Notes under the pieces: model-generated
The model's input: only the letters and a program-made list of their open reading frames with translations
The model's database searches: none
Told to the model about the DNA's origin: nothing
Part shown: piece after piece, positions 1 through 64,000 of the stretch
How the letters are laid out: every line of letters begins with the position of its first letter
Position numbering within the stretch: the first letter of the stretch is position 1
Assembly (NCBI GenBank): GCA_018969015.1
Contig: JAGWZE010000002.1
Coordinates: forward strand, 124,001 to 188,000
Source: Alphaproteobacteria bacterium
GTDB taxonomy: Bacteria > Pseudomonadota > Alphaproteobacteria > Caulobacterales > Aquidulcibacteraceae
Direction: 5' to 3'
Length of the DNA: 64,000 nucleotides
Program-made: the position numbers and the translations under genes

Positions 1-566
1 GTCGTCATCAGCGCGCCGATCGGATCGACGTTGAACGCCGGCGGCGCGGCGGCCTGGCCCGCGTCGCGCAGATAGTCGGCGACGAGCTCGGCGGCGCGCA
101 GTCCGTACGCCCCCGCATCGAGTGACACTGGCGCAAGATCGACGAGCAGGCCGTCGAGCGCGCGCGCGACGTCCCGCGTCTCCAGCAGGGCGACGCCGCT
201 CGCGCCCGTCGGATCGACGACGAGCTCGATCGAGGACGCGCCGCCGCGCAGCTCGTCGAGAATTTCGGCGTTGGCGCCGGCCGGATCGGCGTGCGCGACG
301 GCCTGCCGGATATGCCACGGCAGAAAGGCGTCGCGCGTCGCTGTGCGGCCGCGGGCGAACGGCGCCTGGCCCGGTGCGCCGAACGGCTCGCCGGCGGCGG
401 CGATGTCGGTCTCGCGGTAGACCGGCTGGATGCGCAGGTCGTCCGCCGTGCGCTTGACCAGACGATCCCATGGCGCGCCGGCGAGCGCCTTCTCCGCCAA
501 CGCGCGCCACCGCGCCTCGTCGACCTCGGGGAAATCGGCCGCCAGGGCCGTCAGGGGCGTATTCAT
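1..566 (-). CDS. mutA: Methylmalonyl-CoA mutase small subunit, N-terminal part (runs off left edge)
   Basis: About 188 codons are visible, from an ATG at 566 reading leftward, and the frame stays open to the window edge. The N-terminus (MNTPLTALAADFPEVDEARW) and the later segments AGAPWDRLVKRTADDLRIQP and YRETD resemble the small (alpha) subunit of the heterodimeric mutase that interconverts methylmalonyl-CoA and succinyl-CoA in propionate breakdown. In the family this subunit is a non-catalytic TIM-barrel partner of MutB, so mutB should lie just beyond the left edge. A propionyl-CoA carboxylase beta gene at the other end of the window belongs to the same pathway. The family assignment is by recall of the conserved N-terminal pattern. 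Confidence 0.8.
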   Translation of the reverse strand, partial: MNTPLTALAADFPEVDEARWRALAEKALAGAPWDRLVKRTADDLRIQPVYRETDIAAAGEPFGAPGQAPFARGRTATRDAFLPWHIRQAVAHADPAGANAEILDELRGGASSIELVVDPTGASGVALLETRDVARALDGLLVDLAPVSLDAGAYGLRAAELVADYLRDAGQAAAPPAFNVDPIGALMT

Positions 567-744
567 GGGCGGCAAAAGATGCGGGGCCGGGCCCGTCGTC
601 AAGCGTTCCGGCTTTCCGTTGGGGCGGGCGCGGGGCGGAGCAAAGGCCGTGTCCGAAGCGCGGCCCCGGGGGTACGCCTTTTCACGCGGGCGGCTGCGGG
701 CTAACGTCCAGCCCAGAATTGACGCTCACGTTAAGGGGAACGCC

Positions 745-1728
745 ATGGCGCTGCCGCCTGTCCTGCAAAACCTCCGCATCCCGGTCGTCGGCTCGCCCCT
801 TTTCATCATCTCGAACCCGGACCTGGTGATCGCCCAGTGCAAGGCGGGCGTCGTCGGCTCGTTCCCGTCGCTGAACGCGCGGCCCGCGCCGGCCCTGGAA
901 GACTGGCTCAAGCGCATCACCGAGGAGCTCGCCGCCCACACCGCCGCCCACCCCGATCGCCCGGCGGCGCCGTTCGCGGTCAACCAGATCGTGCACAAGT
1001 CGAACGACCGCCTGCAGCACGACGTCGAGATGTGCGTGAAGTACAAGGTTCCGGTCGTCATCACCTCGCTCGGCGCCCAGCCCTGGCTCAACGACGCCAT
1101 CCATTCCTATGGCGGCATCGTGCTGCACGACATCATCAATATCCCGCACGCCAAGAAGGCACTTGAAAAGGGCGCCGATGGCCTCATCGCGGTGTGCGCC
1201 GGCGCGGGCGGCCATGCCGGCGCGCTCTCGCCGTTCGCGCTGATCGAAGAGATCCGCGAGTTCTTCGATGGCCCGCTGCTGCTTTCCGGCGCGATCGGCA
1301 CCGGTCGCGCAATCCTGGCGGCGCAGGCGATCGGCGCCGATCTCGCTTATGTCGGCTCGGCCTTCATCGCCACGAAAGAGGCCAACGCGGCCCAGGGCTA
1401 CAAGGACATGATCGTCGCCAGCAGCGGCGAGGACATCGTCTATTCCAACCTCTTCACCGGCGTGCACGGCAACTATCTCAAGCCGTCGATCATCGCGGCG
1501 GGCCTGGATCCCGACAACCTCCCCGAAAGCGATCCCTCGAAGATGAATTTCGGCTCGGGCGGCAACACCGAAGCCAAGGCCTGGAAAGACATCTGGGGCT
1601 GCGGGCAGGGCATCGGCGCCGTCAAGGAGATCCCGACGGCCGCGGGCCTCGTCGAGCGCTTCGAGCGCGAATACAACGCCGCCAAGGCCCGTCTTGGCGG
1701 CGCGCCGGCGCGCGTCGCGGCCGAATAG
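745..1728 (+). CDS. Nitronate monooxygenase (2-nitropropane dioxygenase family)
   Basis: 327 aa FMN-dependent TIM-barrel enzyme that oxidises alkyl nitronates to carbonyl compounds and nitrite. The start at 745 is preceded by AAGGGGA, and the product begins MALPPVLQNLRIPVVGSPLF, the usual family N-terminus; the open frame further upstream is not expected to be translated. Family signatures visible are GAGGHAG around residues 153-159 (the conserved histidine region), GAIGTGR at 182-188 and GADLAYVGSAFIAT at 198-210, which form the FMN phosphate-binding end of the barrel. Length is normal. It is divergent from mutA and appears to be a single-gene unit. The substrate cannot be told from sequence. 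Confidence 0.88.
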   Translation: MALPPVLQNLRIPVVGSPLFIISNPDLVIAQCKAGVVGSFPSLNARPAPALEDWLKRITEELAAHTAAHPDRPAAPFAVNQIVHKSNDRLQHDVEMCVKYKVPVVITSLGAQPWLNDAIHSYGGIVLHDIINIPHAKKALEKGADGLIAVCAGAGGHAGALSPFALIEEIREFFDGPLLLSGAIGTGRAILAAQAIGADLAYVGSAFIATKEANAAQGYKDMIVASSGEDIVYSNLFTGVHGNYLKPSIIAAGLDPDNLPESDPSKMNFGSGGNTEAKAWKDIWGCGQGIGAVKEIPTAAGLVERFEREYNAAKARLGGAPARVAAE

Positions 1729-1809
1729 CCGCGACGACGACAATCCCCGCCGCAACCCGACCGGGTCCGGCGCCCGCCTAGTCTTCGTGTCGACAGCACG
1801 GAGGCTGCC

Positions 1810-2076
1810 ATGTCGCTCTCATCGTCCCTTCCGGTCGCGCCGTCGCCCGATGGCGGCGCGCCCTCAACCGCGCGCGGGCCGCGCTCGGCGTTCCACTCCC
1901 TGACCCTGCGCGGGGCGGTCGCCATGGCGATCGCCTATGTCGCCGGCCGGTTCGGCGTCGATCTCGGCGCCGACGCGGCGCAGGAGCTCGCCGCCCGTCT
2001 GCTCGATCTGGTGTTCACGCTCGGCGTGCTGGCGGTCGGCGTCGGCCGCGCACGCGCCGCGGGGCCGCTCGCATGA
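1810..2076 (+). CDS. Small two-helix membrane protein, holin-like
   Basis: 88 aa with two hydrophobic segments (about residues 32-50 and 64-80) separated by a short polar stretch and ending in a GRARA-type basic tail. The pattern (LRGAVAMAIAYVAGRFGVDL, then LDLVFTLGVLAVGVGRARA) resembles small two-helix phage holins, which end in GRIRA-like motifs. GGAGG lies 6-10 bases before the ATG. It overlaps the following lipoprotein gene by 4 bases (ATGA), so the two are probably translationally coupled. No endolysin gene is present nearby. The holin role is inference from topology and motif shape only. Confidence 0.5.
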   Translation: MSLSSSLPVAPSPDGGAPSTARGPRSAFHSLTLRGAVAMAIAYVAGRFGVDLGADAAQELAARLLDLVFTLGVLAVGVGRARAAGPLA

Positions 2077-2504
2077 GCCGGGGGCGCTGTTTTGCGGCGA
2101 TCGCCGCCCTCGCAAGCCTGACGCTGGCCGGGTGCGCGACGCCCGCATCACCACCGGCGCGGACGACGCCCGGGGTGGCGCGCGTGGTCCCCGATGCGGC
2201 CGCCCCCCGCGCGCCGCAGCTGCTCGCGCGGGCCTACACCACGCTTCTCGAGACCGCCGCGGCCAAGGTCGCCGACCCTGCGACGCCGCAAACGCAGGTC
2301 GCAGCGCTCGCCGCCGCCGAACGCGACGCCAGCGCGGCGCTGGACGCGCTCGCCGCCGCCGAACGCGCGCGCGCCGCCGCCCAGTCCGACCCGCACGGCG
2401 ATGAGGAAAACCGCGCCGCCGCCGACGCCGCGCTCGTCGTCGCCACGCGGGCCGCGGAGCGGGCCGTCACTGCCTTCGCGGCGCTGCTCGGCCGAAAGGA
2501 ATGA
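2073..2504 (+). CDS. Small Ala-rich lipoprotein of unknown function
   Basis: 143 aa. A signal sequence ends in the lipobox L-A-G-C with the cysteine at residue 21, predicting an N-terminally lipidated periplasmic or outer-membrane protein. The mature part is almost entirely Ala/Arg/Glu-rich helix (residues about 55-140), probably a coiled coil. Start and stop overlap both neighbours by 4 bases (ATGA), so it is the middle gene of a coupled trio. Its position after a holin-like gene recalls phage spanin lipoproteins, but it is longer than an Rz1-type protein and no spanin partner with an N-terminal membrane anchor is seen. Confidence 0.65.
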   Translation: MSRGRCFAAIAALASLTLAGCATPASPPARTTPGVARVVPDAAAPRAPQLLARAYTTLLETAAAKVADPATPQTQVAALAAAERDASAALDALAAAERARAAAQSDPHGDEENRAAADAALVVATRAAERAVTAFAALLGRKE

Positions 2505-2824
2505 CCATGCGCGCTCTGCTGTTCCAGCTGCACATGGCCGCCGCCGCGCTCGACGTCGTCGCCCGGGCGGCGCCCGACGCCCTCCAGGGACCGCTCGTCG
2601 CCGCCGCCCGCACCGCCTTCGCCTGCCTCGACAGTCTCGACGCGGGCGGGGAGGCGGTCGCCGCGGCCTCCGAGGCGCTGCGGCGCGCCCGCCATGACCT
2701 CGAAGCGCTCGCGACTTCCGATGCGCCGGTCACGCCCGACGCCCTCGATGCGGCGCTCGCCCGCATGCACGCGGCCGGCGCCGTGTTCCGCGCCGCCGTC
2801 GCCGCGCGCGACGCCCCGACCTGA
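2501..2824 (+). CDS. Ala-rich helical protein of unknown function
   Basis: 107 aa, no signal peptide or membrane segment. The composition (over a third Ala, with regularly spaced Arg/Asp/Leu) predicts an all-helical protein. It starts inside the stop of the lipoprotein gene (ATGA overlap) and is the last gene of the three-gene cassette. I recognise no family. It lies about 190 bases upstream of tRNA-Lys, the attachment site of the element that follows, but outside that element. Confidence 0.55.
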   Translation: MTMRALLFQLHMAAAALDVVARAAPDALQGPLVAAARTAFACLDSLDAGGEAVAAASEALRRARHDLEALATSDAPVTPDALDAALARMHAAGAVFRAAVAARDAPT

Positions 2825-2973
2825 CGATTTCGCCTGGCGTCCGAGGGGCCCGCCGCACGCCCGACCGGCCTCCGACGCCGCCGACCGGCCCGCGGGACCC
2901 GCTCCCTCCCGCGTGTGACGGCGCGTCCGCCCGCGCCGCAGCCCGCCGCCGCCGCCCCGGCGGCGGGCGCCGC

Positions 2974-3002
2974 TTGCACAAGCCCGCGGCTTCCCGTAGT
3001 CA
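2974..3002 (+). promoter_or_regulatory. Probable promoter of tRNA-Lys
   Basis: TTGCAC at 2974-2979 and TAGTCA at 2997-3002 are separated by 17 bases. The predicted start of transcription falls near 3009, eight bases before the mature 5' end of tRNA-Lys, a geometry typical of bacterial tRNA promoters. The -10 box is a weak match. Confidence 0.4.
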
Positions 3003-3016
3003 GGCGAACGCTTTGG

Positions 3017-3092
3017 GAGCCTGTAGCTCAGCCGGTAGAGCATCTGACTTTTAATCAGAGGGTCCCGGGTTCGAATCCCGGCGGGCTCACCA
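3017..3092 (+). tRNA. tRNA-Lys (anticodon TTT)
   Basis: The 76-base cloverleaf is complete. The acceptor strands GAGCCTG and CGGGCTC pair, the D arm is GCTC/GAGC, and the anticodon stem TCTGA/TCAGA holds the loop CTTTTAA (anticodon TTT). The T arm is CCGGG/CCCGG around TTCGAAT, the discriminator is A, and CCA is encoded. Its 3' half from 3047 is the left copy of a 47-bp direct repeat that bounds the downstream integrated element; the tRNA itself is intact. Confidence 0.97.
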
Positions 3093-3093
3093 T
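3047..3093 (+). repeat. attL: left 47-bp copy of the tRNA-Lys 3' end
   Basis: Starts ACTTTTAATCAGAGGGTCCC in the anticodon loop and runs to one base past the CCA end. It is identical over 47 bases to 14522-14568 in the same orientation, and the flanking bases differ on both sides. It is the tRNA-side attachment site left by integrase-mediated insertion. Confidence 0.93.
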
Positions 3094-3138
3094 GATTTCA
3101 AAGGGTTTTCCGCTTCCGCGATTTCCGGCGCGCTAAGT

Positions 3139-3159
3139 CGCGGGGACACTATGGGGACA
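3139..3159 (+). repeat. Left copy of a 21-bp repeat inside the element end (candidate integrase arm site)
   Basis: CGCGGGGACACTATGGGGAC plus A, identical to 14359-14379 in the same orientation. It contains two GGGGACA units about 11 bases apart. It lies 46 bases inside the left attachment core, where tyrosine integrases have arm-type binding sites. Confidence 0.6.
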
Positions 3160-3302
3160 GGCGGGCGGATTTTCGCGCCCCCGCCGTCCATTCTGCGGTC
3201 CGTTAACGCCCATGCGCATGGTCGCGCCCGGATGCGCATTTGGCGCGGGTTGCGGGTTAACGGCGCCCGATGGACATTGCAGCGTCAACGTGGGGGCGGG
3301 CG

Positions 3303-3773
3303 ATGGCATTTCGAAAAGGGATGGAGCGCGTCGGGATCGTCGCAGGCGCGCTTTGGCTTTGCGGCGTCGGCTACTCGACGTTTGCCGATTGGAAATCGGC
3401 GGAGGCGGCCAGGGCCGGAAGCAGACCTTTGGTCATCAAGTGCGATGTTTTGGCACCGAGCGAACGATACGCGAGGGGCGAGCGGGATCCGAATTTATGC
3501 CTCATCCCTGAAAGCACGTTTCGAAGTCGATGGCCGCAGTACGACGACATGACCTACGACCAGCTGAAAGAGTCGTTGAAGCGATCTCTTGGAGTGGCGC
3601 CCGGCGATACGTTTGTGACCGAGCCGAGTGCGCCAAGCTTCCCGAAAGGGCTAGAGCCCAGTTTTTGGTATGAGCGCGCGGCCTGGGCATTCCTCCCCAT
3701 CTTGCTCACGATGGTGGCGTGGCGAGCGCTGCTTTGGATCGGCGCGGGTTTTCGTGCGCCAAGGCCGCAATGA
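3303..3773 (+). CDS. Membrane protein of unknown function, left-end cargo of the element
   Basis: 156 aa with an N-terminal hydrophobic segment (about residues 8-24) and a second near residues 128-148, with a roughly 100-residue hydrophilic part between them that would lie outside the cytoplasm. I chose the ATG at 3303 because GGGGGCGGG lies just upstream; an in-frame ATG at 3270 would add 11 residues. It is the only rightward gene in the element, isolated next to the left attachment site, the usual place for accessory cargo. I recognise no family. Confidence 0.6.
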   Translation: MAFRKGMERVGIVAGALWLCGVGYSTFADWKSAEAARAGSRPLVIKCDVLAPSERYARGERDPNLCLIPESTFRSRWPQYDDMTYDQLKESLKRSLGVAPGDTFVTEPSAPSFPKGLEPSFWYERAAWAFLPILLTMVAWRALLWIGAGFRAPRPQ

Positions 3774-3804
3774 AAACGCCCCCGGCCAGATCGGCACGGG
3801 GGCG
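3773..3804 (-). terminator. Rho-independent terminator, leftward
   Basis: The 8-bp stem CGCCCCCG/CGGGGGCG (3777-3784 with 3797-3804) has a 12-base loop. On the minus strand it is followed by TTTT. It lies between two convergent genes and directly after the stop of the 62-codon gene at 3813-4001, probably ending the leftward transcript of the element. Confidence 0.65.
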
Positions 3805-3812
3805 TGAAGGGT

Positions 3813-4001
3813 TCAGGCGTCTTTCGCCCATCGTTCAAGGTAGGCTATGCACTCGGCCGGCGATCCGGTCATGCGGAGGGTATTATCCCGCCATAGCGCG
3901 GCCTCGCCCTTCCGGGTCGTGACGGTGAAGCGCCATCCCGTCTTGCGCCAAACGCGCTCGGCCAGGGATCGCAGGGTGCGGATTTCAGATTGAACGCTCA
4001 T
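3813..4001 (-). CDS. Small protein of unknown function
   Basis: 62 aa (MSVQSEIRTLRSLAERVWRK at the N-terminus). A good ribosome site (AGAGGCGAG) sits right before the ATG and a terminator follows directly, which supports it as a real gene despite its size. Conserved-looking aromatic and basic residues (W, R, K) and the end AECIAYLERWAKDA suggest a compact alpha/beta fold. No family is recognised. It is the last leftward gene of the element. Confidence 0.55.
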   Translation of the reverse strand: MSVQSEIRTLRSLAERVWRKTGWRFTVTTRKGEAALWRDNTLRMTGSPAECIAYLERWAKDA

Positions 4002-4119
4002 GCTCGCCTCTTTTGTGAGGGGCGATGCTGCGGCCTAAGCATCAGGAACGATGCGGTGCGGAGCGTTGACGACGGTTCGCGGCGGGCCGGTGCTGCGAAG
4101 GCCGACTCGGAGGGTAACG

Positions 4120-4151
4120 AAAAACGCCCCCAGGCGGTAGCCCAGGGGCGT
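4120..4151 (-). terminator. Rho-independent terminator, leftward
   Basis: The 7-bp stem ACGCCCC/GGGGCGT (4124-4130 with 4145-4151) is followed on the minus strand by a run of five T (4120-4124, overlapping the stem end). It starts 7 bases after the stop of the gene at 4158-4538. Its design matches the terminator at 3773-3804. Confidence 0.6.
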
Positions 4152-4157
4152 CTAGTC

Positions 4158-4538
4158 TCAGGCTTGGCGAGGCTCGCCCCACCGCTTCCGGGCGAGCGCC
4201 CGGGCGGCGTCCAAGGCCGTGACCGGGGCCGGCTGGCGACGCTCGGCCGGCTGGCCGGCGCCGACGACGAACAGGCCGGCGCCTTTCAGGGCTTCAAGCA
4301 GCACGACGACGGCCCAAAGGGTCGCCGGATCGGCCGGCTTGATGGCCGCGCCCGCAGGTGGCGGTGGAAGCGCGGCCCGCGCCGCCAAGGCCTCGATGCG
4401 CCGCCGTTCAAGACGGGCGATCTCGGCCGCGCGCTGCGCCCCCAGCTCGGCGGTCCGCGCCGGACCGATTGGCCGGCCGGCTTCGTCCGTGAGGGGAACG
4501 GGCGCGACGGATTCCAACGCCGTGTTGGCGGCGTTCAC
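4158..4538 (-). CDS. Ala-rich protein of unknown function, 5' end uncertain
   Basis: 126 aa from a GTG at 4538. A charged helical first part is followed by a Pro/Ala-rich linker and one hydrophobic segment (DPATLWAVVVLLEALKGAGL), suggesting a single-pass membrane or membrane-associated protein. The GTG has no recognisable ribosome site. The frame stays open upstream past 4660 with protein-like helical sequence (ELRKQVAQQAERLAPVRAIA) but no ATG, GTG or TTG that I could find, overlapping the end of the neighbouring gene. The true N-terminus may therefore have been lost in a rearrangement near 4612. No family is recognised. Confidence 0.5.
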   Translation of the reverse strand: MNAANTALESVAPVPLTDEAGRPIGPARTAELGAQRAAEIARLERRRIEALAARAALPPPPAGAAIKPADPATLWAVVVLLEALKGAGLFVVGAGQPAERRQPAPVTALDAARALARKRWGEPRQA

Positions 4539-4611
4539 CGTCGCGTCGGCCTGGGCGATGGCCCGGACCGGGGCGAGGCGTTCGGCCTGTTGCGCGACCT
4601 GTTTGCGAAGT

Positions 4612-5682
4612 TCACACGGCGAGGACGCGCGCCCGCCGATCCCGCGGCCCCGTCGCCCGAGGCAGCCGGGCGCTGACCTCGGCGTCGTCGAACCGCGGAG
4701 TCTTGGTCGCGCGCGAGCCGTTTTCGGCCATTTGCGCGGACGACCAATTCGGAGCGACCCCGACCTGTGGCGTGCGCCCGGCAGCGCCGTTCAAATTCTC
4801 CGGCCACGGCGCATCAGACCGGTCGTAGTCTTGCGGCGCAGGCGTTGGCCAGAAACTCCAGAGATATGCGACGGCTGGAGAGAGAGGCGGCTCCGCGGCT
4901 GGCGCGACGGCGCCGTAGACGTGCGATGTAGCGGCCGGCGTTGCAGCGAGAGGCCCAGCCATGCGGGTAGGGGCCTGATCATCCTGATCTGCGCTGACCA
5001 ATTTCGCGCGGTTTCGGCGCTGGCGTCGCTTGGCGGCGCGTGTTGAGAGCGCCGCATCCGCAGATATCGCCATGTCTCGCGCGGGAGCGGGTTCGGCCGT
5101 CGGCGTGGCGGCGGGATGGCGCCGCCGACCCATCTGCGGCGCGCAGATCGGCGTCGGATGCAGATCAGGTCCGCCATTTGCCGGCTCGATATCCTGCGAG
5201 GCCCGGCACACGTCGGGACTGAAGGTCCAAATCGTCGACTGGGAAGGGGGGGCTTGTCGACAGGGCGATGCGTCAGTCGCCAATCGCGACACGCGCGACG
5301 GAGCGTCCGTGCGAGACGACTTGGACTGCGGTGCGCTGGGCGACGCCATGGTCGAGCGGGCCACGTTTGCGGCCTCCAGTTTTGCCGACAGCGTCTCGAT
5401 GGCGATCTGAATTCGATCGAAGCGCATCTCGAGTGTTTCGATCTGACGCTGGGTTGTCCAGGCGGACCGCCACGCTCCAGCGCACATCAGCCAACCGAGG
5501 GCCGGAAAGGCCGCAAGGGCTGAAAGCATCGCCAAGAAAGCCGGCGGTTGAATGAGGATCTGGTTTAGGCCCCAGTACGAGACCGGGCCGACCGTCATGA
5601 TCGCGAACCAGACCGATCCTATGGCCCAGCCCAGCAGTCCTGGCGAGCCGCAGGTCGGAAGGGATTGGCGTGCATTCCTCAT
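4612..5682 (-). CDS. Two-helix membrane protein with long disordered tail; paralogue of the gene at 25988-26821
   Basis: 356 aa. Residues about 12-75 form two transmembrane helices with the pattern GSPG-LG-AI, then QPP-FLAM, FPALG and AGAWRSAW. This is the same pattern, in the same order, as in the chromosomal protein at 25988-26821. A short coiled coil (residues 80-108) follows, then a long Pro/Ala/Arg-rich region likely to be disordered. GGAGAG eight bases before the ATG supports the start. Base composition is a little less GC-rich than its neighbours, and about 520 bases without a gene precede it, so it looks like separately acquired cargo. Function is unknown. Confidence 0.65.
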   Translation of the reverse strand: MRNARQSLPTCGSPGLLGWAIGSVWFAIMTVGPVSYWGLNQILIQPPAFLAMLSALAAFPALGWLMCAGAWRSAWTTQRQIETLEMRFDRIQIAIETLSAKLEAANVARSTMASPSAPQSKSSRTDAPSRVSRLATDASPCRQAPPSQSTIWTFSPDVCRASQDIEPANGGPDLHPTPICAPQMGRRRHPAATPTAEPAPARDMAISADAALSTRAAKRRQRRNRAKLVSADQDDQAPTRMAGPLAATPAATSHVYGAVAPAAEPPLSPAVAYLWSFWPTPAPQDYDRSDAPWPENLNGAAGRTPQVGVAPNWSSAQMAENGSRATKTPRFDDAEVSARLPRATGPRDRRARVLAV

Positions 5683-6204
5683 CGAACGAGCTCTCCAGAA
5701 CCTAGCCCCTCACCGAGCAATAGGCGTGCCGGTGAAGGGCCGTCGCGATTCGGCATCAAGGCGCACATCTTTCTGTTCTTAATGAGGATTTTTCCTCTCG
5801 CGGCATGCGCTGAACGAATGCGCGGATCAAAAGATCTTCGAATTGTGCGACGAATAATCGGAAGATATGGATCCGGATCTTTGGCGCCGCTCCGGTCCTT
5901 CTAAACGCGCGCGCGGGGGCCAAAGAACGGGCCTTAGGCTCAACAAAAGCTAACATCGGTGCGACGGCGCGCCGGCCGGAAATGTCTACATTTGTCAGCA
6001 CGCCCGGCGCGGCTCGAAGGCGGATCAGCGCGTGTTGCAGGTCATGCAATATCAGGACGGCGCGCCCTACCGTTTAGGGCCTGAAAAAACCCTCCAACGC
6101 GCGCGCGCGTTGTCCCTATGATTTCGGCGGCTTGGAGCGGGTGGCCGTCCGATTATTTTCCGTAGCGGGCCGATCTTCCAACGCGCGCGCGAAGTGAAGG
6201 AAAA
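5683..6204. other. 522-base gene-poor region with palindromes inside the element
   Basis: No convincing gene. It is less GC-rich than its surroundings in the 5770-5880 part. It contains AAATGTCTACATTT (5980-5993, 6-bp arms), a GCCCTA/TAGGGC hairpin (6064-6080), the perfect 18-bp palindrome CAACGCGCGCGCGCGTTG (6095-6112), and a partial second copy of the last one (CCAACGCGCGCGCG, 6178-6191). It could hold the promoter of the membrane-protein gene to its left, an operator or an origin; the sequence alone does not decide. Confidence 0.5.
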
Positions 6205-6828
6205 TCACACGCCCCACCGCGCCAGCGCGCCCAGGCCGGCAATCCCTCGGGACATGGCGCGGGCCGCCTTGATGTTGATTTGATCCACCACGGCCCGCAG
6301 CTCGGCGAGCGTCTTCTGATAGGTCGCTTCGCGCATGTAGGGCGGGCGCTTCGGCGTGTCGGTGAAATGCTCCATTCCCAGGCGCGCGGCCAGCACGTTC
6401 GCCCGGCGCACAAGGCGGCGGGTCTTCGTCTCGCGCTGCGATCCATAGGTGACGCCCGCGCACTTGCCGCAGAGAAGGCCGGACGGGCGCACCGCCAAGC
6501 GCCGCGTGCGCCGTGCGCATCCTGGGCAAACGAAGATCGGCCGCGTTCCACCATAGCGGCAGGGCGTGCGCTCGATGCGCACCGTTGAGCGGATCGGGCC
6601 GTGTTCGCCCGTGCCGATGGTCGCCTTAAGGCGCGGCTCCGGCCAGACATAGAAGGCGGCGAGCATGTCGCGCTCGGTGTCGTGCTCGCAGAAGATCGAC
6701 GCCGGCCCTTGCTCGGCCTCGGTGTCGATTTGCCCCCGGTATCCCGACAGCACGCCCCATCCCGCGATGAAATCGCAATCGAGCGCGCCAATGTCATCCC
6801 AGGTCGCGCGGTATTTTCTCGCCGGCAT
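6205..6828 (-). CDS. Zinc-ribbon protein of unknown function
   Basis: 207 aa. Two CxxC pairs (C101/C104 and C120/C123) are spaced as in a zinc ribbon, after a basic and aromatic N-terminal region. The C-terminal part (RANVLAARLG, then RPPYMREATYQ) is helical and basic, suggesting nucleic-acid binding. GGAGGG precedes the ATG. It sits 59 bases downstream of its operon neighbour. Such proteins are common in alphaproteobacterial phages and islands, but I know no assigned function. Confidence 0.6.
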   Translation of the reverse strand: MPARKYRATWDDIGALDCDFIAGWGVLSGYRGQIDTEAEQGPASIFCEHDTERDMLAAFYVWPEPRLKATIGTGEHGPIRSTVRIERTPCRYGGTRPIFVCPGCARRTRRLAVRPSGLLCGKCAGVTYGSQRETKTRRLVRRANVLAARLGMEHFTDTPKRPPYMREATYQKTLAELRAVVDQINIKAARAMSRGIAGLGALARWGV

Positions 6829-6887
6829 GTTCGGCCCTCCGTCTATTCAAGCGAAAATGTCGAAATCCGTTGCGGTGCTCGAAATCT

Positions 6888-7196
6888 CTAGGCGTCCGGC
6901 CATAGGGCCATTTGCGCCGCCAGCGCGTGTGCGCGGGATCGGCGCGGCCTTCGCACCGCACTCGCCAGAAGCCGCTCGGCGCGGTCGGCCCGGTCGCGCT
7001 CCATCCGCGCCACACGACGCGCACCATCGAGCGCCAGGCGTAGCGACGACGCCGGACAATTCGCGCACGGGTTCGGCAGGGCGAGGCGAGCGACGCGCGC
7101 CGCAAGGTCGCGCTTCGCATCCTGGAAGCGGTGCGGGTTCCTCACGTCGAAGTGCAGACGCCGCAGCTCGGCGGCCAGCTCATCGGCGGCGCTCAT
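6888..7196 (-). CDS. Small Ala/Arg-rich protein of unknown function
   Basis: 102 aa, basic and helical, with a CANC motif at about residue 44. GGAGGG lies upstream of the ATG, and the start overlaps the stop of the preceding gene by 4 bases, consistent with coupled translation in the replication operon of the element. No family is recognised. Confidence 0.55.
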   Translation of the reverse strand: MSAADELAAELRRLHFDVRNPHRFQDAKRDLAARVARLALPNPCANCPASSLRLALDGARRVARMERDRADRAERLLASAVRRPRRSRAHALAAQMALWPDA

Positions 7197-7930
7197 CGTG
7201 CGCCCTCCGTCGTGCTGGCGGTGCGGTCATGGTCGAACGTGGCGCCGATCTCCATCCGCGCCGGGATCGGTGCGGCGGCGAGCGCGTCAACGTTCACGTC
7301 ATCGAGCAGGCCGAGCGCGTGCGCATCCCGTAGCGCAAGGATCAGCCTCGCGCGGGCGTCGGCCTCCGTCAGCTTCGGCGCGCGGTGTCGCCAGTCGTGC
7401 AGCAGATCGGCGAAGGCGAGCGCGTCGGCCTCGGCGTCGCTCGGTTCAAATGCGGCGGCCTTCGCATGGCCGGCGCGCTCGATGAAAAGCCCGGCGAGCC
7501 GTTCCAGGCGGTCGCGGCGATCCGTCGTCGGCGCGTTCCCCTCGGTGCGCGTCGGGTCGCCTTCGAGCGGTCCCGACGGACTCCACCACGCCGACGGCCG
7601 ATCTTGTCCCGCCGTGGGGACCGCGCGCGACAAGACAGCCTTGCCGTTTTGGGCCGGGACAGCCGGGACAAGCGGGACGGCGTTGATATTGCTGGCGATA
7701 GTCTGTCCCGGGACAGATTTGGACGCCGGGACAGCCGGGACAGAAGCGCCCGGGACAGGTCCGGCGCGCATCCGTGCGGCCAGCGCGGCGACACGCGCGG
7801 CGAGGTCATCGGCGGTCATTGTCCCGCTTGTCCCGGCCGCGTTTTTTGTCCCGGGACAAGGTTTCCCGTTGTCCTTCAACGTTGTCCCGGGTGTCCCGCT
7901 TGTCCCGGTCGAAATCGGGTGCGTCGTCAT
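7193..7930 (-). CDS. Low-complexity N-terminus plus helical domain, unknown function; hosts a DNA heptamer cluster
   Basis: 245 aa. The first 110 residues are low complexity, with GTSGT-type and VPAVPA-type runs that are both encoded by the DNA word TGTCCCG or its complement. Residues about 140-245 form a helical domain (RDRLERLAGLFIERAGHAKA, then ADALAFADLLHDWRHRAPKL) that looks like a normal folded protein. The start overlaps the stop of the DUF927 gene by 4 bases. Similar low-complexity proteins occur next to replication genes in related islands to my recollection, but no function is known to me. Confidence 0.55.
   Translation of the reverse strand: MTTHPISTGTSGTPGTTLKDNGKPCPGTKNAAGTSGTMTADDLAARVAALAARMRAGPVPGASVPAVPASKSVPGQTIASNINAVPLVPAVPAQNGKAVLSRAVPTAGQDRPSAWWSPSGPLEGDPTRTEGNAPTTDRRDRLERLAGLFIERAGHAKAAAFEPSDAEADALAFADLLHDWRHRAPKLTEADARARLILALRDAHALGLLDDVNVDALAAAPIPARMEIGATFDHDRTASTTEGAR
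7605..7907. repeat. Cluster of about 15 TGTCCCG / CGGGACA heptamers (candidate iterons)
   Basis: TGTCCCG starts at 7605, 7704, 7820, 7829, 7847, 7883, 7892 and 7901. CGGGACA starts at 7655, 7664, 7709, 7727, 7736, 7751 and 7852. Two opposed pairs merge into the 12-bp palindrome TGTCCCGGGACA (7704-7715, 7847-7858). Several copies are spaced exactly 9 bases. All lie within the first half of a reading frame, yet both orientations occur and encode different peptides, which argues for selection on DNA. The cluster adjoins the helicase and primase genes, so a replication origin with iterons is one explanation. Confidence 0.6.
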
Positions 7931-9918
7931 TGCGCGCCCCCGTCGTCAACGGTCCCGGCTTCGTCGGCGCCCAGAATGGAACGCTTCACGACGTAAACGC
8001 GGGGACGCCCTTGCACTTCATCGAGCCGGCGCACATGCGGACGGTCGCGCTCGCCACCGCAGACGAGGAAGCCGGCAGATTCAACGTGGACAGCGGCGCG
8101 GGTCGGGTCGGCGCCCGTGTGGATTTTCTTCCAGCCGGTCGGGTGAATGTAGAAGTGCTGCGCATCGAGCCATCCGGCGCGGTCGATCACGGTGCGCGCC
8201 GCAGACACCTTCGCCGGACCGTCGGGGCCGTGGGGATCAGCCGAATTGAAATCATAGGCCACGACGCCGCCGGTTGCGTCTCTCTCCACGACCATGCCCG
8301 GCAGCGGCTCGAAGCGCGACACGCCGTAGGTCAGAAGGAAATCACGCAAGCGCGCGACGGCCTCCATCGCCTCGGCCGATTTCCCGCCGCCGCGTGCTCC
8401 AAGCCATCCGCCAAAAGCATCGAGCGCGGCGGCTTCGGCCGCGCCTTCCTTCCAAGCGGTCAGGCTAAACATCGTCGCCAGCTCGCCCGCCGCAGCGAGC
8501 ACGGCGAAGCGTTCCAAAACGCGCTTCACTTGGCCGTCGGCGGTGGCGAGGCCGTGTGCCTTCGTCGCCTTCTCAACGAAGGTGTCCGTCAGGGTTCGGA
8601 CGCTTGCGGCCACCGCGTCGCGGCCCGCGCCGATCATTTGCGCCACGAAGGCAGGGCCGGCCGTTCCAAAATGGGCTTCGCTGGCCGCTCGCAGCGCATC
8701 GGACAGCGCGCGCCCGTCAGCCTTGTCATGCAGGTCATCGAAGGCGCCATGCTTGCGGTCATCGGCCCGCAGCTCGATGAGCCGGACAGCTTGGCCCGCC
8801 GTCGTGCGCTTGCCGGCTTCGCCTACCTTGTCGCCAAGGCTGATTTCGCCGGACGACAGGAACACAAGGCGCCACCGTTGCGGAGGCCGCGCGCGGCCGT
8901 CACGAAGCGCGCGCGCTTTGCCTTGTTCGTTCCCGAGCATGTAGACGCTCGCCGCCGCTTCGAGCGCGTTGGCTTCGCCCAGCTCATCGAGGCAAAGCAG
9001 CGTCGAATTGTGCGCCGCCGCTATGCCTTCGAGGCCGTTCGATGTGCTCCGCCATGTGCGCACGCCCTTGGCGCTTGCCCACACGCTCGCGCCAACGCGC
9101 AAGCCCGTCGTCTTGCCGCAGCTCGATGAGCCGCAGAAATGCAGGCCGAATGACGACGCGCCGACGGCTTCGAGCAGGGGCGCGGCGAAGCCCGCCGACA
9201 CGGCCAGGATGAGCAGCGGGTTCCCGGTGCAGAGTGCGGAGACTTCGCGCTTCCAGTCTTCAAGCGTTCCCTGGGCGCGCATCTCGGCGGCGGCGCTCGC
9301 CGCGATTTCGCTTTGGTAGACGACGCCCTCGGCGCCCAGCACGTCGCCACCGCCGCGCACGAAGGCGGTGCAGGTCGCGTCATTCCATCCCATTGCAGAG
9401 ACGGACAGCACGCGCGCGGTCGGTTCCGATTGCAGCAGGTACGCAATCACGTCGGCCTTTGCCGCCTTGTCGCGTCCAAGGCGCAAGCCAAGGTTCAGAA
9501 GATCGGCCAAGATCGGCGTGGCGTCGCCCGCGAACAGGCTGGCCGGGATCGTGTGGCGGTGGACGTGGCCGTCAGCGTCGGTCAACTCGACAAGCAGGCC
9601 CCAGGCTTCGCGGTCGCGGTTGCGGGAACGCGCCAGCACCTTGAGGCCGGTGCAGACGAAGCGGCGCGAGACTTTCCGTTCCTCGCCGTCGCCGTCTTCC
9701 TTCGGGATCAGCTTGAACACGCCCGCATCCGTCAGCTCGAAGCCGACAGGCAAGCCGTCAGCACGACGCGCACGGCTTTTGCGCTTCGGCGTGTCGTCGG
9801 CCGGCGGCGGCGCTTCGTCCAAGTGCGGCGCGTCGGTGTCGGCGCCGTTGAGCGGCGGGGCGGTGATTTCTTCCAGCTCGAAGGCCGGGGCGTTCGGGTT
9901 CAAATCGTCAGCGCGCAT
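7927..9918 (-). CDS. DUF927 ATPase / helicase-like replication protein
   Basis: 663 aa. A variable N-terminus (residues 1-50) is followed by the DUF927 region: GLPVGFELTDAGVFKLIPKE at 55-74, a Walker A motif GSSSCGKT at 263-270 and a Walker B motif LLCLDELGE at 307-315. The family is found in phages and genomic islands beside toprim primases and is regarded as a replicative-helicase-like ATPase. Here it directly follows a primase gene, overlapping it by 11 bases, with GGAGGCGG before the ATG. Its length is normal for the family. It probably unwinds or remodels DNA during replication of the excised element. Confidence 0.85.
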   Translation of the reverse strand: MRADDLNPNAPAFELEEITAPPLNGADTDAPHLDEAPPPADDTPKRKSRARRADGLPVGFELTDAGVFKLIPKEDGDGEERKVSRRFVCTGLKVLARSRNRDREAWGLLVELTDADGHVHRHTIPASLFAGDATPILADLLNLGLRLGRDKAAKADVIAYLLQSEPTARVLSVSAMGWNDATCTAFVRGGGDVLGAEGVVYQSEIAASAAAEMRAQGTLEDWKREVSALCTGNPLLILAVSAGFAAPLLEAVGASSFGLHFCGSSSCGKTTGLRVGASVWASAKGVRTWRSTSNGLEGIAAAHNSTLLCLDELGEANALEAAASVYMLGNEQGKARALRDGRARPPQRWRLVFLSSGEISLGDKVGEAGKRTTAGQAVRLIELRADDRKHGAFDDLHDKADGRALSDALRAASEAHFGTAGPAFVAQMIGAGRDAVAASVRTLTDTFVEKATKAHGLATADGQVKRVLERFAVLAAAGELATMFSLTAWKEGAAEAAALDAFGGWLGARGGGKSAEAMEAVARLRDFLLTYGVSRFEPLPGMVVERDATGGVVAYDFNSADPHGPDGPAKVSAARTVIDRAGWLDAQHFYIHPTGWKKIHTGADPTRAAVHVESAGFLVCGGERDRPHVRRLDEVQGRPRVYVVKRSILGADEAGTVDDGGAQ

Positions 9919-10897
9919 AGGCCGCCTCCGTGATCTTGGCGGCTTCCCGCATCGTCCAATCGTTCCAATCGTTCAGGCCGTCCGGCGCCCAGGCGAGCGC
10001 CACCGACACGCCCCGCCGCGCCAGCTCCACGCCGAGCGCGCGCGCATGACGCTCGCCGGTTCCGCCTTCGTCGCGGTCGGGGGCGATCACGACACGGCGC
10101 ACCGTGTCGGGGATTTCCAGCTTCGGCAGGTTCGACGCGCCGAGCACGGCCACGGCCGGCAAGCCGAGCGCTCGGCTTGCGCTCAACGCGCTTTCGATTC
10201 CCTCGGCGATCACGAGCGCGTCGCGCACGTCGCCCAGGATGACGCCGCCGCCCGTGATCGGGCCAAGCGACAGCTTGGGCTTTTCCAACTCGGAGCACTT
10301 GCGCCCGGGCGGCTCCAAAAAGATCCGCTGAATTGCGATCACGTCATGAGGCGCGGACAGCTTCGACACGCCGCCGATGAGCGCGGGGCGCTCGCCGCGA
10401 AGCGGTCCGCAATAGCACCGCGCTAGGAAGCGCAGCGACGGCCCCCAGGGCGGGCGAAGTGCGCGCGTCTTCTCCAAATAGACGCCGCCGAGCGTGGCGC
10501 GGTGGACGGCCTTCGCCTTGGCCCAATCCCGCAGCGCGTGCTTGGCGTTGCGGGCGCGCGCCTCGGCCGCGTCGGCCTCATCCTTCGCGGCGGCCTCACG
10601 GTTCCGCGCCATGCGCTCCGGGTCGGCCTCCAAGTAGTCATTCGTCAGAAGCCAATCAGCGGCCTCGGCGCGGTCGCGCGCATAGCCCAGCTCAATGACT
10701 GCATCGAGCACGCCGCCGCCTTTCCCGGTTCGATGGTCGAACCACGTCCGGGCGTTCAGGTCGGCGACGAAGCCGCCGTTGTGGCCCGCGCGGCATTTTC
10801 CGTTTTTCTCCCGCCGATGGTCGGGCGGCATGAGGGGATCAATCAGCGTGGCGAAGGCGTCGCGGCTGATTTGCGCCTTAAGGTCGGTGGCGGTCAT
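9908..10897 (-). CDS. Toprim-domain DNA primase
   Basis: 329 aa. The N-terminal part holds a CHC2-like region (KCRAGHNGGF near residue 34, then TWFDHRTGKGGGVLDAVIEL). The C-terminal half has a toprim domain with the acidic motifs VIAEGIESA (about 217-225) and VVIAPDRDEGG (about 256-266), which bind metal in primases of this type. It makes RNA primers for replication of the element, with the adjacent DUF927 ATPase as the likely helicase partner. Its start overlaps the stop of the zinc-ribbon gene by 4 bases. Confidence 0.88.
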   Translation of the reverse strand: MTATDLKAQISRDAFATLIDPLMPPDHRREKNGKCRAGHNGGFVADLNARTWFDHRTGKGGGVLDAVIELGYARDRAEAADWLLTNDYLEADPERMARNREAAAKDEADAAEARARNAKHALRDWAKAKAVHRATLGGVYLEKTRALRPPWGPSLRFLARCYCGPLRGERPALIGGVSKLSAPHDVIAIQRIFLEPPGRKCSELEKPKLSLGPITGGGVILGDVRDALVIAEGIESALSASRALGLPAVAVLGASNLPKLEIPDTVRRVVIAPDRDEGGTGERHARALGVELARRGVSVALAWAPDGLNDWNDWTMREAAKITEAAYAR

Positions 10898-11325
10898 TCG
10901 GCGCCCCCTTCGTCGCGCAACACGTCGTAGGGCGATACGTCCACCATCGCGGCCAGGCGCTCGGCGGCGAGCGCGTCCACACGCTCGGCGTCGTCAGGTG
11001 CGGACCGGCAGGGGCGACAGGTGCGGTTCAGGTAGCGAGGTGCGCGACGGCCCGTGACGTGCTCGAAGCGGTCGCCGCAGCGAACGCAACGGCCTTCCCA
11101 GGTCAGAAGCGCGGACGACTCGCCGCTTGCGTTCGTGTGGGGTTCGACGCGGGCGAGGGTGTAAACGTGGACGACGCCGCGCGCCGTTTGGCGGATGCGC
11201 TCGCCGACACGATGCGCGGTGACGCCGGGTTCGCTATATTGGCGGTGCGCCAGCCCATGAGCGCTTTCGTTCCCGGCCTCGGTCGCGCCCGCCAGCGCGC
11301 CGGGGCCGTTCTCTTTCTGGGTCAT
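10894..11325 (-). CDS. Small zinc-ribbon protein
   Basis: 143 aa from the ATG at 11325 (MTQKENGPGALAGATEAGNE). Cysteines C80/C83 and C103/C106 form a four-cysteine ribbon (CVRCG, then CRPC) in the C-terminal half. The first 50 residues are polar and probably flexible. The frame is open 35 codons further upstream, but that part would overlap the neighbouring gene and reads as a shadow. It is the gene immediately before the primase (4-base overlap), so a DNA-binding helper role is possible. No family name is known to me. Confidence 0.6.
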   Translation of the reverse strand: MTQKENGPGALAGATEAGNESAHGLAHRQYSEPGVTAHRVGERIRQTARGVVHVYTLARVEPHTNASGESSALLTWEGRCVRCGDRFEHVTGRRAPRYLNRTCRPCRSAPDDAERVDALAAERLAAMVDVSPYDVLRDEGGAE

Positions 11326-11339
11326 CCGTCGCCCCCGCC

Positions 11340-11603
11340 TTACGCCGGTTGACGACGGGCCGCCGCGTCGGCGGCGGTGGAAGCCTTCGGCGTCATGCGC
11401 GCCAAAAGCCACGCCTCGAAGGCGCTCCACTCGTAGAGCACGACGGACGTTTTCGGCTTCACGAACGGCGGGCCGCCGCCAACGCAGCGCAACTTGGCGA
11501 GCGTGGCGACGCTCGGCAGGTCGCCGCGCGAAATGTCGTGCAGGTGAGCGAAACGGGCGAGGGCTTCGTCAGCGCGAAGCCGGTTCGATCCGGGGGCGGT
11601 CAT
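11340..11603 (-). CDS. AlpA-like / excisionase-type helix-turn-helix protein
   Basis: 87 aa from the ATG at 11603. The central segment (LPSVATLAKLRCVGGGPPFV, then VVLYEWSAFEAWLLARM) matches the MerR-like winged-helix pattern of AlpA and excisionase proteins: TLAxxRxxGxGPxFxK, a hydrophobic strand, then a helix ending AWL. Such proteins regulate integrase and replication genes or aid excision. Its place between integrase and primase is typical of phage satellites. The open frame extends upstream, but the sequence before 11603 is not protein-like. Confidence 0.7.
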   Translation of the reverse strand: MTAPGSNRLRADEALARFAHLHDISRGDLPSVATLAKLRCVGGGPPFVKPKTSVVLYEWSAFEAWLLARMTPKASTAADAAARRQPA

Positions 11604-11691
11604 GTGCGTTGCTCCGAATAGCCGCCAACGTCGGCGGTGTTCGAAGCATTGCGTTCGATGGCGTGCGTCGCCACGGACGCGAAATGCCGAT

Positions 11692-12312
11692 TTATTTTCC
11701 TCGGCGCGGGCGCTTCGTGTTGCGGGCGCGGATCGCCTCATGCGACGCGCCCACCGTTGGGTAAACTTCGGCGGCCACGTTCAGGTCAGAAACGAATTGC
11801 TCGGCGGTGATCGCCCCTAAATCGGTCTTGGTATAGCGCGCGTTTTTCGTCCATCGCTGCACGGTGCGGCGCTCGGAAATCTTGAAGCGCTCGCACACCG
11901 TCCCAACGGGGTCGGGATCGTCCACAATGCCGGCCAGAGCGGCGCGGACGTAAGCCACCGCCGACGACTTCGCGCCGTACAGGTGCATAGGCTCGGCTCG
12001 GCGTCCTTTGGCCAGCGGTTGCGATACGACAAGCGGCGGGAGAATGCCGTTCGCCAGTTCGACGGAAATGCGGATCAAATCGCTCATCAGGCCGCTCGGC
12101 GGGGGCCGGCTCGGGTTGTCGTCGTGGTGGATCAGGAGGCCGGCAGCACAAAGCCACCATTTGCGCCTTGCCTCGCGCGCTAGGTCTTCGCTGCAAGGCT
12201 TCGAAAAGACGGCTTCGGCGTCGGCCAACCCTTCGAGCAAGTCATTTCGCGACAGGCGAACAGTCCCGCCGTCCTGCGATCCGGTTTCGAAAAACGGTGT
12301 GTCGTCGTCCAT
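11692..12312 (-). CDS. Protein of unknown function with a possible C-terminal HTH
   Basis: 206 aa, soluble. The middle part (WWLCAAGLLIHHDDNPSRPP, then LMSDLIRISVELANG) is ordered. The C-terminal region (VCERFKISERRTVQRWTKNA) looks like a helix-turn-helix, with VCERFKIS as the first helix and RTVQRW as the recognition helix. It could be a regulator of the element. It stands alone, with about 90-base gaps on both sides, unlike the overlapping genes around it, so it may have its own promoter in 12313-12410. Confidence 0.55.
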   Translation of the reverse strand: MDDDTPFFETGSQDGGTVRLSRNDLLEGLADAEAVFSKPCSEDLAREARRKWWLCAAGLLIHHDDNPSRPPPSGLMSDLIRISVELANGILPPLVVSQPLAKGRRAEPMHLYGAKSSAVAYVRAALAGIVDDPDPVGTVCERFKISERRTVQRWTKNARYTKTDLGAITAEQFVSDLNVAAEVYPTVGASHEAIRARNTKRPRRGK

Positions 12313-12410
12313 CTCCGCACCCCATGACGTGCGACCATGTGAAGGGTCGGCGCGGCGGTCCGCATGGTTCGGGTCTTCGGGCCGTCGCCCTAGCCGCGCC
12401 GATCTCGATG

Positions 12411-12707
12411 TTACCGCGAATCAGGGGCGCCGCTCACCTCCGGGTGCGCCGCGTCCCAGATCGCCGCCGCCTTGTCGGCAGCGGCGTCGCACATGTCGGC
12501 GAGGTCTCGCAGGTGGTTCGCGGTGTTCATGAGGTTCATGGCGAAGCCCTCGGCCTCGGCTTCGGACATGTTGACCGTCAGGGCGGCGCGTTCCTCGTCT
12601 TGCATGACGACGGACGCCAGCCGCACGAACGGGAGCCACGTTTCGGCCCATTGTCGGTTCGGCCAGTTGAACACGCCCGGCGCGGTCGGGATCAGATCGG
12701 CGCTCAT
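12411..12707 (-). CDS. Small helical protein of unknown function
   Basis: 98 aa, acidic and all-helical (MSEAEAEGFAMNLMNTANHL, then LADMCDAAADKAAAIWDAAH). It overlaps the preceding gene by 4 bases (ATGA) in the integrase operon. No family is recognised. Confidence 0.55.
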   Translation of the reverse strand: MSADLIPTAPGVFNWPNRQWAETWLPFVRLASVVMQDEERAALTVNMSEAEAEGFAMNLMNTANHLRDLADMCDAAADKAAAIWDAAHPEVSGAPDSR

Positions 12708-12979
12708 TGCTTCGCCCCTTCGGCCAGAAGGCGCTCAACGTCGGCCGCAATCAGGTCGATCACGTCGCGCGTGTCGCCCGCCTCGATGGAGCGCCATGCG
12801 TGCAGCTTCACGAGCACGTCGGCCAGCGTCGGCGCGGGCGTCGTCAGCAGCAGCTCGGCGCGGTCTTGCTCGTAAGACGCCAGCGCGTCGAACGTGACGC
12901 CCTCGCCCTCGAAGGCGGCCACCGCCGCCGCCACTTCGTCAAAGTCGGCCTTCGCCGCGTCAAATGCGTGTCGCGTCAT
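12704..12979 (-). CDS. Small acidic protein of unknown function
   Basis: 91 aa, acidic and helical (FDAAKADFDEVAAAVAAFEG, then DVLVKLHAWRSIEAGDTRDV). Its ATG overlaps the integrase stop by 4 bases, so it is translated after the integrase on the same message. No family is recognised. Confidence 0.55.
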   Translation of the reverse strand: MTRHAFDAAKADFDEVAAAVAAFEGEGVTFDALASYEQDRAELLLTTPAPTLADVLVKLHAWRSIEAGDTRDVIDLIAADVERLLAEGAKQ

Positions 12980-14310
12980 CCTTCACCCTCCACCTTGCGC
13001 GCTCGGCGCGCTTTCGCCTCCGCAAGACGCGCGGGGGCCGTCGTGATTTGGTTTCCGATTTGGGCCACGGCGTCGCGGACCGGATCGGCGGCAAGGTGCG
13101 CATAACGCGCCGTCGTCGCGGCTTGGCGGTGGCCCAGGATTTTGCCGATCAGCAGCAGCGACGCGCCACGGGCGGCGGCGAAGGACGCCACGCTATGCCG
13201 CAGGTCATGCAAGCGCACGTCGTGCAGCTTGGCTTCCTTCCGCACACGGCGCCACGGGCGTTCCAAATCGTCGGCGGGGGCCAAGGGTTCCTTCGTCGTC
13301 TCGTCAATCGGTGCGCGCGGGCCGGGGAAGACGAACGCACCGTTGCGCGGGCGTTCGTTCAGCAGTTGGAGCGCGGCGGGCGACAGGTGAATAACGCGCT
13401 CGCCCGTCTTGCCGCGCTCACGCGGAAGGCGGATCAAGGCGCGCTCGAAGTCGATTTCCGCCCAACGAAGGCGCGTGATCTCCCGCAGGCGGGCGCCGGT
13501 CAAAAGCAGCAGGCGGATTTGATCGGCGTGGACGTTGAGCAGGTCGCCCGCGTTCGTCAGCGTCGTCAGGGTTTCGAGCAGGGTCCCGGTTTCCTCATCC
13601 GTCAGGAAGCGCTCGCGCGTGCGCGGCGTCGGTTTCTTGACCTTCGTGACCGGGTTCCGGTCGATCAGCTCGCGCTCGATGGCCCAGCTAAAGACGGTTC
13701 CGAGCGCCACCGTGGACGCGCGGCCGGCGGCTTCGCCGCCCCGGATGATGCGCTTCGCCCGGGGGCGGTCTTTGATCTTCTCCGAGCGCGCCGTCTTCCC
13801 GGCGATAATGTCGGCCTGCATTTGCTCCACGTCGGCCCGGCGGACCGCATGGGCGTACAGCTTCCCAATCAGCGGCTTGACGTGGTTCCGCAACATGCCC
13901 GCGTCGTGCTCCCAGGATCGGGTGCGCTTGTTCGGGTTCAGGGCGGGGCCGTCGGTCAAATAGCGCTCGATGAGGTCGGACACGGTGATTTGCCGGCGGC
14001 GGGCTTCCTCAGCCGCGCGCTCGGCTTCCTCGGCCTGGGCCATCGGGTCGCCGCCTTGCTGCACGATGAGCCGCAGACGCTCGGCCTCGGCGCGCGCCTG
14101 GGCGACGGTGAAGTGTCCCGACAGGGTTCCAAGCGTCGCCCGCCGCTGGCGGCCGTCGGCGGCCTTGTATTTGAGCCGGAAGGACACCGCCCCCGACGTG
14201 CGGACGCGGACGTGGAAGCCGGGAATGGTCCGGTCGAACACGTCGTAGTCCGCCGGGCCGGGCTTCAGGGCTTCGAGCGCCCGGGCCGTCAGGTTGATCT
14301 TTTCCGCCAT
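12976..14310 (-). CDS. Tyrosine-type site-specific integrase
   Basis: 444 aa, normal length. The N-terminal DUF4102-like arm-binding domain (residues 1-95) is followed by a core-binding domain (about 105-215) and a catalytic domain. Catalytic residues are all present: R274 in TGARLREI, H368 and R371 in LHDLRHS, H394 in LGHR, and the nucleophile Y403 in ARYAHL. GGAGGG precedes the ATG. Its gene is adjacent to the right attachment site, with candidate arm sites between. It should catalyse integration into, and excision from, tRNA-Lys, and appears intact. Confidence 0.95.
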   Translation of the reverse strand: MAEKINLTARALEALKPGPADYDVFDRTIPGFHVRVRTSGAVSFRLKYKAADGRQRRATLGTLSGHFTVAQARAEAERLRLIVQQGGDPMAQAEEAERAAEEARRRQITVSDLIERYLTDGPALNPNKRTRSWEHDAGMLRNHVKPLIGKLYAHAVRRADVEQMQADIIAGKTARSEKIKDRPRAKRIIRGGEAAGRASTVALGTVFSWAIERELIDRNPVTKVKKPTPRTRERFLTDEETGTLLETLTTLTNAGDLLNVHADQIRLLLLTGARLREITRLRWAEIDFERALIRLPRERGKTGERVIHLSPAALQLLNERPRNGAFVFPGPRAPIDETTKEPLAPADDLERPWRRVRKEAKLHDVRLHDLRHSVASFAAARGASLLLIGKILGHRQAATTARYAHLAADPVRDAVAQIGNQITTAPARLAEAKARRARKVEGEG

Positions 14311-14351
14311 CGTCTCGCCCTCCGGTTCCCGGGGGCCGTTTCAGACGCCAC

Positions 14352-14379
14352 GGGGACACGCGGGGACACTATGGGGACA
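14352..14379 (+). repeat. Right GGGGACAC array (candidate integrase arm sites)
   Basis: Three GGGGACA(C) units in direct orientation start at 14352, 14362 and 14373. The last 21 bases (14359-14379) are identical to 3139-3159 at the left end. They lie about 140 bases inside the right attachment core and next to the integrase gene, as expected for integrase arm-binding sites. Confidence 0.6.
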
Positions 14380-14521
14380 CGGTTACTGCAATTCAACGCA
14401 ATTCGCGGAAATGCGCCGCCACGGCCGCGCGCTCGATTTTCCGCGCTATAGCTGGCAAAACGTCCACTAGGCGCAATTCGGAGCAATCGGACGGAACGCG
14501 GCGAAAAGGCTTGCCAGTCTT

Positions 14522-14568
14522 ACTTTTAATCAGAGGGTCCCGGGTTCGAATCCCGGCGGGCTCACCAT
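14522..14568 (+). repeat. attR: right 47-bp copy of the tRNA-Lys 3' end
   Basis: Identical over 47 bases to 3047-3093. It contains only the anticodon loop to CCA part of tRNA-Lys; no 5' half precedes it, so it is not a functional tRNA. Confidence 0.93.
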
Positions 14569-14621
14569 TGGTTTTCAAGAATTGCGCGGTGGATCAGCGG
14601 TGCGCTTGTCACGCGACCCGA

Positions 14622-15434
14622 TCACCCGCCTGCGCTTTGACCCATCGTTGCGATCATCCGCAACCCCGGCTTCAGCGCGGTCTCGAACCGCACCGTGAAG
14701 CCTTCCGGTTCGAACAATGTGCGCAGATGCCTCGCGGTGAACCACTGCAGGTGTTCGGGCGGCTTCACTTCGTCCCAGGTCGCAAACTGTCGCGGGAGCC
14801 GCCAATGGCCGGCGTCGGGCGTGGTGAGGAACAAGAGCGCGCCGGGGGCCGCAAGGCGGGCGAGGGCGACCGCGAACGCCCGGAAATCGGGCGCGTGCTC
14901 GATTACTTCGGTGCACCAGAGGAAGTTGAACCGCGCACCGGACTCCGCGAGCGATAAAGCGTCGCCGCAGGTGATCGTCACGTTCGGAAACATGCGCTGT
15001 GCGGTCGAGACAGCCTGCGCGTCGACCTCGACGCCATGCGCCGCCAGCCCCTCCAGGCGCGCGGCTTCGACCGCGAAGCCGAGATTGCAGCCGACGTCGA
15101 GGAACCGTTTGCCCGGCGCTCGGCGATTGAGGCGGCGAATACGGCGGCGCGCCCTGTCGATTTTCTTCTCGCGTTTCGCGCCGTAGTCAGCGTTCGCATA
15201 GTAGGCTTGGTAGAATGCGTCGAGGGCCGTTGCGGACGGCGGCGCTGCGACGGCGTGCAAACCGCAGCCCGAACAGGCAACGATGTCGCCGAAGTCGAGG
15301 TCGGCCTTAGCGCGCACGAGGTCGGCCATGCGTAGCCGCGCGTCCCGTGTCGTCGCGGCGAAGGCCAGCCAGTCCGCACGGGTCATCACGGTGGCGCTGT
15401 CCGCTGCCCCACACAGTCTGCAAGCCCACTCCAT
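14622..15434 (-). CDS. Class I SAM-dependent methyltransferase with N-terminal zinc site
   Basis: 270 aa. Two CxxC pairs (C5/C8 and C54/C57) suggest an N-terminal zinc ribbon. The methyltransferase fold starts near residue 110 with motif I FLDVGCNLGFAVEAA. Further motifs are GVEVDAQAVS (acidic strand 2), LWCTEVIEHAPD (strand 4) and GALLFLTTPD (strand 5). The pattern of zinc ribbon plus methyltransferase and the C-terminal HLQWFTARHLRTLFEPEGF is shared with enzymes that modify sugars or small molecules in surface-polysaccharide loci. The substrate cannot be assigned. It lies just outside the integrated element. Confidence 0.8.
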   Translation of the reverse strand: MEWACRLCGAADSATVMTRADWLAFAATTRDARLRMADLVRAKADLDFGDIVACSGCGLHAVAAPPSATALDAFYQAYYANADYGAKREKKIDRARRRIRRLNRRAPGKRFLDVGCNLGFAVEAARLEGLAAHGVEVDAQAVSTAQRMFPNVTITCGDALSLAESGARFNFLWCTEVIEHAPDFRAFAVALARLAAPGALLFLTTPDAGHWRLPRQFATWDEVKPPEHLQWFTARHLRTLFEPEGFTVRFETALKPGLRMIATMGQSAGG

Positions 15435-15578
15435 CGCTCACGCCTCCATCCCAAGGCGTGAGTGTAAGTCCGCTCAAGTCAAAGGCGCAAACAATCCAAA
15501 AAAATAGCGGTTTTTGTTGGATTTCCCTATATTTTGTAGTTACTTAGTTCGTTAAGTCTCCCGCGGCGGGCGCTCATT

Positions 15579-15648
15579 CCGCCCTCCGCCCTCCGCCCTC
15601 CGCCCTCCGCCCTCCGCCCTCCGCCCTCCGCCCTCCGCCCTCCGCCCT
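15579..15648. repeat. Ten tandem copies of the heptamer CCGCCCT
   Basis: Exactly ten perfect 7-base units (70 bp) followed by a partial unit, 31 bases beyond the stop of the chemotaxis receptor gene. On the receptor's coding strand the unit reads AGGGCGG. It is a simple-sequence tract likely to vary in copy number; it lies in the 3' untranslated part of the receptor transcript and not in a gene I accept. Confidence 0.9.
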
Positions 15649-15679
15649 CCGCCGCCGTCGCAGAGGCGCGCCCGCCCGC

Positions 15680-17500
15680 CTAGACCGCCGCGCGCCGGAG
15701 TGGGGCGGGCGTCGCGCTGGCGCGCGCCGGCGCCGCGTCGGGCATCTCCAGCGTGAACGCGCCTACCGCCTTGTCGAGCGCGTCGGCGCCGCGCGCCAGT
15801 TCGTGGCTCGCGGCCGTGGATTCCTCGACCATCGCGGCGTTCTGCTGCGTGACCTGGTCCATCTGGTTGATGGCGGCGTTCACCTGGCTCAGCGCGGCGG
15901 ACTGCTGCTCGGCGCTCGCCGCGATCTCGGAGACGAGCCCGTCGATCTCGGACACGCGCGCGACGATCCGCTGCAACGCGTCGCCGCTGCGGCCGACGAG
16001 CGCGACGCCCGATTCCACATACCCGGTGCTCTCGGTGATCAGCTGCTTCACTTCGCGCGCGGCGTCTGCCGAGCGCTGCGCAAGCGCGCGCACTTCCTGG
16101 GCCACCACGGCGAAGCCGCGCCCGGCGTCGCCCGCGCGCGCGGCTTCGACGCCGGCGTTCAATGCGAGCAGGTTCGTCTGGAAGGCGATCTCGTCGACGA
16201 CGCTGATGATCTGGCTGATCTTCTGCGCGGACGACTCGATCGCCGCCATCGCGTCGACGGCCTCGCGGACGATGGCGCCGGAAGATCGCGCCTCCTCGCG
16301 CGCGGCCTGTACGATCGTCGAGGCGCGCTTGGAGCCGCTCGCGGTTGCGCTGATCGTGGCCGTGACTTCGTCGAGCGCGGCGGCGGTCTCCTCCAGGCTC
16401 GCGGCCTGCTGCTCGGTGCGGCGCGAGAGGTCGTCCGCCGCGGTAGAGATTTCCTGCGCGCCGGAACGGATGATCGCGGCGTTTTGGATGATGTTGCGCA
16501 TGGGGTCGCGCAGCTGCGCGAGCGTCGCGTTGAAATCGTCGCGCAGGCGCGCATAGGCCGGCGGGAAGGCCTCGGCGATGTCGGCCGTCAGATCGCCTTT
16601 CGAGACGCGGCCGAGCGCGACGGCGAGCGCGTCGATCGCGTGCTTGAGTTCTGCTGCCGCGGCGGCTTTTGCGGCTTCGGTGCGCGCCCGTTCGGCCTCT
16701 GCGGCGGCGCGCGCGGCGTCCTGCTCGGCGCGTAGCCGAATGGCCTCCTTGGCGTTGGATCGAAAGACTTCCAGCGCCTGCGCGAGATCGCCGATCTCGT
16801 CGCGGCGCCCGCCGGCGTCGGCTGCGACGTCGTAGTCGCCATGAGCAAGGCGCGTGATCGTCTCGGTCATGCGCCCGACGGGGCGGGCGATCGTGCGCTG
16901 CATCAACATCGAGAAACCGACGCCCAACGCGATCGCGGCGAGGATGGCGGTCACGCCGATCATCACGGCTTGCGCGGACATCTCCCGCATGCGCGTGCCG
17001 GCGGCGTCCTCGCGCGCCTGCAGGTCCTTCAAAAGCGTCTCGGTCCGTTGCAGCAAATCCCGGTCGATCGCGTCGCGCCGCGTCTCCGCATCGCTCGTGC
17101 TCGCGCTGGCGGCTGCGAGATAGGCGTCGATCAGCGGCGCGATCGCATCGATGTCGCGCGACACCGTCGCGCCGACGTGGGATCGCGCCGCGGCGAGGCG
17201 CGCTTTCGCAGCGGCATGGGCGGCGGTCAGCCGGGTGGCGGCGCCTGGGGCGGTGTCGCCGGCAAGGCGCAGGCGCAGGGCGTCGCGCGCCGCCACGCGC
17301 ATGGACGCCACCTCGAGCTTCACGTCCGATACGGCCATCTGCGCGCGCGCGGCGGCCTGATACTCCGCCGTCAGCGCATCGACCGCGACCTTCTGCGCGA
17401 CGAGAAGCCCGATCGCCATGATCATCACGGCGACGAGTGCGGCCACGCCGATCCTCAGCTTCGTCCCCAGGCGCGCGTCCTGGACGTACCACTTGATCAT
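15680..17500 (-). CDS. Methyl-accepting chemotaxis protein
   Basis: 606 aa. TM1 is near residues 15-36, a helical periplasmic sensor of about 140 residues follows (four-helix-bundle size), then TM2 near 177-198. A HAMP domain (about 200-250), a coiled-coil linker and a cytoplasmic signalling hairpin complete it. The hairpin tip ([20 protein letters not shown], then [15 protein letters not shown]) is the conserved CheA/CheW contact region. It would relay an extracellular stimulus to CheA. There is no C-terminal CheR-binding pentapeptide. No other chemotaxis gene is nearby, so it is an orphan receptor. Confidence 0.93.
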
Positions 17501-17693
17501 CGTCGTTCCCGCGACTGAGTTACTTTGTCACGTCTTGTCGCAGCGTCGCAGTTGATCAGTGGTAAATGTCATCGGCCAAGTTGTTTGGCGAATTACTTGA
17601 AATAAAAATCGCAAATCGGACGCGATGACCGCTCCGCGGCCGAGTAGTCGCGCGCGGTCGAAGCTTCGCGGCCGTCGCGCGCGAAGCGCGCGC

Positions 17694-18326
17694 CTATTTC
17701 GCGCGCCGGATGGACTGGACGGCGTCGCCCAGGCCCGCCGCATCGAGGTCCATCGCGCTGGTGACGATCTGGCAGCGGCCCGTGTAGTTCGGTCCGGTGC
17801 AGATCTCCCAGGCGCCGCCTTGCACGCGCAGGGACGACGCGGCGGCCGCGAATTTCCGCGTCGCGAGATTGGGCGTGTCCATCGTTACGCCGACGCTTTT
17901 GCCGCGGAAATCGGCGCGATCGTAGAGCACGATCCGATAGACCGGCTGAGTGGGGCCGAAGTCGGCGTCGTCGCCGGCCGCTGCGCCGGCCCCGGCCGCT
18001 GCGGGCGCCGCCGCCCCGCCGATCTCCACGCCCCACGACTGGCCGCCGATCCGCACCGGCGGCGGTTCGGTCACGACCTTGCTGGGCGCGGTCGTCGTCA
18101 CCGTCTTGCTCTTGGATTTGGTCGTGGTGGTGACTTGCGTCGAGCCGGGACCGCCCGTGACCGTCGTCGTGCTGGTGGTCGACGTCGTCGTTTTCGACGT
18201 CGTCTGCGGCTCCGCCTGCGCCTGGGACGGCGCGACCGCGACGAGCGCCACGGCGACGAGAAGGGCGAGCAGGCGGGGCGCACGCGCGGTCGGATGGTCG
18301 GAAGGAAGGTGCGGCAGGCGTGGCAT
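17694..18326 (-). CDS. Secreted beta/gamma-crystallin domain protein
   Basis: 210 aa. A signal peptide (hydrophobic core about 18-32, likely cut after AQA near residue 38) is followed by a Thr/Ser/Lys-rich low-complexity linker (about 41-85) and an Ala/Gly-rich stretch. A C-terminal beta/gamma-crystallin-like Greek-key domain (about 128-209) contains YRIVLYDRADFRGKSVGV, WEICTGPNYTGRC and a final VQSIRR. The D/N-D/N-x-x-S-S calcium signature of the family is degenerate here (AAAASS and LGDAVQS), so calcium binding is doubtful. It is probably exported to the periplasm or surface. Divergent from the metallopeptidase gene. Confidence 0.75.
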   Translation of the reverse strand: MPRLPHLPSDHPTARAPRLLALLVAVALVAVAPSQAQAEPQTTSKTTTSTTSTTTVTGGPGSTQVTTTTKSKSKTVTTTAPSKVVTEPPPVRIGGQSWGVEIGGAAAPAAAGAGAAAGDDADFGPTQPVYRIVLYDRADFRGKSVGVTMDTPNLATRKFAAAASSLRVQGGAWEICTGPNYTGRCQIVTSAMDLDAAGLGDAVQSIRRAK

Positions 18327-18498
18327 GGCGTGGCCTCCTCGATCAGGATGCGGATCGATCGTGGCCGATGCAAACGCGCCCGGGCGTGACCCCGGTCACC
18401 GGGAGGCGGTCCGCGGCGGAGGCCGCACGGACGACATGGCGCTTGTGCTGGCGACGCCGAGGCGGTGTAGTTCGGCAGTTAACGCCAGGAGCGATCCG

Positions 18499-19425
18499 AT
18501 GACGGTTCTTCGTTCGACTTTGTTCGCCTTGGCGCTCGGCGGGTTGGCCGCCCTGGCGCCCGTCGCCGCGGCCCAGACGACGCCCGCGGCGTCCGCCTTC
18601 GATCCGTCCGACCCCAGGCAGAAGGGCTATGTCGACGGCAATCTGATCTTCCTGGCCTATCACGAGGTCGGTCATCTCATGCTCGACACGGCGCTGGTCG
18701 ATCAGGCGGCGGATCGTCGGGCCTCCGAGGAGGCGGCGGACGACGTCGCGATCTACATCATGCTCCCCGACGAGGACGAACCGGACCAAGCCAGAGAGAT
18801 TCTCTACGCCATCCAGGGATGGAAGCGCAGCGCGGAAAGCGGTGATGGCGTCTCGAGCAGTCCGCACTATCCGGACGACGCCGATCGCGCCGCCCGGATT
18901 GCCTGTTATCTTTACGGCTCCAATCCGGATCGGTTTGCGCGACTTGGGAAGATCTTCCCGAATTCGATCGACTCCGTCGATTGCGAAGCCGAGTTCACGG
19001 CGCTGACGGAGGACCTCGACGCGTGGTTCGGAGAGGCGCTCGTGAAGAAGGGCGAAAAGCAGGGCGCCTTGCCCGAGGTGCGCTACGAGGATGCGCCGCC
19101 CGCGCTGCAGGCGGCGAAAGCCTATCTGGAAAGCACCGAACTTCTCGAGGACGTTGCGAAAGACATCGCGCAGTTCATCAACCTGCCCGAAGGCGTGCTT
19201 CTTGTCGGGCAGTCCTGCGGTCGCGGCAGCGCAGAATTCCGCTATTCACCGGGCGCCCGCATCATCACGGCCTGCTACGAGGCGGTCGATTGGCTGATGC
19301 GCGACGCGAACGACGAAGAGCAGGTCGTGGCGGGAGGGGGCGAAGATCGCGCCGTCGACGGCGCTCTCGGATCGGGCGGTTCGCGCGTCACCCAGCGGCC
19401 CCGCACGGCGCGTCCGCGCCGCTAG
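18499..19425 (+). CDS. Secreted DUF4344-type zinc metallopeptidase
   Basis: 308 aa. A signal peptide ends near residue 25 (VAAAQ). The zinc-binding motif HEVGH is at 55-59, and the following SEEAADDVA (76-84) matches the EE-x-x-AD third-ligand region of DUF4344 proteins. The rest contains four or more cysteines that could form disulfides. The start at 18499 is preceded by CAGGAGCG. A putative periplasmic protease whose substrate is unknown. Its last 4 bases overlap the end of the convergent TIR-WD40 gene. Confidence 0.8.
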   Translation: MTVLRSTLFALALGGLAALAPVAAAQTTPAASAFDPSDPRQKGYVDGNLIFLAYHEVGHLMLDTALVDQAADRRASEEAADDVAIYIMLPDEDEPDQAREILYAIQGWKRSAESGDGVSSSPHYPDDADRAARIACYLYGSNPDRFARLGKIFPNSIDSVDCEAEFTALTEDLDAWFGEALVKKGEKQGALPEVRYEDAPPALQAAKAYLESTELLEDVAKDIAQFINLPEGVLLVGQSCGRGSAEFRYSPGARIITACYEAVDWLMRDANDEEQVVAGGGEDRAVDGALGSGGSRVTQRPRTARPRR

Positions 19426-22343
19426 CGTGCGCGCGCCGCCGCCGCCGCCGGAGCAAGGGGCGGCGCGCCGGCCACGCCGGCGCAGACGTCGCGACGCGGG
19501 TCGGGCCATTCGTTCGCAAGCAGCGAATCCGCGGTGATCTCCGCCTCGCTGAACCGCCGGGCCGGCCCCGCGCCGAGCATCGTGCGGCACACGTCCCTGG
19601 CAAGCACGGCCCAGGACTCGGTCAGCCGCGTGACATCGAACAGGCGCACGGCGCCGTCCTCGCCCGCCGTCAAAAGACGATCGCCGCGCGGCGAGAACGC
19701 AACGCCGAACACCGCGCCGCCATGGCCGGCGAGCGTCACGAGTAGGCGGCCGTCGCGCGTATCCCAGATGCGCGCGCTCTGGTCCTCGCTGGCCGTCGCG
19801 ATGCGCGTCCCGTCGGCCGAGAACACGGCGCTGAACACCGGCCCGCCATGTCCGTCGAGCACGCGCTGCAGGACGTGCGAGCGCGCATCCCACAATCGCG
19901 CCGCGCCGTCGTCGCTGGTGGTGAGCACCATCGTGTCGTCCGGCGAGAACTGTACGCCGCCGACGCCGTCGTCATGGCCCGTGAACGTGTGGATCGCCGC
20001 GCCCGTCTCCGCCGACCAGAGCCGCGCCGTGCCGTCCTCCGAACCGGTGACGATGCGGCGGCCGTCATGCGAGAACGCCACGCTGCGCACCTCGGCGTCG
20101 TGACCGCGAAGGGCGACGACGACGCGCAGAGTGCGCGCATCCCGCACGTAAGCGAGGCCGTTCGCGTGCGCCGTCGCGACGAAGCGGCGATCGGGTGACA
20201 TCACGGCGGCGAGCACGCCGCCGTCCGCGGCTGCCGTCCGCGCGATCGGCGCGCCGGATCGGGCGTCCCACAGCCCCGCGCCGCGCGCGCCCGCCGCCAG
20301 TATCGCCGCGCCATCCGCCACCAGGCTCGCGCCCGCGAGCGCGCCGAGGTCGCTTTGCACCGCGCCGAGCGGGGCGAACGAGTCGGCCCGCCAGCGCATC
20401 ACCGCGCCCGTCGTCGACGCGGCGACGATCTCGCGCGCGCCCGGGTCGAGCTCGACGCTCGACAGGCCCCCCGTCGGCGCCCGAAGAACCTGCAAAAGAC
20501 GCGTTTGCGGCAATGGCCACAGGCGGGCGGCGCCGTCCTGCCCGGCCGTCAAGGCGTGCGCGCCGTCGGGCGCCAGGACGGCGGCGTTGACGAGACCGGA
20601 ATGGCCGCGCAGCACCGACAACGGCGCGCCCGTGTCGGCCGCCCACACGATCGCCGCGCCGTCCTCGCTGGCGGTGATGACATGGCGCCCATCCCTGGAG
20701 AAACTTGCCTTCGTCACCGAGTTCGTGTGTCCCGTCAGCGTCGCGAGCAGGGCGCCGGTGGCGGCGTCCCAGATCCGGGCCGTGCGATCGACGCCGCCCG
20801 TGACGACGCGCCGGCCGTCCGCGGAAAAGCCGATGTCGAACACCTCGAGCCGATGTCCCTCCAGCTTCGTGATCGGCGTTGCGCGCCGGAGGTCCCACAC
20901 GATCGCGGTGCGATCGACGCCGGCGCTGGCGAGACGCGCGCCCTCGGGCGAAAACGCGACGTCGTAGACCGCATCGGTGTGCGCTTTCAGGGGGCGGAGT
21001 TCATTGCCGCTCGCAGTCTCGAACAGGCGCACGTCGGCGAACGCGCCGCCGATGGCGACGGTGTCGCCGTCCGGGGAGATCGCAACGCTCCACACGTGGG
21101 TCTCGCCCGGCGCGAGCAGCCGCGTCGCAGCGCTCGAGGCCGCCGTCACCACGGCGACGGCGTTGTCGTCGTCGCGGATGACGGCGCGCGCGCCCGCATC
21201 GTCGAGGGCGATCGCCGCGATCGGCGCGCCCGTCGCCTTGACCGTCGCCGTTTCGGTCCAGTCGCGCCGGCTCCAGAAACTGACTCCGCCCGACTCGTCG
21301 CCGGTGACGAGGCGCGCGTCGTCCGCGGTGAACGCGGCCGCAGTGATCGCGCCGGCGCGCGCGCGCAGCGTAGCTATGGGCGCTCCGTCCGCGACGCGCC
21401 AGATCTTCGCCGCGCCATCGGCGCTCGTGGTCACGGCGATCGTTCCGTCCGGCGAGAACTGCGCATCGAGCACGGCGTCCTCATGCAGCATCGGCGGCAG
21501 GCTCGACCCCGCCTCGTGCGACACCGCGCCCAGCGCCGCGCGGTATAAGTCCTCGTTCTGCGGCGCGAGCTGCATGCCGGCGAGCGCGTAGCGTGCGGCG
21601 GCCAGCGGGTCCCCGCCGGCAAGGCGCTGCCACGCCCGCTCCGCGAAGAAGCGGCTCAGCGTGAGATGGGCGTTGTTGGCGTTGACGACCGCGACGGCCG
21701 TGAGCGCCGCGAACGTGACCGTCAGCGCACTGAGCGTCAGCGTGCGGATGCGGGTGCGCTGCTCGGCCCGCCGGCGGTCCCGGCCCCACAGATCGTCGAA
21801 ATCGACGCCGAGCATCCCGGAGGCGAGCCGCGCGCACACGCGGTCGCGCCCGTCGCGACGAACGTCGATGCCGACGGGCTCCAACGGCATTTCGCCGTCC
21901 GGGCCGTAGCGCACGCGCAGCGCCTTCGGGAAACACTCGAGCGCCGGATCCGCCGCATTCGGTTCGCCGTCGACGATGACGGCGAACACCGGCGCGTCCG
22001 GCCGCGCCCGCTTGAAGTGCGTGATCTCCGCCTCGACCCAGCGCGATTGCGCCGCGCGCGGCGAACACACCACGATCATGCACTGCGCGGACTCGAGCGC
22101 GCGGCGCACCACCTCGCCGATGTCGCCGGCGGCGGCCATGTCCTCGTCGTCGCGGAACACCTTCCCGAGCCGCCGCGACGGCGGCAGATCGGGCGCTGCG
22201 CCCTTGGGAACGCGGTAGTGCTCCAGCCACCGATGCAGCCGCACGCCCCAGGCCTTGTCGCCCCAGGAATAGCTCAGGAACGCGCGGTAGCGCGGGGCCG
22301 ACGCGCCGGTAGACGTCGAAGGTGCGCCGCCGATGGTGCCCAC
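19422..22343 (-). CDS. TIR domain - transmembrane helix - WD40 repeat protein
   Basis: 973 aa. A TIR domain (about residues 17-135) has AFLSYSWGD, KVFRDDEDMA and SRWVEAEI. By alignment with the WVHKEI motif of SARM1, E106 is the expected catalytic glutamate of TIR NADases. One transmembrane helix (about 200-222) follows, then roughly 15 WD40-like units (about 286-930), enough for two beta-propellers, and a C-terminal segment (ARDVCRTML, then NEWPDPRRDVC). I infer that the propellers sense a ligand or protein and that TIR then consumes NAD or makes a cyclic-ADP-ribose-type signal. It starts at GTG with AGGAGG overlapping the stop of the upstream SLOG gene. Confidence 0.88.
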   Translation of the reverse strand: MGTIGGAPSTSTGASAPRYRAFLSYSWGDKAWGVRLHRWLEHYRVPKGAAPDLPPSRRLGKVFRDDEDMAAAGDIGEVVRRALESAQCMIVVCSPRAAQSRWVEAEITHFKRARPDAPVFAVIVDGEPNAADPALECFPKALRVRYGPDGEMPLEPVGIDVRRDGRDRVCARLASGMLGVDFDDLWGRDRRRAEQRTRIRTLTLSALTVTFAALTAVAVVNANNAHLTLSRFFAERAWQRLAGGDPLAAARYALAGMQLAPQNEDLYRAALGAVSHEAGSSLPPMLHEDAVLDAQFSPDGTIAVTTSADGAAKIWRVADGAPIATLRARAGAITAAAFTADDARLVTGDESGGVSFWSRRDWTETATVKATGAPIAAIALDDAGARAVIRDDDNAVAVVTAASSAATRLLAPGETHVWSVAISPDGDTVAIGGAFADVRLFETASGNELRPLKAHTDAVYDVAFSPEGARLASAGVDRTAIVWDLRRATPITKLEGHRLEVFDIGFSADGRRVVTGGVDRTARIWDAATGALLATLTGHTNSVTKASFSRDGRHVITASEDGAAIVWAADTGAPLSVLRGHSGLVNAAVLAPDGAHALTAGQDGAARLWPLPQTRLLQVLRAPTGGLSSVELDPGAREIVAASTTGAVMRWRADSFAPLGAVQSDLGALAGASLVADGAAILAAGARGAGLWDARSGAPIARTAAADGGVLAAVMSPDRRFVATAHANGLAYVRDARTLRVVVALRGHDAEVRSVAFSHDGRRIVTGSEDGTARLWSAETGAAIHTFTGHDDGVGGVQFSPDDTMVLTTSDDGAARLWDARSHVLQRVLDGHGGPVFSAVFSADGTRIATASEDQSARIWDTRDGRLLVTLAGHGGAVFGVAFSPRGDRLLTAGEDGAVRLFDVTRLTESWAVLARDVCRTMLGAGPARRFSEAEITADSLLANEWPDPRRDVCAGVAGAPPLAPAAAAARAR

Positions 22344-22353
22344 CGCGCGCCTC

Positions 22354-24360
22354 CTACACCGGGACCGTGATCTGCTTGCCGCCGAACACCGCCTGCCAGT
22401 TCTCGATCTCGCTGACGACGATCTCGTCGGCGGCGTGGGCCAGTGCGGTGACGGTGGCGTAGTCGAGATCGGCGTCGTCGTCGTCGAGGAGGCGGCTCAT
22501 GCGCGCATGCACCGCGTCGAGCTTCTGCGCGGTCACTTCCGAGATCGCCGCGAAGCGCTCGAAGTCGCCGAAATAGCGGATCCCGGCGATGGCGCCGCCG
22601 AGCGTCGGGAGCGCGACGCCGAGGAAGGTGAAGATCTTGGCGCTCGTCTTCAGCATCGCGTGGTCGACGACGCCGAGCCATTCTCCCACCTGCAGCCCGA
22701 GGAATACCGCCACCGTCGCCACGGCGGCCTGGAACAGGCGCTCGGAGAGGTGATCGAGCTTGTGATGCACGGTCGTGAGGCGCTGCGCCTTGGCGTGGTG
22801 ATAGTCGCGCTGGCGCACGACGTGGCGGTCGAGCAATTCCCGCAGGCAGTGGCGCAGGTAGGCGGGCGTGACGGCGACGCGCGGCAGCCCCGCCTCGCGC
22901 AGGGCCTGTTGCGCATACCATTCGGGCCAGGACGTCTCGACGCCGCGGGGCCAGCGGCCGGGCGCGCGCGCGGCGCCGAGCGCGAGCAGGATCGGCGCAT
23001 GGCGCAGATACTCCGCCACCCGGCGCGTCTCGAACCAGCGCCCGTGCCAGCGGCGCTTCTGGCCGAGGAACGTGATCAACACGATGGCGGAAAGCATCAC
23101 GAGTTCGACGAGGGCGAAGGCCCATTTCCCTGTCGAGTCCGTGAGCGGCAGGTAGGCGACGCCGCCGATCACAGCGATCGCCGACAGCACGAAATTGATC
23201 ATCATGCCGCCGCGATAGGTATCGGAAAGACGCGCGGCGATCGCATCGGCCCACACGAAGCGCGGCGCGATGAGTTCGCGCACACGGCCCGCAAAGGCGG
23301 CGTCGCCGCCCGGCGCCGTCGTCAATGCGCCCAGCACCTGCGCGCCGTCACGTTGCGCCCACGTCTCCGGCGTGTCGTAGACCTGGGTCAGCGGGCGGAA
23401 GGGCGAGGCGCCTTTTTCGCCGCCGAACAGCGCCTCGATGCGGCGATAGGCATGCCACATCGGGCTGCTGCGCGGGCGCCACTGCGTGGCGGCGAGCGCA
23501 TCGAGATCGCGATAGGCCGTCGCGCCATGGGCGTGCTTGTGCCGGCGGGCCGCCTTCGGCTGCAGGGCGTCGCGCACGATCTGCGCCAGGCGCGCGCGCG
23601 CCGCGGCCTCCGAGAGCGCCGCACGGGGCGCCACGAGGTCCTCGGGGCTGAGCAGGAGACGCCACGCCTCGGGGCGGTCTGGCGGAATGTGGATCACGGC
23701 CGCGCCGAGATCGAGGGCGGCCTCGATCGTGTCGCTCGCGCCGCCGGGCAGGCGGGTGCGCACGCCGTCCCACACCGCGACGAGTATGTCGGACTGTTCG
23801 ATCATCACCCGCGCGGCGAGCGCCACCCGCGCGGAGATCCGGGCGTCGAGCGCCGCTTTCGCAGGGCCGCCGCCGATCGCCGCCGCGGCGAGCGCGTCGA
23901 TCGCAGGGTCCGCGTCGCGGAGCTCGAAGAGGTGGGCCCGGGCGGCGAGGTCCCGCAGCGCTTCGACCCGCCCGCGGGCCGCGGCGTCGCCGGGGAGGCC
24001 GCCGGCCACGATCGCGGCGTGCTCCTGCGCGGTCGCGGGCTGGGCATGCAGGGCGGCGTAGAGGTCGAGCCCAAGCGGAAGGGGCGCGACCACCGACCAT
24101 CCCCGCGCCAGCGCGTCATGCGCCGCGATCTGGTCCGCGCCGTCAGCAAGAAGCGTATGCAGCCGCGTCCGGCCGGCCCCGTCCGCCCCGATCTCGGCCT
24201 CGGCGAACCCGGCGAGCAGATCGAACACCGCGGCGAGGGCGCCCGTCACGCCCACGGCGTTGGCCGACATGAGGGGATGCGCAGCGCGATGGCCCGTGAC
24301 GGCGAGGCTCAGGCGCGGCCTGGGAACCGCGGGCGCGATCGCCTTGTTCTGCTGACTCAT
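22354..24360 (-). CDS. SLOG nucleotide-sensor domain fused to a four-helix SLATT-like membrane region
   Basis: 668 aa. The N-terminal half resembles the SLOG (DprA/LOG-like) Rossmann fold: LSLAVTGHRAAH at 17-28, LLADGADQIAAHDAL at 70-84 and SDILVAVWDG at 190-199. The C-terminal half has four transmembrane helices (about 386-404, 414-433, 542-560 and 575-595) with RWFETRRVAEYLR after the second. It ends VVSEIENWQAVF, as in SLATT-type membrane effectors. SLOG domains bind nucleotides and SLATT regions are predicted pore-formers in conflict systems. It is the first gene of a two-gene operon with the TIR-WD40 gene. Confidence 0.8.
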   Translation of the reverse strand: MSQQNKAIAPAVPRPRLSLAVTGHRAAHPLMSANAVGVTGALAAVFDLLAGFAEAEIGADGAGRTRLHTLLADGADQIAAHDALARGWSVVAPLPLGLDLYAALHAQPATAQEHAAIVAGGLPGDAAARGRVEALRDLAARAHLFELRDADPAIDALAAAAIGGGPAKAALDARISARVALAARVMIEQSDILVAVWDGVRTRLPGGASDTIEAALDLGAAVIHIPPDRPEAWRLLLSPEDLVAPRAALSEAAARARLAQIVRDALQPKAARRHKHAHGATAYRDLDALAATQWRPRSSPMWHAYRRIEALFGGEKGASPFRPLTQVYDTPETWAQRDGAQVLGALTTAPGGDAAFAGRVRELIAPRFVWADAIAARLSDTYRGGMMINFVLSAIAVIGGVAYLPLTDSTGKWAFALVELVMLSAIVLITFLGQKRRWHGRWFETRRVAEYLRHAPILLALGAARAPGRWPRGVETSWPEWYAQQALREAGLPRVAVTPAYLRHCLRELLDRHVVRQRDYHHAKAQRLTTVHHKLDHLSERLFQAAVATVAVFLGLQVGEWLGVVDHAMLKTSAKIFTFLGVALPTLGGAIAGIRYFGDFERFAAISEVTAQKLDAVHARMSRLLDDDDADLDYATVTALAHAADEIVVSEIENWQAVFGGKQITVPV

Positions 24361-24612
24361 TCCTGCCCGCCGCCAACGCTGGCCGCCACGCTACATCAGG
24401 CCGACGCGCCGGTCGATGCTGCCTTGGGAGGGAGCGCGGGCGCGCGTGGCCGGCGCAGGCGCAAGGGGGGGGCAGCGCGCCTTCGTCCGCCTCCGGACCG
24501 CAGCAGGCGCGCGCAGCCGCCTCCCGCCGTTTTTCCTCGCCAGGGGGATGCCGCGCGCTACCTTCTCGGAGAACTGCGGTCGGCGGGCGCCGCAAGCGAG
24601 GGCACTGACTCG

Positions 24613-25983
24613 ATGACATCCGGCTTCGTCGCAACGACGGCGCGTCCACACACGGCGACATCGGCGCCCACGCGGCTGAAAACGCAGATCGTCATCGTCG
24701 GCGGCGGCGCAGGCGGGCTCGAACTCGCCGCCCGGCTCGGCGCCGCCTATCGGGGGCGACACTTCGACATCATCCTCGTCGAGCGCAACCAGACCCACAT
24801 CTGGAAGCCGCTGCTTCACGAGGTGGCGGCGGGCTCGCTCGACGCCAACCTCGACGAGGTCGGCTATCGCAGCCACGCGCACCGCTGGGGCTACCGCTTC
24901 TTCCTCGGCGCCATGGAAAGCATCGACCGCGTCAATCGCCGCGTGATCATCGCCCCCATCGTCGACGAGGACGGCCGCGAGATCATGGGCCGCCATGCGA
25001 TCCGCTACGACTATCTCGTGCTCGCGATCGGGTCGGTGTCGAACGACTTCGCCACCCCCGGCGCCGCGGAGAACTGCATCTTCCTCGACAGCCGCGTGCA
25101 GGCCGATCGCTTCCGCCAGAAGCTTTTGAACCAGTGCCTGCGCGTGTCGCGCGAGATGACCCAATCGCCCAACGCGGACTCCTTTGTGCGCGTCGCGATC
25201 GTCGGCGGCGGCGCGACCGGCGTCGAACTCGCGGCCGAACTCTACAACGCCGCCGCGGCGCTGCGCTTCTATGGACTGGAAGTGTTCGATGAGAGCCGCC
25301 TGAAAGTCACGCTCATCGAGGCCGGGCCCCGCATCCTGCCAGCCCTGCCAGAGAAGCTCGCGGAAGCCGCGCACAAGGAGCTCGAGGCGCTCGGCGTGCG
25401 CATCTACACCGGCACGCCGGTCGTGGAGGTCACGCGCGACGGCATCACGCTACGCTCGGGCGAGACCATTCCGGCGGACTTGCGCGTCTGGGCGGCGGGC
25501 GTGAAAGCCCCGGACTTCCTGAAAGACATTGCCGGCCTCGAAACGTCCCGCGCCAATCAGCTGGTCGTGCGCCCGACGCTGCAGACCACGCGGGACGAGC
25601 GCATCTTCGCCATCGGCGACTGCTGCTCTTTTACGCCGCCGGGCGAGACCCGCCCGGTGCCGCCGCGCGCCCAGGCCGCGCACCAGATGGCGTCGGTCGC
25701 CTTCGAGAACATCCGCCGCGCGATCTCGGGCAAGCCGCTGCGCGACTTCCACTATGAAGACCACGGGTCACTTGTATCGCTCAGCCGGTTCTCGACGGTC
25801 GGCAGCCTGATGGGCAATCTGATCGGCGGGCGCATGGCGGTCGAAGGCGCGCTCGCGCGGTTCGTCTATGTCTCACTCTATCGCATGCACCTGCTCGCCA
25901 TTCATGGCTGGCTCAAGGGCATGGCGATGATCGTCGTGGGCCACGTCAATCAGATCATCCGGCCCAAGCTCAAGTTGCACTGA
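24613..25983 (+). CDS. ndh: Type II NADH dehydrogenase (NADH:quinone oxidoreductase)
   Basis: 456 aa. An FAD-binding Rossmann motif IVIVGGGAGG is near residues 26-35, and an NAD-binding motif VAIVGGGATGVELAAEL near 197-213. A flavin-contact strand IFAIGDC is followed by a C-terminal amphipathic region (LYRMHLLAIHGWLKGMAMIV) that anchors the enzyme to the inner membrane. It passes electrons from NADH to quinone without pumping protons. I took the ATG at 24613, with GCGAGGG upstream; the long open frame before it is the shadow of the SLOG gene. It is divergent from the SLOG/TIR operon, and the two start 252 bases apart. Confidence 0.9.
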   Translation: MTSGFVATTARPHTATSAPTRLKTQIVIVGGGAGGLELAARLGAAYRGRHFDIILVERNQTHIWKPLLHEVAAGSLDANLDEVGYRSHAHRWGYRFFLGAMESIDRVNRRVIIAPIVDEDGREIMGRHAIRYDYLVLAIGSVSNDFATPGAAENCIFLDSRVQADRFRQKLLNQCLRVSREMTQSPNADSFVRVAIVGGGATGVELAAELYNAAAALRFYGLEVFDESRLKVTLIEAGPRILPALPEKLAEAAHKELEALGVRIYTGTPVVEVTRDGITLRSGETIPADLRVWAAGVKAPDFLKDIAGLETSRANQLVVRPTLQTTRDERIFAIGDCCSFTPPGETRPVPPRAQAAHQMASVAFENIRRAISGKPLRDFHYEDHGSLVSLSRFSTVGSLMGNLIGGRMAVEGALARFVYVSLYRMHLLAIHGWLKGMAMIVVGHVNQIIRPKLKLH

Positions 25984-25987
25984 GGCG

Positions 25988-26821
25988 TCAGGCTTTCATC
26001 TGCGCCGCGCGACGCGGGCGGCGTGCGGCCTGAGGCGCGGGCGTCGCGCGCTCGTTGGCCGCGCGTTCGGCGTCGCGTGCGACCGGCGGCGGCTCCGGGA
26101 CGTCATTCGCAACGCACAGCGGAGGGGCGCTCTCGACCGATCCGCGCCGCCGCGGCGCGGGGCGGGGCTTGGCGATCGCCGGATCGGCAGACGAAACCTG
26201 TGCGGGCGCCATAGACAGCGTCTTTTCCGTACGCGGCCGTTTGCGCGAGCGCGGTTTCGCCGGCGCGGCGGGCTTGATCGACGGCGGTGCCTCCGGGAGC
26301 TGAATGATCGGCGCGTCGGATCGGGCCAGCGGCGCGATCGTGAACGTCACGCGCATCGACGCGATGACGGCGCCGGGGGCACGGGCGCGCGGCTGCGTTT
26401 GCGGTGGTGTGGCGCTGTTCTCGCGGCGCAGCGTTTCGCGCAGGTCGCGGTCGCGCAGCATCTGATCGCGCTGCGCGGCCTCCCGGCGGGTCTCCTCGAC
26501 GACGCCCGTCAGCGCGGCGACGCCCTCCGCGAGCGCGCGCACCTCACCTTGGAGCTGCTCGGTCTCCTGGGCGTCGCGCACGCCCGCGCGCCAGGCGGAG
26601 CGCCAGGCGCCGGCGATCATCCAGAGCCCGAGCGCGGGAAACACCGCGGCCGCGACGATCATGGCGAGAAAGCCCGGCGGCTGGGCGAGCAGCGGGGCGA
26701 CGCCCCACGTCGCCAGTGGCCCGTAGATCATGACGCCGACCCAGGCCAACGCGATCGCGCCGCCCAGAAACCCCGGCGAGCCCGACGTCTCGACGAGTGT
26801 CGATGGTGACTGGTGCGACAT
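25988..26821 (-). CDS. Two-helix membrane protein with coiled coil and disordered tail; chromosomal paralogue of 4612-5682
   Basis: 277 aa from the ATG at 26821, which has GAGGAGCG just upstream. Residues about 14-78 form two transmembrane helices with GSPGFLGGAI, QPPGFLAM, FPALG and AGAWRSAW, shared in order with the protein in the tRNA-Lys element. A coiled coil (about 85-130) and a Pro/Arg-rich tail follow. The stop is 4 bases from the convergent NADH dehydrogenase stop, leaving no room for a separate terminator. Function unknown; the shape recalls membrane-anchored scaffold proteins. Confidence 0.65.
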   Translation of the reverse strand: MSHQSPSTLVETSGSPGFLGGAIALAWVGVMIYGPLATWGVAPLLAQPPGFLAMIVAAAVFPALGLWMIAGAWRSAWRAGVRDAQETEQLQGEVRALAEGVAALTGVVEETRREAAQRDQMLRDRDLRETLRRENSATPPQTQPRARAPGAVIASMRVTFTIAPLARSDAPIIQLPEAPPSIKPAAPAKPRSRKRPRTEKTLSMAPAQVSSADPAIAKPRPAPRRRGSVESAPPLCVANDVPEPPPVARDAERAANERATPAPQAARRPRRAAQMKA

Positions 26822-27120
26822 GGAACGCTCCTCGCTGACCGTGACTCCGGACGTGCCAACGAGCCAAAGCAAGCGACGCGCCAACGCGCCGAAGCTCCCG
26901 TGCATTACCGATGATTGGGGGGCGGGCCGGGCCGATCGGGAGCCCTGACGCCAAGGCGGGCCTGGACGCCGGAGGGGTCTTGGGGGCGGGCGAGCGACCG
27001 TCCGCCACCTGGCCGAGCCGGGCCGCCGCAGCGCGGAGCCCAACCTGGGCTTTATCTGCGGATGGAATTTGGATAACAATCTCTTAACGAGGGGGTTGGG
27101 GACCTCCGAGGGGGGGCGAC

Positions 27121-29205
27121 ATGGATCGATCTGCACCGGGGCGCCGAGCCCGCTTTAACGGGTTGGCGCCGCTCCTGGCGGTCGTGGTCATTTCGGCCGG
27201 GTGTGCGGAGTTCGGCCACAGCCAGACGTTCGGCCGCCGCGGGGGCAGCCAGATCGACTGCTATCGCGATGATTTTGCAGGCCGCCGCGGCGCCATCGAC
27301 ACGATGTCGGCGGACGAGCTCCAGGCCGTCGCGTCCCGCTGCCGGACCGCCGCCTCCAGCCTCGACCGCACCCAGCGCGAGATCATCTACGCCTATTTCT
27401 ACGCCGGTAAGGCCAGCCGCCTGCTGGCCGACGCCCGCGGCCTCCCGGCCAGCGCGGACATGTGGCGCGACGCCGCGACCGCCCTCGAGATCGTCGCCGC
27501 GGTCAATACGCCGCCGATCACCGCCAAGAGCCCGCCGGCCGAAGTCCAGTTCGGCCAGACCTGGGTCGACGCCAAGCTCGAACTCGCCAAAGTCTATGTG
27601 CGCCAAGGCCGCTACGCGGACGCGGTCGCCCGCGCCCGTGACGTGATCACCGCATACCCGGCCGAATCCGACGAGCGCCACATCCGCGCCCGCTTCGAAC
27701 TCGCCCAGGTGTATCAGCGCCAGACGCCGCCGGACGAAGAGCAGGCGATGGACGCCCTGCGCGTGTTCGCCCAGCGGAGCCTCGACAAGCACCCCTACGC
27801 GGCCGAAGCGCGCCGCCAGGTGTTCCTGATCGCCAACAAGCTCGGGTCGGAAGCCCTCAAGGAGGGGTCGCCGTCCTCGCTCAGCCGCGCTCAGATCCAG
27901 TTCAACAAGGCCCGCGAAGCGGCCCAGGCCGCCAACGGCGTGGACCCGACGGCGCTGCCGATCTCGGAAACCTACGTCAATCTCGGCCGCGTCAGCATGC
28001 AACTGGCCGGCGTGCGCGGCCCGGACGTCCCGGGCGGATGCGATTCCCGCCTGGTCGATTTCGACCGCCTGAACGCCGCCCTGGACTTCTTCCGGCTCGC
28101 CGGGGAAACGCCGGTCGCTTTGCAATGGGCGGGCTGCGCCCACATGGCGCTCGGCAATCTGGACGAAGCCGTCAGCCGCTTCAGCGCCGCGGCGCTGTCG
28201 AACACCGCGAGCACGCAACTCTCGCTGGCGCGGGCGCTGTCCCGTCGCGCCCAGGCGCAAACGGGTCTCGACGCCGCGCGCGGCTGGTCCGAAGCCGACG
28301 CCGCCTATGACGGCGCCGTCGCGCGCACCGACCGCACCGACGCCCCGGCCGCCGCCCGCACGCTCGTGGAAGCCGGCGATTTCTATCTCGCGTACCTCAA
28401 GCAACTTGGCGACGGCGACGCCCGCAAGGGCCGCTTGATCGAGAAGGCCGTGAAGGCGTTCCGGGACGCCAAGGGTCTTGCGCCCTCGCAACCCGTCGCG
28501 TTCGCCCGTCTGGGCATGATCGCGCTCGGCGAAGGCGATTTCGAAGCGCGTCGCAATCTCGAAGGCCAGGACGGCGCGCGGATCAATCTCGAGACGGCGC
28601 GCAACCTTTCGAGCCAGGACCTCGAGACGCGTGCGATGACGCACTACCTGCTCAGCCGGTTGGAAGTGCTGAAGTTCACGACCGGGAAGGTCGGCCCGAC
28701 CGACGCTGATCGCCGGCGCAACGCCGATCTCGCGATCTCGAACGCCGACCGCGCCGCCGATCTCGGCAGCGTCGATCGCGGCCCGGCCTATTTCGCGCAG
28801 GCCTGCGAGACGCGCCTGATCTTCCGCCGCGCGGACGCCGAAGGGGCGCGGTATTGCGTCGCTGACGAAGGCCGCGATGGCGCGAATTATCCGCGCGGCC
28901 TCCTGTACGAGGGCTTGTATTTCCTCCGTAAAGCCAAAGACGCGCGCACGATCGACGAGCGCGACACCAGCATCGAGTCGGCGTACGTCGCCTTCGACAA
29001 GGGCGCCAGCCGTCTGGAAACAATTGGCGACACGACGAGCGAGTTGTGGTCGCAATTGGCGACAGGCCGTGGTCTTGCGTTGGGATGCGCTGGTCTGCGT
29101 ATGGTTGGCCGTGAAAAGATCACCTCCGTCCCGTTGGGGCTGGCGGATCGGGCCAAACAGTTGTTCGAACGGTACGACGTTCGCGTTTGCCCGGTTCGCC
29201 GGTGA
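27121..29205 (+). CDS. TPR-like repeat lipoprotein
   Basis: 694 aa. A basic N-terminus, a hydrophobic stretch and S-A-G-C (cysteine near residue 28) form an unusual but plausible lipobox. The mature part consists of helical tetratricopeptide-like repeats, such as ELAKVYVRQGRYADAVARAR, ALQWAGCAHMALGNLDEAVS and AFARLGMIALGEGDFEARRN. It is probably a periplasmic or outer-membrane-anchored scaffold. A purine-rich ribosome site (GAGGGGGGGCGAC) precedes the ATG. Followed after 76 bases by a single-pass membrane protein and then a TerB-like gene in the same direction; whether these form one operon is unclear. Confidence 0.7.
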   Translation: MDRSAPGRRARFNGLAPLLAVVVISAGCAEFGHSQTFGRRGGSQIDCYRDDFAGRRGAIDTMSADELQAVASRCRTAASSLDRTQREIIYAYFYAGKASRLLADARGLPASADMWRDAATALEIVAAVNTPPITAKSPPAEVQFGQTWVDAKLELAKVYVRQGRYADAVARARDVITAYPAESDERHIRARFELAQVYQRQTPPDEEQAMDALRVFAQRSLDKHPYAAEARRQVFLIANKLGSEALKEGSPSSLSRAQIQFNKAREAAQAANGVDPTALPISETYVNLGRVSMQLAGVRGPDVPGGCDSRLVDFDRLNAALDFFRLAGETPVALQWAGCAHMALGNLDEAVSRFSAAALSNTASTQLSLARALSRRAQAQTGLDAARGWSEADAAYDGAVARTDRTDAPAAARTLVEAGDFYLAYLKQLGDGDARKGRLIEKAVKAFRDAKGLAPSQPVAFARLGMIALGEGDFEARRNLEGQDGARINLETARNLSSQDLETRAMTHYLLSRLEVLKFTTGKVGPTDADRRRNADLAISNADRAADLGSVDRGPAYFAQACETRLIFRRADAEGARYCVADEGRDGANYPRGLLYEGLYFLRKAKDARTIDERDTSIESAYVAFDKGASRLETIGDTTSELWSQLATGRGLALGCAGLRMVGREKITSVPLGLADRAKQLFERYDVRVCPVRR

Positions 29206-29281
29206 CCACGGGACGACGGGGGAGAGGGGGCGCCGGTCGTCCGGCGCTGCGCGAGTGCAACGTTTCTGGAGGCGATGAGCA

Positions 29282-29767
29282 ATGACGGATCGGGATTCGA
29301 TGTCGGGGTGGGGCGACGAAAAATCGGCTCCGATGATGGTCGTTGCACCCAATGCGGGCGGCGGCGGGAGCCGCATGACGACGATCCTGCTGGGGGGCGC
29401 GCTCGTGATCGCGCTCGCGATCGCTGGCTACAGCATGTACCGCGTGGACGCTGACACGCGCGCCCACACGAAGGCCGTCAAGGAATTGACGGACAAGCAC
29501 GCCGCGCAGGTGAAGACGCTCGAAGAAAAACTCGTGCGCTCGAACGCCTACCTGAAGGAAGACCTCGAATACATGGCGGCGCTCGAAGCCGACAACGCCG
29601 CCATGGGCGCCGGCAAGAAGCCGACCGCCACGCCGCCGAGCCCGCCGGCCCGTCAGAAGTACATCGACGATTTGCAGCGCGAGAATGCGCAGCGTCGTGA
29701 CGCCAAAGGGAAGCCGGTCGCGAAGACGCCGGTCCCGGCCGGCTACGACGTCTGGAAGTCTCAGTAA
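29282..29767 (+). CDS. Single-pass membrane protein with periplasmic coiled coil
   Basis: 161 aa. A flexible N-terminus, one transmembrane helix (about residues 33-52), a coiled coil (about 56-108) and a Pro/Ala/Lys-rich tail. The type II orientation (N-terminus inside) is inferred from YRVDADTRAHTK following the helix. It may partner the TPR lipoprotein encoded just upstream. No family is recognised. Confidence 0.6.
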   Translation: MTDRDSMSGWGDEKSAPMMVVAPNAGGGGSRMTTILLGGALVIALAIAGYSMYRVDADTRAHTKAVKELTDKHAAQVKTLEEKLVRSNAYLKEDLEYMAALEADNAAMGAGKKPTATPPSPPARQKYIDDLQRENAQRRDAKGKPVAKTPVPAGYDVWKSQ

Positions 29768-29913
29768 GCTGACGCGCGCCGCGGCCGGCGTCAGGCGCAT
29801 GCGCCCGGCGTCTCGCCCCCGCGCCGTCTGGTCGCGTCACGATCCCGCGCGCGCCCGATGAGGGCCCGCGCGGCTTCGCGTATCGTATTTTGTCACCCCT
29901 GAAGGAGGCGCCC

Positions 29914-30321
29914 ATGTCCGGCCCCAGCCCAGAGCACCGCGCATTCGTCGAAGCCGGCATCGGCATCGTGCAGGCCGTCGTCATGGCCGACGGCCAGTAC
30001 ACGCAGGACGAAATGACCCTGTTCGTGAAGGCGCAGCACCAGTACGAACTGTTCCGCGACGTGCCGCCCGACGCGTTCAACGCGATGCTCGGCCGCGTCC
30101 GCGCGCGCCTGCAAGCCGAGCCCTGGACGGCGCTCGTCAAGGAATGGGCGGCCGCCGTTCCCGCCACGCACGCGCGCAAGGTTTACGAACTCGCCGTGCA
30201 GTTCGTCGCCGTGGACCGCGACGTCGGCGGCAAGGAGCCGGAAGTGCTCCGCCACCTCGCCTCTGCGCTGGCGATCCCGGAAGACGAAGCCCGCAAGATC
30301 TTCGCCGAACGCGTCCTCTGA
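29914..30321 (+). CDS. TerB-like helical protein
   Basis: 135 aa. The start at 29914 is set by AAGGAGG nine bases upstream; an earlier in-frame ATG would include that ribosome site in the coding region. The protein is acidic and all-helical, with AVVMADGQYTQDEMTLF near residue 21 and FVAVDRDVGGKEPEVLRHLA near residue 98. These are the two D-G-like acidic loops of TerB-type domains (tellurite-resistance family), which bind metal. Cytoplasmic. The tellurite link is only by family name. Confidence 0.65.
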   Translation: MSGPSPEHRAFVEAGIGIVQAVVMADGQYTQDEMTLFVKAQHQYELFRDVPPDAFNAMLGRVRARLQAEPWTALVKEWAAAVPATHARKVYELAVQFVAVDRDVGGKEPEVLRHLASALAIPEDEARKIFAERVL

Positions 30322-30344
30322 ATGCATACGGCGCGCGGACGGCG

Positions 30345-30851
30345 TCAGGCCGTCTGCGCGTCGCGCTCCAGCTCGGCTTTGCGCGCCGCCAAGCGGGCGC
30401 CCATGTCGTCGAGATCGAGATCGCCGTCGCGCACTTCCGCGAACAGCTCCTGTTCCTCCTCGCGCACGTGGTGCTTCACGTACTCGCCGAGCACTTTGAC
30501 CTTCGCGCGAAACAGCGGATCGGTGGGCTGCATCCGCGAGATGTCCTCGATCAGACGCCGCGCGCCTTCATGCTCGACTTCGGCCTCGTCGAGCGTGTCG
30601 TCGTCGGCGACGGTGCGCGCTTCCGGATAGAAGATCTCCTCCTCGATCTGCGTGTGCACGCGCAGCGCCGCGCAGATGCGCGTCGCGAGCGCGCCGAGCG
30701 CGTCGGTGTCGTCTTCGGACTCGAACTCCTCGAACAGGTCTTCGACCGTCCGGTGATCCTCCGAGAGCAGCTCGAGCGCGTCGCGCGGCGGTTCGCGTCC
30801 GCGCGCGGCGCGTCCGGTGGCGGTGTTCGGGTCGGGGCGGGCGTTGGGCAT
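30345..30851 (-). CDS. Hemerythrin-domain protein
   Basis: 168 aa. The non-heme di-iron four-helix bundle ligands are in place: H33 in SEDHRTVEDLF, H66 and E70 in VHTQIEEEIFYPE, H94 in EVEHEGARRL, H127/H128 and E132 in YVKHHVREEEQELF. A polar N-terminus of about 25 residues precedes the domain. Such proteins bind oxygen or iron, or act in nitrosative-stress repair; this one has no N-terminal ScdA or RIC domain. Convergent with the TerB-like gene, 23 bases apart. Confidence 0.87.
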   Translation of the reverse strand: MPNARPDPNTATGRAARGREPPRDALELLSEDHRTVEDLFEEFESEDDTDALGALATRICAALRVHTQIEEEIFYPEARTVADDDTLDEAEVEHEGARRLIEDISRMQPTDPLFRAKVKVLGEYVKHHVREEEQELFAEVRDGDLDLDDMGARLAARKAELERDAQTA

Positions 30852-30915
30852 CGTCGTCTCCAGGCCGCAAATCGCGATCGAGGAGCAACGCCGCCCGCCG
30901 CCGCCGCGTTCCCCC

Positions 30916-32304
30916 TCAGGATGGCGCCAGCCCCAGATAACGCCGCACCGGCGCGATCCGGCGCAGCACGACGAGATCGAGCAGCGCCACCACGATCAGC
31001 GTCGCGCCAAACATCGGCAACAGCACCGCCGCGACGAGGATCAGCGCGGCGACGCCCGCGCCCAGGCGCGCATCCGCCAAGGGCGGCGCGCCAAGAGCGC
31101 CCTTCGGCGCCCGCGTTCGCCACATCACGAACGCGCTGACGCTCAGTATCGCCAGGCCAAGCGCGGCGAGCACGCCGAGCGCCTGATTGGCCCAGCCGAA
31201 CAGCTGCCCCTCGTGCGCCGACACGCCGATCGCGACGGCGCGATCGATCGGATGGCGATCTTTGAAGCCGGTCTTCTTCACGATCGCGCCCGTCATGGGA
31301 TCGAACGCGACTTCCGTGCGGATCGTGCGATTCTGCGCCGCGGATTTGAGATCCCAGGTCGGGGACTTCTTCGAGGGCGGCGTGAGCATCGCCGGCGGCG
31401 CGACCGCGAGCGTGCGCGACGCCGCGACGAGGGCGTCGACCGACACGGGCGTCATCGCCGCCATGTCGTGCGCGCCGCCGCCCATGTCATGCATGGCGGC
31501 CATGTCGTGCGCATGGCCCGCGGCCATGTGCTCGGCGTGCTCGTCGGCCGCCGCCGCCGCCCGTTCGGCGGCGCGGCCCTGCGTCCAGTCCCGCGTGACT
31601 GCATCGAGACCCGTCATCGCGCGCACCCGCTTGAACCCTTCGCCCCAGACCTGCGTCCACGGCAGGCCGGTCAGCAGCAGGGCGAGCGCGAGGCCCGAAA
31701 TCCACACGCCCGTCACGGCGTGAACGTCACGCCACATCGTGCGCGCGCCGCGCCCGAACCGCGGGAACAGCACGCCCGCAAGCCCCCGCGCCGAGCGCGG
31801 CCACCACAAATAAAGCCCCGTCACCACCATCACGATCGCCCATGACGCGGCGGTCTCGACGACGAGCGAGCCCATGTCGCCGGCCAGAAGTTCGCCATGG
31901 ATCGATTGGACCACGGACATGAACCGCGCCTCTTCCGGCACGGTCTTGAGCACCGCCAGCGTCTGCGGATGGACATAGACCCGCGTGCGCTCCCCCTCCG
32001 CAGCCACGAGCACCTGAACCGCGGCGTCGTCGCGTTCCGGCATCTGGTAGGCGGCGAACGTCGAGCCGGGGACGGCGGCCAGAGCGGCTTCGATCTGCGC
32101 CCGCGGCGTCGCCAGCGGCCCCGTGATCGCGAGCGACGCGTACGGACGATCGATGGCCGCTTCGATCTGCGGCTTGAACAGATAGAGCGAGCCGGTTGCG
32201 GCCAGCAGCAGAATGAACGGGATGCAGAACAGGCCGGCATAAAAGTGCCAGCGCCAGATGGCGCGGTAGAGGCGGCCGGCGCGGAGGTCGTCCGGGGGCG
32301 TCAT
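30916..32304 (-). CDS. PepSY-associated transmembrane protein with Met/His-rich loop
   Basis: 462 aa from the ATG at 32304, supported by GAGGAG upstream. TM1 (about 18-42, RWHFYAGLFCIPFILLLAAT), a periplasmic PepSY domain, TM2 (about 150-167, ending GLYLWWPR) and TM3 (about 193-213, MWRDVHAVTGVW) follow the PepSY-TM family order, with further C-terminal helices. The periplasmic loop at 256-284 is packed with metal ligands (five His and six Met among others), suggesting copper binding. Family members are linked to ferric siderophore reduction or metal uptake; the ligand-rich loop and the neighbouring DUF2946 gene favour copper here. Confidence 0.82.
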   Translation of the reverse strand: MTPPDDLRAGRLYRAIWRWHFYAGLFCIPFILLLAATGSLYLFKPQIEAAIDRPYASLAITGPLATPRAQIEAALAAVPGSTFAAYQMPERDDAAVQVLVAAEGERTRVYVHPQTLAVLKTVPEEARFMSVVQSIHGELLAGDMGSLVVETAASWAIVMVVTGLYLWWPRSARGLAGVLFPRFGRGARTMWRDVHAVTGVWISGLALALLLTGLPWTQVWGEGFKRVRAMTGLDAVTRDWTQGRAAERAAAAADEHAEHMAAGHAHDMAAMHDMGGGAHDMAAMTPVSVDALVAASRTLAVAPPAMLTPPSKKSPTWDLKSAAQNRTIRTEVAFDPMTGAIVKKTGFKDRHPIDRAVAIGVSAHEGQLFGWANQALGVLAALGLAILSVSAFVMWRTRAPKGALGAPPLADARLGAGVAALILVAAVLLPMFGATLIVVALLDLVVLRRIAPVRRYLGLAPS

Positions 32305-32398
32305 GATCGTCTCCTCAGGCGCTGGGCCTGGCGGATGAAGGGTTCGGAAAAGCGACATGCGAAACGCGCGCCGCGCCCGGCGGCGCGGCGGATGGGGC

Positions 32399-32821
32399 TT
32401 AGCCCTGCGTCGTCGGCGGGCCCGTGGACGGGGGCGGGGGCGCCGCCAGCCCGAATGCGGCATGGGGGGCGTCACGCGCGAGCTCGACCGCAAGGACGAT
32501 CCGGCCGGCCGGGACCGGCAGGGAGGGCCCGCCCTCCGCGCGACCGGCGGCAGCGGCCACCGCAAAGACGCACGGCGCATCGCCCGACGCTTTGGCCGGC
32601 TTCGGCCCGGCCGGCTCGTCGAGTGAGCGGAGCGCGCCCGTCTGCACGTCGAGCGCGGCGACGTCGTCCCCGTGCGCGGCGCACAGCACGATGGCGATCT
32701 CGCCCGGCTGCAGGCCCGCATTCACCATGTATCCCGCGGGCAGGACGCCGCGTGCGCCGCTGGCGATCAACGCCAGGGTCAGCGCGAGCGCGGCGAGCAC
32801 GCCGCGGCCGGTGCGGGCCAT
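32399..32821 (-). CDS. DUF2946-family protein
   Basis: 140 aa from the ATG at 32821; an in-frame ATG at 32830 is also possible and neither has a strong ribosome site. It has an N-terminal membrane or signal segment (RGVLAALALTLALIA), the family signature RGVLPAGYMVN, IAIVLCAAHG with a cysteine, and a second cysteine region DAPCVFAVAAAAG. Genes of this family usually sit beside TonB receptors and PepSY proteins in copper or iron loci. Here it is upstream of the PepSY gene on the same strand, 94 bases away. Confidence 0.75.
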   Translation of the reverse strand: MARTGRGVLAALALTLALIASGARGVLPAGYMVNAGLQPGEIAIVLCAAHGDDVAALDVQTGALRSLDEPAGPKPAKASGDAPCVFAVAAAAGRAEGGPSLPVPAGRIVLAVELARDAPHAAFGLAAPPPPSTGPPTTQG

Positions 32822-32926
32822 CCAAACCATGCCGTAAACGAACGCAAACTTTGCCCGACCGGGCAAGACCGCCCGCCTTTCCGGCGAGTGCGACCGATCA
32901 GCCGGGCCGGATCGGCGGCGATCCGC

Positions 32927-32956
32927 TTGCGTCGGGGCGGGGCTTTCGCCTATACG
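32927..32956 (+). promoter_or_regulatory. Probable promoter of the tRNA-Trp-secE-nusG unit
   Basis: TTGCGT at 32927-32932 and TATACG at 32951-32956 with 18 bases between. It lies about 95 bases upstream of tRNA-Trp in the only sizeable gap before it. Sequence match only. Confidence 0.35.
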
Positions 32957-33056
32957 CTTGTCGCTGTTCCCGATAAGCTGAGGTTCCGTAGCCCGAAGGT
33001 CGTTCGACCGGTCGGGCCCCGCGGCGCCGCAGGCCGAACCGGGGGCGGCGCGGCCT

Positions 33057-33132
33057 AGGAGTGTAGCTCAGCTGGTAGAGCATCGGTCTCCAAAACCGAG
33101 GGCCGGGGGTTCGAGTCCCTCCACTCCTGCCA
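33057..33132 (+). tRNA. tRNA-Trp (anticodon CCA)
   Basis: The 76-base cloverleaf has acceptor AGGAGTG/CACTCCT, D arm GCTC/GAGC and anticodon stem TCGGT/ACCGA with loop CTCCAAA. The T arm surrounds TTCGAGT, the discriminator is G (as in tRNA-Trp) and CCA is encoded. tRNA-Trp immediately upstream of secE-nusG is a conserved arrangement in many bacteria. Confidence 0.97.
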
Positions 33133-33258
33133 GTCCGCGCCGGTGAATTCCGAAACGCCGTCCCAACCGTCGGGCGGCTCCCTATATGGGCGAAGAGGCG
33201 GCAAATCGGGCCGCGGCGTCAGGCGTGAGCCAGGCGCAAACGCCAAGAGGACGACCAG

Positions 33259-33489
33259 ATGAGCGATGTCGCCGAGCGTGAAGAGCAGGAACGGAAACGG
33301 ACGGGTCCGATCACCTTCATGCGCGAGGTCCGGGCCGAAGGCCGCAAAGTGACCTGGGCGACCCGCCAGGAAGTCACCGTGTCGACGATCATGGTGCTCG
33401 TGCTCTCCGTGGCGGCGGCTCTGTTCTTCTTTCTCGTCGATTTCGTGATCCGGCACTCGATCGCCTTCATCATCGGGCTCGTGCGGTGA
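33259..33489 (+). CDS. secE: Preprotein translocase subunit SecE
   Basis: 76 aa, the short single-helix form. The amphipathic segment FMREVRAEGRKVTWATRQEV (about 19-38) is followed by one transmembrane helix (about 43-65). It clamps SecY in the SecYEG channel. SecY is encoded about 15.4 kb downstream in the same window. The stop overlaps a possible GTG start of nusG. Confidence 0.95.
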   Translation: MSDVAEREEQERKRTGPITFMREVRAEGRKVTWATRQEVTVSTIMVLVLSVAAALFFFLVDFVIRHSIAFIIGLVR

Positions 33490-33494
33490 CGACC

Positions 33495-34061
33495 ATGACA
33501 GCAGATACCGGGGAGGCGCGCGTGTCCGCGACGCGGTGGTACATCGTTCACGCCTATTCGAACTTCGAGAAGAAGGTCGCCGAGTCGATCCGCGAGCAGG
33601 CGGAGCGCCAGGGCCTGCAGGACAAGTTCGAGGACATCCGCGTGCCGACCGAAGAGGTCGTCGAGGTCTACCGCAACAAGAAGCGGATAAAGGAACAGCG
33701 CCACTTCCCGGGCTACGTGCTCGTGAAGATGGAAATGACCGACGACGCCTATCACCTCGTCAAGAACACTCCGAAGGTCACGGGCTTCCTTGGCCAGCAG
33801 AACAAGCCGCAGCCGGTGTCCGAGCGCGAGGTGCAGCGCATCCTCGGCCAGGTCGAGGAAGCCGCGCAGGCCAAGCCGCGCCCGATCATCTCGTTCGATA
33901 TCGGCGAGCGCGTCCGGGTCAATGACGGCCCGTTCCAAAGCTTCGAAGGTCTGGTCGAGGAGGTCGACGACGACCGCGGCCGCCTGAAAGTGGCCGTCAC
34001 CATCTTCGGCCGCGCCACGCCGGTCGAGCTGGAATACGGCCAGGTCGAAAAGGTCCGCTGA
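33495..34061 (+). CDS. nusG: Transcription termination/antitermination factor NusG
   Basis: 188 aa. The NGN domain starts at RWYIVHAYSNFEKKV and includes FPGYVLVKMEM; a C-terminal KOW domain contains FDIGERVRVNDGPFQSFEGL. It links RNA polymerase to Rho and to the ribosome through S10, also encoded here. I chose the ATG at 33495; a GTG at 33486 overlapping the secE stop would add three residues and would imply translational coupling. Confidence 0.95.
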   Translation: MTADTGEARVSATRWYIVHAYSNFEKKVAESIREQAERQGLQDKFEDIRVPTEEVVEVYRNKKRIKEQRHFPGYVLVKMEMTDDAYHLVKNTPKVTGFLGQQNKPQPVSEREVQRILGQVEEAAQAKPRPIISFDIGERVRVNDGPFQSFEGLVEEVDDDRGRLKVAVTIFGRATPVELEYGQVEKVR

Positions 34062-34103
34062 GGCGGCTTTCTAACGCGCCGGGAACGTGAACCCGTTTCC
34101 GTC

Positions 34104-34134
34104 ATCCTCGACCGAGCAAAGCGAGGTCGGGGAT
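34104..34134. repeat. Palindromic intergenic element between nusG and the Uma2 gene
   Basis: ATCCTCGACC (34104-34113) pairs with GGTCGGGGAT (34125-34134) around an 11-base loop. GTCATCCTCGACC-type hairpins recur in intergenic DNA of many alphaproteobacteria as I recall; only one copy was noticed in this window. There is no T-run, so it is not a typical terminator. Confidence 0.5.
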
Positions 34135-34299
34135 CCAGCGGGCGGCGGCAACGGATCTGGATGCCCGCCGCGCCTCCGGCGCGCCGAGGATGGCGACCGT
34201 TAACGGCGACCGAATGCATCGACGTCGCTGGTGCTCCAATGTCTCAAAGCGGGCGCTGTTGCGCACCGCTCGGCGACAAGCTCGTCTACGCTATGCCGT

Positions 34300-34902
34300 A
34301 TGGCGATGCCGATCTCATCGATTAGGCCCGGCCTGCCGCCACTCGTGCTGACCGACGACCAATTCGAGGACATGGCCCGCAAAGGCGCATTTTCTCGGAT
34401 CGGTCGGGTCGAGCTCCGAGCCGGGATGCTTACGCCCAGGGCTCCGATCCACGTTCCGCAAGCTCGGATTGGGGGCTCGCTCGTCGTCGCCTTCGCAGTG
34501 GCCGTCACGCAAGCCGGGCTGCCACTCGGTGTTTTGGGACATGTGTCCGTCCGTTTTGGCGGCGGTTTCCAGCCGATCCCAGACGTCGTCGTGTTCGAGC
34601 GCGCGTGCCTTCCGGCCGGCTTTGATGGACCGATGCCCCGCAACGCCGTCAAGCTGGCGATCGAAGTGGCTGGAAGCACTTTGCCGGACGATCTCGGGCC
34701 CAAGTGCCGAGCTTACGCCGCTGCGGGGCTGCCCGAATACTGGGTGGTCGATGTGCGGGCGCGGCAGGTCATCCAACACGCAGAACCCGCGCCCGTCGGT
34801 GAGGGCGCCGATTTCGGGGTGCGCCGCTCCGTTCCCCTGGACGGTCCGCTCCGCGCCCTGACCTTTGATCTCACACTCCCGGTCGGCGCTCTCGACGACT
34901 GA
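34300..34902 (+). CDS. Uma2-family (PD-(D/E)XK-like) nuclease-fold protein
   Basis: 200 aa from the ATG at 34300; an ATG at 34306 is possible. The family core is visible: FQPIPDVVVFE (catalytic D), VKLAIEVAGSTLPDDLG (catalytic E), KCRAYAAAGLPEYWVVD (catalytic K and the YW-V-D end). Uma2 proteins have a restriction-endonuclease fold; their biological role is not settled, and they are often multicopy. Here the gene separates nusG from rplK, breaking a widely conserved operon, and it follows a palindromic intergenic element, which suggests insertion. Confidence 0.8.
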   Translation: MAMPISSIRPGLPPLVLTDDQFEDMARKGAFSRIGRVELRAGMLTPRAPIHVPQARIGGSLVVAFAVAVTQAGLPLGVLGHVSVRFGGGFQPIPDVVVFERACLPAGFDGPMPRNAVKLAIEVAGSTLPDDLGPKCRAYAAAGLPEYWVVDVRARQVIQHAEPAPVGEGADFGVRRSVPLDGPLRALTFDLTLPVGALDD

Positions 34903-34909
34903 TCCGGCA

Positions 34910-34938
34910 TAGACGCGGCCCCCGCGCTCCTGTATACG
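34910..34938 (+). promoter_or_regulatory. Probable promoter of rplK-rplA
   Basis: TAGACG at 34910-34915 and TATACG at 34933-34938 with 17 bases between, about 135 bases upstream of rplK. A separate promoter is needed because the Uma2 gene splits this pair from nusG. Confidence 0.45.
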
Positions 34939-35071
34939 CCCCCGCTTCCGCCACAGCCCCGCCAGGGTCTGGGGTGGCTCACCGTGTGGGAGGCTCTCCG
35001 GCGAAGTCCAGCCGGGGCCGGACCACGCACCTCCAGCCCCGGCCCGGCCGGGGCGGCCAAGAGAGGATCAC

Positions 35072-35515
35072 ATGGCCAAGAAAGTCATGGGGCAGATCAA
35101 GCTCCAGGTGCCGGCGGGCGCTGCCGCCCCGTCGCCGCCGATCGGTCCCGCGCTCGGTCAGCGCGGCCTGAACATCATGGAATTCTGCAAGGGCTTCAAC
35201 GCTCGCACGCAGGACATGAACAAGGGCGATCCGTGCCCTGTCATCATCACCTACTACCAGGACAAGTCCTTCACCTTCGAGATCAAGACGCCGCCCGCGA
35301 CGTTCCTGCTCAAGAAGGCGGCCGGTCTGAAGATCGGCAAGAAGCCGGCGTCCGGCTCGAAGACGCCCGGCCGCACGACGGTCGGCAAGGTCACCGAGGC
35401 GCAGATCGAAGAGATCGCCAAGGTGAAGATGAAGGACCTCAACGCCAACGACATCGAAGCCGCCAAGAGCATCATCAAGGGCTCGGCGCGCGCGATGGGC
35501 CTCCTGGTGGAGTAA
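35072..35515 (+). CDS. rplK: Ribosomal protein uL11
   Basis: 147 aa. The N-terminal domain starts [20 protein letters not shown] and carries the conserved proline-rich linker region; the C-terminal rRNA-binding domain ends ARAMGLLVE. It forms the base of the GTPase-associated centre with 23S rRNA. GAGAGGA precedes the ATG. It is followed after 4 bases by rplA, the conserved pair. Confidence 0.97.
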
Positions 35516-35519
35516 GACG

Positions 35520-36251
35520 ATGCCGGTAATCGACGGAGTGCGCACCACGAAGCGCATGGCGAAGTCCCACGCCGGGATCGACGCCCGTAAGCTGCACGCG
35601 CTGGACGAAGCGGTGAAGCTCATCAAATCCCGCGCCTCGGCGAAGTTCGATGAGACCATCGAAGTCGCGCTGAACCTCGGCGTGGACCCCAAGTATCCGG
35701 ACCAGCAGGTCCGCGGCGTCTGCAACCTGCCGAACGGCACGGGCAAGACGCTGCGCGTCGCCGTGTTCGCGCGCGACAAGAAGGCCGAAGAGGCCCGCGC
35801 GGCCGGAGCCGACATCGTCGGCGCCGACGACCTGTTCGAAACCATCAATGGCGGCAAGATCGAGTTCGATCGCCTGATCGCCACGCCGGACATGATGGCC
35901 CTCGTGGGCCGTCTGGGTAAGGTGCTCGGCCCGCGCGGCCTGATGCCGAACCCGAAGGTGGGCACGGTCACGCCGGACGTGACGAAGGCCGTGAAGGACG
36001 CCAAAGGCGGCGCCGTGGAGTTCCGCGTCGAAAAGGCCGGCATCATCCACGCCGGCGTCGGCAAGGCGAGCTTCTCCGAAGAGGCGCTCACGCAGAACAT
36101 CCGCGCGTTCGTCGACGCGGTGGTCCGCGCGCGCCCGTCAGGCGCGAAGGGCACGTTCCTTCAGAAGGTCGCCGTCAGCTCCACGATGGGCCCGGGCGTC
36201 CGCGTCGAGCCGAACTCGGCCCAGACCGCCGGCGCCGCGCAGGCCAACTGA
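35520..36251 (+). CDS. rplA: Ribosomal protein uL1
   Basis: 243 aa. The conserved blocks [32 protein letters not shown] and [13 protein letters not shown] are present. It forms the mobile L1 stalk at the ribosomal E site and represses its own operon in many bacteria. The ATG at 35520 has GGAG from the end of rplK upstream; a later ATG at 35556 would give a length nearer the usual 230. A strong terminator follows. Confidence 0.96.
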
Positions 36252-36277
36252 GACCTTCCGTCTTCGGAAGACCCGAA

Positions 36278-36310
36278 AGCCCCCGGCGCGAGCCGGGGGC
36301 TTTTGTTTTG
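36278..36310 (+). terminator. Rho-independent terminator after rplA
   Basis: The 11-bp stem AAGCCCCCGGC/GCCGGGGGCTT (36278-36288 with 36293-36303) has the tetraloop GCGA and is followed by TTTTGTTTT. It separates rplKA from the next gene. Confidence 0.9.
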
Positions 36311-36374
36311 ACCTCGCCGCCGTCTGCGCCGGCCGCGTTTGCGTTCCGCGGGGGCGACGGCTAGGCACCCGGTC

Positions 36375-38054
36375 ATGGCCGAGCAAACCAACTCCTCTCT
36401 AGACGGCGCGCGCTGGGGGCGCATCGGGCGCAATCTGGCGATCGGGCTCGCCGTGCTGTGCGTCGCCACGATCGCGGCGACGCTGCGCCTCGCGCCCGGC
36501 GACGGCGCCTTCATGTACGCGCTGGACGATCCCTACATTCACCTCGCCGTGGCGGAGGAGATCCTCAACGGCGGCTATGGCGTGAACGCCGGCGAAGCCT
36601 CGGCCGCGTCGTCATCGCCGCTTTATCCGGTGCTGCTCGCGGGGCTCTTGAAGCTCGGCTTGGGATCGTGGGGCCCGCTGGTTCTAAATCTCGCCGCGAC
36701 GGCCGCCGCCCTGGCGTTGGCGGTCGCGACCTGGGCGCAGTCCGGATTGCGCGCGCCCCGGGCTGCGGAAGGCCGGCTCACCGCGATCGGCCTCGTCTTC
36801 CTTTTGGCGCTCAACGTCGTCGGGCTCGCCTTCACGGGCATGGAGCACAGCCTGCAAACCGCGCTCGGACTCGCCGCGCTGCTCGGCGCGGTGCGGTTCT
36901 CGCGGTCGGGCCGCGTCGAGGCGTGGTGGATCCTGATCCTCGCCGGCCAGACGCTCGTTCGTTACGAGGGCCTCGCGATCGCGGTGGCGGGCGCGGTTCT
37001 GCTCGTCGTCCACCGGCGCTGGCTCTCCGCACTGATCGCCGTGTCCGGCGCTGCGGCCGTTCTGGTCGGGTTCGGCGCCTTCCTCTTGAGCCGCGGGCTG
37101 CCGCCGGCGCCGAGCTCGGTGCTGGTCAAGGGCGGCGATCTGGCGGCGGCGCAAGGGCTCGGCGGGCGCCTCGGCGCGCTCGTCGAGCATGCGCTGTCCA
37201 ACATGGGTGATCAGGCGGGCCTCGTGTTCCTGGCCTTCGTGATCGGCTTCGCCGTGGTGGCGCTCGGGAAGCCCGCACCCGCCGGCGCCTCGAACGCGGC
37301 CGCCGATCCCGATGCGCGCCGGCTGGCCCGCGACATCGCCCTGTTTGCCGGCCTGGTCGTGGCTGCACACCTTGCCGTCGGACGCTTCGGCTGGTGGCAG
37401 CGCTACGAGACCTACGCCTTGATCCTGGCGATGACCGCCTTGCCGATCGCGTTCCCCGCGCGGTTCCGGGCGCTCGCCGCCGGCCGGGACTGGGGCGCGG
37501 TGACGATCGCCTTGCTGTTCTCGGCCATGGCGTTCCAGCGCAACGTGTCGACCACGCTCGAGTCCGCCCCGGCGAGCCAGAACGTCTATCTGCAGCAGTA
37601 CCAGATGCACCGGTTCGCGGCGGACTATCTGCGCGCGCCGGTGGCCGTGAACGACCTCGGCTGGGTCAGCTTCGAGAACCCGGCCTACGTCCTGGACCTG
37701 TGGGGGCTGGGATCCGAGCAGGCGCGTATGGCGCGGGCAGGGGCTTCGGGGCCCGGCTGGATGGACGACCTCGCGCGCGCCAAGGGCGTGAAGGTCGCCA
37801 TGGTGTACGAGTCCTGGTTCGCGGCGCTGCCGCCCGGCTGGGTGCGGATGGGAACGCTCGAGCTGCGCGTCGGCCTCAGGTCCGTCGCCGATCACCGCGT
37901 GGCCTTCTATCTGGTGGACCCCGCCGCGGGGCCGCAGGCAGCGCGCGACCTCGACGCCTGGGCCGCCACCCTGCCGAAGCGCGCCGTCTGGGTTCCCGAT
38001 CCCGCGTTCCCCACGCCGCTGCATCCGAAAGCGGGCGCCGCGGCATCTCCCTGA
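36375..38054 (+). CDS. Polytopic membrane protein, probably a GT-C-type glycosyltransferase-like protein
   Basis: 559 aa from the ATG at 36375. About ten to twelve hydrophobic helices. The first periplasmic loop contains DDPYIHLAVAEEILNGGYGV, an acidic motif in the place where GT-C enzymes that use lipid-linked sugars keep their catalytic Asp. A soluble C-terminal part follows. This fits a membrane glycosyltransferase-like protein of unknown substrate. It is not ribosomal, yet it lies between rplA and rpsJ. The assignment rests on topology and the DD motif. Confidence 0.6.
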   Translation: MAEQTNSSLDGARWGRIGRNLAIGLAVLCVATIAATLRLAPGDGAFMYALDDPYIHLAVAEEILNGGYGVNAGEASAASSSPLYPVLLAGLLKLGLGSWGPLVLNLAATAAALALAVATWAQSGLRAPRAAEGRLTAIGLVFLLALNVVGLAFTGMEHSLQTALGLAALLGAVRFSRSGRVEAWWILILAGQTLVRYEGLAIAVAGAVLLVVHRRWLSALIAVSGAAAVLVGFGAFLLSRGLPPAPSSVLVKGGDLAAAQGLGGRLGALVEHALSNMGDQAGLVFLAFVIGFAVVALGKPAPAGASNAAADPDARRLARDIALFAGLVVAAHLAVGRFGWWQRYETYALILAMTALPIAFPARFRALAAGRDWGAVTIALLFSAMAFQRNVSTTLESAPASQNVYLQQYQMHRFAADYLRAPVAVNDLGWVSFENPAYVLDLWGLGSEQARMARAGASGPGWMDDLARAKGVKVAMVYESWFAALPPGWVRMGTLELRVGLRSVADHRVAFYLVDPAAGPQAARDLDAWAATLPKRAVWVPDPAFPTPLHPKAGAAASP

Positions 38055-38072
38055 CGATCTCAGGAGACCCCC

Positions 38073-39023
38073 ATGCCCAAGTTCTCGCGCCCGCTCGCCG
38101 TGTTCGGTCCCGCCTTCTGCGCCGCCGCGCTCACCGTCGCCGGCTCGGCCGCCGCCGCGCCGGCTCCGGCCGCCACCCCCGTCGCCGCCCGCGGCGTCTC
38201 CGTGGTGCACGCCGCCGCGCAGGTCACCGTCATTCCCGAGGACCGGGCCGACGTCGCCGTCGCGGTCACGCCCGGCGCCGCCGCGCTCCCCGCGCCGCGC
38301 GTCCGCACCGAGAACGGCCGCGTGATCGTCGATGGCGGGCTCGACGGCCGCATCCGGTCCTGCCGCGGCGGCGCGAAGGGGCTAACCGGCGTCGTCGTCA
38401 GCGGGGTCGGGCCGCTTACGCCGGCCGCGCTGCCGACCATCACCATCCGCACGCCCCGGAACGTCGACCTGATGGTCGGCGGGGCGGTCGTCACCAAGGT
38501 CGGGCCCGCCACGGGCGGCACGATGCGCTTTCGCGGTTGCGGAAACGCCACGATCGCGACCGTCGATGGCCCGCTGGCGGTCTCGCTCGAAGGGTCGGGC
38601 GACGTCGACGTCGCCGACGTCCGCGGGGCCCTCAACGCACGCCTCGACGGCTCGGGCGACATCCGGGTCGGCGCCGTCGGTGCGGCGGCCCTGGCGCTCA
38701 ACGGCTCGGGAGACCTCACGGTCGCCAAAGTCACGGGCAGCCTGGACGCCCGCCTGGACGGCTCGGGAGACCTCACGGTGGCGGCGATCGACGCCCCCTC
38801 CGCCCGCATGGCGCTCGACGGCTCGGGCGACCTCACGGTCGGCGCAGGTCGGGCCGCCACCCTCGTCGTCAGCGTCGACGGCTCGGGCGACGCCCGCTTC
38901 GGCGGCCGCGCCGGGGCGGTGACCGCCGAACTCGACGGCTCGGGCGACATCGTGGTGGAGGGCGCTGACCGCGTGGAAGCCATGCGCAAGTCCGGCTCGG
39001 GCGATATCAAGGTCGGCCGTTGA
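38073..39023 (+). CDS. Secreted DUF2807 (auto-transporter adhesin head GIN-like) repeat protein
   Basis: 316 aa. A signal peptide (about 1-28) is followed by a beta-rich region and eight GSGD-centred repeats, spaced 19-23 residues in the second half (LEGSGDVDV, LDGSGDLTV and similar). This predicts a right-handed beta-helix or beta-roll of the DUF2807 family. Probably periplasmic or surface-exposed; function in the family is not established. The repeats are also visible in DNA (GACGGCTCGGG units), so copy number may change by recombination. It directly follows the membrane protein gene (18 bases). Confidence 0.78.
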   Translation: MPKFSRPLAVFGPAFCAAALTVAGSAAAAPAPAATPVAARGVSVVHAAAQVTVIPEDRADVAVAVTPGAAALPAPRVRTENGRVIVDGGLDGRIRSCRGGAKGLTGVVVSGVGPLTPAALPTITIRTPRNVDLMVGGAVVTKVGPATGGTMRFRGCGNATIATVDGPLAVSLEGSGDVDVADVRGALNARLDGSGDIRVGAVGAAALALNGSGDLTVAKVTGSLDARLDGSGDLTVAAIDAPSARMALDGSGDLTVGAGRAATLVVSVDGSGDARFGGRAGAVTAELDGSGDIVVEGADRVEAMRKSGSGDIKVGR

Positions 39024-39064
39024 GCCGCGGGGCGCGGAACCGGGCGCGCCGCGCTTAAGGCCTC

Positions 39065-39093
39065 TTGACGGGGGGCGACTCGGCGCGTATCCA
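39065..39093 (+). promoter_or_regulatory. Probable promoter of the S10 operon
   Basis: TTGACG at 39065-39070 and TATCCA at 39088-39093 with exactly 17 bases between, about 230 bases upstream of rpsJ in the 297-base gap after the DUF2807 gene. TTGACG is the common alphaproteobacterial -35 box. It implies a long leader. Confidence 0.45.
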
Positions 39094-39205
39094 CCCGCCT
39101 CTGCTTTGGACCGGCCGTAACCATCGCGGTTAGACGCGGTCCGCAAAGCTCGTGCGCATTGGCCCCCGGTTCTTCGGGACTTTCGGGCCCCGGACAATGT
39201 CCCCA

Positions 39206-39238
39206 GCGGGGCGGATCGCCCCGCCGCACGGCGTTTTT
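39206..39238 (+). promoter_or_regulatory. Hairpin with downstream T-run in the S10 leader (possible attenuator)
   Basis: The perfect 8-bp hairpin GCGGGGCG-GAT-CGCCCCGC (39206-39224) is followed nine bases later by TTTTT (39234-39238). It lies between the predicted promoter and rpsJ. It could attenuate transcription or bind a ribosomal protein such as L4, the known regulator in enterobacteria; the distance to the T-run is longer than in a standard terminator. Confidence 0.35.
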
Positions 39239-39320
39239 GCGGATCATGACCTGATGGACGGCCGCGCTCAGACGCCGAGATGGCCCTGAGCGTTTGGCGT
39301 TCGGTGATTGGGACTGTGGA

Positions 39321-39632
39321 ATGAACCAGAACATTCGGATCCGGCTCAAAGCCTTCGATCACCGCACGCTCGATGTCTCGACGCGTGAAATCGTCAACAC
39401 GGCCAAGCGGACGGGCGCCCAGGTGCGCGGCCCGGTGCCGCTGCCGACGCGTATCGAGAAGTTCACCGTCAACCGTTCGCCGCACGTCGACAAGAAGAGC
39501 CGCGAGCAGTTCGAAATCCGCACCCACAAGCGCGTCCTCGACATCATCGAGCCCACGCCGCAGACCGTCGACGCTCTCATGAAGCTCGACCTGTCCGCCG
39601 GCGTCGACGTGCAGATCCAGGTCCTCGGGTAA
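39321..39632 (+). CDS. rpsJ: Ribosomal protein uS10 (NusE)
   Basis: 103 aa from the ATG at 39321 ([20 protein letters not shown]). The conserved [20 protein letters not shown] loop and a C-terminal hydrophobic strand are present. Part of the 30S head and of the NusB/NusG antitermination complex. First gene of the S10 operon; rplC follows after 5 bases. Confidence 0.97.
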
Positions 39633-39637
39633 GTCTG

Positions 39638-40342
39638 ATGAGCAAGACCTCCAAGCGCACGGGCCTCGTGGCGAAGAAGGTGGGCATGATGCGCCTCTTC
39701 GCCGCCGACGGCGCCCACATTCCGGTCACGGTGCTGCAGCTCGACGGCCTCACGGTCGTCGGTCACCGCACGGTCGAGAAGGATGGCTACAGCGCCGTCC
39801 AGCTCGGCTCGGGCGCGCCGAAGGTGAAGCGCCTCACGAAGGCCGATCGCGGCCAGTTCGCGAAGGTGAACGTCGAGCCGAAGAAGAAGGTCGTCGAGTT
39901 CCGCGTCGACGCCGACATGGCCCCGCCGGTCGGCGCCGTTCTGACGGCGGACCACTTCGTCGCCGGCCAGAAGGTCGACGTGACGGGCATCACGATCGGC
40001 AAGGGCTTCGCCGGCGCCATGAAGCGCTGGAACTTCGGCGGTCTGCGCGCCACGCACGGCGTTTCGGTCTCGCATCGCTCGCACGGCTCCACGGGTCAGC
40101 GCCAGGATCCGGGCCGCGTGTTCAAGAACAAGAAGATGGCCGGCCATCTCGGTCAGGAACGCGTCACCACCCAGAACCTCTCCGTCGTGAAGGTGGACGC
40201 CGAGCGCGGCCTGATCTTCGTGCGCGGCGCGGTGCCGGGCGCGGACAATTCCTGGGTGCTCGTGCGCGACGCGGCGAAGGTCGCGCGCCCGGCGGAGGCG
40301 CCGGTTCCGGCCGCGTTCCGCCAAGCCGAAGCTGCGGCCTAA
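39638..40342 (+). CDS. rplC: Ribosomal protein uL3
   Basis: 234 aa. [20 protein letters not shown] at the start and the signature region [20 protein letters not shown] to [20 protein letters not shown] are conserved. Binds near the peptidyl transferase centre and the 3' end of 23S rRNA. The Ala/Pro-rich C-terminal tail is slightly longer than in E. coli. rplD starts 10 bases on. Confidence 0.97.
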
Positions 40343-40352
40343 GGGGAGCGCC

Positions 40353-40997
40353 ATGAAACTCGACGTTCAAACCCTCGACGCGACCTCGGCCGGATCGATC
40401 GATCTCGACGACGCCATTTTCGGCATCTCCGAAATCCGCGCCGACATCCTGCAGCGCATGGTGAAGTACCAGCTCGCCAAGCGCCGCGCCGGCACGCACA
40501 AGGCGCTGACGCGGACTGAAGTGAACCGCACGCGCAAGAAGATCTACAAGCAGAAGGGCACCGGCGGCGCGCGTCACGGCGCGGCGAACGCCCCGATCTT
40601 CCGCGGCGGCGGCATGGCGCACGCCATCCACCCGCGTGATTACACCCACGATCTGCCGAAGAAGGTCCGCGCGCTCGCTCTCAAGCACGCGCTCTCGGCC
40701 AAGGCGAAAGACAAGACGCTGATCGTCCTCGACGACGCCAAGCTCGCCGCGCCGAAGACGGCCGAACTGAAGAAGGCCCTCGCCAAGCTCGGGCTCGACA
40801 ACGCGCTGATCATCTCGGGCGCCGAAGTCGACACGAACTTCGCGCTCGCCGCCCGCAACATCCCGAACATCGACGTGCTCCCGAGCGCCGGCCTGAACGT
40901 CTACGACGTCCTGCGCCGCCAGCGCCTGGTGCTGACGAAGGCGGCGGTCGAGGCGATCAACGCCCGCTTCGCGCCGAAGACGAAGGAGGCTGCGTAA
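40353..40997 (+). CDS. rplD: Ribosomal protein uL4
   Basis: 214 aa. The extended exit-tunnel loop is recognisable ([20 protein letters not shown], then [15 protein letters not shown]). In E. coli L4 also represses the S10 operon through its leader. Stop and the rplW start share one base. Confidence 0.97.
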
Positions 40998-41290
40998 TGG
41001 TCGCGGCTCGCCACTACGACACGATCATCGCGCCGGTGATCACCGAAAAGTCGACGCTGCTCTCCGAGCAGAACAAGGTCGTCTTCAAGGTGCCGCTCGA
41101 CGCCACCAAGGACGACGTGAAGGCCGCCGTCGAGGCGCTCTTCAAGGTGAAGGTCGTCGCCGTGAACACGATCCGGACGAAGGGCAAAGAGAAGCGCTTC
41201 CGTGGCGTTCTCGGCCGTCGGTCGGATCAGAAGAAAGCCATCGTGACGCTGGCCGAAGGCCAGTCGATCGACGTGACGACGGGGCTCTGA
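40997..41290 (+). CDS. rplW: Ribosomal protein uL23
   Basis: 97 aa. It starts [20 protein letters not shown] and contains [20 protein letters not shown]. It lies at the tunnel exit, where it docks trigger factor and SRP. One-base overlap with rplD; one base before rplB. Confidence 0.97.
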
Positions 41291-41291
41291 G

Positions 41292-42128
<837 letters not shown>

Positions 42129-42143
42129 CAGGAGAGCATCGCG

Positions 42144-42422
42144 ATGCCGCGTTCCGTTTGGAAAGGCCCGTTCGTCGACGGCTACCTGCTCGCCAAGGCC
42201 GAGAAGGCTGGCGGCGGCAGCCGTCCGGCCCCGATCAAGACCTGGTCGCGCCGTTCGACGATCATGCCGCAATTCGTCGGCCTCACCTTCCAGGTCCACA
42301 ACGGCAAGACCTTCGTGCCGGTGGCGGTCTCGGAAGACATGGTCGGCATGAAGCTCGGCGAGTTCGCGCCCACCCGCACCTATTACGGGCACGGCGCGGA
42401 CAAGAAGGCGAAGAGGAAGTAA
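42144..42422 (+). CDS. rpsS: Ribosomal protein uS19
   Basis: 92 aa. [20 protein letters not shown] at the start, [20 protein letters not shown] in the middle and [20 protein letters not shown] at the end. 30S head protein that pairs with S13, also encoded here. Three bases before rplV. Confidence 0.98.
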
Positions 42423-42425
42423 CCC

Positions 42426-42818
42426 ATGGGCAAGCCGAAAGCCCCGCCGAAGCAGGCTGAAAACGAAGCGCGCGCGGTTCTCCGTTCGCTGCGCACGAGC
42501 CCGCGCAAGCTCAACCTCGTCGCCCAGTCCATCCGTGGGCTGACGGCCGAGCAGGCGGTCAACGAACTCGCCTTCTCGCCGAAGCGCGTCTCCGGGCCGG
42601 TGCTCAAGTGCCTGCGCTCGGCGATCGCCAACGCCGAGAACAATCACAACCTCGACATAGACAGCCTCGTCGTCGCGCAGGCCCATGTCGGCGTGAACAT
42701 GATCCTGAAGCGGATGAACACGCGCGCCCGCGGCCGCGGCGCCCGCATCGAAAAGCCGTTCTCGCAGATCACGATCGTGCTGCGCGATACGAGCATGTCC
42801 CAAGGGGAGGCCGCCTGA
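42426..42818 (+). CDS. rplV: Ribosomal protein uL22
   Basis: 130 aa. [20 protein letters not shown] and the C-terminal exit-tunnel hairpin ([20 protein letters not shown]) are conserved. The end [13 protein letters not shown] is longer than in E. coli. The stop overlaps the rpsC start by one base (TGATG). Confidence 0.97.
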
Positions 42819-43618
42819 TGGGCCAGAAAGTCAACCCGATCGGCCTGCGCCTCGGCATCAACCGCACGTGGGACAGCCGCTGGTACGCCAACACCGGCGA
42901 GTACGCGCGCCTGCTCCATGAAGACCTGAAGATCCGCAAGATCCTCCGCGAAAAGCTCGCGGGCGCCGGCATCTCGCGCATCGTCATCGAGCGTCCGCTG
43001 AAGAAGTGCCGCGTCACGATCTACACCGCCAAGCCGGGCGTCGTGATCGGCAAGAAGGGCGCGGACATCGAGAAGCTCCGCAAGGACCTCTCCAAGCTGG
43101 TCAACGGCTCGGAAGTGTTCCTGAACCTCGTTGAAGTGCGCAAGCCGGAGACGGACGCCGCGCTCGTCGCCGAGGGCGTCGCCCAGCAGCTCGAGCGCCG
43201 CGTCGCGTTCCGCCGCGCCATGAAGCGCGCGATGCAGTCCTCGCAGCGCCTCGGCGCGCAGGGCATCCGCATCAACGTTTCGGGCCGTCTCGGCGGCGCG
43301 GAAATCGCGCGCATGGAATGGTACCGCGAAGGCCGCGTGCCGCTGCACACGCTGCGCGCCGACGTCGACTACGGCTTCGCCGAAGCGCGCACGGCCTACG
43401 GCATCATCGGCGTGAAGGTGTGGATCTTCAAAGGCGAGATCCTCGAGCACGACCCGATGGCGCAGGACAAGCGCCTGCAGGAAACGGGCGAGCAGCGCGA
43501 GCGTCGCGACCGCGACCGTCCGGGCCGTCCGGAGCGTGACGATCGTGGCCCGCGTGGTCCGCGCGGCCGTCGTCAACGCGAAGAAGCGTCCACGGACGCC
43601 GAAGGCGCAGGGGGCTGA
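42818..43618 (+). CDS. rpsC: Ribosomal protein uS3 with Arg/Asp-rich C-terminal tail
   Basis: 266 aa from the ATG at 42818 ([20 protein letters not shown]). It has the KH domain with [20 protein letters not shown] and the conserved [20 protein letters not shown]. The C-terminal roughly 40 residues are an Arg/Asp/Gly/Pro-rich tail ([20 protein letters not shown]), absent from the shorter E. coli protein. S3 lines the mRNA entry channel. rplP follows after 6 bases. Confidence 0.97.
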
Positions 43619-43624
43619 TGCGTC

Positions 43625-44041
43625 ATGTTGCAACCGAAGAAGACCAAATTCCGCCGCGCGCATAAGGGCCGCATCAGCGGTCTCGCGACGAGCGGCGCTG
43701 CGCTGAACTTCGGCGCCTACGGCCTCAAGGCCCTGGAGCCGGAGCGCGTCACGGCGCGCCAGATCGAGGCGGCCCGCCGCGCGATCACGCGCCAGATGAA
43801 GCGCCAAGGCAAAGTCTGGATCCGGATCTTCCCGGACGTTCCGGTCTCCAAGAAGCCGACCGAAGTCCGAATGGGCTCCGGTAAGGGCGCTCCGGAGTTC
43901 TGGGCGGCGCGGGTGAAGCCGGGCCGCATCATGTTCGAGATCGACGGCGTCGCCGACGACGTGGCGCGCGAGTCGCTGCGCCTGGGCGCGGCGAAGCTGC
44001 CGATCCGCACGAAGATCGTCACGCGCCTGGAGGGCCAGTGA
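43625..44041 (+). CDS. rplP: Ribosomal protein uL16
   Basis: 138 aa. It starts [20 protein letters not shown] and contains [20 protein letters not shown] and [20 protein letters not shown]. It contacts the elbow of A-site tRNA. One base separates it from rpmC. Confidence 0.97.
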
Positions 44042-44042
44042 G

Positions 44043-44255
44043 ATGGCGAGCGAAACGAAGATCGCCGACCTGCGCGGCATGGACGCCAGCAAGCTGAAGG
44101 AAGAGCTGCTCCGCCTGAAGAAGGAGCAGTTCAACCTGCGCTTCCAACAGGCCACGGGCCAGCTGGAGAAGGCGTCGCGCATGCGTGACGTCCGCCGCCA
44201 GATCGCCCGCGTGCTGACGGTGCTGAACCAAAAGACGCCCGCGAAGACGGCCTGA
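44043..44255 (+). CDS. rpmC: Ribosomal protein uL29
   Basis: 70 aa, two-helix protein: [20 protein letters not shown], then [20 protein letters not shown] and [15 protein letters not shown]. Located at the tunnel exit with L23. rpsQ follows after 13 bases with GAGGAGAA upstream. Confidence 0.97.
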
Positions 44256-44268
44256 GGAGAAGACGAAG

Positions 44269-44508
44269 ATGCCCCGGCGTGTCCTGCAAGGCGTTGTGGT
44301 CAGCGACAAAGGCGACAAGACCGTCGTCGTGAAGGTCGAGCGCACGTTCCTGCACCCCGTTCTGAAGAAGACGGTGCGGCGGTCGAAGCGCTTCCACGCG
44401 CACGACGAAGCCAACGTCTACAAGTCCGGCGACCTGGTCGCCATCCAAGAGTGCCCGCCCAAGAGCAAGCTCAAGCGGTGGGAAGTTGTCGGCAAGACGA
44501 CGGTCTGA
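44269..44508 (+). CDS. rpsQ: Ribosomal protein uS17
   Basis: 79 aa. [20 protein letters not shown] at the start, [20 protein letters not shown] in the middle; OB-fold 16S-binding protein of the 30S body. The spacing to rplN is 30 bases, with AGGAAGG in it. Confidence 0.97.
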
Positions 44509-44538
44509 CGGCCGCACAGGAAGGTTGAGGATCGCGCC

Positions 44539-44907
44539 ATGATCCAGATGCAGACCAATCTCGACGTCGCCGACAATTCCGGCGCGAAGCGCGTCATGTG
44601 CATCAAGGTGCTCGGCGGCTCGAAGCGCCGCTACGCCACCGTCGGTGACGTGATCGTCGTGTCGATCAAGGAAGCGATCCCGCGCGGTCGCGTGAAGAAG
44701 GGTGACGTCCGCAAGGCCGTCGTCGTGCGCGTGTCGAAAGACATGAAGCGCAAGGACGGCTCGACGATCCGCTTCGACACCAACGCGGCCGTGCTCGTGA
44801 ACAATGCCGGCGAGCCGATCGGCACGCGCATCTTCGGACCGGTTCCGCGCGAGCTGCGCGCGAAGAACCACATGAAGATCATCTCGCTGGCGCCGGAGGT
44901 GCTCTGA
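44539..44907 (+). CDS. rplN: Ribosomal protein uL14
   Basis: 122 aa. It starts [20 protein letters not shown] and contains [20 protein letters not shown] and [20 protein letters not shown]. First gene of the spc part of the cluster; it lies at the intersubunit face and binds L19. Two bases before rplX. Confidence 0.98.
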
Positions 44908-44909
44908 CC

Positions 44910-45230
44910 ATGGCGGCGAAGATCAAAAAGGATGACGTCGTGTTCATCACGACGGGCAAGGACAAGGGCAAGTCCGGCAAGGTGCTCAAGGTCCTGCCGC
45001 GCGAAGACCGTGTGGTCGTCGAAGGGCTCAACGTCGTGAAGCGGCACGTGAAGCCGTCCATGGCGGACCCGAACGGCGGCGTGAAGGAAAAGGAAGCCGC
45101 GATCCACGTCTCGAACGTGATGATCCGCGACCCGCAGACCGGCAAGCCGACGCGCGTGGGGTTCAAGACCCTCGCCGATGGCCGCAAGGTCCGCATCGCG
45201 AAGGGCTCGGGAGTGCAGATCGATGTCTGA
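44910..45230 (+). CDS. rplX: Ribosomal protein uL24
   Basis: 106 aa. The KOW motif [20 protein letters not shown] is at the N-terminus, then [20 protein letters not shown]. Assembly initiator protein of the 50S subunit. Its last 8 bases overlap the start of rplE. Confidence 0.97.
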
Positions 45231-45777
45231 CAAGTACATCCCGCGCATGAAGACGCGCTATGTGGAGGTCATCCGCAAGCGCATGCGCGACGAGTTCAAA
45301 TACACCAACGACATGCAGATCCCGAAGCTCGAGAAGATCGTGCTGAACATGGGCGTCGGCGAAGCCGTGGGTGACTCCAAGAAGCTGAAGTCCGCGATCG
45401 AAGCGATGACGCTGATCGCCGGCCAGAAGCCCGTCGCCACGAAAGCCAAGACCTCCATCGCCGGCTTCAAGATCCGCGAGAACATGGCGCTCGGCGCGAA
45501 GGTCACGCTCCGCCAGGACCGCATGTACGAGTTCCTGGATCGCCTGGTCACGATCGCGCTGCCGCGCGTGAAGGACTTCCGCGGCCTGAACGGCAAGAGC
45601 TTCGACGGCCGCGGCAACTACGCCATGGGCCTCAAGGAACACATCGTGTTCCCGGAGATCAATTACGACCAGATCGACACGATCTGGGGCATGGACATCG
45701 TGGTCTGCACCACGGCGCGCACCGACGCCGAGGCGAAGGCCCTTCTGAAAGAGTTCGATTTCCCGTTCCGGAACTGA
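45223..45777 (+). CDS. rplE: Ribosomal protein uL5
   Basis: 185 bp-triplets give 184 aa from the ATG at 45223, which overlaps the end of rpl[41 protein letters not shown] and [20 protein letters not shown] are conserved. It binds 5S rRNA and contacts P-site tRNA. An open frame extends 15 codons upstream but is the shadow of rplX. Confidence 0.97.
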
Positions 45778-45823
45778 CGAACCGCAAGGTTCGATCCACC
45801 CCGGAACGCAGCGGGAGAATGAA

Positions 45824-46129
45824 ATGGCGAAGACCGGCTCCATCGAGCGCAACAACAAGCGTAAGCGCCTCGTGAAGCAGTATGCGGCGAAGCGCGCCCG
45901 GCTGAAGGCCGTCGCGCTCGACGAAAACCTGCCGCTCGAAGAACGCTTCGACGCGCGCTTGAAGCTCGCGCAACTGCCGCGCAACTCGGCTGAAAACCGG
46001 GTGCGCAACCGCTGCGAGCTCACGGGCCGTCCGCGGGCGTTCTATCGCAAGCTGAAGATGAGCCGGATTGCGCTGCGCGAGCTCGCCTCGCGGGGGCAGA
46101 TCCCCGGCATGATCAAGTCGAGCTGGTAA
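45824..46129 (+). CDS. rpsN: Ribosomal protein uS14, long zinc-free form
   Basis: 101 aa: the long (C-) form. It has [20 protein letters not shown] and the C-terminal [20 protein letters not shown] and [20 protein letters not shown]. The zinc CxxC pairs of the short form are missing. A 46-base spacer with GGGAGAA precedes it. Confidence 0.97.
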
Positions 46130-46142
46130 GGGAGGTCTCGCG

Positions 46143-46538
46143 ATGAACGTGAACGATCCCCTGGGCGATATGCTCACCCGCATCCGCAACGCGCAAATGC
46201 GCGGCAAGTCGACGGTGCTGACGCCGACGTCGAAGCTGCGCCTGCGCGTGCTCGAGGTTCTGCAGGAAGAGGGCTACATCCGCTCCTATGCCGAAGTGCA
46301 GAAGAACGGAAAGACCGAGATCGAAATCCAGCTGAAGTACTACGAAGGCGCGCCGGTCATCCAAGACATCTCGCGCGTCTCCAAGCCGGGCCGCCGGGTG
46401 TACTCGTCGATCAAGGATCTCGGCCTCGTTCGCAACGGCCTCGGCATTGCGATCCTGTCCACGCCGAAGGGCGTGATGTCCGACACGGCTGCGCGCGCCC
46501 AGAACGTGGGCGGCGAAGTCCTCTGCAAGGTGTACTGA
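46143..46538 (+). CDS. rpsH: Ribosomal protein uS8
   Basis: 131 aa. [20 protein letters not shown] at the start and ISTP-like [20 protein letters not shown] near the end. In E. coli it is the translational repressor of the spc operon, acting at rplE. GGGAGG is located upstream of the ATG; rplF follows after one base. Confidence 0.97.
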
Positions 46539-46539
46539 C

Positions 46540-47073
46540 ATGTCGCGCGTCGGCAAAAAACCGATCCCGACCCCGGCCGGCGTCACCGTTGCGGTGAAGG
46601 GCCAGGACGTCGCGGTCAAAGGCCCCAAGGGCGAACTCACCTTCCGTGCGCCGGACGACATCGAAGTCGTTCACGCGGGCGGCGAGATCTCCGTGAAGCC
46701 GCGTCACGAAACGCCGCGCTCGCGCGCGATGTGGGGCATGGCGCGCGCCATCCTCGCCAACAACGTGAAGGGCGTGACGCAGGGCTTCGAGCAGAACATG
46801 GAGCTCGTCGGCGTCGGCTATCGCGCGGCGATGGAAGGCACGCGTCTCAAGCTGCAGCTCGGCTTCAGCCACGACGTGTTCTACGAGCCGCCGAAAGGCA
46901 TCAAGATCGAGACCCCGAAGCCGACCGAGATCAAGATCTCCGGCGTCGACAAGCAGGTCATCGGCCAGGTCGCTTCGGAAATCCGCGGCTATCGTCCGCC
47001 CGAGCCGTACAAGGGCAAGGGCGTGAAGCGCGCCGGCGAGTACGTGCGTCGCAAGGAAGGCAAGAAGAAGTAA
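46540..47073 (+). CDS. rplF: Ribosomal protein uL6
   Basis: 177 aa. [20 protein letters not shown] at the start; the second repeat ends [20 protein letters not shown], the conserved signature. Sits near the sarcin-ricin loop. Three bases before rplR. Confidence 0.98.
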
Positions 47074-47076
47074 GCC

Positions 47077-47439
47077 ATGAAGACGTCGCTCGAGAAAAAC
47101 CAGCGGCGCGCGCAACGGATGCGCACGCGGCTTCGCAAGGCGGCCAATGGCCGTCCGCGCCTTTCCGTGTTCCGCTCGAACAAGCACATCTCGGTGCAGG
47201 TCATCGACGATGCGCAGGGCGTGACGCTCGCTTCGGCCTCCACGCTTGAAGAAGCGTTCAAGGCCGGCGGCAAGACCGGCGCCGACAAGGACGCCGCCGC
47301 CGCCATCGGCAAGCTCGTGGCGCAGCGCGCGCTCGAAAAGGGCGTGAAGCAGGTCGTGTTCGACCGCGGCGCTTATCTCTATCATGGCCGGGTGAAAGCC
47401 CTGGCGGACGCCGCCCGTGAGGGCGGTCTCGACTTCTGA
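47077..47439 (+). CDS. rplR: Ribosomal protein uL18
   Basis: 120 aa. Basic N-terminus, [20 protein letters not shown], and the end [28 protein letters not shown]. It binds 5S rRNA with L5. The alanine-rich insert [20 protein letters not shown] is a normal variation. Confidence 0.97.
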
Positions 47440-47449
47440 GGGCCGGTCC

Positions 47450-48082
47450 ATGTCGATGACGGAAGAGAACCAGAACGAAGAGCGGCGCGGCCGCCGCGGC
47501 CGGGGCGACCGGGACCGCGATCGTCGCGACGACCGTCGCGGCGGCCCCGAGGCCGACAGCGAATTCGTCGACAAGCTCGTCGCGATCAACCGCGTCGCGA
47601 AGGTCGTGAAGGGCGGCAAGAACTTCGGCTTCGCCGCGCTCGTCGTGGTCGGCGACAAGAAGGGCCGCGTGGGCTTCGGTCATGGCAAGGCGCGTGAAGT
47701 GCCGGAAGCCATCCGCAAGGCCACGGAAGAAGCCAAGAAGACGATGATCCGCGTGCCGATGCGCGAAGGCCGCACGCTGCACCATGATGGCCTCGGCCAC
47801 TGGGGCGCCGGTCGCGTCATGCTGCGCGCGGCGCCTCCCGGCACCGGCCTCATCGCCGGCGGCCCGATGCGCGCCGTTCTCGAAACGCTGGGCGTCCAGG
47901 ACGTCGTGGCCAAGAGCCAGGGCTCCTCGAATCCCTACAACATGGTGCGCGCCACGTTCGACGCGCTGAAGCGCCAGGTCAGCCCCCGTCACGTCGCGAA
48001 CCGTCGCGGCCTGAAGGTGGCCGACATCGTGGGTCGTCGCCGCGATGGCGCGAGCCAGGGCGAAGTCGCCTCGGAAGGTTAA
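47450..48082 (+). CDS. rpsE: Ribosomal protein uS5 with Arg/Asp-rich N-terminal extension
   Basis: 210 aa from the ATG at 47450 (an ATG at 47456 is also possible). The first roughly 38 residues are a charged extension ([20 protein letters not shown]) not present in E. coli. The core has [40 protein letters not shown] and the conserved GAPPGTG-like [20 protein letters not shown]. It helps form the mRNA entry channel with S3, whose C-terminal tail here has a similar composition. Confidence 0.97.
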
Positions 48083-48086
48083 GGTC

Positions 48087-48272
48087 ATGGCCAAGAAAAT
48101 CCGGGTGAAGCAGATCGGAAGCCCGATCCGCCGGGAAGCATCGCAAGGGCAGACGCTGCGCGGCCTCGGCCTGCGCCGCCTCGGTCATACCGTCGAGGTC
48201 GAGGACACCCCCTCGACGCGCGGCATGATCCGCAAGGTCGCCCACATGGTGGAAATCGTCGGCGAGGGCTGA
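48087..48272 (+). CDS. rpmD: Ribosomal protein uL30
   Basis: 61 aa from the ATG at 48087 ([20 protein letters not shown]). It contains [20 protein letters not shown] and HMVEIV. GGTTAAGG precedes the start; a 59-base gap separates it from rplO. Confidence 0.96.
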
Positions 48273-48331
48273 GGCCCTTTGCCTCTTGAGCCGGGCGCGG
48301 GGAAGCGCGCCGCCGGCGGGAGTTGAGTGAC

Positions 48332-48817
48332 ATGTCGCGTCTGAACGAACTCGCGGACAACCCGGGCTCCACGAAGAAGCGCATGCGCGTCGCGCGCGGC
48401 GTCGGTTCGGGCAAGGGCAAGACGGCCGGCCGCGGCGTGAAGGGCCAGAAGTCCCGTCGCGGCGTGTCGATCAACGGCTTCGAAGGCGGGCAGATGCCCG
48501 TGCACATGCGCCTGCCCAAGCGCGGCTTCAACAAGCTGAACCGCGCCGAGCACGCCTGGGTCAATCTCGGCCGCCTGCAAAAGGCGATCGACGAAGGCAA
48601 GATCGACATCAAGGCCGCGATCACGGAAGAGGCCCTCGTGGCCGCCGGGCTCGTGCGTCGTGTGAAAGACGGCGTGCGCCTCCTTGCGCAAGGCGAGATC
48701 AAAGCCAAAGTGAACGTCGTCGTCACGGGCGCGTCGGCGGCCGCGATCGCTGCGGTCGAGAAGGCCGGCGGGTCGGTGACGGTCACGAAGCGCGCCGAGG
48801 CGGAAGCCGCGGCTTGA
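48332..48817 (+). CDS. rplO: Ribosomal protein uL15
   Basis: 161 aa from the ATG at 48332, with GGGAG ten bases upstream; a TTG at 48323 is in frame but less likely. [38 protein letters not shown] and [19 protein letters not shown] are conserved. A core protein of the 50S subunit. Confidence 0.97.
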
Positions 48818-48889
48818 TGACGGATCGGGCGGGCGCTTGAACGGCGCCGCGTCCGATCAGTACGCCCCTAGCTCGGAGTCGCTCCGGAT

Positions 48890-50230
48890 ATGGCTTCCGC
48901 CGCCGAACAACTTGCCGCGAACATCAATCTTGCGGCCTTCTCGAAGGCCACCGAGCTTCAAAAACGGATCTGGTTCACGCTGGGCGCGCTCATCGTCTAC
49001 CGGCTCGGCACGTTCGTGCCGATCCCGGGGATCGACGCGACGGCGTTCGCAGCCGCGTTCGACGGGCAGGCGAAGGGCATCCTCGGGATGTTCAACGTCT
49101 TTTCGGGCGGCGCCGTCGAGCGCATGGCGATCTTCGCGCTGAACGTGATGCCGTACATCTCGGCGTCGATCATCATCCAGCTGCTGGCCACGACTTCGCC
49201 CAGCCTCGAGCGCCTGAAAAAGGAAGGCGAGGCGGGCCGCAAGCAGCTCAACCAGTACACGCGCTATCTCACCGTCGCCCTGGCGATCATGCAGTCCTAC
49301 GGGATCGCGATCGGCCTCGAGGGCGCTGGCAACACCGTGGTCGATCCCGGCATCTTCTTCCGGATCTCCACGGTCATCACGCTCACCGGCGGCACGATCC
49401 TCCTGATGTGGATCGGCGAGCAGATCACCGCCCGCGGCGTCGGCAACGGCACGTCGCTCATCATCTTCACCGGCATCGTCGCCGTGCTTCCCGGCACGCT
49501 GTTCCGCATGTTCGACCTTGGCCGCGTCGGCGAACTCAACCTCTTCGAGGTGCTGGCGATCGTCGTCCTCATGGCCGCGACGACCGTGTTCATCGTGTTC
49601 ATCGAGCGCTCGCAGCGCCGCCTCGTCATCCAGTACCCGAAGCGCCAGGTCGGGAACCGGATGTTCATGGGCGAGAGCTCGTTCCTGCCGCTCAAGATCA
49701 ACACCGCCGGCGTCATCCCGCCGATCTTCGCCTCGTCGCTCCTGATGCTGCCGTCGACGGTCACGGCCTTCCTCGGCCAGAACCAGGACGGCGTGCACCC
49801 GGCGGTGCAGTGGGTCCTGCAGAACCTGGGCTACGGCACGCCGTTGCACATGCTGTTCTACGCCCTGCTGATCATCTTCTTCTGCTTCTTCTACACGGCG
49901 ATCGTGTTCAACCCGGACGAAACGGCCGACAACCTGCGCAAGTATGGCGGGTTCGTGCCGGGCATCCGGCCGGGCAAGAAGACGGCCGAGTACCTGAACT
50001 ACGTGCTCGCACGCCTCACGGTCATCGGCGCCGCCTATATCACTTTGGTCTGCCTCATCCCCGAAGCGCTGATCGGCTACTATCAGGTGCCCTTCTATCT
50101 GGGCGGGACCTCGCTCCTGATCGTGGTGTCCGTCACCATGGACACCGTGACCCAGGTGCAGTCGCACTTGCTTGCCCACCAATATGAAGGCCTGATCAAG
50201 AAATCGAAGCTTCGGGGGAAACCGCGGTGA
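48890..50230 (+). CDS. secY: Protein translocase channel subunit SecY
   Basis: 446 aa with ten transmembrane helices. Signatures are FKKE-like IWFTLGALIVYRLGTFVPIP (TM1), the plug region, RRLVIQYPKRQVG in a cytosolic loop and FIPGIRPGK-like GFVPGIRPGKKTAEYLN. It forms the Sec channel with SecE (33259-33489). Located, as is usual, between rplO and adk. Its last 4 bases overlap the adk start. Confidence 0.98.
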   Translation: MASAAEQLAANINLAAFSKATELQKRIWFTLGALIVYRLGTFVPIPGIDATAFAAAFDGQAKGILGMFNVFSGGAVERMAIFALNVMPYISASIIIQLLATTSPSLERLKKEGEAGRKQLNQYTRYLTVALAIMQSYGIAIGLEGAGNTVVDPGIFFRISTVITLTGGTILLMWIGEQITARGVGNGTSLIIFTGIVAVLPGTLFRMFDLGRVGELNLFEVLAIVVLMAATTVFIVFIERSQRRLVIQYPKRQVGNRMFMGESSFLPLKINTAGVIPPIFASSLLMLPSTVTAFLGQNQDGVHPAVQWVLQNLGYGTPLHMLFYALLIIFFCFFYTAIVFNPDETADNLRKYGGFVPGIRPGKKTAEYLNYVLARLTVIGAAYITLVCLIPEALIGYYQVPFYLGGTSLLIVVSVTMDTVTQVQSHLLAHQYEGLIKKSKLRGKPR

Positions 50231-50808
50231 ACTTGATCCTCTTCGGGCCGCCGGCGGCCGGGAAAGGCACCCAGGCCAAGCGGCTGGTCGAGGAGCGGGG
50301 CTATATCCAGCTCTCCACCGGGGACATGCTGCGCGCCGCCCGCGCCAGCGGGTCGCCGCTGGGGCAGAAGGTGGCGGCCATCATGGATTCCGGCTCGCTG
50401 GTCTCGGACGACATCGTCATCGCCCTGATCGACGAGGCCCTGACGACCCATGCCGGCGCGCCGGGCTTCATTTTCGACGGCTTTCCGCGGACGGTGCCGC
50501 AGGCCACCGCGCTCGATGATCTCCTGGCCCGCCGCGGCCAGGCCATCGATCTGGTGGTCCGGCTCGAGGTGGACGACGCCGCGCTGCTCGCGCGCGTCAC
50601 CAAGCGCTTCAACGAACAGGGCCGTCCGGACGACAATCCGGACACCTTCAAAGTGCGGCTCAAGGCCTACAACGACCAGACCGCACCGCTCGTCCCGTAT
50701 TACAAAGACCGGGGCAAACTGACCGCCGTCGATGGCATGGCCAGCATCGACGCGGTGTCCGCCGGGATCGCTTCGGCGATCGCCAGCAAGGCTGCTGGCC
50801 GTGCCTAA
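50227..50808 (+). CDS. adk: Adenylate kinase, short form
   Basis: 193 aa from a GTG that overlaps the secY stop. P-loop GPPAAGKGTQAK at residues 7-18, DGFPRT in the AMP-binding region, and a short lid (VTKRFNEQGRPDDNPDTFKV) without the LID insertion or zinc cysteines. Converts ATP + AMP to 2 ADP. The short lid is normal for alphaproteobacteria. Confidence 0.97.
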   Translation: MNLILFGPPAAGKGTQAKRLVEERGYIQLSTGDMLRAARASGSPLGQKVAAIMDSGSLVSDDIVIALIDEALTTHAGAPGFIFDGFPRTVPQATALDDLLARRGQAIDLVVRLEVDDAALLARVTKRFNEQGRPDDNPDTFKVRLKAYNDQTAPLVPYYKDRGKLTAVDGMASIDAVSAGIASAIASKAAGRA

Positions 50809-50946
50809 CGACCACGCGTAACGCGTGGTTGACGTTTTCGAAGCGGGCTTTATAAGGGCCAGCTTCGCGATGGTTTCGCCGCGTCTCTCGCCGGTCGGCC
50901 CCTTGGGCCCCCGCCGGGCGGCGCCGTCTTATTTGGAGCAGGTGCA

Positions 50947-51342
50947 ATGGCGCGGATCGCCGGCGTCAACATTCCGACCCAGAAGCGCGTGGTCATCGCG
51001 CTGCAATACATCCACGGCATTGGCCCTGCGATCGCGAACAAGCTCTGCGCTGACCTCGGCATCGCCGCGGAACGCCGGGTCAACCAACTGACGGACGCCG
51101 AAGTCCTTCAGATTCGCGAATACATCGACCGCGCCGGCCAGGAAGACCGCTTCTACGTGGAAGGCGATCTCCGTCGCCAGGTCGCGCAGAACATCAAGCG
51201 TCTGATGGACCTGGGCTGCTACCGCGGCCTGCGTCACCGCCGCGGCCTGCCGGTCCGCGGTCAGCGCACCCACACCAACGCCCGCACCCGGAAGGGGCCG
51301 GCGAAACCGATCGCCGGCAAGAAGCAGGCGACCCGGAAGTAA
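50947..51342 (+). CDS. rpsM: Ribosomal protein uS13
   Basis: 131 aa, slightly longer than in E. coli. [38 protein letters not shown] and the C-terminal [20 protein letters not shown] are conserved; the last residues contact P-site tRNA. GGAGCAGG precedes the ATG. First gene of the alpha part; no infA or rpmJ lies before it. Confidence 0.98.
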
Positions 51343-51357
51343 TCGAGCGAGACGACG

Positions 51358-51753
51358 ATGGCCAAGGAACAACCCCAGCAGCGCGTCCGCAAACGCGAGC
51401 GCAAGAACATCGCGTCGGGCGTCGCCCACGTGAACGCCAGCTTCAACAACACCATGATCACGATCGCCGACGCCCAGGGCAACGCGATCTCGTGGTCGAG
51501 CGCCGGCGCCATGGGCTTCAAGGGCTCGCGCAAGTCGACGCCGTATGCGGCTCAGGTCGCTGCGGAAGACGCCGGCCGCAAGGCCATGGAGCACGGCATG
51601 CGCACCATCGAGGTGAACGTGTCGGGTCCGGGCTCGGGGCGCGAATCCGCGCTGCGCGCCTTGCAGGCGGTGGGCTTCACCATCACTTCCATCAAGGACG
51701 TTACGCCGATCCCGCACAACGGCTGCCGTCCCCCTAAGCGTCGCCGCGTCTGA
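51358..51753 (+). CDS. rpsK: Ribosomal protein uS11
   Basis: 131 aa. [37 protein letters not shown] and the end [16 protein letters not shown] are conserved. 30S platform protein next to the Shine-Dalgarno helix. No rpsD lies between it and rpoA, as usual in alphaproteobacteria. Confidence 0.98.
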
Positions 51754-51857
51754 GTTTTTGAAAGCGGGCTGATCAGGGTTGGCCGCGCCGGTTCGCCGCG
51801 CGGTCGCCCTTTTTGGCCGTTCCAGCGTTCGGAAGCAGCGCCAACAGCGAGTTCACG

Positions 51858-52877
51858 ATGTCGATTGAAAAGAACTGGCTCGAACTGATCCGTCCGAAGA
51901 AGCCCGTGATCGAGCACGGCTTCGACAGCCGTCGCCGCGCGACGCTGATCGCCGAACCGCTCGAGCGCGGCTTCGGCATGACGCTCGGCAACGCGCTGCG
52001 CCGCGTTCTGCTGTCGTCGCTCCAGGGCGCCGCGATCACGGCCGTTCAGATCGACAACGTCGTCCACGAATTCTCCTCGATCGCCGGCGTGCGCGAGGAC
52101 GTCACGGACATCGTGCTGAACCTGAAGCAGGTCGCCATAAAGATGCGCGGCGAGGGGCCCAAGCGCCTCATGCTGAAGGCCACCGGCCCGGGCCCCGTGA
52201 AGGCCAAAGACATCCAGACCACCGGCGACATCGAGATCCTCAATCCCGAGCACGAGATCTGCACGCTCGACGACGGCGCGACGATCCGCATGGAGCTCAC
52301 GGTCAACACCGGCAAGGGCTATGTCCCGGCCGAGCGGAACCGTCCCGACGATGCGCCGATCGGCCTGATCGCGATCGACTCGATCTACTCGCCGGTCCGC
52401 CGCGTCGCTTATCGCATCGAGAACACCCGCGAGGGCCAGGTTCTCGACTACGACAAGCTGATCCTCGAAGTCGAAACCAACGGCGCCCTGCGCCCGGAAG
52501 ACGCCGTCGCCTACGCCGCGCGCATCCTCCAGGACCAGCTGCAGGTCTTCATCACCTTCGAAGAGCCGAAGGCGAAGAAGGACATCGCCGACAAGCCGGA
52601 TCTGCCGTTCAACCCGGCCCTGCTGAAGAAGGTCGACGAGCTCGAGCTCTCCGTCCGTTCGGCGAACTGCCTGAAGAACGACAACATCGTCTATATCGGC
52701 GACCTCATCCAGAAGTCCGAGGCGGAAATGCTCCGCACCCCGAACTTCGGCCGCAAGTCGCTCAACGAGATCAAGGAAGTGCTTTCGGGCATGGGTCTCC
52801 ATCTCGGCATGGCCGTCGAGAACTGGCCGCCGGAAAACATTGAAGACCTCGCCAAGAAGTACGAAGACCAAATCTGA
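51858..52877 (+). CDS. rpoA: RNA polymerase alpha subunit
   Basis: 339 aa from the ATG at 51858 ([20 protein letters not shown]). The N-terminal dimerisation domain contains [20 protein letters not shown]. The C-terminal domain, which contacts UP elements and activators, includes [20 protein letters not shown] and [21 protein letters not shown] 104-base gap after rpsK. In frame, 15 upstream codons are open but not conserved. Confidence 0.98.
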
Positions 52878-52937
52878 CCAGGACGGGCCGCTCCGCGAGG
52901 AGCCGCCCCATCGCGGCAAGACCGAGGGGATTGAACC

Positions 52938-53348
52938 ATGCGTCACGGCGTCGCCCAGAAGAAGCTCAACCGTACCGCCAGCCACCGCACCGCGATGCTG
53001 GCGAACATGGCGGCTTCGCTCATCAAGCACGAGCAGATCGTCACCACGCTGCCGAAGGCGAAGGCGCTCCGCCCCGTCGTCGAAAAGCTCGTGACGCTGG
53101 CCAAGCGCGGCGATCTGCATGCGCGCCGCCTCGTCGTCTCGCGCCTGCGTGACGAAACCCAGGCCAAGAAGCTCTTCGATACGCTCGGCCCGCGCTACAA
53201 GGCCCGCGCCGGCGGCTACACCCGCATCCTCAAGGCCGGCTTCCGCTATGGCGACAATGCGCCGGTCGCGGTCATCGAGTTCGTCGATCGCGACGTCAAC
53301 GCCAAGGGCCAGGACAGCGGCCCGGTGCAGGCGAAGTCGGAAGACTGA
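52938..53348 (+). CDS. rplQ: Ribosomal protein bL17
   Basis: 136 aa. [40 protein letters not shown] and [18 protein letters not shown] are conserved. The C-terminal tail is slightly extended. Last gene of the alpha operon; a strong terminator follows. Confidence 0.98.
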
Positions 53349-53377
53349 GGCTTAGCCCATCACTGAAGTTCGAAAGC

Positions 53378-53409
53378 CCGGACGGCCCCGCCGTCCGGGT
53401 TTTTCGTTT
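53378..53409 (+). terminator. Rho-independent terminator after rplQ
   Basis: The 10-bp stem CCCGGACGGC/GCCGTCCGGG (53378-53387 with 53391-53400) has a CCC loop and is followed by TTTTCGTTT. It ends the S10-spc-alpha transcription unit. Confidence 0.9.
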
Positions 53410-53440
53410 CGGGCCAAGGCACGACCGCGCCGAGCCAAAA

Positions 53441-53571
53441 TTCCCCTCCCCAGCGGGAAGGGTCAGGAGTGGGGAGAGCGGGCGCCGCCGCCTCCGATCG
53501 TGGAAACCTTGATCCGATCGATTTGCGCTCAAGTCTCCCCCTCCCAACCCTCCCCCGCTGGGGGAGGGCTT
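53441..53571. repeat. Head-to-head pair of palindromic intergenic repeats (REP-like)
   Basis: The unit at about 53441-53476 (CCCCTCCCCAGCGGGAAGGG, then AGGAGTGGGGAG) is nearly the reverse complement of the unit at 53534-53571 (CTCCCCCTCCCAACCCTCCC, then CCGCTGGGGGAGGG). The second contains a perfect 9-bp stem CCCTCCCCC/GGGGGAGGG (53548-53568). Similar GGGGGAGGG elements are scattered in intergenic DNA of related genomes as I recall; here only this pair was noticed. Confidence 0.6.
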
Positions 53572-53678
53572 TTGGCGGCCGCCGCCTGTTTCAAGCCGCC
53601 CGCGCCGCTCTGCCAAAGCTCATTGCTCCCTGCCCATATATTTGCGATAAACAGTAAATATTGCAGATGGAGGAAAAC

Positions 53679-54134
53679 ATGGCGCTTCCAGCCCGCACCG
53701 TCTTCACCCCGGCGCTTTGTTACAAGGACCCCGACGCCGCGCTGGCGTTCCTCGAAAAGGCGTTCGGCTTCGAGCCGGCGATGATCATCCGCGACGGCGA
53801 GGGGCGTCTCGCCCATTCCGAGATGCGTCTCGGCGACGGTCTCGTGATGATCGGCTCGGAATGGGACGAGCGCACCCGCAGCCCGGCCTCGCTCGACGGG
53901 AGGACCACCCAGACCGTCCACGTCCATCTCGCCGCCGACATCGATGGTCACTGCGCGCGCGCGCGCGCCGCGGGGGCCACGATCCTCATGGAGCCGGAAA
54001 CCCAGTTCTACGGCGACCGCACCTACCGCGCCGCCGACCCCGAAGGCCATATCTGGACGTTCGGCCAAACCATCGAGACACTGACGCCCGAGGAATGGGA
54101 CGCGCGCAGCGGCCTCAAGACGGAGATGCGATGA
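53679..54134 (+). CDS. VOC-superfamily (glyoxalase-like) protein
   Basis: 151 aa from the ATG at 53679, with GGAGG upstream. Two beta-alpha-beta-beta-beta units are visible: TPALCYKDPDAALAFLEKAF GFE in the first and HLAADIDGHCARARAAGATI in the second, ending DPEGHIWTFGQ. This matches the PhnB-like branch of the VOC family. Substrate unknown; bleomycin-resistance-like and glyoxalase-like activities exist in the family. The stop overlaps the ArsR gene by 4 bases (ATGA). Confidence 0.82.
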   Translation: MALPARTVFTPALCYKDPDAALAFLEKAFGFEPAMIIRDGEGRLAHSEMRLGDGLVMIGSEWDERTRSPASLDGRTTQTVHVHLAADIDGHCARARAAGATILMEPETQFYGDRTYRAADPEGHIWTFGQTIETLTPEEWDARSGLKTEMR

Positions 54135-54475
54135 CCGCGCCCGCGCCGGCGTCCGTCGATCGAACGCTCGCCGCGCTCGCCGATCCGGTTCGCCGCCGGG
54201 TCGTCGACGCGCTGCGGGAGCGGCCGCACGCCGCCGGCGAACTTGCTGCGCGTCTCGGCGTGCCGGCGCCGGCGATGAGCCGGCATCTGCGCGCGCTGCG
54301 CGAAAGCGGCCTCGTGGACGATTCCCATCCCGCCTTCGATGCGCGCGTGCGCATCTACACGCTGCGGCGCGAACCGATCGCAGCGCTGCGCGACTGGCTC
54401 GACGCGGCCGAAGGGCTGTGGACGGAGCAACTCGCCGCGTTCAAGGCGCACGTGGAGCAGCGCGATGACGGCTGA
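54131..54475 (+). CDS. ArsR-family transcriptional regulator
   Basis: 114 aa winged-helix protein: LAALADPVRRRVVDALRERP in the first helices, AGELAARLGVPAPAMSRHLR as the helix-turn-helix, and a wing with DARVRIYTL. It lacks cysteine metal sites, so it is of the non-metal branch often paired with SRPBCC proteins. Overlaps both neighbours, so the three genes VOC-ArsR-SRPBCC are one coupled unit that it probably regulates. Confidence 0.85.
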   Translation: MTAPAPASVDRTLAALADPVRRRVVDALRERPHAAGELAARLGVPAPAMSRHLRALRESGLVDDSHPAFDARVRIYTLRREPIAALRDWLDAAEGLWTEQLAAFKAHVEQRDDG

Positions 54476-54944
54476 CGCCGACGCCGTCATCGTCGCGCTG
54501 CGCGTCGCCGCCGCGCCCGAGCGCACGTTCGCCGCATTCACCGACGAGGTCGGCGTCTGGTGGCGGCCGAATCCGCTGTTCCTCGCCACGCCGCGCTCGC
54601 CCGGCAAGGTTGCGTTCGAGCCGGGCCCGGACGGTCGCTTCGTCGAGATCCTCGCCGATGGCAAGGTGTTCGAAATCGGCCGCATCCGCGTGTGGGATCC
54701 TCCGCATCGGCTCGTGTTCGGGTGGCGTTTCGCAACCTTCGCGCCCGACATGGACGGCGAGGTGGAAGTCACGTTCACCCCCGTCGGCGCCGAGACGCGC
54801 GTCACCGTAGCGCACCGCGGCTGGCTTAAAGTTCCGCAATCCCACGTGGCGCGTCACGGCTTCCCGGACGCCTTGTTCCAGCGGCGATTTGGCGAGTGGC
54901 TGCAGACGCTGCTCGGCGCGCTCGCCGCCATGCTTCGGCCTTGA
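54465..54944 (+). CDS. SRPBCC (AHSA1-like) domain protein
   Basis: 159 aa from the ATG at 54465, overlapping the ArsR gene by 11 bases. AAAPERTFAAFTDEVGVWWR, FEPGPDGRFVEILADGKVFE and VFGWRFATFAPDMDGEVEVT follow the START/Bet v1-type fold of Activator of Hsp90 ATPase homologue 1-like proteins. These have a hydrophobic ligand cavity; the ligand is unknown. Confidence 0.83.
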   Translation: MTADADAVIVALRVAAAPERTFAAFTDEVGVWWRPNPLFLATPRSPGKVAFEPGPDGRFVEILADGKVFEIGRIRVWDPPHRLVFGWRFATFAPDMDGEVEVTFTPVGAETRVTVAHRGWLKVPQSHVARHGFPDALFQRRFGEWLQTLLGALAAMLRP

Positions 54945-54990
54945 TCGCCGCCTTAATCGGGCCCCGTCTTTTCCGCGAGAAGGAGGCTCC

Positions 54991-56460
54991 ATGCGCCCGT
55001 TCGCGTCTGCTTGTCTGTTTGCCGTCGCCCTGATCGCCTGCAGCGCGCCTCCGACCCAGGGCGGCGCCTCGCCCCCGGATGGCGCCGGCCGGGCGCCGGC
55101 GCCGGCCGACGCCGGCCTGATGCTCGCGCAGGCGGGCCCGGACGATCGCCGCGTGCCCACCAGCCGCGAGGACATGCGCCTGTCGCTCGCGCCGATCGCG
55201 GCGAAGGCCTCGCCCGCCGTCGTCAACGTCTATGCCGCGCGCGTCACGCGCACGATCGTCGCCGATCCGTCCTTCGGGCCGTTCGCGCAATTCTTCGGCG
55301 TGCCGCGCGACCAGATCCAGCGCTCGCTCGGCTCCGGCGTGATCGTGCGGCCCGACGGCGTGATCGTCACCAACAACCACGTCGTCGACGGCGCGCAGCA
55401 GTTGAAAGTCGTGCTGTCCGATCGCCGCGAGTTCGACGCCAGGCTGATCTCCGCCGATCCGCGCACCGATCTCGCCGTGCTGCGCATCGACACCAAAGGC
55501 CAACGCCTCCCGGCGCTCGCCTTCGCCGACACGCGCCGCGCCCAGGTGGGCGATCTCGTGCTCGCCATCGGCAACCCGTTCGGCCTGCAGCAGACCGTGA
55601 CGAGCGGCATCATCTCCGCGCTCGCGCGCACGGACGTGGGCATCAACGATTTTTCGTTCTTCATCCAGACGGACGCCGCCATCAACAAGGGCAACAGCGG
55701 CGGCGCGCTCGTCGACGCCAATGGCGATCTCGTCGGCGTGAACACGGCGATCTACTCCGAGTCCGGCGGATCCGTCGGCATCGGCTTCGCCATCCCGTCG
55801 GAGATGGTGCGCCGCGTCGTGGAGTCCGCCGTGACGAGCGGAACGATCGTGCGCCCCTGGCTCGGCGTGCGCGGCCAGCCGGTGACGAACGACGTCGCCC
55901 GCTCGCTCGGCTTCGACCGACCGCGCGGCGTGCTCGTCACGGAAGTCTATCCCAACGGCCCCGCCGCGCGCGCCGGCGTGCGCGCCGGCGACGTCATCCT
56001 CGCCGTCAATGGCGCGGAGGTGAACGACGAGCAGGGCGTGCGCTTCCAGGCCGCCACGCAACGTCCGGGGACGGACATTCCCGTGGCGATCATCCGCGGC
56101 CGCGATCGCCAGACGCTGACCGCGCGCGCCGAGGCGCCGCCGAAATTGCCCGCGCCCGATCCGCGCGACATCTCCGGCCGCAACCCGCTGGCGGGCACGC
56201 GCGTCGTGACGCTCTCGCCGGGCGCCGCGGAAGAGGCGGGCCTCGATCCGTTCGCGACCGGCGTCTATGTCCAGGCGATGGATGGCGGCGGCCCCGCGGC
56301 CCAGCTCGGGCTGCGCCCGGGCGACATCGTGCGCGAGGTCAATGGCCAGCCGGTGCGCACTACGGCCGATCTCGATCGTCTCCTGAAGGCGGGGCAAGGC
56401 GGGTGGCGCATCATCGTCGAACGCAACGGCGAGCGCGCGGAGTTGAACATCCGCCTTTGA
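54991..56460 (+). CDS. degP: Do-type serine endoprotease (HtrA/DegP family), possible lipoprotein
   Basis: 489 aa. AAGGAGG gives a strong start. The signal sequence ends L-I-A-C with cysteine at residue 17, a good lipobox, so the protease may be membrane-anchored. The catalytic triad is H130 (TNNHV), D160 (RTDLAVL) and S236 (GNSGGAL). Two PDZ domains follow (about 285-380 and 395-485). It degrades misfolded envelope proteins and may respond to envelope stress. Single-gene unit between the SRPBCC gene and rarA. Confidence 0.92.
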   Translation: MRPFASACLFAVALIACSAPPTQGGASPPDGAGRAPAPADAGLMLAQAGPDDRRVPTSREDMRLSLAPIAAKASPAVVNVYAARVTRTIVADPSFGPFAQFFGVPRDQIQRSLGSGVIVRPDGVIVTNNHVVDGAQQLKVVLSDRREFDARLISADPRTDLAVLRIDTKGQRLPALAFADTRRAQVGDLVLAIGNPFGLQQTVTSGIISALARTDVGINDFSFFIQTDAAINKGNSGGALVDANGDLVGVNTAIYSESGGSVGIGFAIPSEMVRRVVESAVTSGTIVRPWLGVRGQPVTNDVARSLGFDRPRGVLVTEVYPNGPAARAGVRAGDVILAVNGAEVNDEQGVRFQAATQRPGTDIPVAIIRGRDRQTLTARAEAPPKLPAPDPRDISGRNPLAGTRVVTLSPGAAEEAGLDPFATGVYVQAMDGGGPAAQLGLRPGDIVREVNGQPVRTTADLDRLLKAGQGGWRIIVERNGERAELNIRL

Positions 56461-56503
56461 GCCCCGCGCAGACGCGCCGGGCGAAACGGCCTATGATCGG
56501 CCC

Positions 56504-57841
56504 ATGAGCGATTTGTTCTCCGCCGCCGGCCTGGATCGTGACGCGCCGCGTCCGCTCGCCGACCGGTTGCGTCCCACGCGCCTCGAGGAGGTCGTCGGCC
56601 AGGACCACCTGCTCGCCGCCGACATGCCGATCGGGCGCATGCTGGCGCAGAAGCGGCTCGCCTCGATGATCCTGTGGGGCCCGCCCGGCGTCGGCAAGAC
56701 GACGATCGCGCGCCTGCTCGCCGCCGAAGCGGGGCTCGAGTTCCAGCAGATCTCCGCCGTGTTCTCCGGCGTCGCCGACCTCAAAAAGGCGTTCGAAGCC
56801 GCCCGCGCACGGCGCGCCGCCGGCAAAGGCACGCTGCTCTTCGTCGACGAAATCCACCGCTTCAACCGCGCCCAGCAGGACGGTTTCCTGCCGTATGTCG
56901 AGGAGGGCGTCGTCACCCTCGTCGGCGCCACCACCGAGAATCCGAGTTTCGAGATCAACGCCGCGCTTCTGTCGCGCGCGCAGGTGTTCGTTCTGAAGCG
57001 CCTGGATGAGGCCGCGCTCGGCCTGCTGCTCGCCCGCGCGGAAACGCTACTCGGCCGCGCCTTGCCGGTGACGGACGACGGCCGCGCCGCCCTCATGGGC
57101 TTCGCCGACGGCGACGGCCGCCATCTGCTCGCACTCGCCGAGGAAGTGTTCTCGCTCAAGCCCGCCGAACCGCTCGACGCCAAGGGCATCGCGCGCACCC
57201 TGCAGCGCCGCGCGCCCGCCTACGACAAGGACCGCGAGGAGCACTACAACCTCATCTCCGCGCTCCACAAATCGATCCGCGGCTCCGATCCCGACGCCGC
57301 GCTCTACTGGCTCGCGCGCATGCTCGGCGGCGGCGAGGACCCGCTGTTCATCGCGCGCCGCCTCGTGCGCGCCGCGAGTGAAGACATCGGCCTCGCCGAT
57401 CCCACCGCGCTGCTGATCGCCAACGCCGCAAAAGACGCCGTGCATTTCCTCGGCCAGCCCGAAGCCGAACTCCATCTGGCGCACGCCACGCTGCATCTCG
57501 CCTGCGCGCCGAAATCCAACGCCGCCTACGTCGCGTGGAAAGCCGCACAGGCCGCGGCCCGCGACACCGGCGCGCTCGGCCCGCCGATGCACATCCGCAA
57601 TGCGCCGACGCGTCTGATGCAGGAGCTCGGCTACGGCGCCGGCTACGCCTACGACCACGACGCCCCGGACGGCTTTTCGGGCCAATCCTATTTCCCCGAC
57701 GAGATGGAGCGCCGCGTCTTCTACCGTCCGCTCGAGCGTGGGGCGGAGGCGCGCATCCGCGAGCGCGTGCAGCACTGGGCGCGCCTGCGCGCCGAGCGCA
57801 AACGCGCCGGCCGCAGCGGCGATCAGGGCGACGAGCGGTGA
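56504..57841 (+). CDS. rarA: Replication-associated recombination protein RarA (MgsA)
   Basis: 445 aa AAA+ ATPase of the clamp-loader type. ADRLRPTRLEEVVGQDHLLA at the start, Walker A GPPGVGKTTIAR near 59-70, Walker B LLFVDEIHRFNRAQQDG near 110-126 and the sensor region GATTENPSFEINAALLSRAQ. The C-terminal tetramerisation region has DPDAALYWLARMLGGGEDP. It acts at stalled replication forks. Its stop overlaps the GTG of the next gene. Confidence 0.95.
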   Translation: MSDLFSAAGLDRDAPRPLADRLRPTRLEEVVGQDHLLAADMPIGRMLAQKRLASMILWGPPGVGKTTIARLLAAEAGLEFQQISAVFSGVADLKKAFEAARARRAAGKGTLLFVDEIHRFNRAQQDGFLPYVEEGVVTLVGATTENPSFEINAALLSRAQVFVLKRLDEAALGLLLARAETLLGRALPVTDDGRAALMGFADGDGRHLLALAEEVFSLKPAEPLDAKGIARTLQRRAPAYDKDREEHYNLISALHKSIRGSDPDAALYWLARMLGGGEDPLFIARRLVRAASEDIGLADPTALLIANAAKDAVHFLGQPEAELHLAHATLHLACAPKSNAAYVAWKAAQAAARDTGALGPPMHIRNAPTRLMQELGYGAGYAYDHDAPDGFSGQSYFPDEMERRVFYRPLERGAEARIRERVQHWARLRAERKRAGRSGDQGDER

Positions 57842-58575
57842 CCGTCCGCGATTGGATCATCTACGAGGATCGCGCGGTCGTCGCGGTGGCCAAGCCGCCG
57901 GGTCTCGCCGCACAAGGCGGCGGCGGCGTGGCCGAAAGCCTCGACGTCCTGCTCGGCGAACTCTCGCGCAATCCGCGCACGACGCCGCGTCTCGCCCACC
58001 GCCTCGACCGCGAGACGAGCGGCGTCATCGTCGCTGGCCGCACGCGCACCGCGACCGCCGCGCTCTCCGCCGCCTTCGCCGAGCGTCGCGTCGAAAAGAC
58101 CTACCTCGCGCTCGTGTGCGGCGGCGCGCCTGAGCCCGCGGACGGCCGCATCGACGCACCCCTCGTGCGCACCCGCACCGGGCGCGTCGACGTCGTGCGC
58201 GTCGCGCGGCCCGGCGAGCAGGGCGCCCAGGCCGCCGCCACTGCCTACGCAACGCGCGCCGCGACGGCGCACGCCGCGCTCGTCGAAGCGGCGCCGGAAA
58301 CGGGGCGCATGCACCAGATCCGGATCCATCTCGCCGCGCTCGGGCGCCCGATCTTCGGCGACGGCAAGTATGGCGGCCTCTTCCGTATCGGCGCCGTCAC
58401 AGCGCCGCGCGTCATGTTGCATGCGCTGGCGCTCGCCGTTCCTCACCCGGACGGCGGCGTGCTGCGCCTCCACGCGCCGCCGCCCGAAGATTTCCGCGCC
58501 GCCGCCCAGGCGCTGGACCTCGCCGCAGGTCTTGGCGCTTCCTTCCCACCGCCCAGCCGGGAGCCCCCGCCATGA
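57838..58575 (+). CDS. RluA-family pseudouridine synthase without S4 domain
   Basis: 245 aa from a GTG that overlaps the rarA stop (GTGA). IIYEDRAVVAVAKPPGLAAQ at the start, the catalytic motif HRLDRETSGVIVAGRT with the active-site Asp, and GRMHQIRIHLAALGRPIFGD near the end. It lacks the S4 RNA-binding domain that the second RluA-type enzyme here has, so the two differ in targets. Its rRNA or tRNA target is unknown. The stop overlaps the following lipoprotein gene by 4 bases. Confidence 0.9.
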   Translation: MTVRDWIIYEDRAVVAVAKPPGLAAQGGGGVAESLDVLLGELSRNPRTTPRLAHRLDRETSGVIVAGRTRTATAALSAAFAERRVEKTYLALVCGGAPEPADGRIDAPLVRTRTGRVDVVRVARPGEQGAQAAATAYATRAATAHAALVEAAPETGRMHQIRIHLAALGRPIFGDGKYGGLFRIGAVTAPRVMLHALALAVPHPDGGVLRLHAPPPEDFRAAAQALDLAAGLGASFPPPSREPPP

Positions 58576-59057
58576 CCGTCCTCAGGATCGCGTTTCTCGC
58601 CTGCGTCGCTGCCGCCCTCGCGGCCTGCACGACACCCACGAGCTACGGCGCCGCCGTGAAGCCCGGCGGGCTCGGCTACACCGACACCCGCATCGAGAGC
58701 GATCGCTTCCGCGTCACCTTCCGGGGCATAGGCGCGCCGGACGTGATCGAGAACTTCGCCCTCCAGCGGGCCGCCGAGCTGACGCTTGCGCAGGGGCGCG
58801 ACTGGTTCGTCGTCGACGCGCGCGCGCTGGAGCGCACCGGCGGCGGCCGCGGCCCCACGGTGTCGATCGGCGCCGGCGGCTGGTCCGGCGGGCGCACCAG
58901 CGTCGGCCTCGGCACGTCCGTCGGCATACCGCTCGGCGGCGGCGCGGAAGAAAACCTCGCGCGCCTCGATATCCGCATCGGCGCGGGCGCAAAGCCGTCC
59001 TTGCCCGCGGCCTATGACGCGCGCGCCGTGCTCGCCAATCTTGGCCCGCGCCGGTAA
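58572..59057 (+). CDS. Lipoprotein of the CC0125/CC1285-like family
   Basis: 161 aa. Signal sequence with lipobox L-A-A-C (cysteine near residue 19), then TPTSYGAAVKPGGLGYTDTR, ESDRFRVTFRGIGAPDVIEN and FALQRAAELTLAQGRDWFVV. These match a family of small alphaproteobacterial lipoproteins of unknown function named after Caulobacter genes. Overlaps the end of the pseudouridine synthase gene by 4 bases. Confidence 0.8.
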   Translation: MTVLRIAFLACVAAALAACTTPTSYGAAVKPGGLGYTDTRIESDRFRVTFRGIGAPDVIENFALQRAAELTLAQGRDWFVVDARALERTGGGRGPTVSIGAGGWSGGRTSVGLGTSVGIPLGGGAEENLARLDIRIGAGAKPSLPAAYDARAVLANLGPRR

Positions 59058-59117
59058 CCGACACGCGGGCCCGGCGCGGCGCTTCCGTTGCGGCGCGCGG
59101 GGGGCTAAGCAGGGGCG

Positions 59118-59489
59118 ATGCAGGGAATGCTTCTCGTGGCCTTGGGCGGCGCCATCGGCGCGAGCGCACGCTATGGCGTGGGCCTCGCGGCTGCGCGCCT
59201 GTTCGGGACCGGCTTTCCCTGGGGCACGCTGACGGTGAACGTCCTTGGCGGGCTCGCGATGGGGCTGCTCGTCGGCGCGTTCGGCCATGACCGCGCCAAG
59301 GTGTTGCTCCTCGGCACAGGAGTCCTCGGCGGCTTCACCACGTTTTCGGCGTTTTCGCTGGAGACCGTGCTGATGCTCGAACGCGGCGCCTTCGGCCTCG
59401 CGGGCCTCTACGTCGCCGCGTCGGTCCTCGCCGCGATGGCAGCGCTCATGATTGGTCTTTCGCTGGGACGCGGGTGGGCGACGGCATGA
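59118..59489 (+). CDS. crcB: Fluoride channel CrcB/Fluc
   Basis: 123 aa with four transmembrane helices. GGAIGASARYGVGLAAARLF, the pore motif GTLTVNVLGGLAMGLLVGAF and GFTTFSAFSLETVLMLERG are the Fluc signatures (conserved Asn and Phe box). It forms a dual-topology dimer that exports fluoride. No fluoride riboswitch was recognised in the 60 bases upstream. Overlaps the following gene by 4 bases. Confidence 0.95.
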   Translation: MQGMLLVALGGAIGASARYGVGLAAARLFGTGFPWGTLTVNVLGGLAMGLLVGAFGHDRAKVLLLGTGVLGGFTTFSAFSLETVLMLERGAFGLAGLYVAASVLAAMAALMIGLSLGRGWATA

Positions 59490-60472
59490 AGCAGGTCGAA
59501 ACCATCGAGATCGGCGACGACGAAGGCGACGTCCGTCTGGACCGCTGGTTCCGCCGGCGTTTTCCGCACGTCACGCAGGGCCAGATCGAAAAGCTCCTGC
59601 GCACGGGGCAGATCCGTGTCGACGGCGCGCGCGCGAAGGCCGCCGATCGTCTGACGGCCGGGCAAATCATCCGGGTTCCGCCTTTGCCCGACGCCGAGTC
59701 GAAGCCGGTCCGCGAAGGGCCTTCCGAAAAGGACGTCGCGTTCGCCCGCAGCCTCGTCATCTATCGCGACGCGGACGTCATCGCCTTGAACAAGCCGCAC
59801 GGCCTCGCCGTGCAGGGCGGCACCAAGACCGCGCGCCATCTCGATCAGCTGCTCGACGGCCTGACCTTCGAATACCGCGAACGCCCCAAGCTCGTGCATC
59901 GCCTCGACCGCGACACCTCCGGGGTCCTGCTGCTCGCCCGCAACCCGCGCGCCGCCGCGATGCTCTCGCGCGCCTTCAAGACCCGCGAAACCCGCAAGCT
60001 CTACTGGGCCGTCGTGCTCGGCACGCCCAAGCCGCCCGAAGGCGAAATGCGCGGCTGGATGAAGAAGGCCGCCGGCGCCCGCGACGGCGATCGCGAACTC
60101 GTCCGCGCCGCCGCGCACGGCGAAGAGGGCGCCCAGTTCGCCATCACCGACTACGCCACCGTCTCCACCGCCGGGAAAGCGAGCTGGATGGCGCTCAAAC
60201 CCGTCACCGGCCGCACGCACCAGCTGCGTTTCCACATGGCCGAACTCGGCTGCGCCATCGTCGGCGACCCGAAATACAAATGCGATCTGGAGACGCCCGG
60301 CGGCCTCGACGCAAAGCTGCATCTGCACGCCCGCGCGCTCGAATGCCCGCACCCCAACGGCTCCACCCTGTCGCTCGTCGCGCCGATCCCGCCGCACATG
60401 AAGCGCACGTTCGACGCGCTCGGCTTCGACGAGCGTGATGGCCGCCGCCCCTTCGAGCTGTTCGAGGCCTGA
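59486..60472 (+). CDS. RluA-family pseudouridine synthase with S4 domain (RluC/RluD-type)
   Basis: 328 aa from the ATG at 59486 (overlap ATGA with crcB; a GTG at 59474 is in frame). The S4 domain (about 14-70: VRLDRWFRRRFPHVTQGQIE) is followed by the synthase domain with IALNKPHGLAVQGGTKTARH, HRLDRDTSGVLLLARNPRAA and GRTHQLRFHMAELGCAIVGD. It is a 23S rRNA modifying enzyme, probably of the RluC group, but the exact target positions are not shown by sequence. One base overlaps the HAD gene. Confidence 0.92.
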   Translation: MKQVETIEIGDDEGDVRLDRWFRRRFPHVTQGQIEKLLRTGQIRVDGARAKAADRLTAGQIIRVPPLPDAESKPVREGPSEKDVAFARSLVIYRDADVIALNKPHGLAVQGGTKTARHLDQLLDGLTFEYRERPKLVHRLDRDTSGVLLLARNPRAAAMLSRAFKTRETRKLYWAVVLGTPKPPEGEMRGWMKKAAGARDGDRELVRAAAHGEEGAQFAITDYATVSTAGKASWMALKPVTGRTHQLRFHMAELGCAIVGDPKYKCDLETPGGLDAKLHLHARALECPHPNGSTLSLVAPIPPHMKRTFDALGFDERDGRRPFELFEA

Positions 60473-61134
60473 TGCCCAAGTTCGCCGTGTTCGACGTCGA
60501 CGGCACGCTCGTCGACAGCCGCCAGTCCATCGCCCGCGCGATGGCGCAGGCCTTCGCCGCGCTCGATCTTCCTCCACCGGGATATGACGAAACGCGTCGT
60601 ATCGTCGGCCTTTCGCTTGCGCCCGCGATCAAGGTGCTGGCGCCCGATCTTCCCGAGGCGCGCTATCCCGCGCTTGCCGAGGCCTACAAGAACGCCTTCA
60701 TCGCCAACCGCGCCGCCGGCCTCGTCGAGCCGCTATATGACGGCGCACGCGAGACGCTTTTGCATCTGCGTGACGACGGCTGGACGCTCGGCATCGCCAC
60801 CGGCAAGGCCCGCCGGGGCGTGGACGTCTTTCTCGCCAACCACGGCCTCGCGGATCTGTTCGAGTGCGCCTTCTGCGCCGATGACGGGCCGGGCAAGCCT
60901 GATCCCCACATGCTGCGCCTCAACATGGACGCCGTGCGTCGTCCGCCGGCCGACACCGTGATGATCGGCGACACCAGCTTCGACATGCAGATGGCGCGCG
61001 CCGCGGGCGCCTACGCGCAGGGCGTCTCGTGGGGCTTCCACACGATCGAGGAAGTGCGCGCCGGCGGAGCCCACCACGTCGCCGACACGTTCGCAACCCT
61101 TCGCGCCGAGCTCGGCGCTTTCGCGCGCCGCTGA
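60472..61134 (+). CDS. HAD-superfamily phosphatase (phosphoglycolate phosphatase-like)
   Basis: 220 aa. Motif I is FDVDGTLVDSRQ (nucleophile D), with a helical cap, motif II GIATGKARRG, motif III lysine in GPGKPDPHML and motif IV MIGDTSFDMQMARAAGA. The pattern matches Gph-like beta-phosphoglucomutase-type phosphatases. Starts at the last base of the pseudouridine synthase gene; six bases before the atp12 gene, so probably one operon. Confidence 0.9.
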   Translation: MPKFAVFDVDGTLVDSRQSIARAMAQAFAALDLPPPGYDETRRIVGLSLAPAIKVLAPDLPEARYPALAEAYKNAFIANRAAGLVEPLYDGARETLLHLRDDGWTLGIATGKARRGVDVFLANHGLADLFECAFCADDGPGKPDPHMLRLNMDAVRRPPADTVMIGDTSFDMQMARAAGAYAQGVSWGFHTIEEVRAGGAHHVADTFATLRAELGAFARR

Positions 61135-61140
61135 CCCGCC

Positions 61141-61857
61141 ATGACCGAACCGGCGCGCAGATTCTACGCCGAAGCCGCGGTCGCCCCTCTGGACGGGGGC
61201 GGCTTCACCGTGACGCTCGACGGGCGCAAGCTGCGCACGCCCGGCCGTCTCGTCTTCGCCACGCCCACGCGCGCCCTTGCCGAGGCCTGTGCGGCTGAGT
61301 GGGCGGCGCAAACGGCCGAGATCCGCCCCGCCACGATGCCGCTCACGCGTCTCGTCAACGTCGCCGTCGAGCGAACGCCGCAAACCCGCGACGCGATCGT
61401 CGCGAACGTGGCGAAATACGCCGAAACCGATCTGCTTTGCCACCGCGCCGACGCGCCGGTCCGCCTCGTCGCGCGCCAGTCGGCCGCGTGGGATCCGCTC
61501 CTTGCGTGGGCGGCCGAGACGCTCGACGTGCGGCTCTATCCCGCGGCCGGCATCATGATCGACCCGCGCAACGAAGAGGCGTGCGCCATCGTCGCCGCGC
61601 GCGCCGCCGCGCTCAACGATTTCGCGCTCACCGGGCTCGCCCACGCGGCCGGCCTCGCGGGGTCCTGCGTCATCGCGTTCGCCCTCGCACGCGGCCGTTT
61701 GTCCGGCGCCAAGGCGGCGGGGGCGGCAAGCCTCGACGAGGAGTGGTCGCTCGAAACCTGGGGCGAGGACGCCGAAGCCCGCGCCCGTCTCGTGGCGCGG
61801 GCCGCCGAGTTCGCGTCGCTCGAGACGCTCTTTGGGGCGCTGGCCAATCCGGCCTAA
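61141..61857 (+). CDS. ATP12-family F1-ATPase assembly chaperone
   Basis: 238 aa. RRFYAEAAVAPLDGGGFTVT and LDGRKLRTPGRLVFATPTRA at the start are the Atp12 signature; IRPATMPLTRLVNVAVERTP, ETDLLCHRADAP and WDPLLAWAAETLDVRL follow. In mitochondria Atp12 binds the alpha subunit of F1; alphaproteobacteria keep the family. It supports the taxonomic call. Confidence 0.92.
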   Translation: MTEPARRFYAEAAVAPLDGGGFTVTLDGRKLRTPGRLVFATPTRALAEACAAEWAAQTAEIRPATMPLTRLVNVAVERTPQTRDAIVANVAKYAETDLLCHRADAPVRLVARQSAAWDPLLAWAAETLDVRLYPAAGIMIDPRNEEACAIVAARAAALNDFALTGLAHAAGLAGSCVIAFALARGRLSGAKAAGAASLDEEWSLETWGEDAEARARLVARAAEFASLETLFGALANPA

Positions 61858-61899
61858 ACATGTTCATCTCTCGCCGGCAGGCCCGTTGGAGCGGCGGCG

Positions 61900-62688
61900 G
61901 TGAGCAGCGAACTCGCGATCCAGGCGCCACGACCGGTTCACATGGAAACGATCCGCGGCAGGCGGGTCGTTCTCGACGCCGAGCTTGCGGCTGTGTTCGG
62001 GGTCGAGACGAAGCGGCTGAACGAAGCGGTCAAACGCAACCGCGAGCGCTTCCCGGCCGACTGGGTGTTCCAGTTGAGCGACCAGGAGTTCAATGATTTG
62101 AGGTCGCAACTTGCGACCTCAAATGACGGGGCCGGCGGCCGGCGGTACGCGCCATGGGCGTTCACCGAACACGGCGTGGTTGCCGCGGCTGGTGTCCTGA
62201 ACAGTCCCCAGGCGATCGCCATTCAGCACCTGGTCGTGGAAGCGTTCGTCGAGGATCGTCGGCGCGGCCGCGCGCCCTCGGGCAAGATCCTCACCAAGAG
62301 CGCCGCGCTGGCGCCTTTGTCCGGCGCGTTCGCCGCGCGGTTGGAGAGCGTACTCGCGGCGCTCCTGGACGATGTCGTTCTGGCGCGGACGGGCGAGACG
62401 ATCCGGGAGGAGGCGGTCGCTCTGATCGGCGAGGGCCTCGCCCACATCCGTGAACGCTTGAAGCGGTCCGGGGTGGAGAACGAAGAGATCGTCGCGCGGG
62501 CCGTCAAACTGCTTGCCGAGGCGGAGGTCAGCAAAGCCGAAGCCGGACGTATCCGCGCCGAGGCCGGGCAGAAAGAACTCCAGACACTGGCGCGCAAGCT
62601 GCGTCTCGTCCTGGAAGCCCAACAGGCGATCGCGGTGGGAGAACTCGCAGGCTTCCTCGCCGTGCTCGACGACCTCAGCGCGGCCTGA
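61900..62688 (+). CDS. ORF6N-domain (phage antirepressor-like) DNA-binding protein
   Basis: 262 aa from a GTG. The N-terminal ORF6N domain (about residues 13-112) contains VVLDAELAAVFGVETKRLNE and AVKRNRERFPADWVFQLSDQEF, followed by YAPWAFTEHGVVAAAGVLNS. The C-terminal half is a long charged coiled coil. The domain is typical of phage KilA-N/antirepressor proteins; chromosomal copies occur as solitary genes with unknown roles. No other phage gene is near, so it is either a remnant or a domesticated regulator. Confidence 0.82.
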   Translation: MSSELAIQAPRPVHMETIRGRRVVLDAELAAVFGVETKRLNEAVKRNRERFPADWVFQLSDQEFNDLRSQLATSNDGAGGRRYAPWAFTEHGVVAAAGVLNSPQAIAIQHLVVEAFVEDRRRGRAPSGKILTKSAALAPLSGAFAARLESVLAALLDDVVLARTGETIREEAVALIGEGLAHIRERLKRSGVENEEIVARAVKLLAEAEVSKAEAGRIRAEAGQKELQTLARKLRLVLEAQQAIAVGELAGFLAVLDDLSAA

Positions 62689-62776
62689 CGCGGGGGCAGG
62701 CCGCGCCTGCCCACCTTGACACAGGCGTCGTCACAGGCCAGCCAAGTCGTCCTTCCGAACGCCCGAGGCTTGCCCC

Positions 62777-64000
62777 ATGAAAGAGATCATCGACGCCCTC
62801 GAAGCCAAGCGCGCGGCCGCCCGTGCCGGCGGCGGCGAACGTCGGCGCGAGGCCCAGCACGCCAAGGGCAAGCTCACAGCGCGTGAGCGCATCGAACTCC
62901 TCCTCGACGAAGGCTCGTTCGAAGAGTTCGACATGTTCGTCGAGCATCGCTGCGCCGATTTCGGCATGCAGGACCAGAAGGTGCCGGGCGACGGCGTCGT
63001 CACGGGCTGGGGCACGATCAACGGCCGCCTCGTCTACGTGTTCTCGAAGGACTTCACCGTCTTCGGCGGCTCGCTTTCGATGGCCCACGCCGAGAAGATC
63101 GTGAAGGTCCAGGACAAGGCGCTGCAGAACGGCGCGCCCTGCATCGGCATTTTCGACGCCGGCGGCGCCCGCATCCAGGAAGGCGTCGACAGTCTCGCGG
63201 GCTACGCCGAGATCTTCATGCGCAACATCTGGGGATCGGGCGTGATCCCGCAGATCAGCGTCATCATGGGCCCGTGCGCCGGCGGGGACGTGTACTCCCC
63301 GGCGATGACCGACTTCATCTTCATGGTGAAGGACACGAGCTACATGTTCGTCACCGGGCCCGACGTCGTGAAGACCGTCACGAACGAGAACGTCACGGCC
63401 GAGGAACTCGGCGGCGCGCGCGTCCATGCCGGCAAATCCGGCGTCGTCGACGGCGCCTACGAGAACGATTTCGAGACGCTGATCCAGATGCGCCGTCTCG
63501 TCGACTTCCTGCCGGGATCGAATCGCGAAGCCCCGCCCACGCGGCCGACCTTCGATGATCCAAACCGCGAGGAACCGAGCCTCGATACGCTGATCCCGGA
63601 CAATCCGAACAAGCCCTACGACATGAAGGAGCTGATCGAGAAGGTCGCGGACGAGGGCGACTTTTTCGAGATCGGCAAGGATTTCGGCAAGAACATCATC
63701 ACCGGCTTCGGTCGCCTCGATGGATCGCCCGTCGGTTTCGTCGCCAACCAGCCGATGACGCTTGCCGGCGTGCTCGACATCGACGCCTCGCGCAAGGCCG
63801 CGCGCTTCGTGCGCTTCTGCGACGCCTTCAACATCCCGATCGTCACGTTCGTCGACGTGCCAGGCTTCCTGCCGGGCACGAAGCAGGAATATGGCGGCCT
63901 CATCAAGCACGGCGCGAAGCTGTTGTTCGCCTATGGCGAAGCCACGGTGCCGAAAGTCACCGTCGTGACGCGCAAGGCCTATGGCGGCGCCTATGACGTC
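62777..64000 (+). CDS. pccB: Propionyl-CoA carboxylase beta subunit, 5' part (runs off right edge)
   Basis: 408 codons are visible and open to the window edge; full-length proteins have about 510. Signatures are [80 protein letters not shown] and the [20 protein letters not shown] carboxyltransferase core. It transfers the carboxyl group from biotin to propionyl-CoA, giving methylmalonyl-CoA, the substrate of the mutase at the left edge. A TTGACA box at 62716-62721 could be its -35 but lacks a clear -10. Confidence 0.93.

Follow-up and report, generated by a model that had tools for sequence, protein, structure and literature searches.

A TGTCCCG iteron array directly downstream of a DUF927 helicase gene is a probable replication origin of an integrated alphaproteobacterial island

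The Rep protein of the SaPIs recognises downstream iterons via its C-terminal domain, and the primases of these islands are of the AEP type (PMC7581432). The origin of Gram-negative PICIs is the region 3' of rep, which contains two sets of iterons around an AT-rich region; for EcCICFT073, a plasmid carrying rep and ori replicated, a rep mutant did not, and deletion of ori lowered the number of colonies (PMC6092414). In the sequence of EcCICFT073 we counted 11 GGTAGA words 3' of the primase gene, several of them as GGTAGACA. The crr region of P4, with its opposed type I repeats, is located directly 3' of the alpha gene, and the structure of the C-terminal domain of the alpha protein has been solved (1ka8).

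The window analysed here, a 64-kb stretch of a 3.4-Mb alphaproteobacterial genome, contains an island of about 11.5 kb flanked on both sides by the 3' end of tRNA-Lys, repeated over 51 bp (98%). On one strand, the tyrosine integrase gene comes first, followed by small ORFs, the genes for a Toprim_3/DUF7146 primase and a DUF927 helicase, and lastly a 245-aa ORF. The features of the island are as follows.

3043-3093, + strand: att repeat, 3' end of tRNA-Lys(ttt) (3017-3092)
14518-14568, + strand: second att repeat, 51 bp, 98%
12976-14310, - strand: tyrosine integrase of the island
9908-10897, - strand: Toprim primase (DUF7146 and Toprim_3)
7927-9918, - strand: DUF927 helicase of 663 aa, Rep-like initiator (Pfam PF06048, E 5e-71; PHROG primase/helicase)
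7930-8376, - strand: residues 515-663 of the DUF927 protein, its C-terminal domain and the proposed reader of the iterons (AlphaFold2 and Foldseek)
7193-7930, - strand: 245-aa ORF; the first ~108 codons are the array, the C-terminal part resembles a small ORF of related elements
7605-7907, no strand: array of 15 TGTCCCG/CGGGACA words, proposed replication origin or cis replication region
7605-7757, no strand: first iteron set, CGGGACA on the + strand in 6 of 8 words, includes the palindrome at 7704-7715
7758-7819, no strand: word-free central spacer, 62 bp, GC-rich
7820-7907, no strand: second iteron set, TGTCCCG on the + strand in 6 of 7 words, includes the palindrome at 7847-7858

The primase and the DUF927 gene had been named as such in a preliminary description made from the sequence alone, and Pfam searches gave the same identities. 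The DUF927 helicase also matched NCBIfam SCCmet_Cch1 (E 1e-12, under the cut-off), and a scan of the genome contigs with this protein returned one locus only. With its own att site and integrase, 11.5 kb between the att repeats and int, primase and helicase genes on the same strand, the island has the size and, for these three genes, the direction used to define Gram-negative PICIs (10-20 kb, one direction). It is not classed as a PICI because of the AlpA, helper and packaging criteria; no AlpA was recognised among the island ORFs scanned. The island is probably satellite- or plasmid-like. The small ORF at 11340-11603, between the integrase and primase genes, gave only a weak match, to a PHROG of unknown function. 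Near both ends of the island a direct repeat, CGCGGGGACACTATGGGGACA, is present (3139-3159 and 14359-14379), with GGGGACA beside the right copy; these repeats are probably arm sites of the integrase, with a word resembling the iteron. The arm-like repeat GGGGACACTATGGGGACA had only two matches in viral contigs, was likewise taken as a probable integrase site and was rejected as part of the array. A dense GGGCGGA/CCCTCCG cluster at 15578-15660, just 3' of a chemotaxis-receptor-like ORF, resembles a short tandem repeat.

The array starts 20 bp past the stop codon of the DUF927 helicase. A recount in 7605-7907 confirmed what had been described previously, namely 15 exact heptamers in both orientations (8 on the + and 7 on the - strand), two 12-bp palindromes and 9-base spacing. 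Only five more TGTCCCG/CGGGACA words are found elsewhere in the window, and with 241 words in the 3,398,043 bases of the genome about 0.02 are expected per 303 bp, so that the proposed comparison with the genome background also came out in favour of the array. It is the densest heptamer cluster of the window, as no other heptamer reaches 15 copies in a 303-bp stretch. The palindrome TGTCCCGGGACA (7704-7715 and 7847-7858) has only these two copies in the genome, and the five genomic pairs of 9-bp-spaced words TGTCCCGNNTGTCCC are all inside the array. Steps of 9 bp separate the words at 7655/7664, 7727/7736, 7820/7829 and 7883/7892/7901. The two iteron sets are mainly opposed in orientation, and the spacer between them contains 20-27% A+T in 30-bp blocks. 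The many island ORFs without a recognised family would fit a dead island, in which the array is real and its function as an origin has been lost. The integrase, primase and helicase reading frames are open, however, 15 exact copies of the word remain and the att repeats are 98% identical, and such decay is considered quite unlikely.

As the array is part of the ORF that follows in the operon, its 9-bp iterons are read as 3-codon peptide repeats. The start of the 245-aa ORF overlaps the DUF927 stop, and searches of this ORF against Pfam, PHROG and NCBIfam gave no match. As described previously, the two orientations encode different peptides, GTSGTPGT in one half and VPAVP in the other. The location of the array within an open reading frame which overlaps the helicase stop could mean that the GT- and VP-rich peptides are under selection and that codon bias gives rise to the DNA word. 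When codons were re-drawn for the same peptide, at most 4 words were obtained (mean 0.5), and permutation of synonymous codons within the gene of the 245-aa ORF gave at most 8 (mean 1.4), compared to the 15 observed, supporting the earlier view that the DNA word and not the peptide explains the repeats. Selection on the peptides is also difficult to reconcile with the different peptides encoded by the two orientations and with related elements whose arrays lie in non-coding DNA or encode other peptides. The downstream ORF of locus L279 keeps a related C-terminal motif, AYEERAAIMEYDGG, and its array encodes VAPVAPVAP, not GTSGT or VPAVP; locus L295 has an ORF similar to that of L279, without the array. 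The kinship of both ORFs with the 245-aa ORF rests on this short motif, and a phmmer search with the 245-aa ORF found no match besides the window itself. In the comparison of homologues, a peptide kept while the DNA word was lost was not seen; words and peptides both differ. Based on the codon nulls and the relatives with other peptides, the protein-repeat explanation was rejected as extremely improbable, and the peptide repeats are most likely a by-product of the DNA word.

The array is of a type already known from the origins of SaPIs, PICIs and P4, a layout that was missed in the preliminary description, as was the likely role of the helicase C-terminal domain as reader; it departs from the known origins in its coding location and GC-rich centre. 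As in the rep-ori regions of SaPIs and PICIs, it lies immediately 3' of the initiator gene and consists of two iteron sets. With SaPIbov1 the window shares a DUF927-type helicase gene followed directly by a short-iteron array, as well as a similar modelled C-terminal fold (8tch). The island differs from SaPIbov1 in its tRNA-Lys site, its lineage, its Toprim primase (AEP in SaPIs) and in an array that lies in coding sequence with a GC-rich centre. The EcCICFT073 PICI has int, primase, rep and then ori on one strand with the iterons 3' of rep, as in the window, and a word of similar general form (GGTAGACA compared to CGGGACA), whereas its initiator is a P4-alpha-like primase-helicase, as indicated by a match of the C-terminal domains. 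The AT-rich centre of Gram-negative PICI origins is absent from the spacer of the window. P4 crr likewise has opposed 8-bp repeats, some of them 9 bp apart, immediately 3' of a primase-helicase gene. Its type I repeats carry another word (GGTGAACA compared to TGTCCCG), the alpha C-terminal domain has no homology to the DUF927 domain detectable by hhalign, and P4 contains, at a distance from alpha, another array (ori). Since the window array matches PICI origins in position and in its two sets, it probably works like a PICI origin.

Viral contigs were scanned for three TGTCCC words at 9-bp steps. Among the matches listed, 120 stretches, 55 contained bi-oriented arrays (three or more copies per orientation in a 350-bp span), compared to 3 of 119 for the reversed-word control. 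In the 56 best loci, which were selected on the word and therefore inform on position and not on frequency, the 3' end of a large primase/helicase gene is mostly no more than about 150 bp from the array start. The helicases belong to the AAA_25, VapE-like, DUF5906, DUF927, DUF3987 and D5_N classes, and besides the helicase no gene family is common to most of the arrays. At the array centres of five loci (L017, L019, L021, L044 and L062) the spacer is often an alternating purine-pyrimidine (CG/CA) run, not AT-rich DNA. A literature search for TGTCCC or GGGACA together with replication or iteron found nothing relevant.

Arrays with other words are present at the same position. Annotated DUF927 relatives have arrays of GGTGTGACA (pMNOD05), GGTGGTAC (pSR-7), GGTAACA (a Salmonella record), TGGGACA (Legionella fallonii plasmid III) and GGGGAACAG (phiAH14b) 3' of the gene, and no array was found 3' of the DUF927 gene of the Cereibacter p.C plasmid. 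Such arrays were counted in viral contigs and sampled genomes, a strict array being defined as five or more copies in both orientations with two or more neighbours spaced 8-10 bp. Strict arrays were found in 41 of 90 unique windows downstream of DUF927 genes compared to 7 of the 2010 remaining windows at these loci, downstream of 42 of 69 AAA_25 helicases (3 of 1005 other windows) and downstream of 11 of 51 VapE helicases (0 of 961); the DUF927 survey was protein-based and the other two were seeded with the TGTCCC loci, and unique loci share less than 95% protein identity, so that lineages are not independent. About half of the DUF927 loci pass no strict array test, some of which have weaker arrays. 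Same-orientation neighbours in DUF927 arrays are 9 bp apart in 146 cases, compared to 17 each for 8 and 10 bp. The array consensus contains ACA in 36 of 51 DUF927, 28 of 42 AAA_25 and 10 of 11 VapE arrays. A close relative of the island with the same word was not found in these surveys. In phage contigs this anatomy adjoins helicases of several classes, and on circular plasmids it adjoins the DUF927 gene. That homologous elements have arrays of like geometry in the same position, whether in coding sequence or not, supports, at the sequence level, the initial suggestion of an iteron array or a site for a replication protein. Three of the plasmid records (L256, L257 and L259) are circular, and their annotation names no other replication initiator in the stretch surrounding the DUF927 gene; these plasmids are candidates for DUF927-driven replicons. 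In locus L306, ten copies of AACCCT, in both orientations, lie roughly 6 kb upstream of the DUF927 gene, unlike the downstream position elsewhere.

Clustered short repeats also serve in partition, incompatibility and regulation, which would allow the array to be such a site of the island and not its origin. None of the ORFs scanned was recognised as a partition gene, though, the position 3' of helicases is consistent across classes, and the same layout is a replication site in P4 crr and EcCICFT073, which makes this explanation very unlikely.

The question which protein reads the array was addressed with structure models and with comparisons of word and domain. In an AlphaFold2 model, DUF927 residues 515-663 (pLDDT 81.8) form a winged helix for which the best PDB match in Foldseek, a moderate one, was the SaPIBov1 Rep helicase 8tch (E 4.7e-3, probability 1.00, TM 0.52), followed by the TcpK-oriT complex 5vfx, and a profile search against PDB sequences gave no meaningful match. 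For the C-terminal domain of AAA_25 helicases, the model (pLDDT 89.1) also had a fold like that of a winged helix, and it weakly matched CRP-like and other winged-helix domains. A C-terminal domain common to the helicase classes was rejected, as hhalign detected homology only between P4 and EcCICFT073. Partial Mantel tests, in which relatedness is allowed for through the helicase term only, were performed for DUF927 and afterwards for AAA_25. For DUF927 the word did not significantly follow C-terminal identity (rho 0.013, 384/999) and weakly tracked helicase identity (0.083, 15/999). For AAA_25 word similarity followed C-terminal identity at fixed helicase identity (partial rho 0.24, 0/1999 permutations), also within a close group (partial rho 0.59, 11/1999), and in the reverse test did not follow the helicase given the C-terminal domain. 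Glutamine at the FQRA position, in the predicted recognition helix of the AAA_25 C-terminal domain (L456-L470, L479, L496), occurs with CGGGACA in 10 of 11 cases, compared to 2 of 17 cases without it, a post hoc observation in which 7 of the 10 belong to one related group.

Word switches between related loci bear on the same question. Loci L319, L324 and L305 have the same 13-copy geometry, although the word is GTGGTTACA in L319 and L324 and GTGGCTACA in L305, and L327 has a closely similar layout with 12 copies of GTGGGAACA. Over most of their alignment, the L327 and L331 helicases share 98-100% identity, which falls to 52% in the C-terminal domain, and their array words, located between this domain and an identical flank, differ; from the sequence this looks like an exchange of C-terminal domain and array as a unit. 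In some DUF927 pairs the word has changed though the C-terminal domains are 84-94% identical. One of these switches, L357/L364 (94%), does not single out the reader because the N-terminal part has diverged as well. A site read by the primase, the product of the 245-aa ORF or another factor instead of the DUF927 C-terminal domain would agree with such N-terminal differences, with the negative DUF927 Mantel test and with the recurrence of ACA/TGT-core words beside helicases whose C-terminal domains lack detectable homology. We regard it as unlikely, as the AAA_25 word follows the C-terminal domain, the DUF927 C-terminal fold matches SaPIBov1 Rep and the helicase is the only gene family common to most arrays. 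The window array is most likely read by the C-terminal domain of the DUF927 helicase itself. Because of the DUF927 Mantel result, this assignment rests on the fold, SaPI biology and the L327/L331 exchange, and not on a DUF927-wide statistic.

Taken together, we consider the array to be the origin (cis replication region) of the integrated island, read by the DUF927 C-terminal domain, with a probability of roughly 0.8. This is because the array exceeds what codon use yields, is unique in the genome and adjoins the helicase stop, and because the same anatomy is found 3' of DUF927, AAA_25 and VapE helicases, in P4 crr and in the EcCICFT073 ori. The modelled fold of the C-terminal domain, the AAA_25 Mantel result and the L327/L331 pair also speak for it. 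The GC-rich spacer, the approximately half of the DUF927 loci that are arrayless by the strict test, the DUF927 Mantel null, the word changes beside C-terminal domains of 84-94% identity, the failure to find a close relative with the same word and the moderate Foldseek match count against it. The island would excise from tRNA-Lys through its own integrase. The DUF927 helicase would then bind the two opposed TGTCCCG iteron sets just downstream of its own gene via the C-terminal winged-helix domain, a step suggested by the fold, the relatives and the association between word and domain. By analogy with SaPI Rep, two helicase assemblies may load face to face and melt the DNA in or beside the array, after which the Toprim primase would prime synthesis.

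The window array probably belongs to a much larger group of origins in phages and plasmids, in which the word and its reader appear to change together. The surprising part is the ACA-anchored word common to unrelated helicases. Somewhat speculatively, phages, satellites and plasmids of proteobacteria might share a general origin platform, with 9-bp iterons of a variable pair plus ACA directly 3' of replicative helicases of at least three to four classes, readers of no detectable relatedness, reader and array swapped as a cassette, and word copies changing in concert. If so, the ACA core shared across unrelated readers would have to reflect some further constraint common to them all, such as priming or melting. 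Because the word has switched naturally among near-identical helicases, the code by which these initiators read DNA can be tested directly, and iteron arrays explain the odd VP-, GT- and VAP-repeat peptides encoded beside the helicases of mobile elements.

What the first reader, a model, noticed from the sequence alone, without database searches (positions are those of the whole stretch)
19422..24360. Two-gene SLOG-membrane / TIR-WD40 operon resembling a new TIR-SLOG signalling or defence system
Seen: a 668 aa protein with SLOG motifs (TGHR, DGAD, VAVWDG) and four transmembrane helices, followed on the same strand after 10 bases by a TIR, transmembrane helix and WD40 protein. Known: Thoeris defence couples TIR enzymes that make cyclic-ADP-ribose-type signals to effectors that sense them through SLOG or Macro domains, and SLOG-SLATT membrane proteins were predicted as nucleotide-activated pore effectors in conflict systems. 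Inference: the TIR protein makes a nucleotide signal when its propellers bind a trigger, SLOG senses it, and the membrane region disrupts the membrane. The WD40 sensor on TIR and the membrane effector in place of SIR2 differ from described Thoeris types I know.
Basis: partly seen in the sequence, partly recalled or inferred. Interest (0 to 1): 0.85.

Follow-up and report, generated by a model that had tools for sequence, protein, structure and literature searches.

The report
TIR signalling paired with SLOG membrane effector
Two neighbouring bacterial genes encode a membrane-anchored signalling enzyme and a matching membrane protein with a small-molecule sensor; relatives of the pair tend to be found and lost together in alphaproteobacteria, which points to a variant of TIR-based cell-death or immune signalling.

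Summary
24360-22354(-) encodes a 668-aa SLOG protein with four membrane helices arranged as two SLATT-like pairs. Ten bases downstream, 22343-19422(-) encodes a 973-aa TIR - membrane helix - double WD40 propeller protein. The association is real: of 80 related SLOG-SLATT loci, 52 carry a TIR gene in the held flanks, the nearest always within 4.5 kb. In one genus both are present in the same 5 of 9 genomes; in two of the four genomes without them, a scar of one gene or the other lies at the emptied site. A distant SLOG-SLATT branch also sits beside TIRs (11 of 18). The TIR keeps the putative catalytic Glu; SLOG folds like YpsA and lacks the LOG motif. Best reading: a Thoeris-like pathway in which the TIR makes an ADP-ribose-type signal, SLOG senses it and the SLATT part perturbs the inner membrane. 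New here: the propellers are probably periplasmic, and TIR types tend to have their own exported partner (WD40 with a DUF4344 peptidase, 6 of 7; TPR-type with trypsin and/or a mini-lipoprotein). It is not Thoeris (no SIR2 or Macro found), and defence is unproven: few defence genes nearby, no phage copies found.

The parts
22354..24360 (-). SLOG plus tandem SLATT-like membrane protein, 668 aa: predicted nucleotide sensor and membrane effector
   Evidence: ORF and sequence; model pLDDT 89.9, pTM 0.89; homologues aligned in A1 and A3
23551..24318 (-). SLOG domain, aa 15-270 (TGHR, DGAD, VAVWDG)
   Evidence: YpsA 2nx2 Z 16.6; DprA 3uqz Z 12.9; BcThsA SLOG with 3'cADPR 7uxs Z 7.3
22981..23301 (-). 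first SLATT-like unit, aa 354-460, two membrane helices
   Evidence: NCBIfam SLATT_1 E 3e-6 below cut-off; DUF4231 24.6 bits against 24.7; hydropathy; model
22381..22866 (-). second SLATT-like unit, aa 499-660, two membrane helices and conserved C-terminal tail
   Evidence: NCBIfam SLATT_4 E 0.098, weak; no SLATT hit in Pfam for this part alone; hydropathy; model; conservation
19422..22343 (-). TIR - membrane helix - double WD40 propeller protein, 973 aa, GTG start
   Evidence: ORF and sequence; Pfam; model
21804..22289 (-). TIR domain, about aa 19-180, putative catalytic Glu106 in SxWVxxE
   Evidence: PF13676 E 6.4e-13 and ThsB_TIR E 2.7e-7; E106 invariant in 5 of 5 aligned TIR-WD40; SxWVxxE in 58 of 59 locus TIRs
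21684..21740 (-). single membrane helix, aa 202-220, predicted N-terminus in the cytoplasm
   Evidence: hydropathy 2.12; 7 K/R before and 1 after
20511..21509 (-). first WD40 propeller, aa 279-611
   Evidence: 5mzh_A Z 45.3
19629..20501 (-). second WD40 propeller, aa 615-905
   Evidence: 7big_A Z 45.2
18499..19425 (+). convergent gene for an exported DUF4344 putative metallopeptidase (HEVGH), overlapping the TIR gene's end by 4 bases; start at 18499 is my choice
   Evidence: PF14247 E 2.5e-17 on the longer ORF 17950-19425; homologue beside 6 of 7 TIR-WD40 genes examined

Best explanation
This is a TIR-to-SLOG second-messenger pathway spanning the inner membrane. The WD40 propellers, probably in the periplasm, detect a trigger, perhaps through or together with the exported DUF4344 peptidase. 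This activates the cytoplasmic TIR, which converts NAD+ into an ADP-ribose-type signal. The cytoplasmic SLOG domain of the neighbouring protein binds the signal, and its tandem SLATT-like membrane helices then oligomerise or open and depolarise or permeabilise the inner membrane, causing growth arrest or death of the cell (abortive infection or envelope-damage suicide). Shown by computation: domains, pairing, co-presence, co-loss, conserved TIR Glu, absence of the LOG catalytic motif. Inferred: signal chemistry, ligand binding, membrane outcome, trigger, and topology (from charge bias only). The functional pairing itself I hold at about 0.9.
For: Linkage: 52 of 80 SLOG-SLATT loci have a TIR gene in the held flanks, nearest distance always under 4.5 kb although flanks reach up to 8 kb. 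By sequence clustering (over 80 bits, query cover over 35%) the only other family in more than 9 of the 80 loci is a trypsin-like protease (27 loci; 29 by profile); short diverged lipoproteins escape that clustering. TIR_2 density in 12 SLOG-positive own-family genomes that I picked predicts about 0.07 per 18 kb. Co-presence: in genus g2, 5 of 5 SLOG-positive genomes have TIR_2 and 0 of 4 SLOG-negative. In family f13, TIR_2 with E<1e-17 in 19 of 20 genomes with full-length SLOG-SLATT and 2 of 20 without; 14 of the 20 have it within 5 kb of SLOG. Co-loss: the emptied site keeps a 28-residue SLOG scar in G004 and TIR scars in G002. A distant SLOG-SLATT branch has TIR in 11 of 18 loci. TIR_2 in 58 of 58 TIR proteins. 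SLOG fold; PGGxGTxxE in 0 of 47 rows. Thoeris precedents: passages of PMC11204291 and PMC12948488.
Against: 28 of 80 loci show no TIR within the held flanks; some contigs are cut short, but others such as L063-L066 have full flanks. The 80 loci and the compared genomes are related and include near-identical loci, so counts are not independent and the p-values ignore phylogeny. TIR genes can lie away from SLOG, and a TIR-WD40 gene exists in G031, which had no SLOG match. SLATT membership of the window protein is below curated cut-offs. The TIR part of the model has low pLDDT, mostly 40-64, so its fold was not tested. Periplasmic placement rests on charge bias: strong for WD40 types, weaker for the others (at a lenient threshold 50 of 58 TIR proteins have a hydrophobic segment; of these 38 have more K/R before than after, 8 equal, 4 opposite). 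No assay of NADase activity, binding or toxicity.
Confidence: 0.6

Rival explanations
1. Anti-phage defence in the strict sense: a Thoeris-type abortive infection system triggered by phage infection.
For: Closest studied mechanisms (TIR with SIR2-SLOG or TM-macro effectors) are anti-phage (passages); PADLOC's SAVED-TIR profile hits 52 of 58 of the TIRs and a ThsB profile 4 of 58; flanking genes vary between loci, and the cassette was lost at least twice in one genus.
Against: 105 flanking genes scanned with PADLOC (of 273 listed) gave matches to only five families, 8 member-matches at most; no match in 50,697 phage records; a pattern-based scan of viral contigs confirmed none; only 1 of 72,556 plasmid records, a 1.8 Mb replicon.
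Confidence: 0.4
2. Envelope-stress or developmental suicide/signalling switch: the exported peptidase and propellers monitor the periplasm, and TIR-SLOG signalling adjusts membrane potential without a virus being involved.
For: TIR genes tend to have exported partners (DUF4344 beside 6 of 7 TIR-WD40 genes; trypsin in 29 of 80 loci; lipoprotein-like ORF after 28 of 54 non-WD40 TIR genes); no phage copies found; same flanking genes in five loci of genus g2.
Against: Patchy presence (5 of 289 genomes of a class sample at E<=1e-30, only two of them full length including the window's own) and repeated loss fit conflict systems better than housekeeping.
Confidence: 0.35
3. TIR acts only as a scaffold: it binds the SLOG-SLATT protein directly and no diffusible signal is made.
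For: Close gene linkage in 52 of 80 loci; some TIRs are protein-interaction modules (recalled).
Against: SxWVxxE conserved in 58 of 59 TIRs and E106 in 5 of 5 TIR-WD40; TIR partners of very different architecture accompany the same SLOG family and can lie elsewhere in the genome; SLOG keeps conserved loop residues typical of a nucleotide pocket (pocket assignment recalled).
Confidence: 0.12
4. Gene neighbours by chance or hitch-hiking, with no shared function.
For: 28 of 80 loci lack a nearby TIR; many own-family genomes hold 11-25 TIR_2 matches.
Against: Co-presence in TIR-poor lineages and scars of co-loss; linkage in a second, distant SLOG-SLATT branch; linkage far above background density.
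Confidence: 0.03

Closest known systems
Thoeris type I (ThsB TIR + ThsA SIR2-SLOG)
   Same: TIR enzyme paired with a protein carrying a SLOG sensor; one or several TIRs per effector; SLOG fold shared (7uxs Z 7.3)
   Different: Effector is a membrane protein with tandem SLATT-like units and no SIR2 match; TIR is itself membrane-anchored with a large, probably periplasmic C-terminal domain; exported partner proteins
Thoeris type II (TIR + TM-macro ThsA)
   Same: TIR-made ADP-ribose derivative proposed to drive membrane perturbation by a membrane effector (PMC11204291 passages; PMC12948488 passages)
   Different: Sensor domain here is SLOG, no Macro match; membrane part is tandem SLATT-like rather than the ThsA TM domain
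SLATT effectors and phage-borne TIR-SLATT neighbourhoods (Burroughs/Aravind group)
   Same: SLATT predicted as nucleotide-responsive pore-forming effector (PMC7159879 passages); TIR next to a 2TM SLATT gene in firmicute phages, sometimes with a zincin-like metallopeptidase (PMC9503650 passages)
   Different: Here SLOG and two SLATT-like units are in one protein, TIR carries WD40, TPR or FGE domains, hosts are mainly alphaproteobacteria, no phage copies found
TRPM2 channel N-terminal SLOG-like region
   Same: SLOG-like region on a membrane protein, ADP-ribose-activated in animals (recalled); fold match 8srb Z 8.2 over 181 residues
   Different: Middling Z; the membrane part is not shown to be a TRP channel; no NUDT9-H domain seen

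Membership tests
Thoeris | TIR protein (ThsB) with catalytic Glu | tested here: met
   PF13676 E 6.4e-13, ThsB_TIR E 2.7e-7; E106 invariant in 5 of 5
Thoeris | ThsA effector with SIR2-SLOG or TM-macro architecture | tested here: not met
   No SIR2 or Macro match in the 668-aa protein; SLOG is followed by SLATT-like units
Thoeris | Protection against phage by abortive infection through a TIR-made signal | not testable with these tools
   needs bench work
SLOG superfamily | SLOG Rossmannoid fold | tested here: met
   YpsA Z 16.6, DprA Z 12.9, LOG 5zbj Z 10.0
LOG phosphoribohydrolases (within SLOG) | PGGxGTxxE catalytic motif (recalled) | tested here: not met
   0 of 47 rows of A3
SLATT | 2TM SLATT domain above curated cut-off | tested here: inconclusive
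   window protein 27.2 bits against 41 (SLATT_1), 24.6 against 24.7 (DUF4231); SLATT_1 at E<=1e-3 in 42 of 47 rows of A3, cut-offs not reported there
TIR (PF13676) | profile above gathering score | tested here: met
   49.7 bits, cut-off 28
TRPM-type ADP-ribose-gated channel | TRP channel core behind the SLOG-like region | tested here: inconclusive
   TRPM rows confined to about aa 10-280 have rmsd 4-6 A; those reaching into the membrane part have rmsd of 15 A or more
Defence-island gene | enrichment of known defence genes nearby | tested here: inconclusive
   five PADLOC families matched among 105 flanking genes (105 given of 273 listed); no background set run

The most novel reading that the evidence does not exclude
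A modular trans-envelope immune or suicide pathway: interchangeable TIR sensor modules, each with a periplasmic recognition domain (WD40, TPR, FGE-sulfatase) and often a cognate exported partner (DUF4344 peptidase; trypsin with or without a repeat-tailed mini-lipoprotein), report to one shared SLOG-SLATT membrane effector that works as a bacterial ADP-ribose-gated channel, a functional analogue of TRPM2. It would sense attack at the envelope, before or without entry of nucleic acid.
Probability: 0.3. Interest if true: 0.9.

Novelty: new variant of a known kind. Interest (0 to 1): 0.72.

Why it matters
The Thoeris types described in the papers I saw pair TIRs with SIR2-SLOG or TM-macro effectors. 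A TIR tied to a probably periplasmic receptor and an exported peptidase, acting through a SLOG-gated membrane protein, would add a receptor-like, outside-in mode of TIR signalling and a new effector type. The parts are compact, the ligand question is directly testable, and the resemblance to an ADP-ribose-sensing SLOG-like region on an animal channel makes the origin of such gating open to test.

Tried and rejected
Chance neighbourhood: rejected on co-presence and co-loss. Filing under Thoeris: rejected, effector architecture not met. LOG enzyme: motif absent. PDB sequence search with the SLOG profile gave one row, a coat protein at E 0.37; the TIR N-terminus matched a plant TIR weakly (3ozi E 0.0025). 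Foldseek had no row at E<=1e-3 for the SLOG model, best 8zva ShosA at 0.031; the VIA second look brought the SLOG rows to the top. The TIR part was not reached by fold comparison, because propellers filled the list and its pLDDT is low. I first held that every TIR-WD40 gene has a DUF4344 neighbour; a recheck found a seventh, more distant TIR-WD40 gene (L172, genome G031) beside a patatin-like gene instead, so the count is 6 of 7; G031 had no SLOG-SLATT match. This did not change my odds.

Literature, all in a library without most subscription papers: searches for SLOG+SLATT+TIR (9 papers, 7 listed), Thoeris+SLOG+transmembrane+type III, TIR+SLATT, TIR domain+WD40+periplasm+bacteria+NADase (none), type III Thoeris (none), DUF4344 (unread), Thoeris+TIR+SLOG+membrane from 2022, TRPM2+SLOG+ADP-ribose, TIR+tetratricopeptide+Sphingomonas+trypsin+NAD (none). 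I saw listings, and passages of four papers (PMC7159879, PMC9503650, PMC11204291, PMC12948488); none of what I saw describes this combination. The founding SLOG/SLATT paper is not held, so its content is recalled; it may mention SLOG-SLATT fusions. NCBIfam holds a Thoeris type III ThcB4 model (weak hit, E 0.028) whose paper I did not find, so overlap with a recently named Thoeris subtype cannot be excluded.

Rows dropped and limits: 119 relatives were found but the tool kept the best 80. Near-identical loci, and loci from genomes also used, were not removed from the 80. The 20 SLOG-negative genomes were the first 20 listed, not a random draw; the 23 partial matches were left out of that test. 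Of the 137 flanking genes printed (cut from 273) I gave 105, leaving out two DUF4344 genes and the rest of the list. The lipobox pattern was written after seeing the 22 examples. My gene caller missed or merged some genes (the window SLOG gene under an antisense ORF; L101), hence the six-frame count. The emptied site could not be judged in G009, where the second flanking gene was outside the fetched stretch.
Full report
What is there. The minus strand at 24360-22354 encodes a 668-aa protein; ten bases after its stop a GTG start preceded by an AGGAGG element opens a 973-aa protein ending at 19422. The first protein has no SLOG family hit in Pfam, PADLOC or NCBIfam. Its model (47 rows, mean pLDDT 89.9, pTM 0.89) places about aa 15-270 in the SLOG fold: YpsA Z 16.6 over 161 residues at 2.6 A, DprA Z 12.9, LOG Z 10.0, a TRPM2 chanzyme Z 8.2, and the BcThsA SLOG domain with 3'cADPR Z 7.3 (the last two are in the range the tool calls middling). 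Invariant residues over 47 rows include G23, H24, R25, G74, D76, E188, D191, W197, D198, G206 and G207; the LOG motif PGGxGTxxE (recalled) occurs in 0 of 47. Behind it lie two helical units with two membrane helices each. SLATT_1 and DUF4231 hit the first unit below cut-off; 42 of 47 rows hit SLATT_1 at E<=1e-3.

The second protein has TIR_2 at aa 22-133 (E 6.4e-13), a membrane helix at 202-220 with 7 K/R in the 15 residues before it and 1 after, and two WD40 propellers at 279-611 and 615-905. The charge bias, shared by the four other TIR-WD40 proteins scanned (6-7 before, 1-2 after), predicts TIR inside and propellers in the periplasm; this is an inference. E106 in SxWVxxE is invariant in 5 of 5 aligned TIR-WD40 proteins, and the motif is in 58 of 59 TIR proteins from related loci, the exception being a 130-aa fragment.

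Is the pair conserved? A scan of named genomes found 119 relatives of the SLOG-SLATT protein and kept 80, mostly Caulobacterales and Sphingomonadales, with a few labelled Lysobacter, Pseudoxanthomonas or Gammaproteobacteria. Within the held flanks (up to 8 kb, some cut by contig ends) 52 of 80 have a TIR gene. The nearest TIR is under 600 bp away in 28 and 1.9-4.4 kb away in 24; none is further. All orientations occur. By sequence clustering the only other family in more than 9 of the 80 loci is a trypsin-like protease (27 loci; 29 by profile, 28 of them with a called TIR gene). A distant SLOG-SLATT branch (about 590-620 aa, TGHR and WDG mostly kept) has a TIR in 11 of 18 fetched loci.

Co-presence. 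In genus g2 of the window's family (9 genomes) full-length SLOG-SLATT is in G003, G005, G006, G007 and G008; TIR_2 is found in exactly these five and in none of G001, G002, G004, G009. At the emptied site between two conserved flanking genes, G004 keeps a 28-residue SLOG scar, G002 keeps TIR scars, G001 shows neither, and G009 could not be judged. In family f13, 43 of 199 genomes match and 20 are full length. TIR_2 with E<1e-17 is in 19 of these 20, against 2 of 20 genomes without a match; any TIR_2 in 20 against 12. In 14 of the 20 the TIR lies within 5 kb of SLOG (my count from the coordinates), against about 0.3 expected from TIR density even for a 22-kb window. Fisher p-values (0.008; 3e-8) ignore relatedness.

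Modules. Pfam on 58 TIR proteins gives TIR_2 in 58, single TPR families in up to 34, and WD40 in 4; an FGE-sulfatase domain is behind the TIR of L043. Several TIR types have their own exported neighbour. A convergent DUF4344 putative metallopeptidase gene meets the TIR-WD40 gene in the window, L062, L125, L073, L095 and also in L169, where no SLOG is adjacent. The seventh TIR-WD40 gene seen, L172, is a more distant one beside a patatin-like gene, in a genome without a SLOG-SLATT match, so the count is 6 of 7. Among the called genes of the 80 loci, DUF4344 relatives occur only in the four with TIR-WD40. Non-WD40 TIR genes are followed by a lipobox mini-protein, often with a short repeated or GNPI-like tail, in 28 of 54, against 18 of 332 other genes over 300 aa, 2 of 80 SLOG genes, 1 of 34 trypsin genes and 0 of 4 TIR-WD40 genes (pattern set after seeing examples). 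A shorter TIR type (L034, L044, L170) is followed by an exported protein of about 280 aa, DUF3472 by Pfam in L034 and 80% and 59% identical to it in the other two. In G024 and G028 TIR modules lie on other contigs than SLOG, as if several sensors could serve one effector, as one or several ThsB genes do with one ThsA (PMC11204291 passages).

Mechanism. Shown: domains, pairing, co-loss, conserved Glu, SLOG without the LOG motif. From known families: TIRs make ADPR, cADPR isomers or His-ADPR; ThsA SLOG binds 3'cADPR; TM-macro ThsA is proposed to perturb membranes (passages); SLATT is predicted to be a nucleotide-responsive pore (passages). Inferred: trigger in the periplasm, TIR product binding to SLOG, SLATT units opening the membrane. 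Protease and lipoprotein roles are open; an exported protease plus a small variable protein recalls the peptidase/precursor pairs described with conflict systems in PMC7159879 (passages), a resemblance only. By a loose pattern, 11 of 35 trypsin-family proteins lacked the usual His or Ser motif, so some may be inactive.

Defence? PADLOC on 105 flanking genes (of 273 listed) matched only five families (mad2, mad3, mad8, AriA, SAVED_CHAT). The SLOG-SLATT protein was not found in 50,697 phage records or confirmed in viral contigs, and in one plasmid record of 72,556, a 1.8 Mb replicon that also has a TIR gene next to it. So the system looks chromosomal, patchy and repeatedly lost. Anti-phage activity is plausible, not shown.

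Verdict. It is not Thoeris by architecture, though it probably works like it: a new variant of a known kind.

Noticed in passing
L075:4764-5027, L131:11933-12259, L132:5202-5447 and others: Mini-lipoprotein ORFs (66-137 aa, acidic, tails such as repeated NDQGS, EEQTGTVERTGP or GNPI) directly downstream of TIR genes; no Pfam hit for the one tested.
   Followed up: partly
L048:7332-9234 (own genome G000:C20) and L051:6400-8288: A stand-alone SLOG protein of about 220 aa directly beside a patatin-like phospholipase gene, with shared flanking genes in two genera: a possible second SLOG-effector pair.
   Followed up: no
L045:8868-18641: A SLOG-SLATT gene without TIR neighbour, next to a NACHT-like/FGE-sulfatase protein and an nSTAND1 protein.
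   Followed up: no
L114, L123, L090: Three TIR genes beside one SLOG-SLATT gene.
   Followed up: no
window 10001-14570: Integrase-like gene (12976-14310, -; named by eye) and small genes to its left, near a tRNA 3'-end-like stretch with GGTTCGAATCC at 14543 that ARAGORN does not call as a tRNA: may be an integrated element, about 5 kb from the TIR gene and not containing it.
   Followed up: partly
L172:8816-12976 (genome G031): A distant TIR-WD40 gene beside a patatin-like gene in a genome without a SLOG-SLATT match: possibly the same sensor type wired to another effector.
   Followed up: partly
L129:2818-5358: A trypsin-family protein of 846 aa that also matches the WD40 profile made from the TIR-WD40 proteins (E 3.5e-25).
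   Followed up: no
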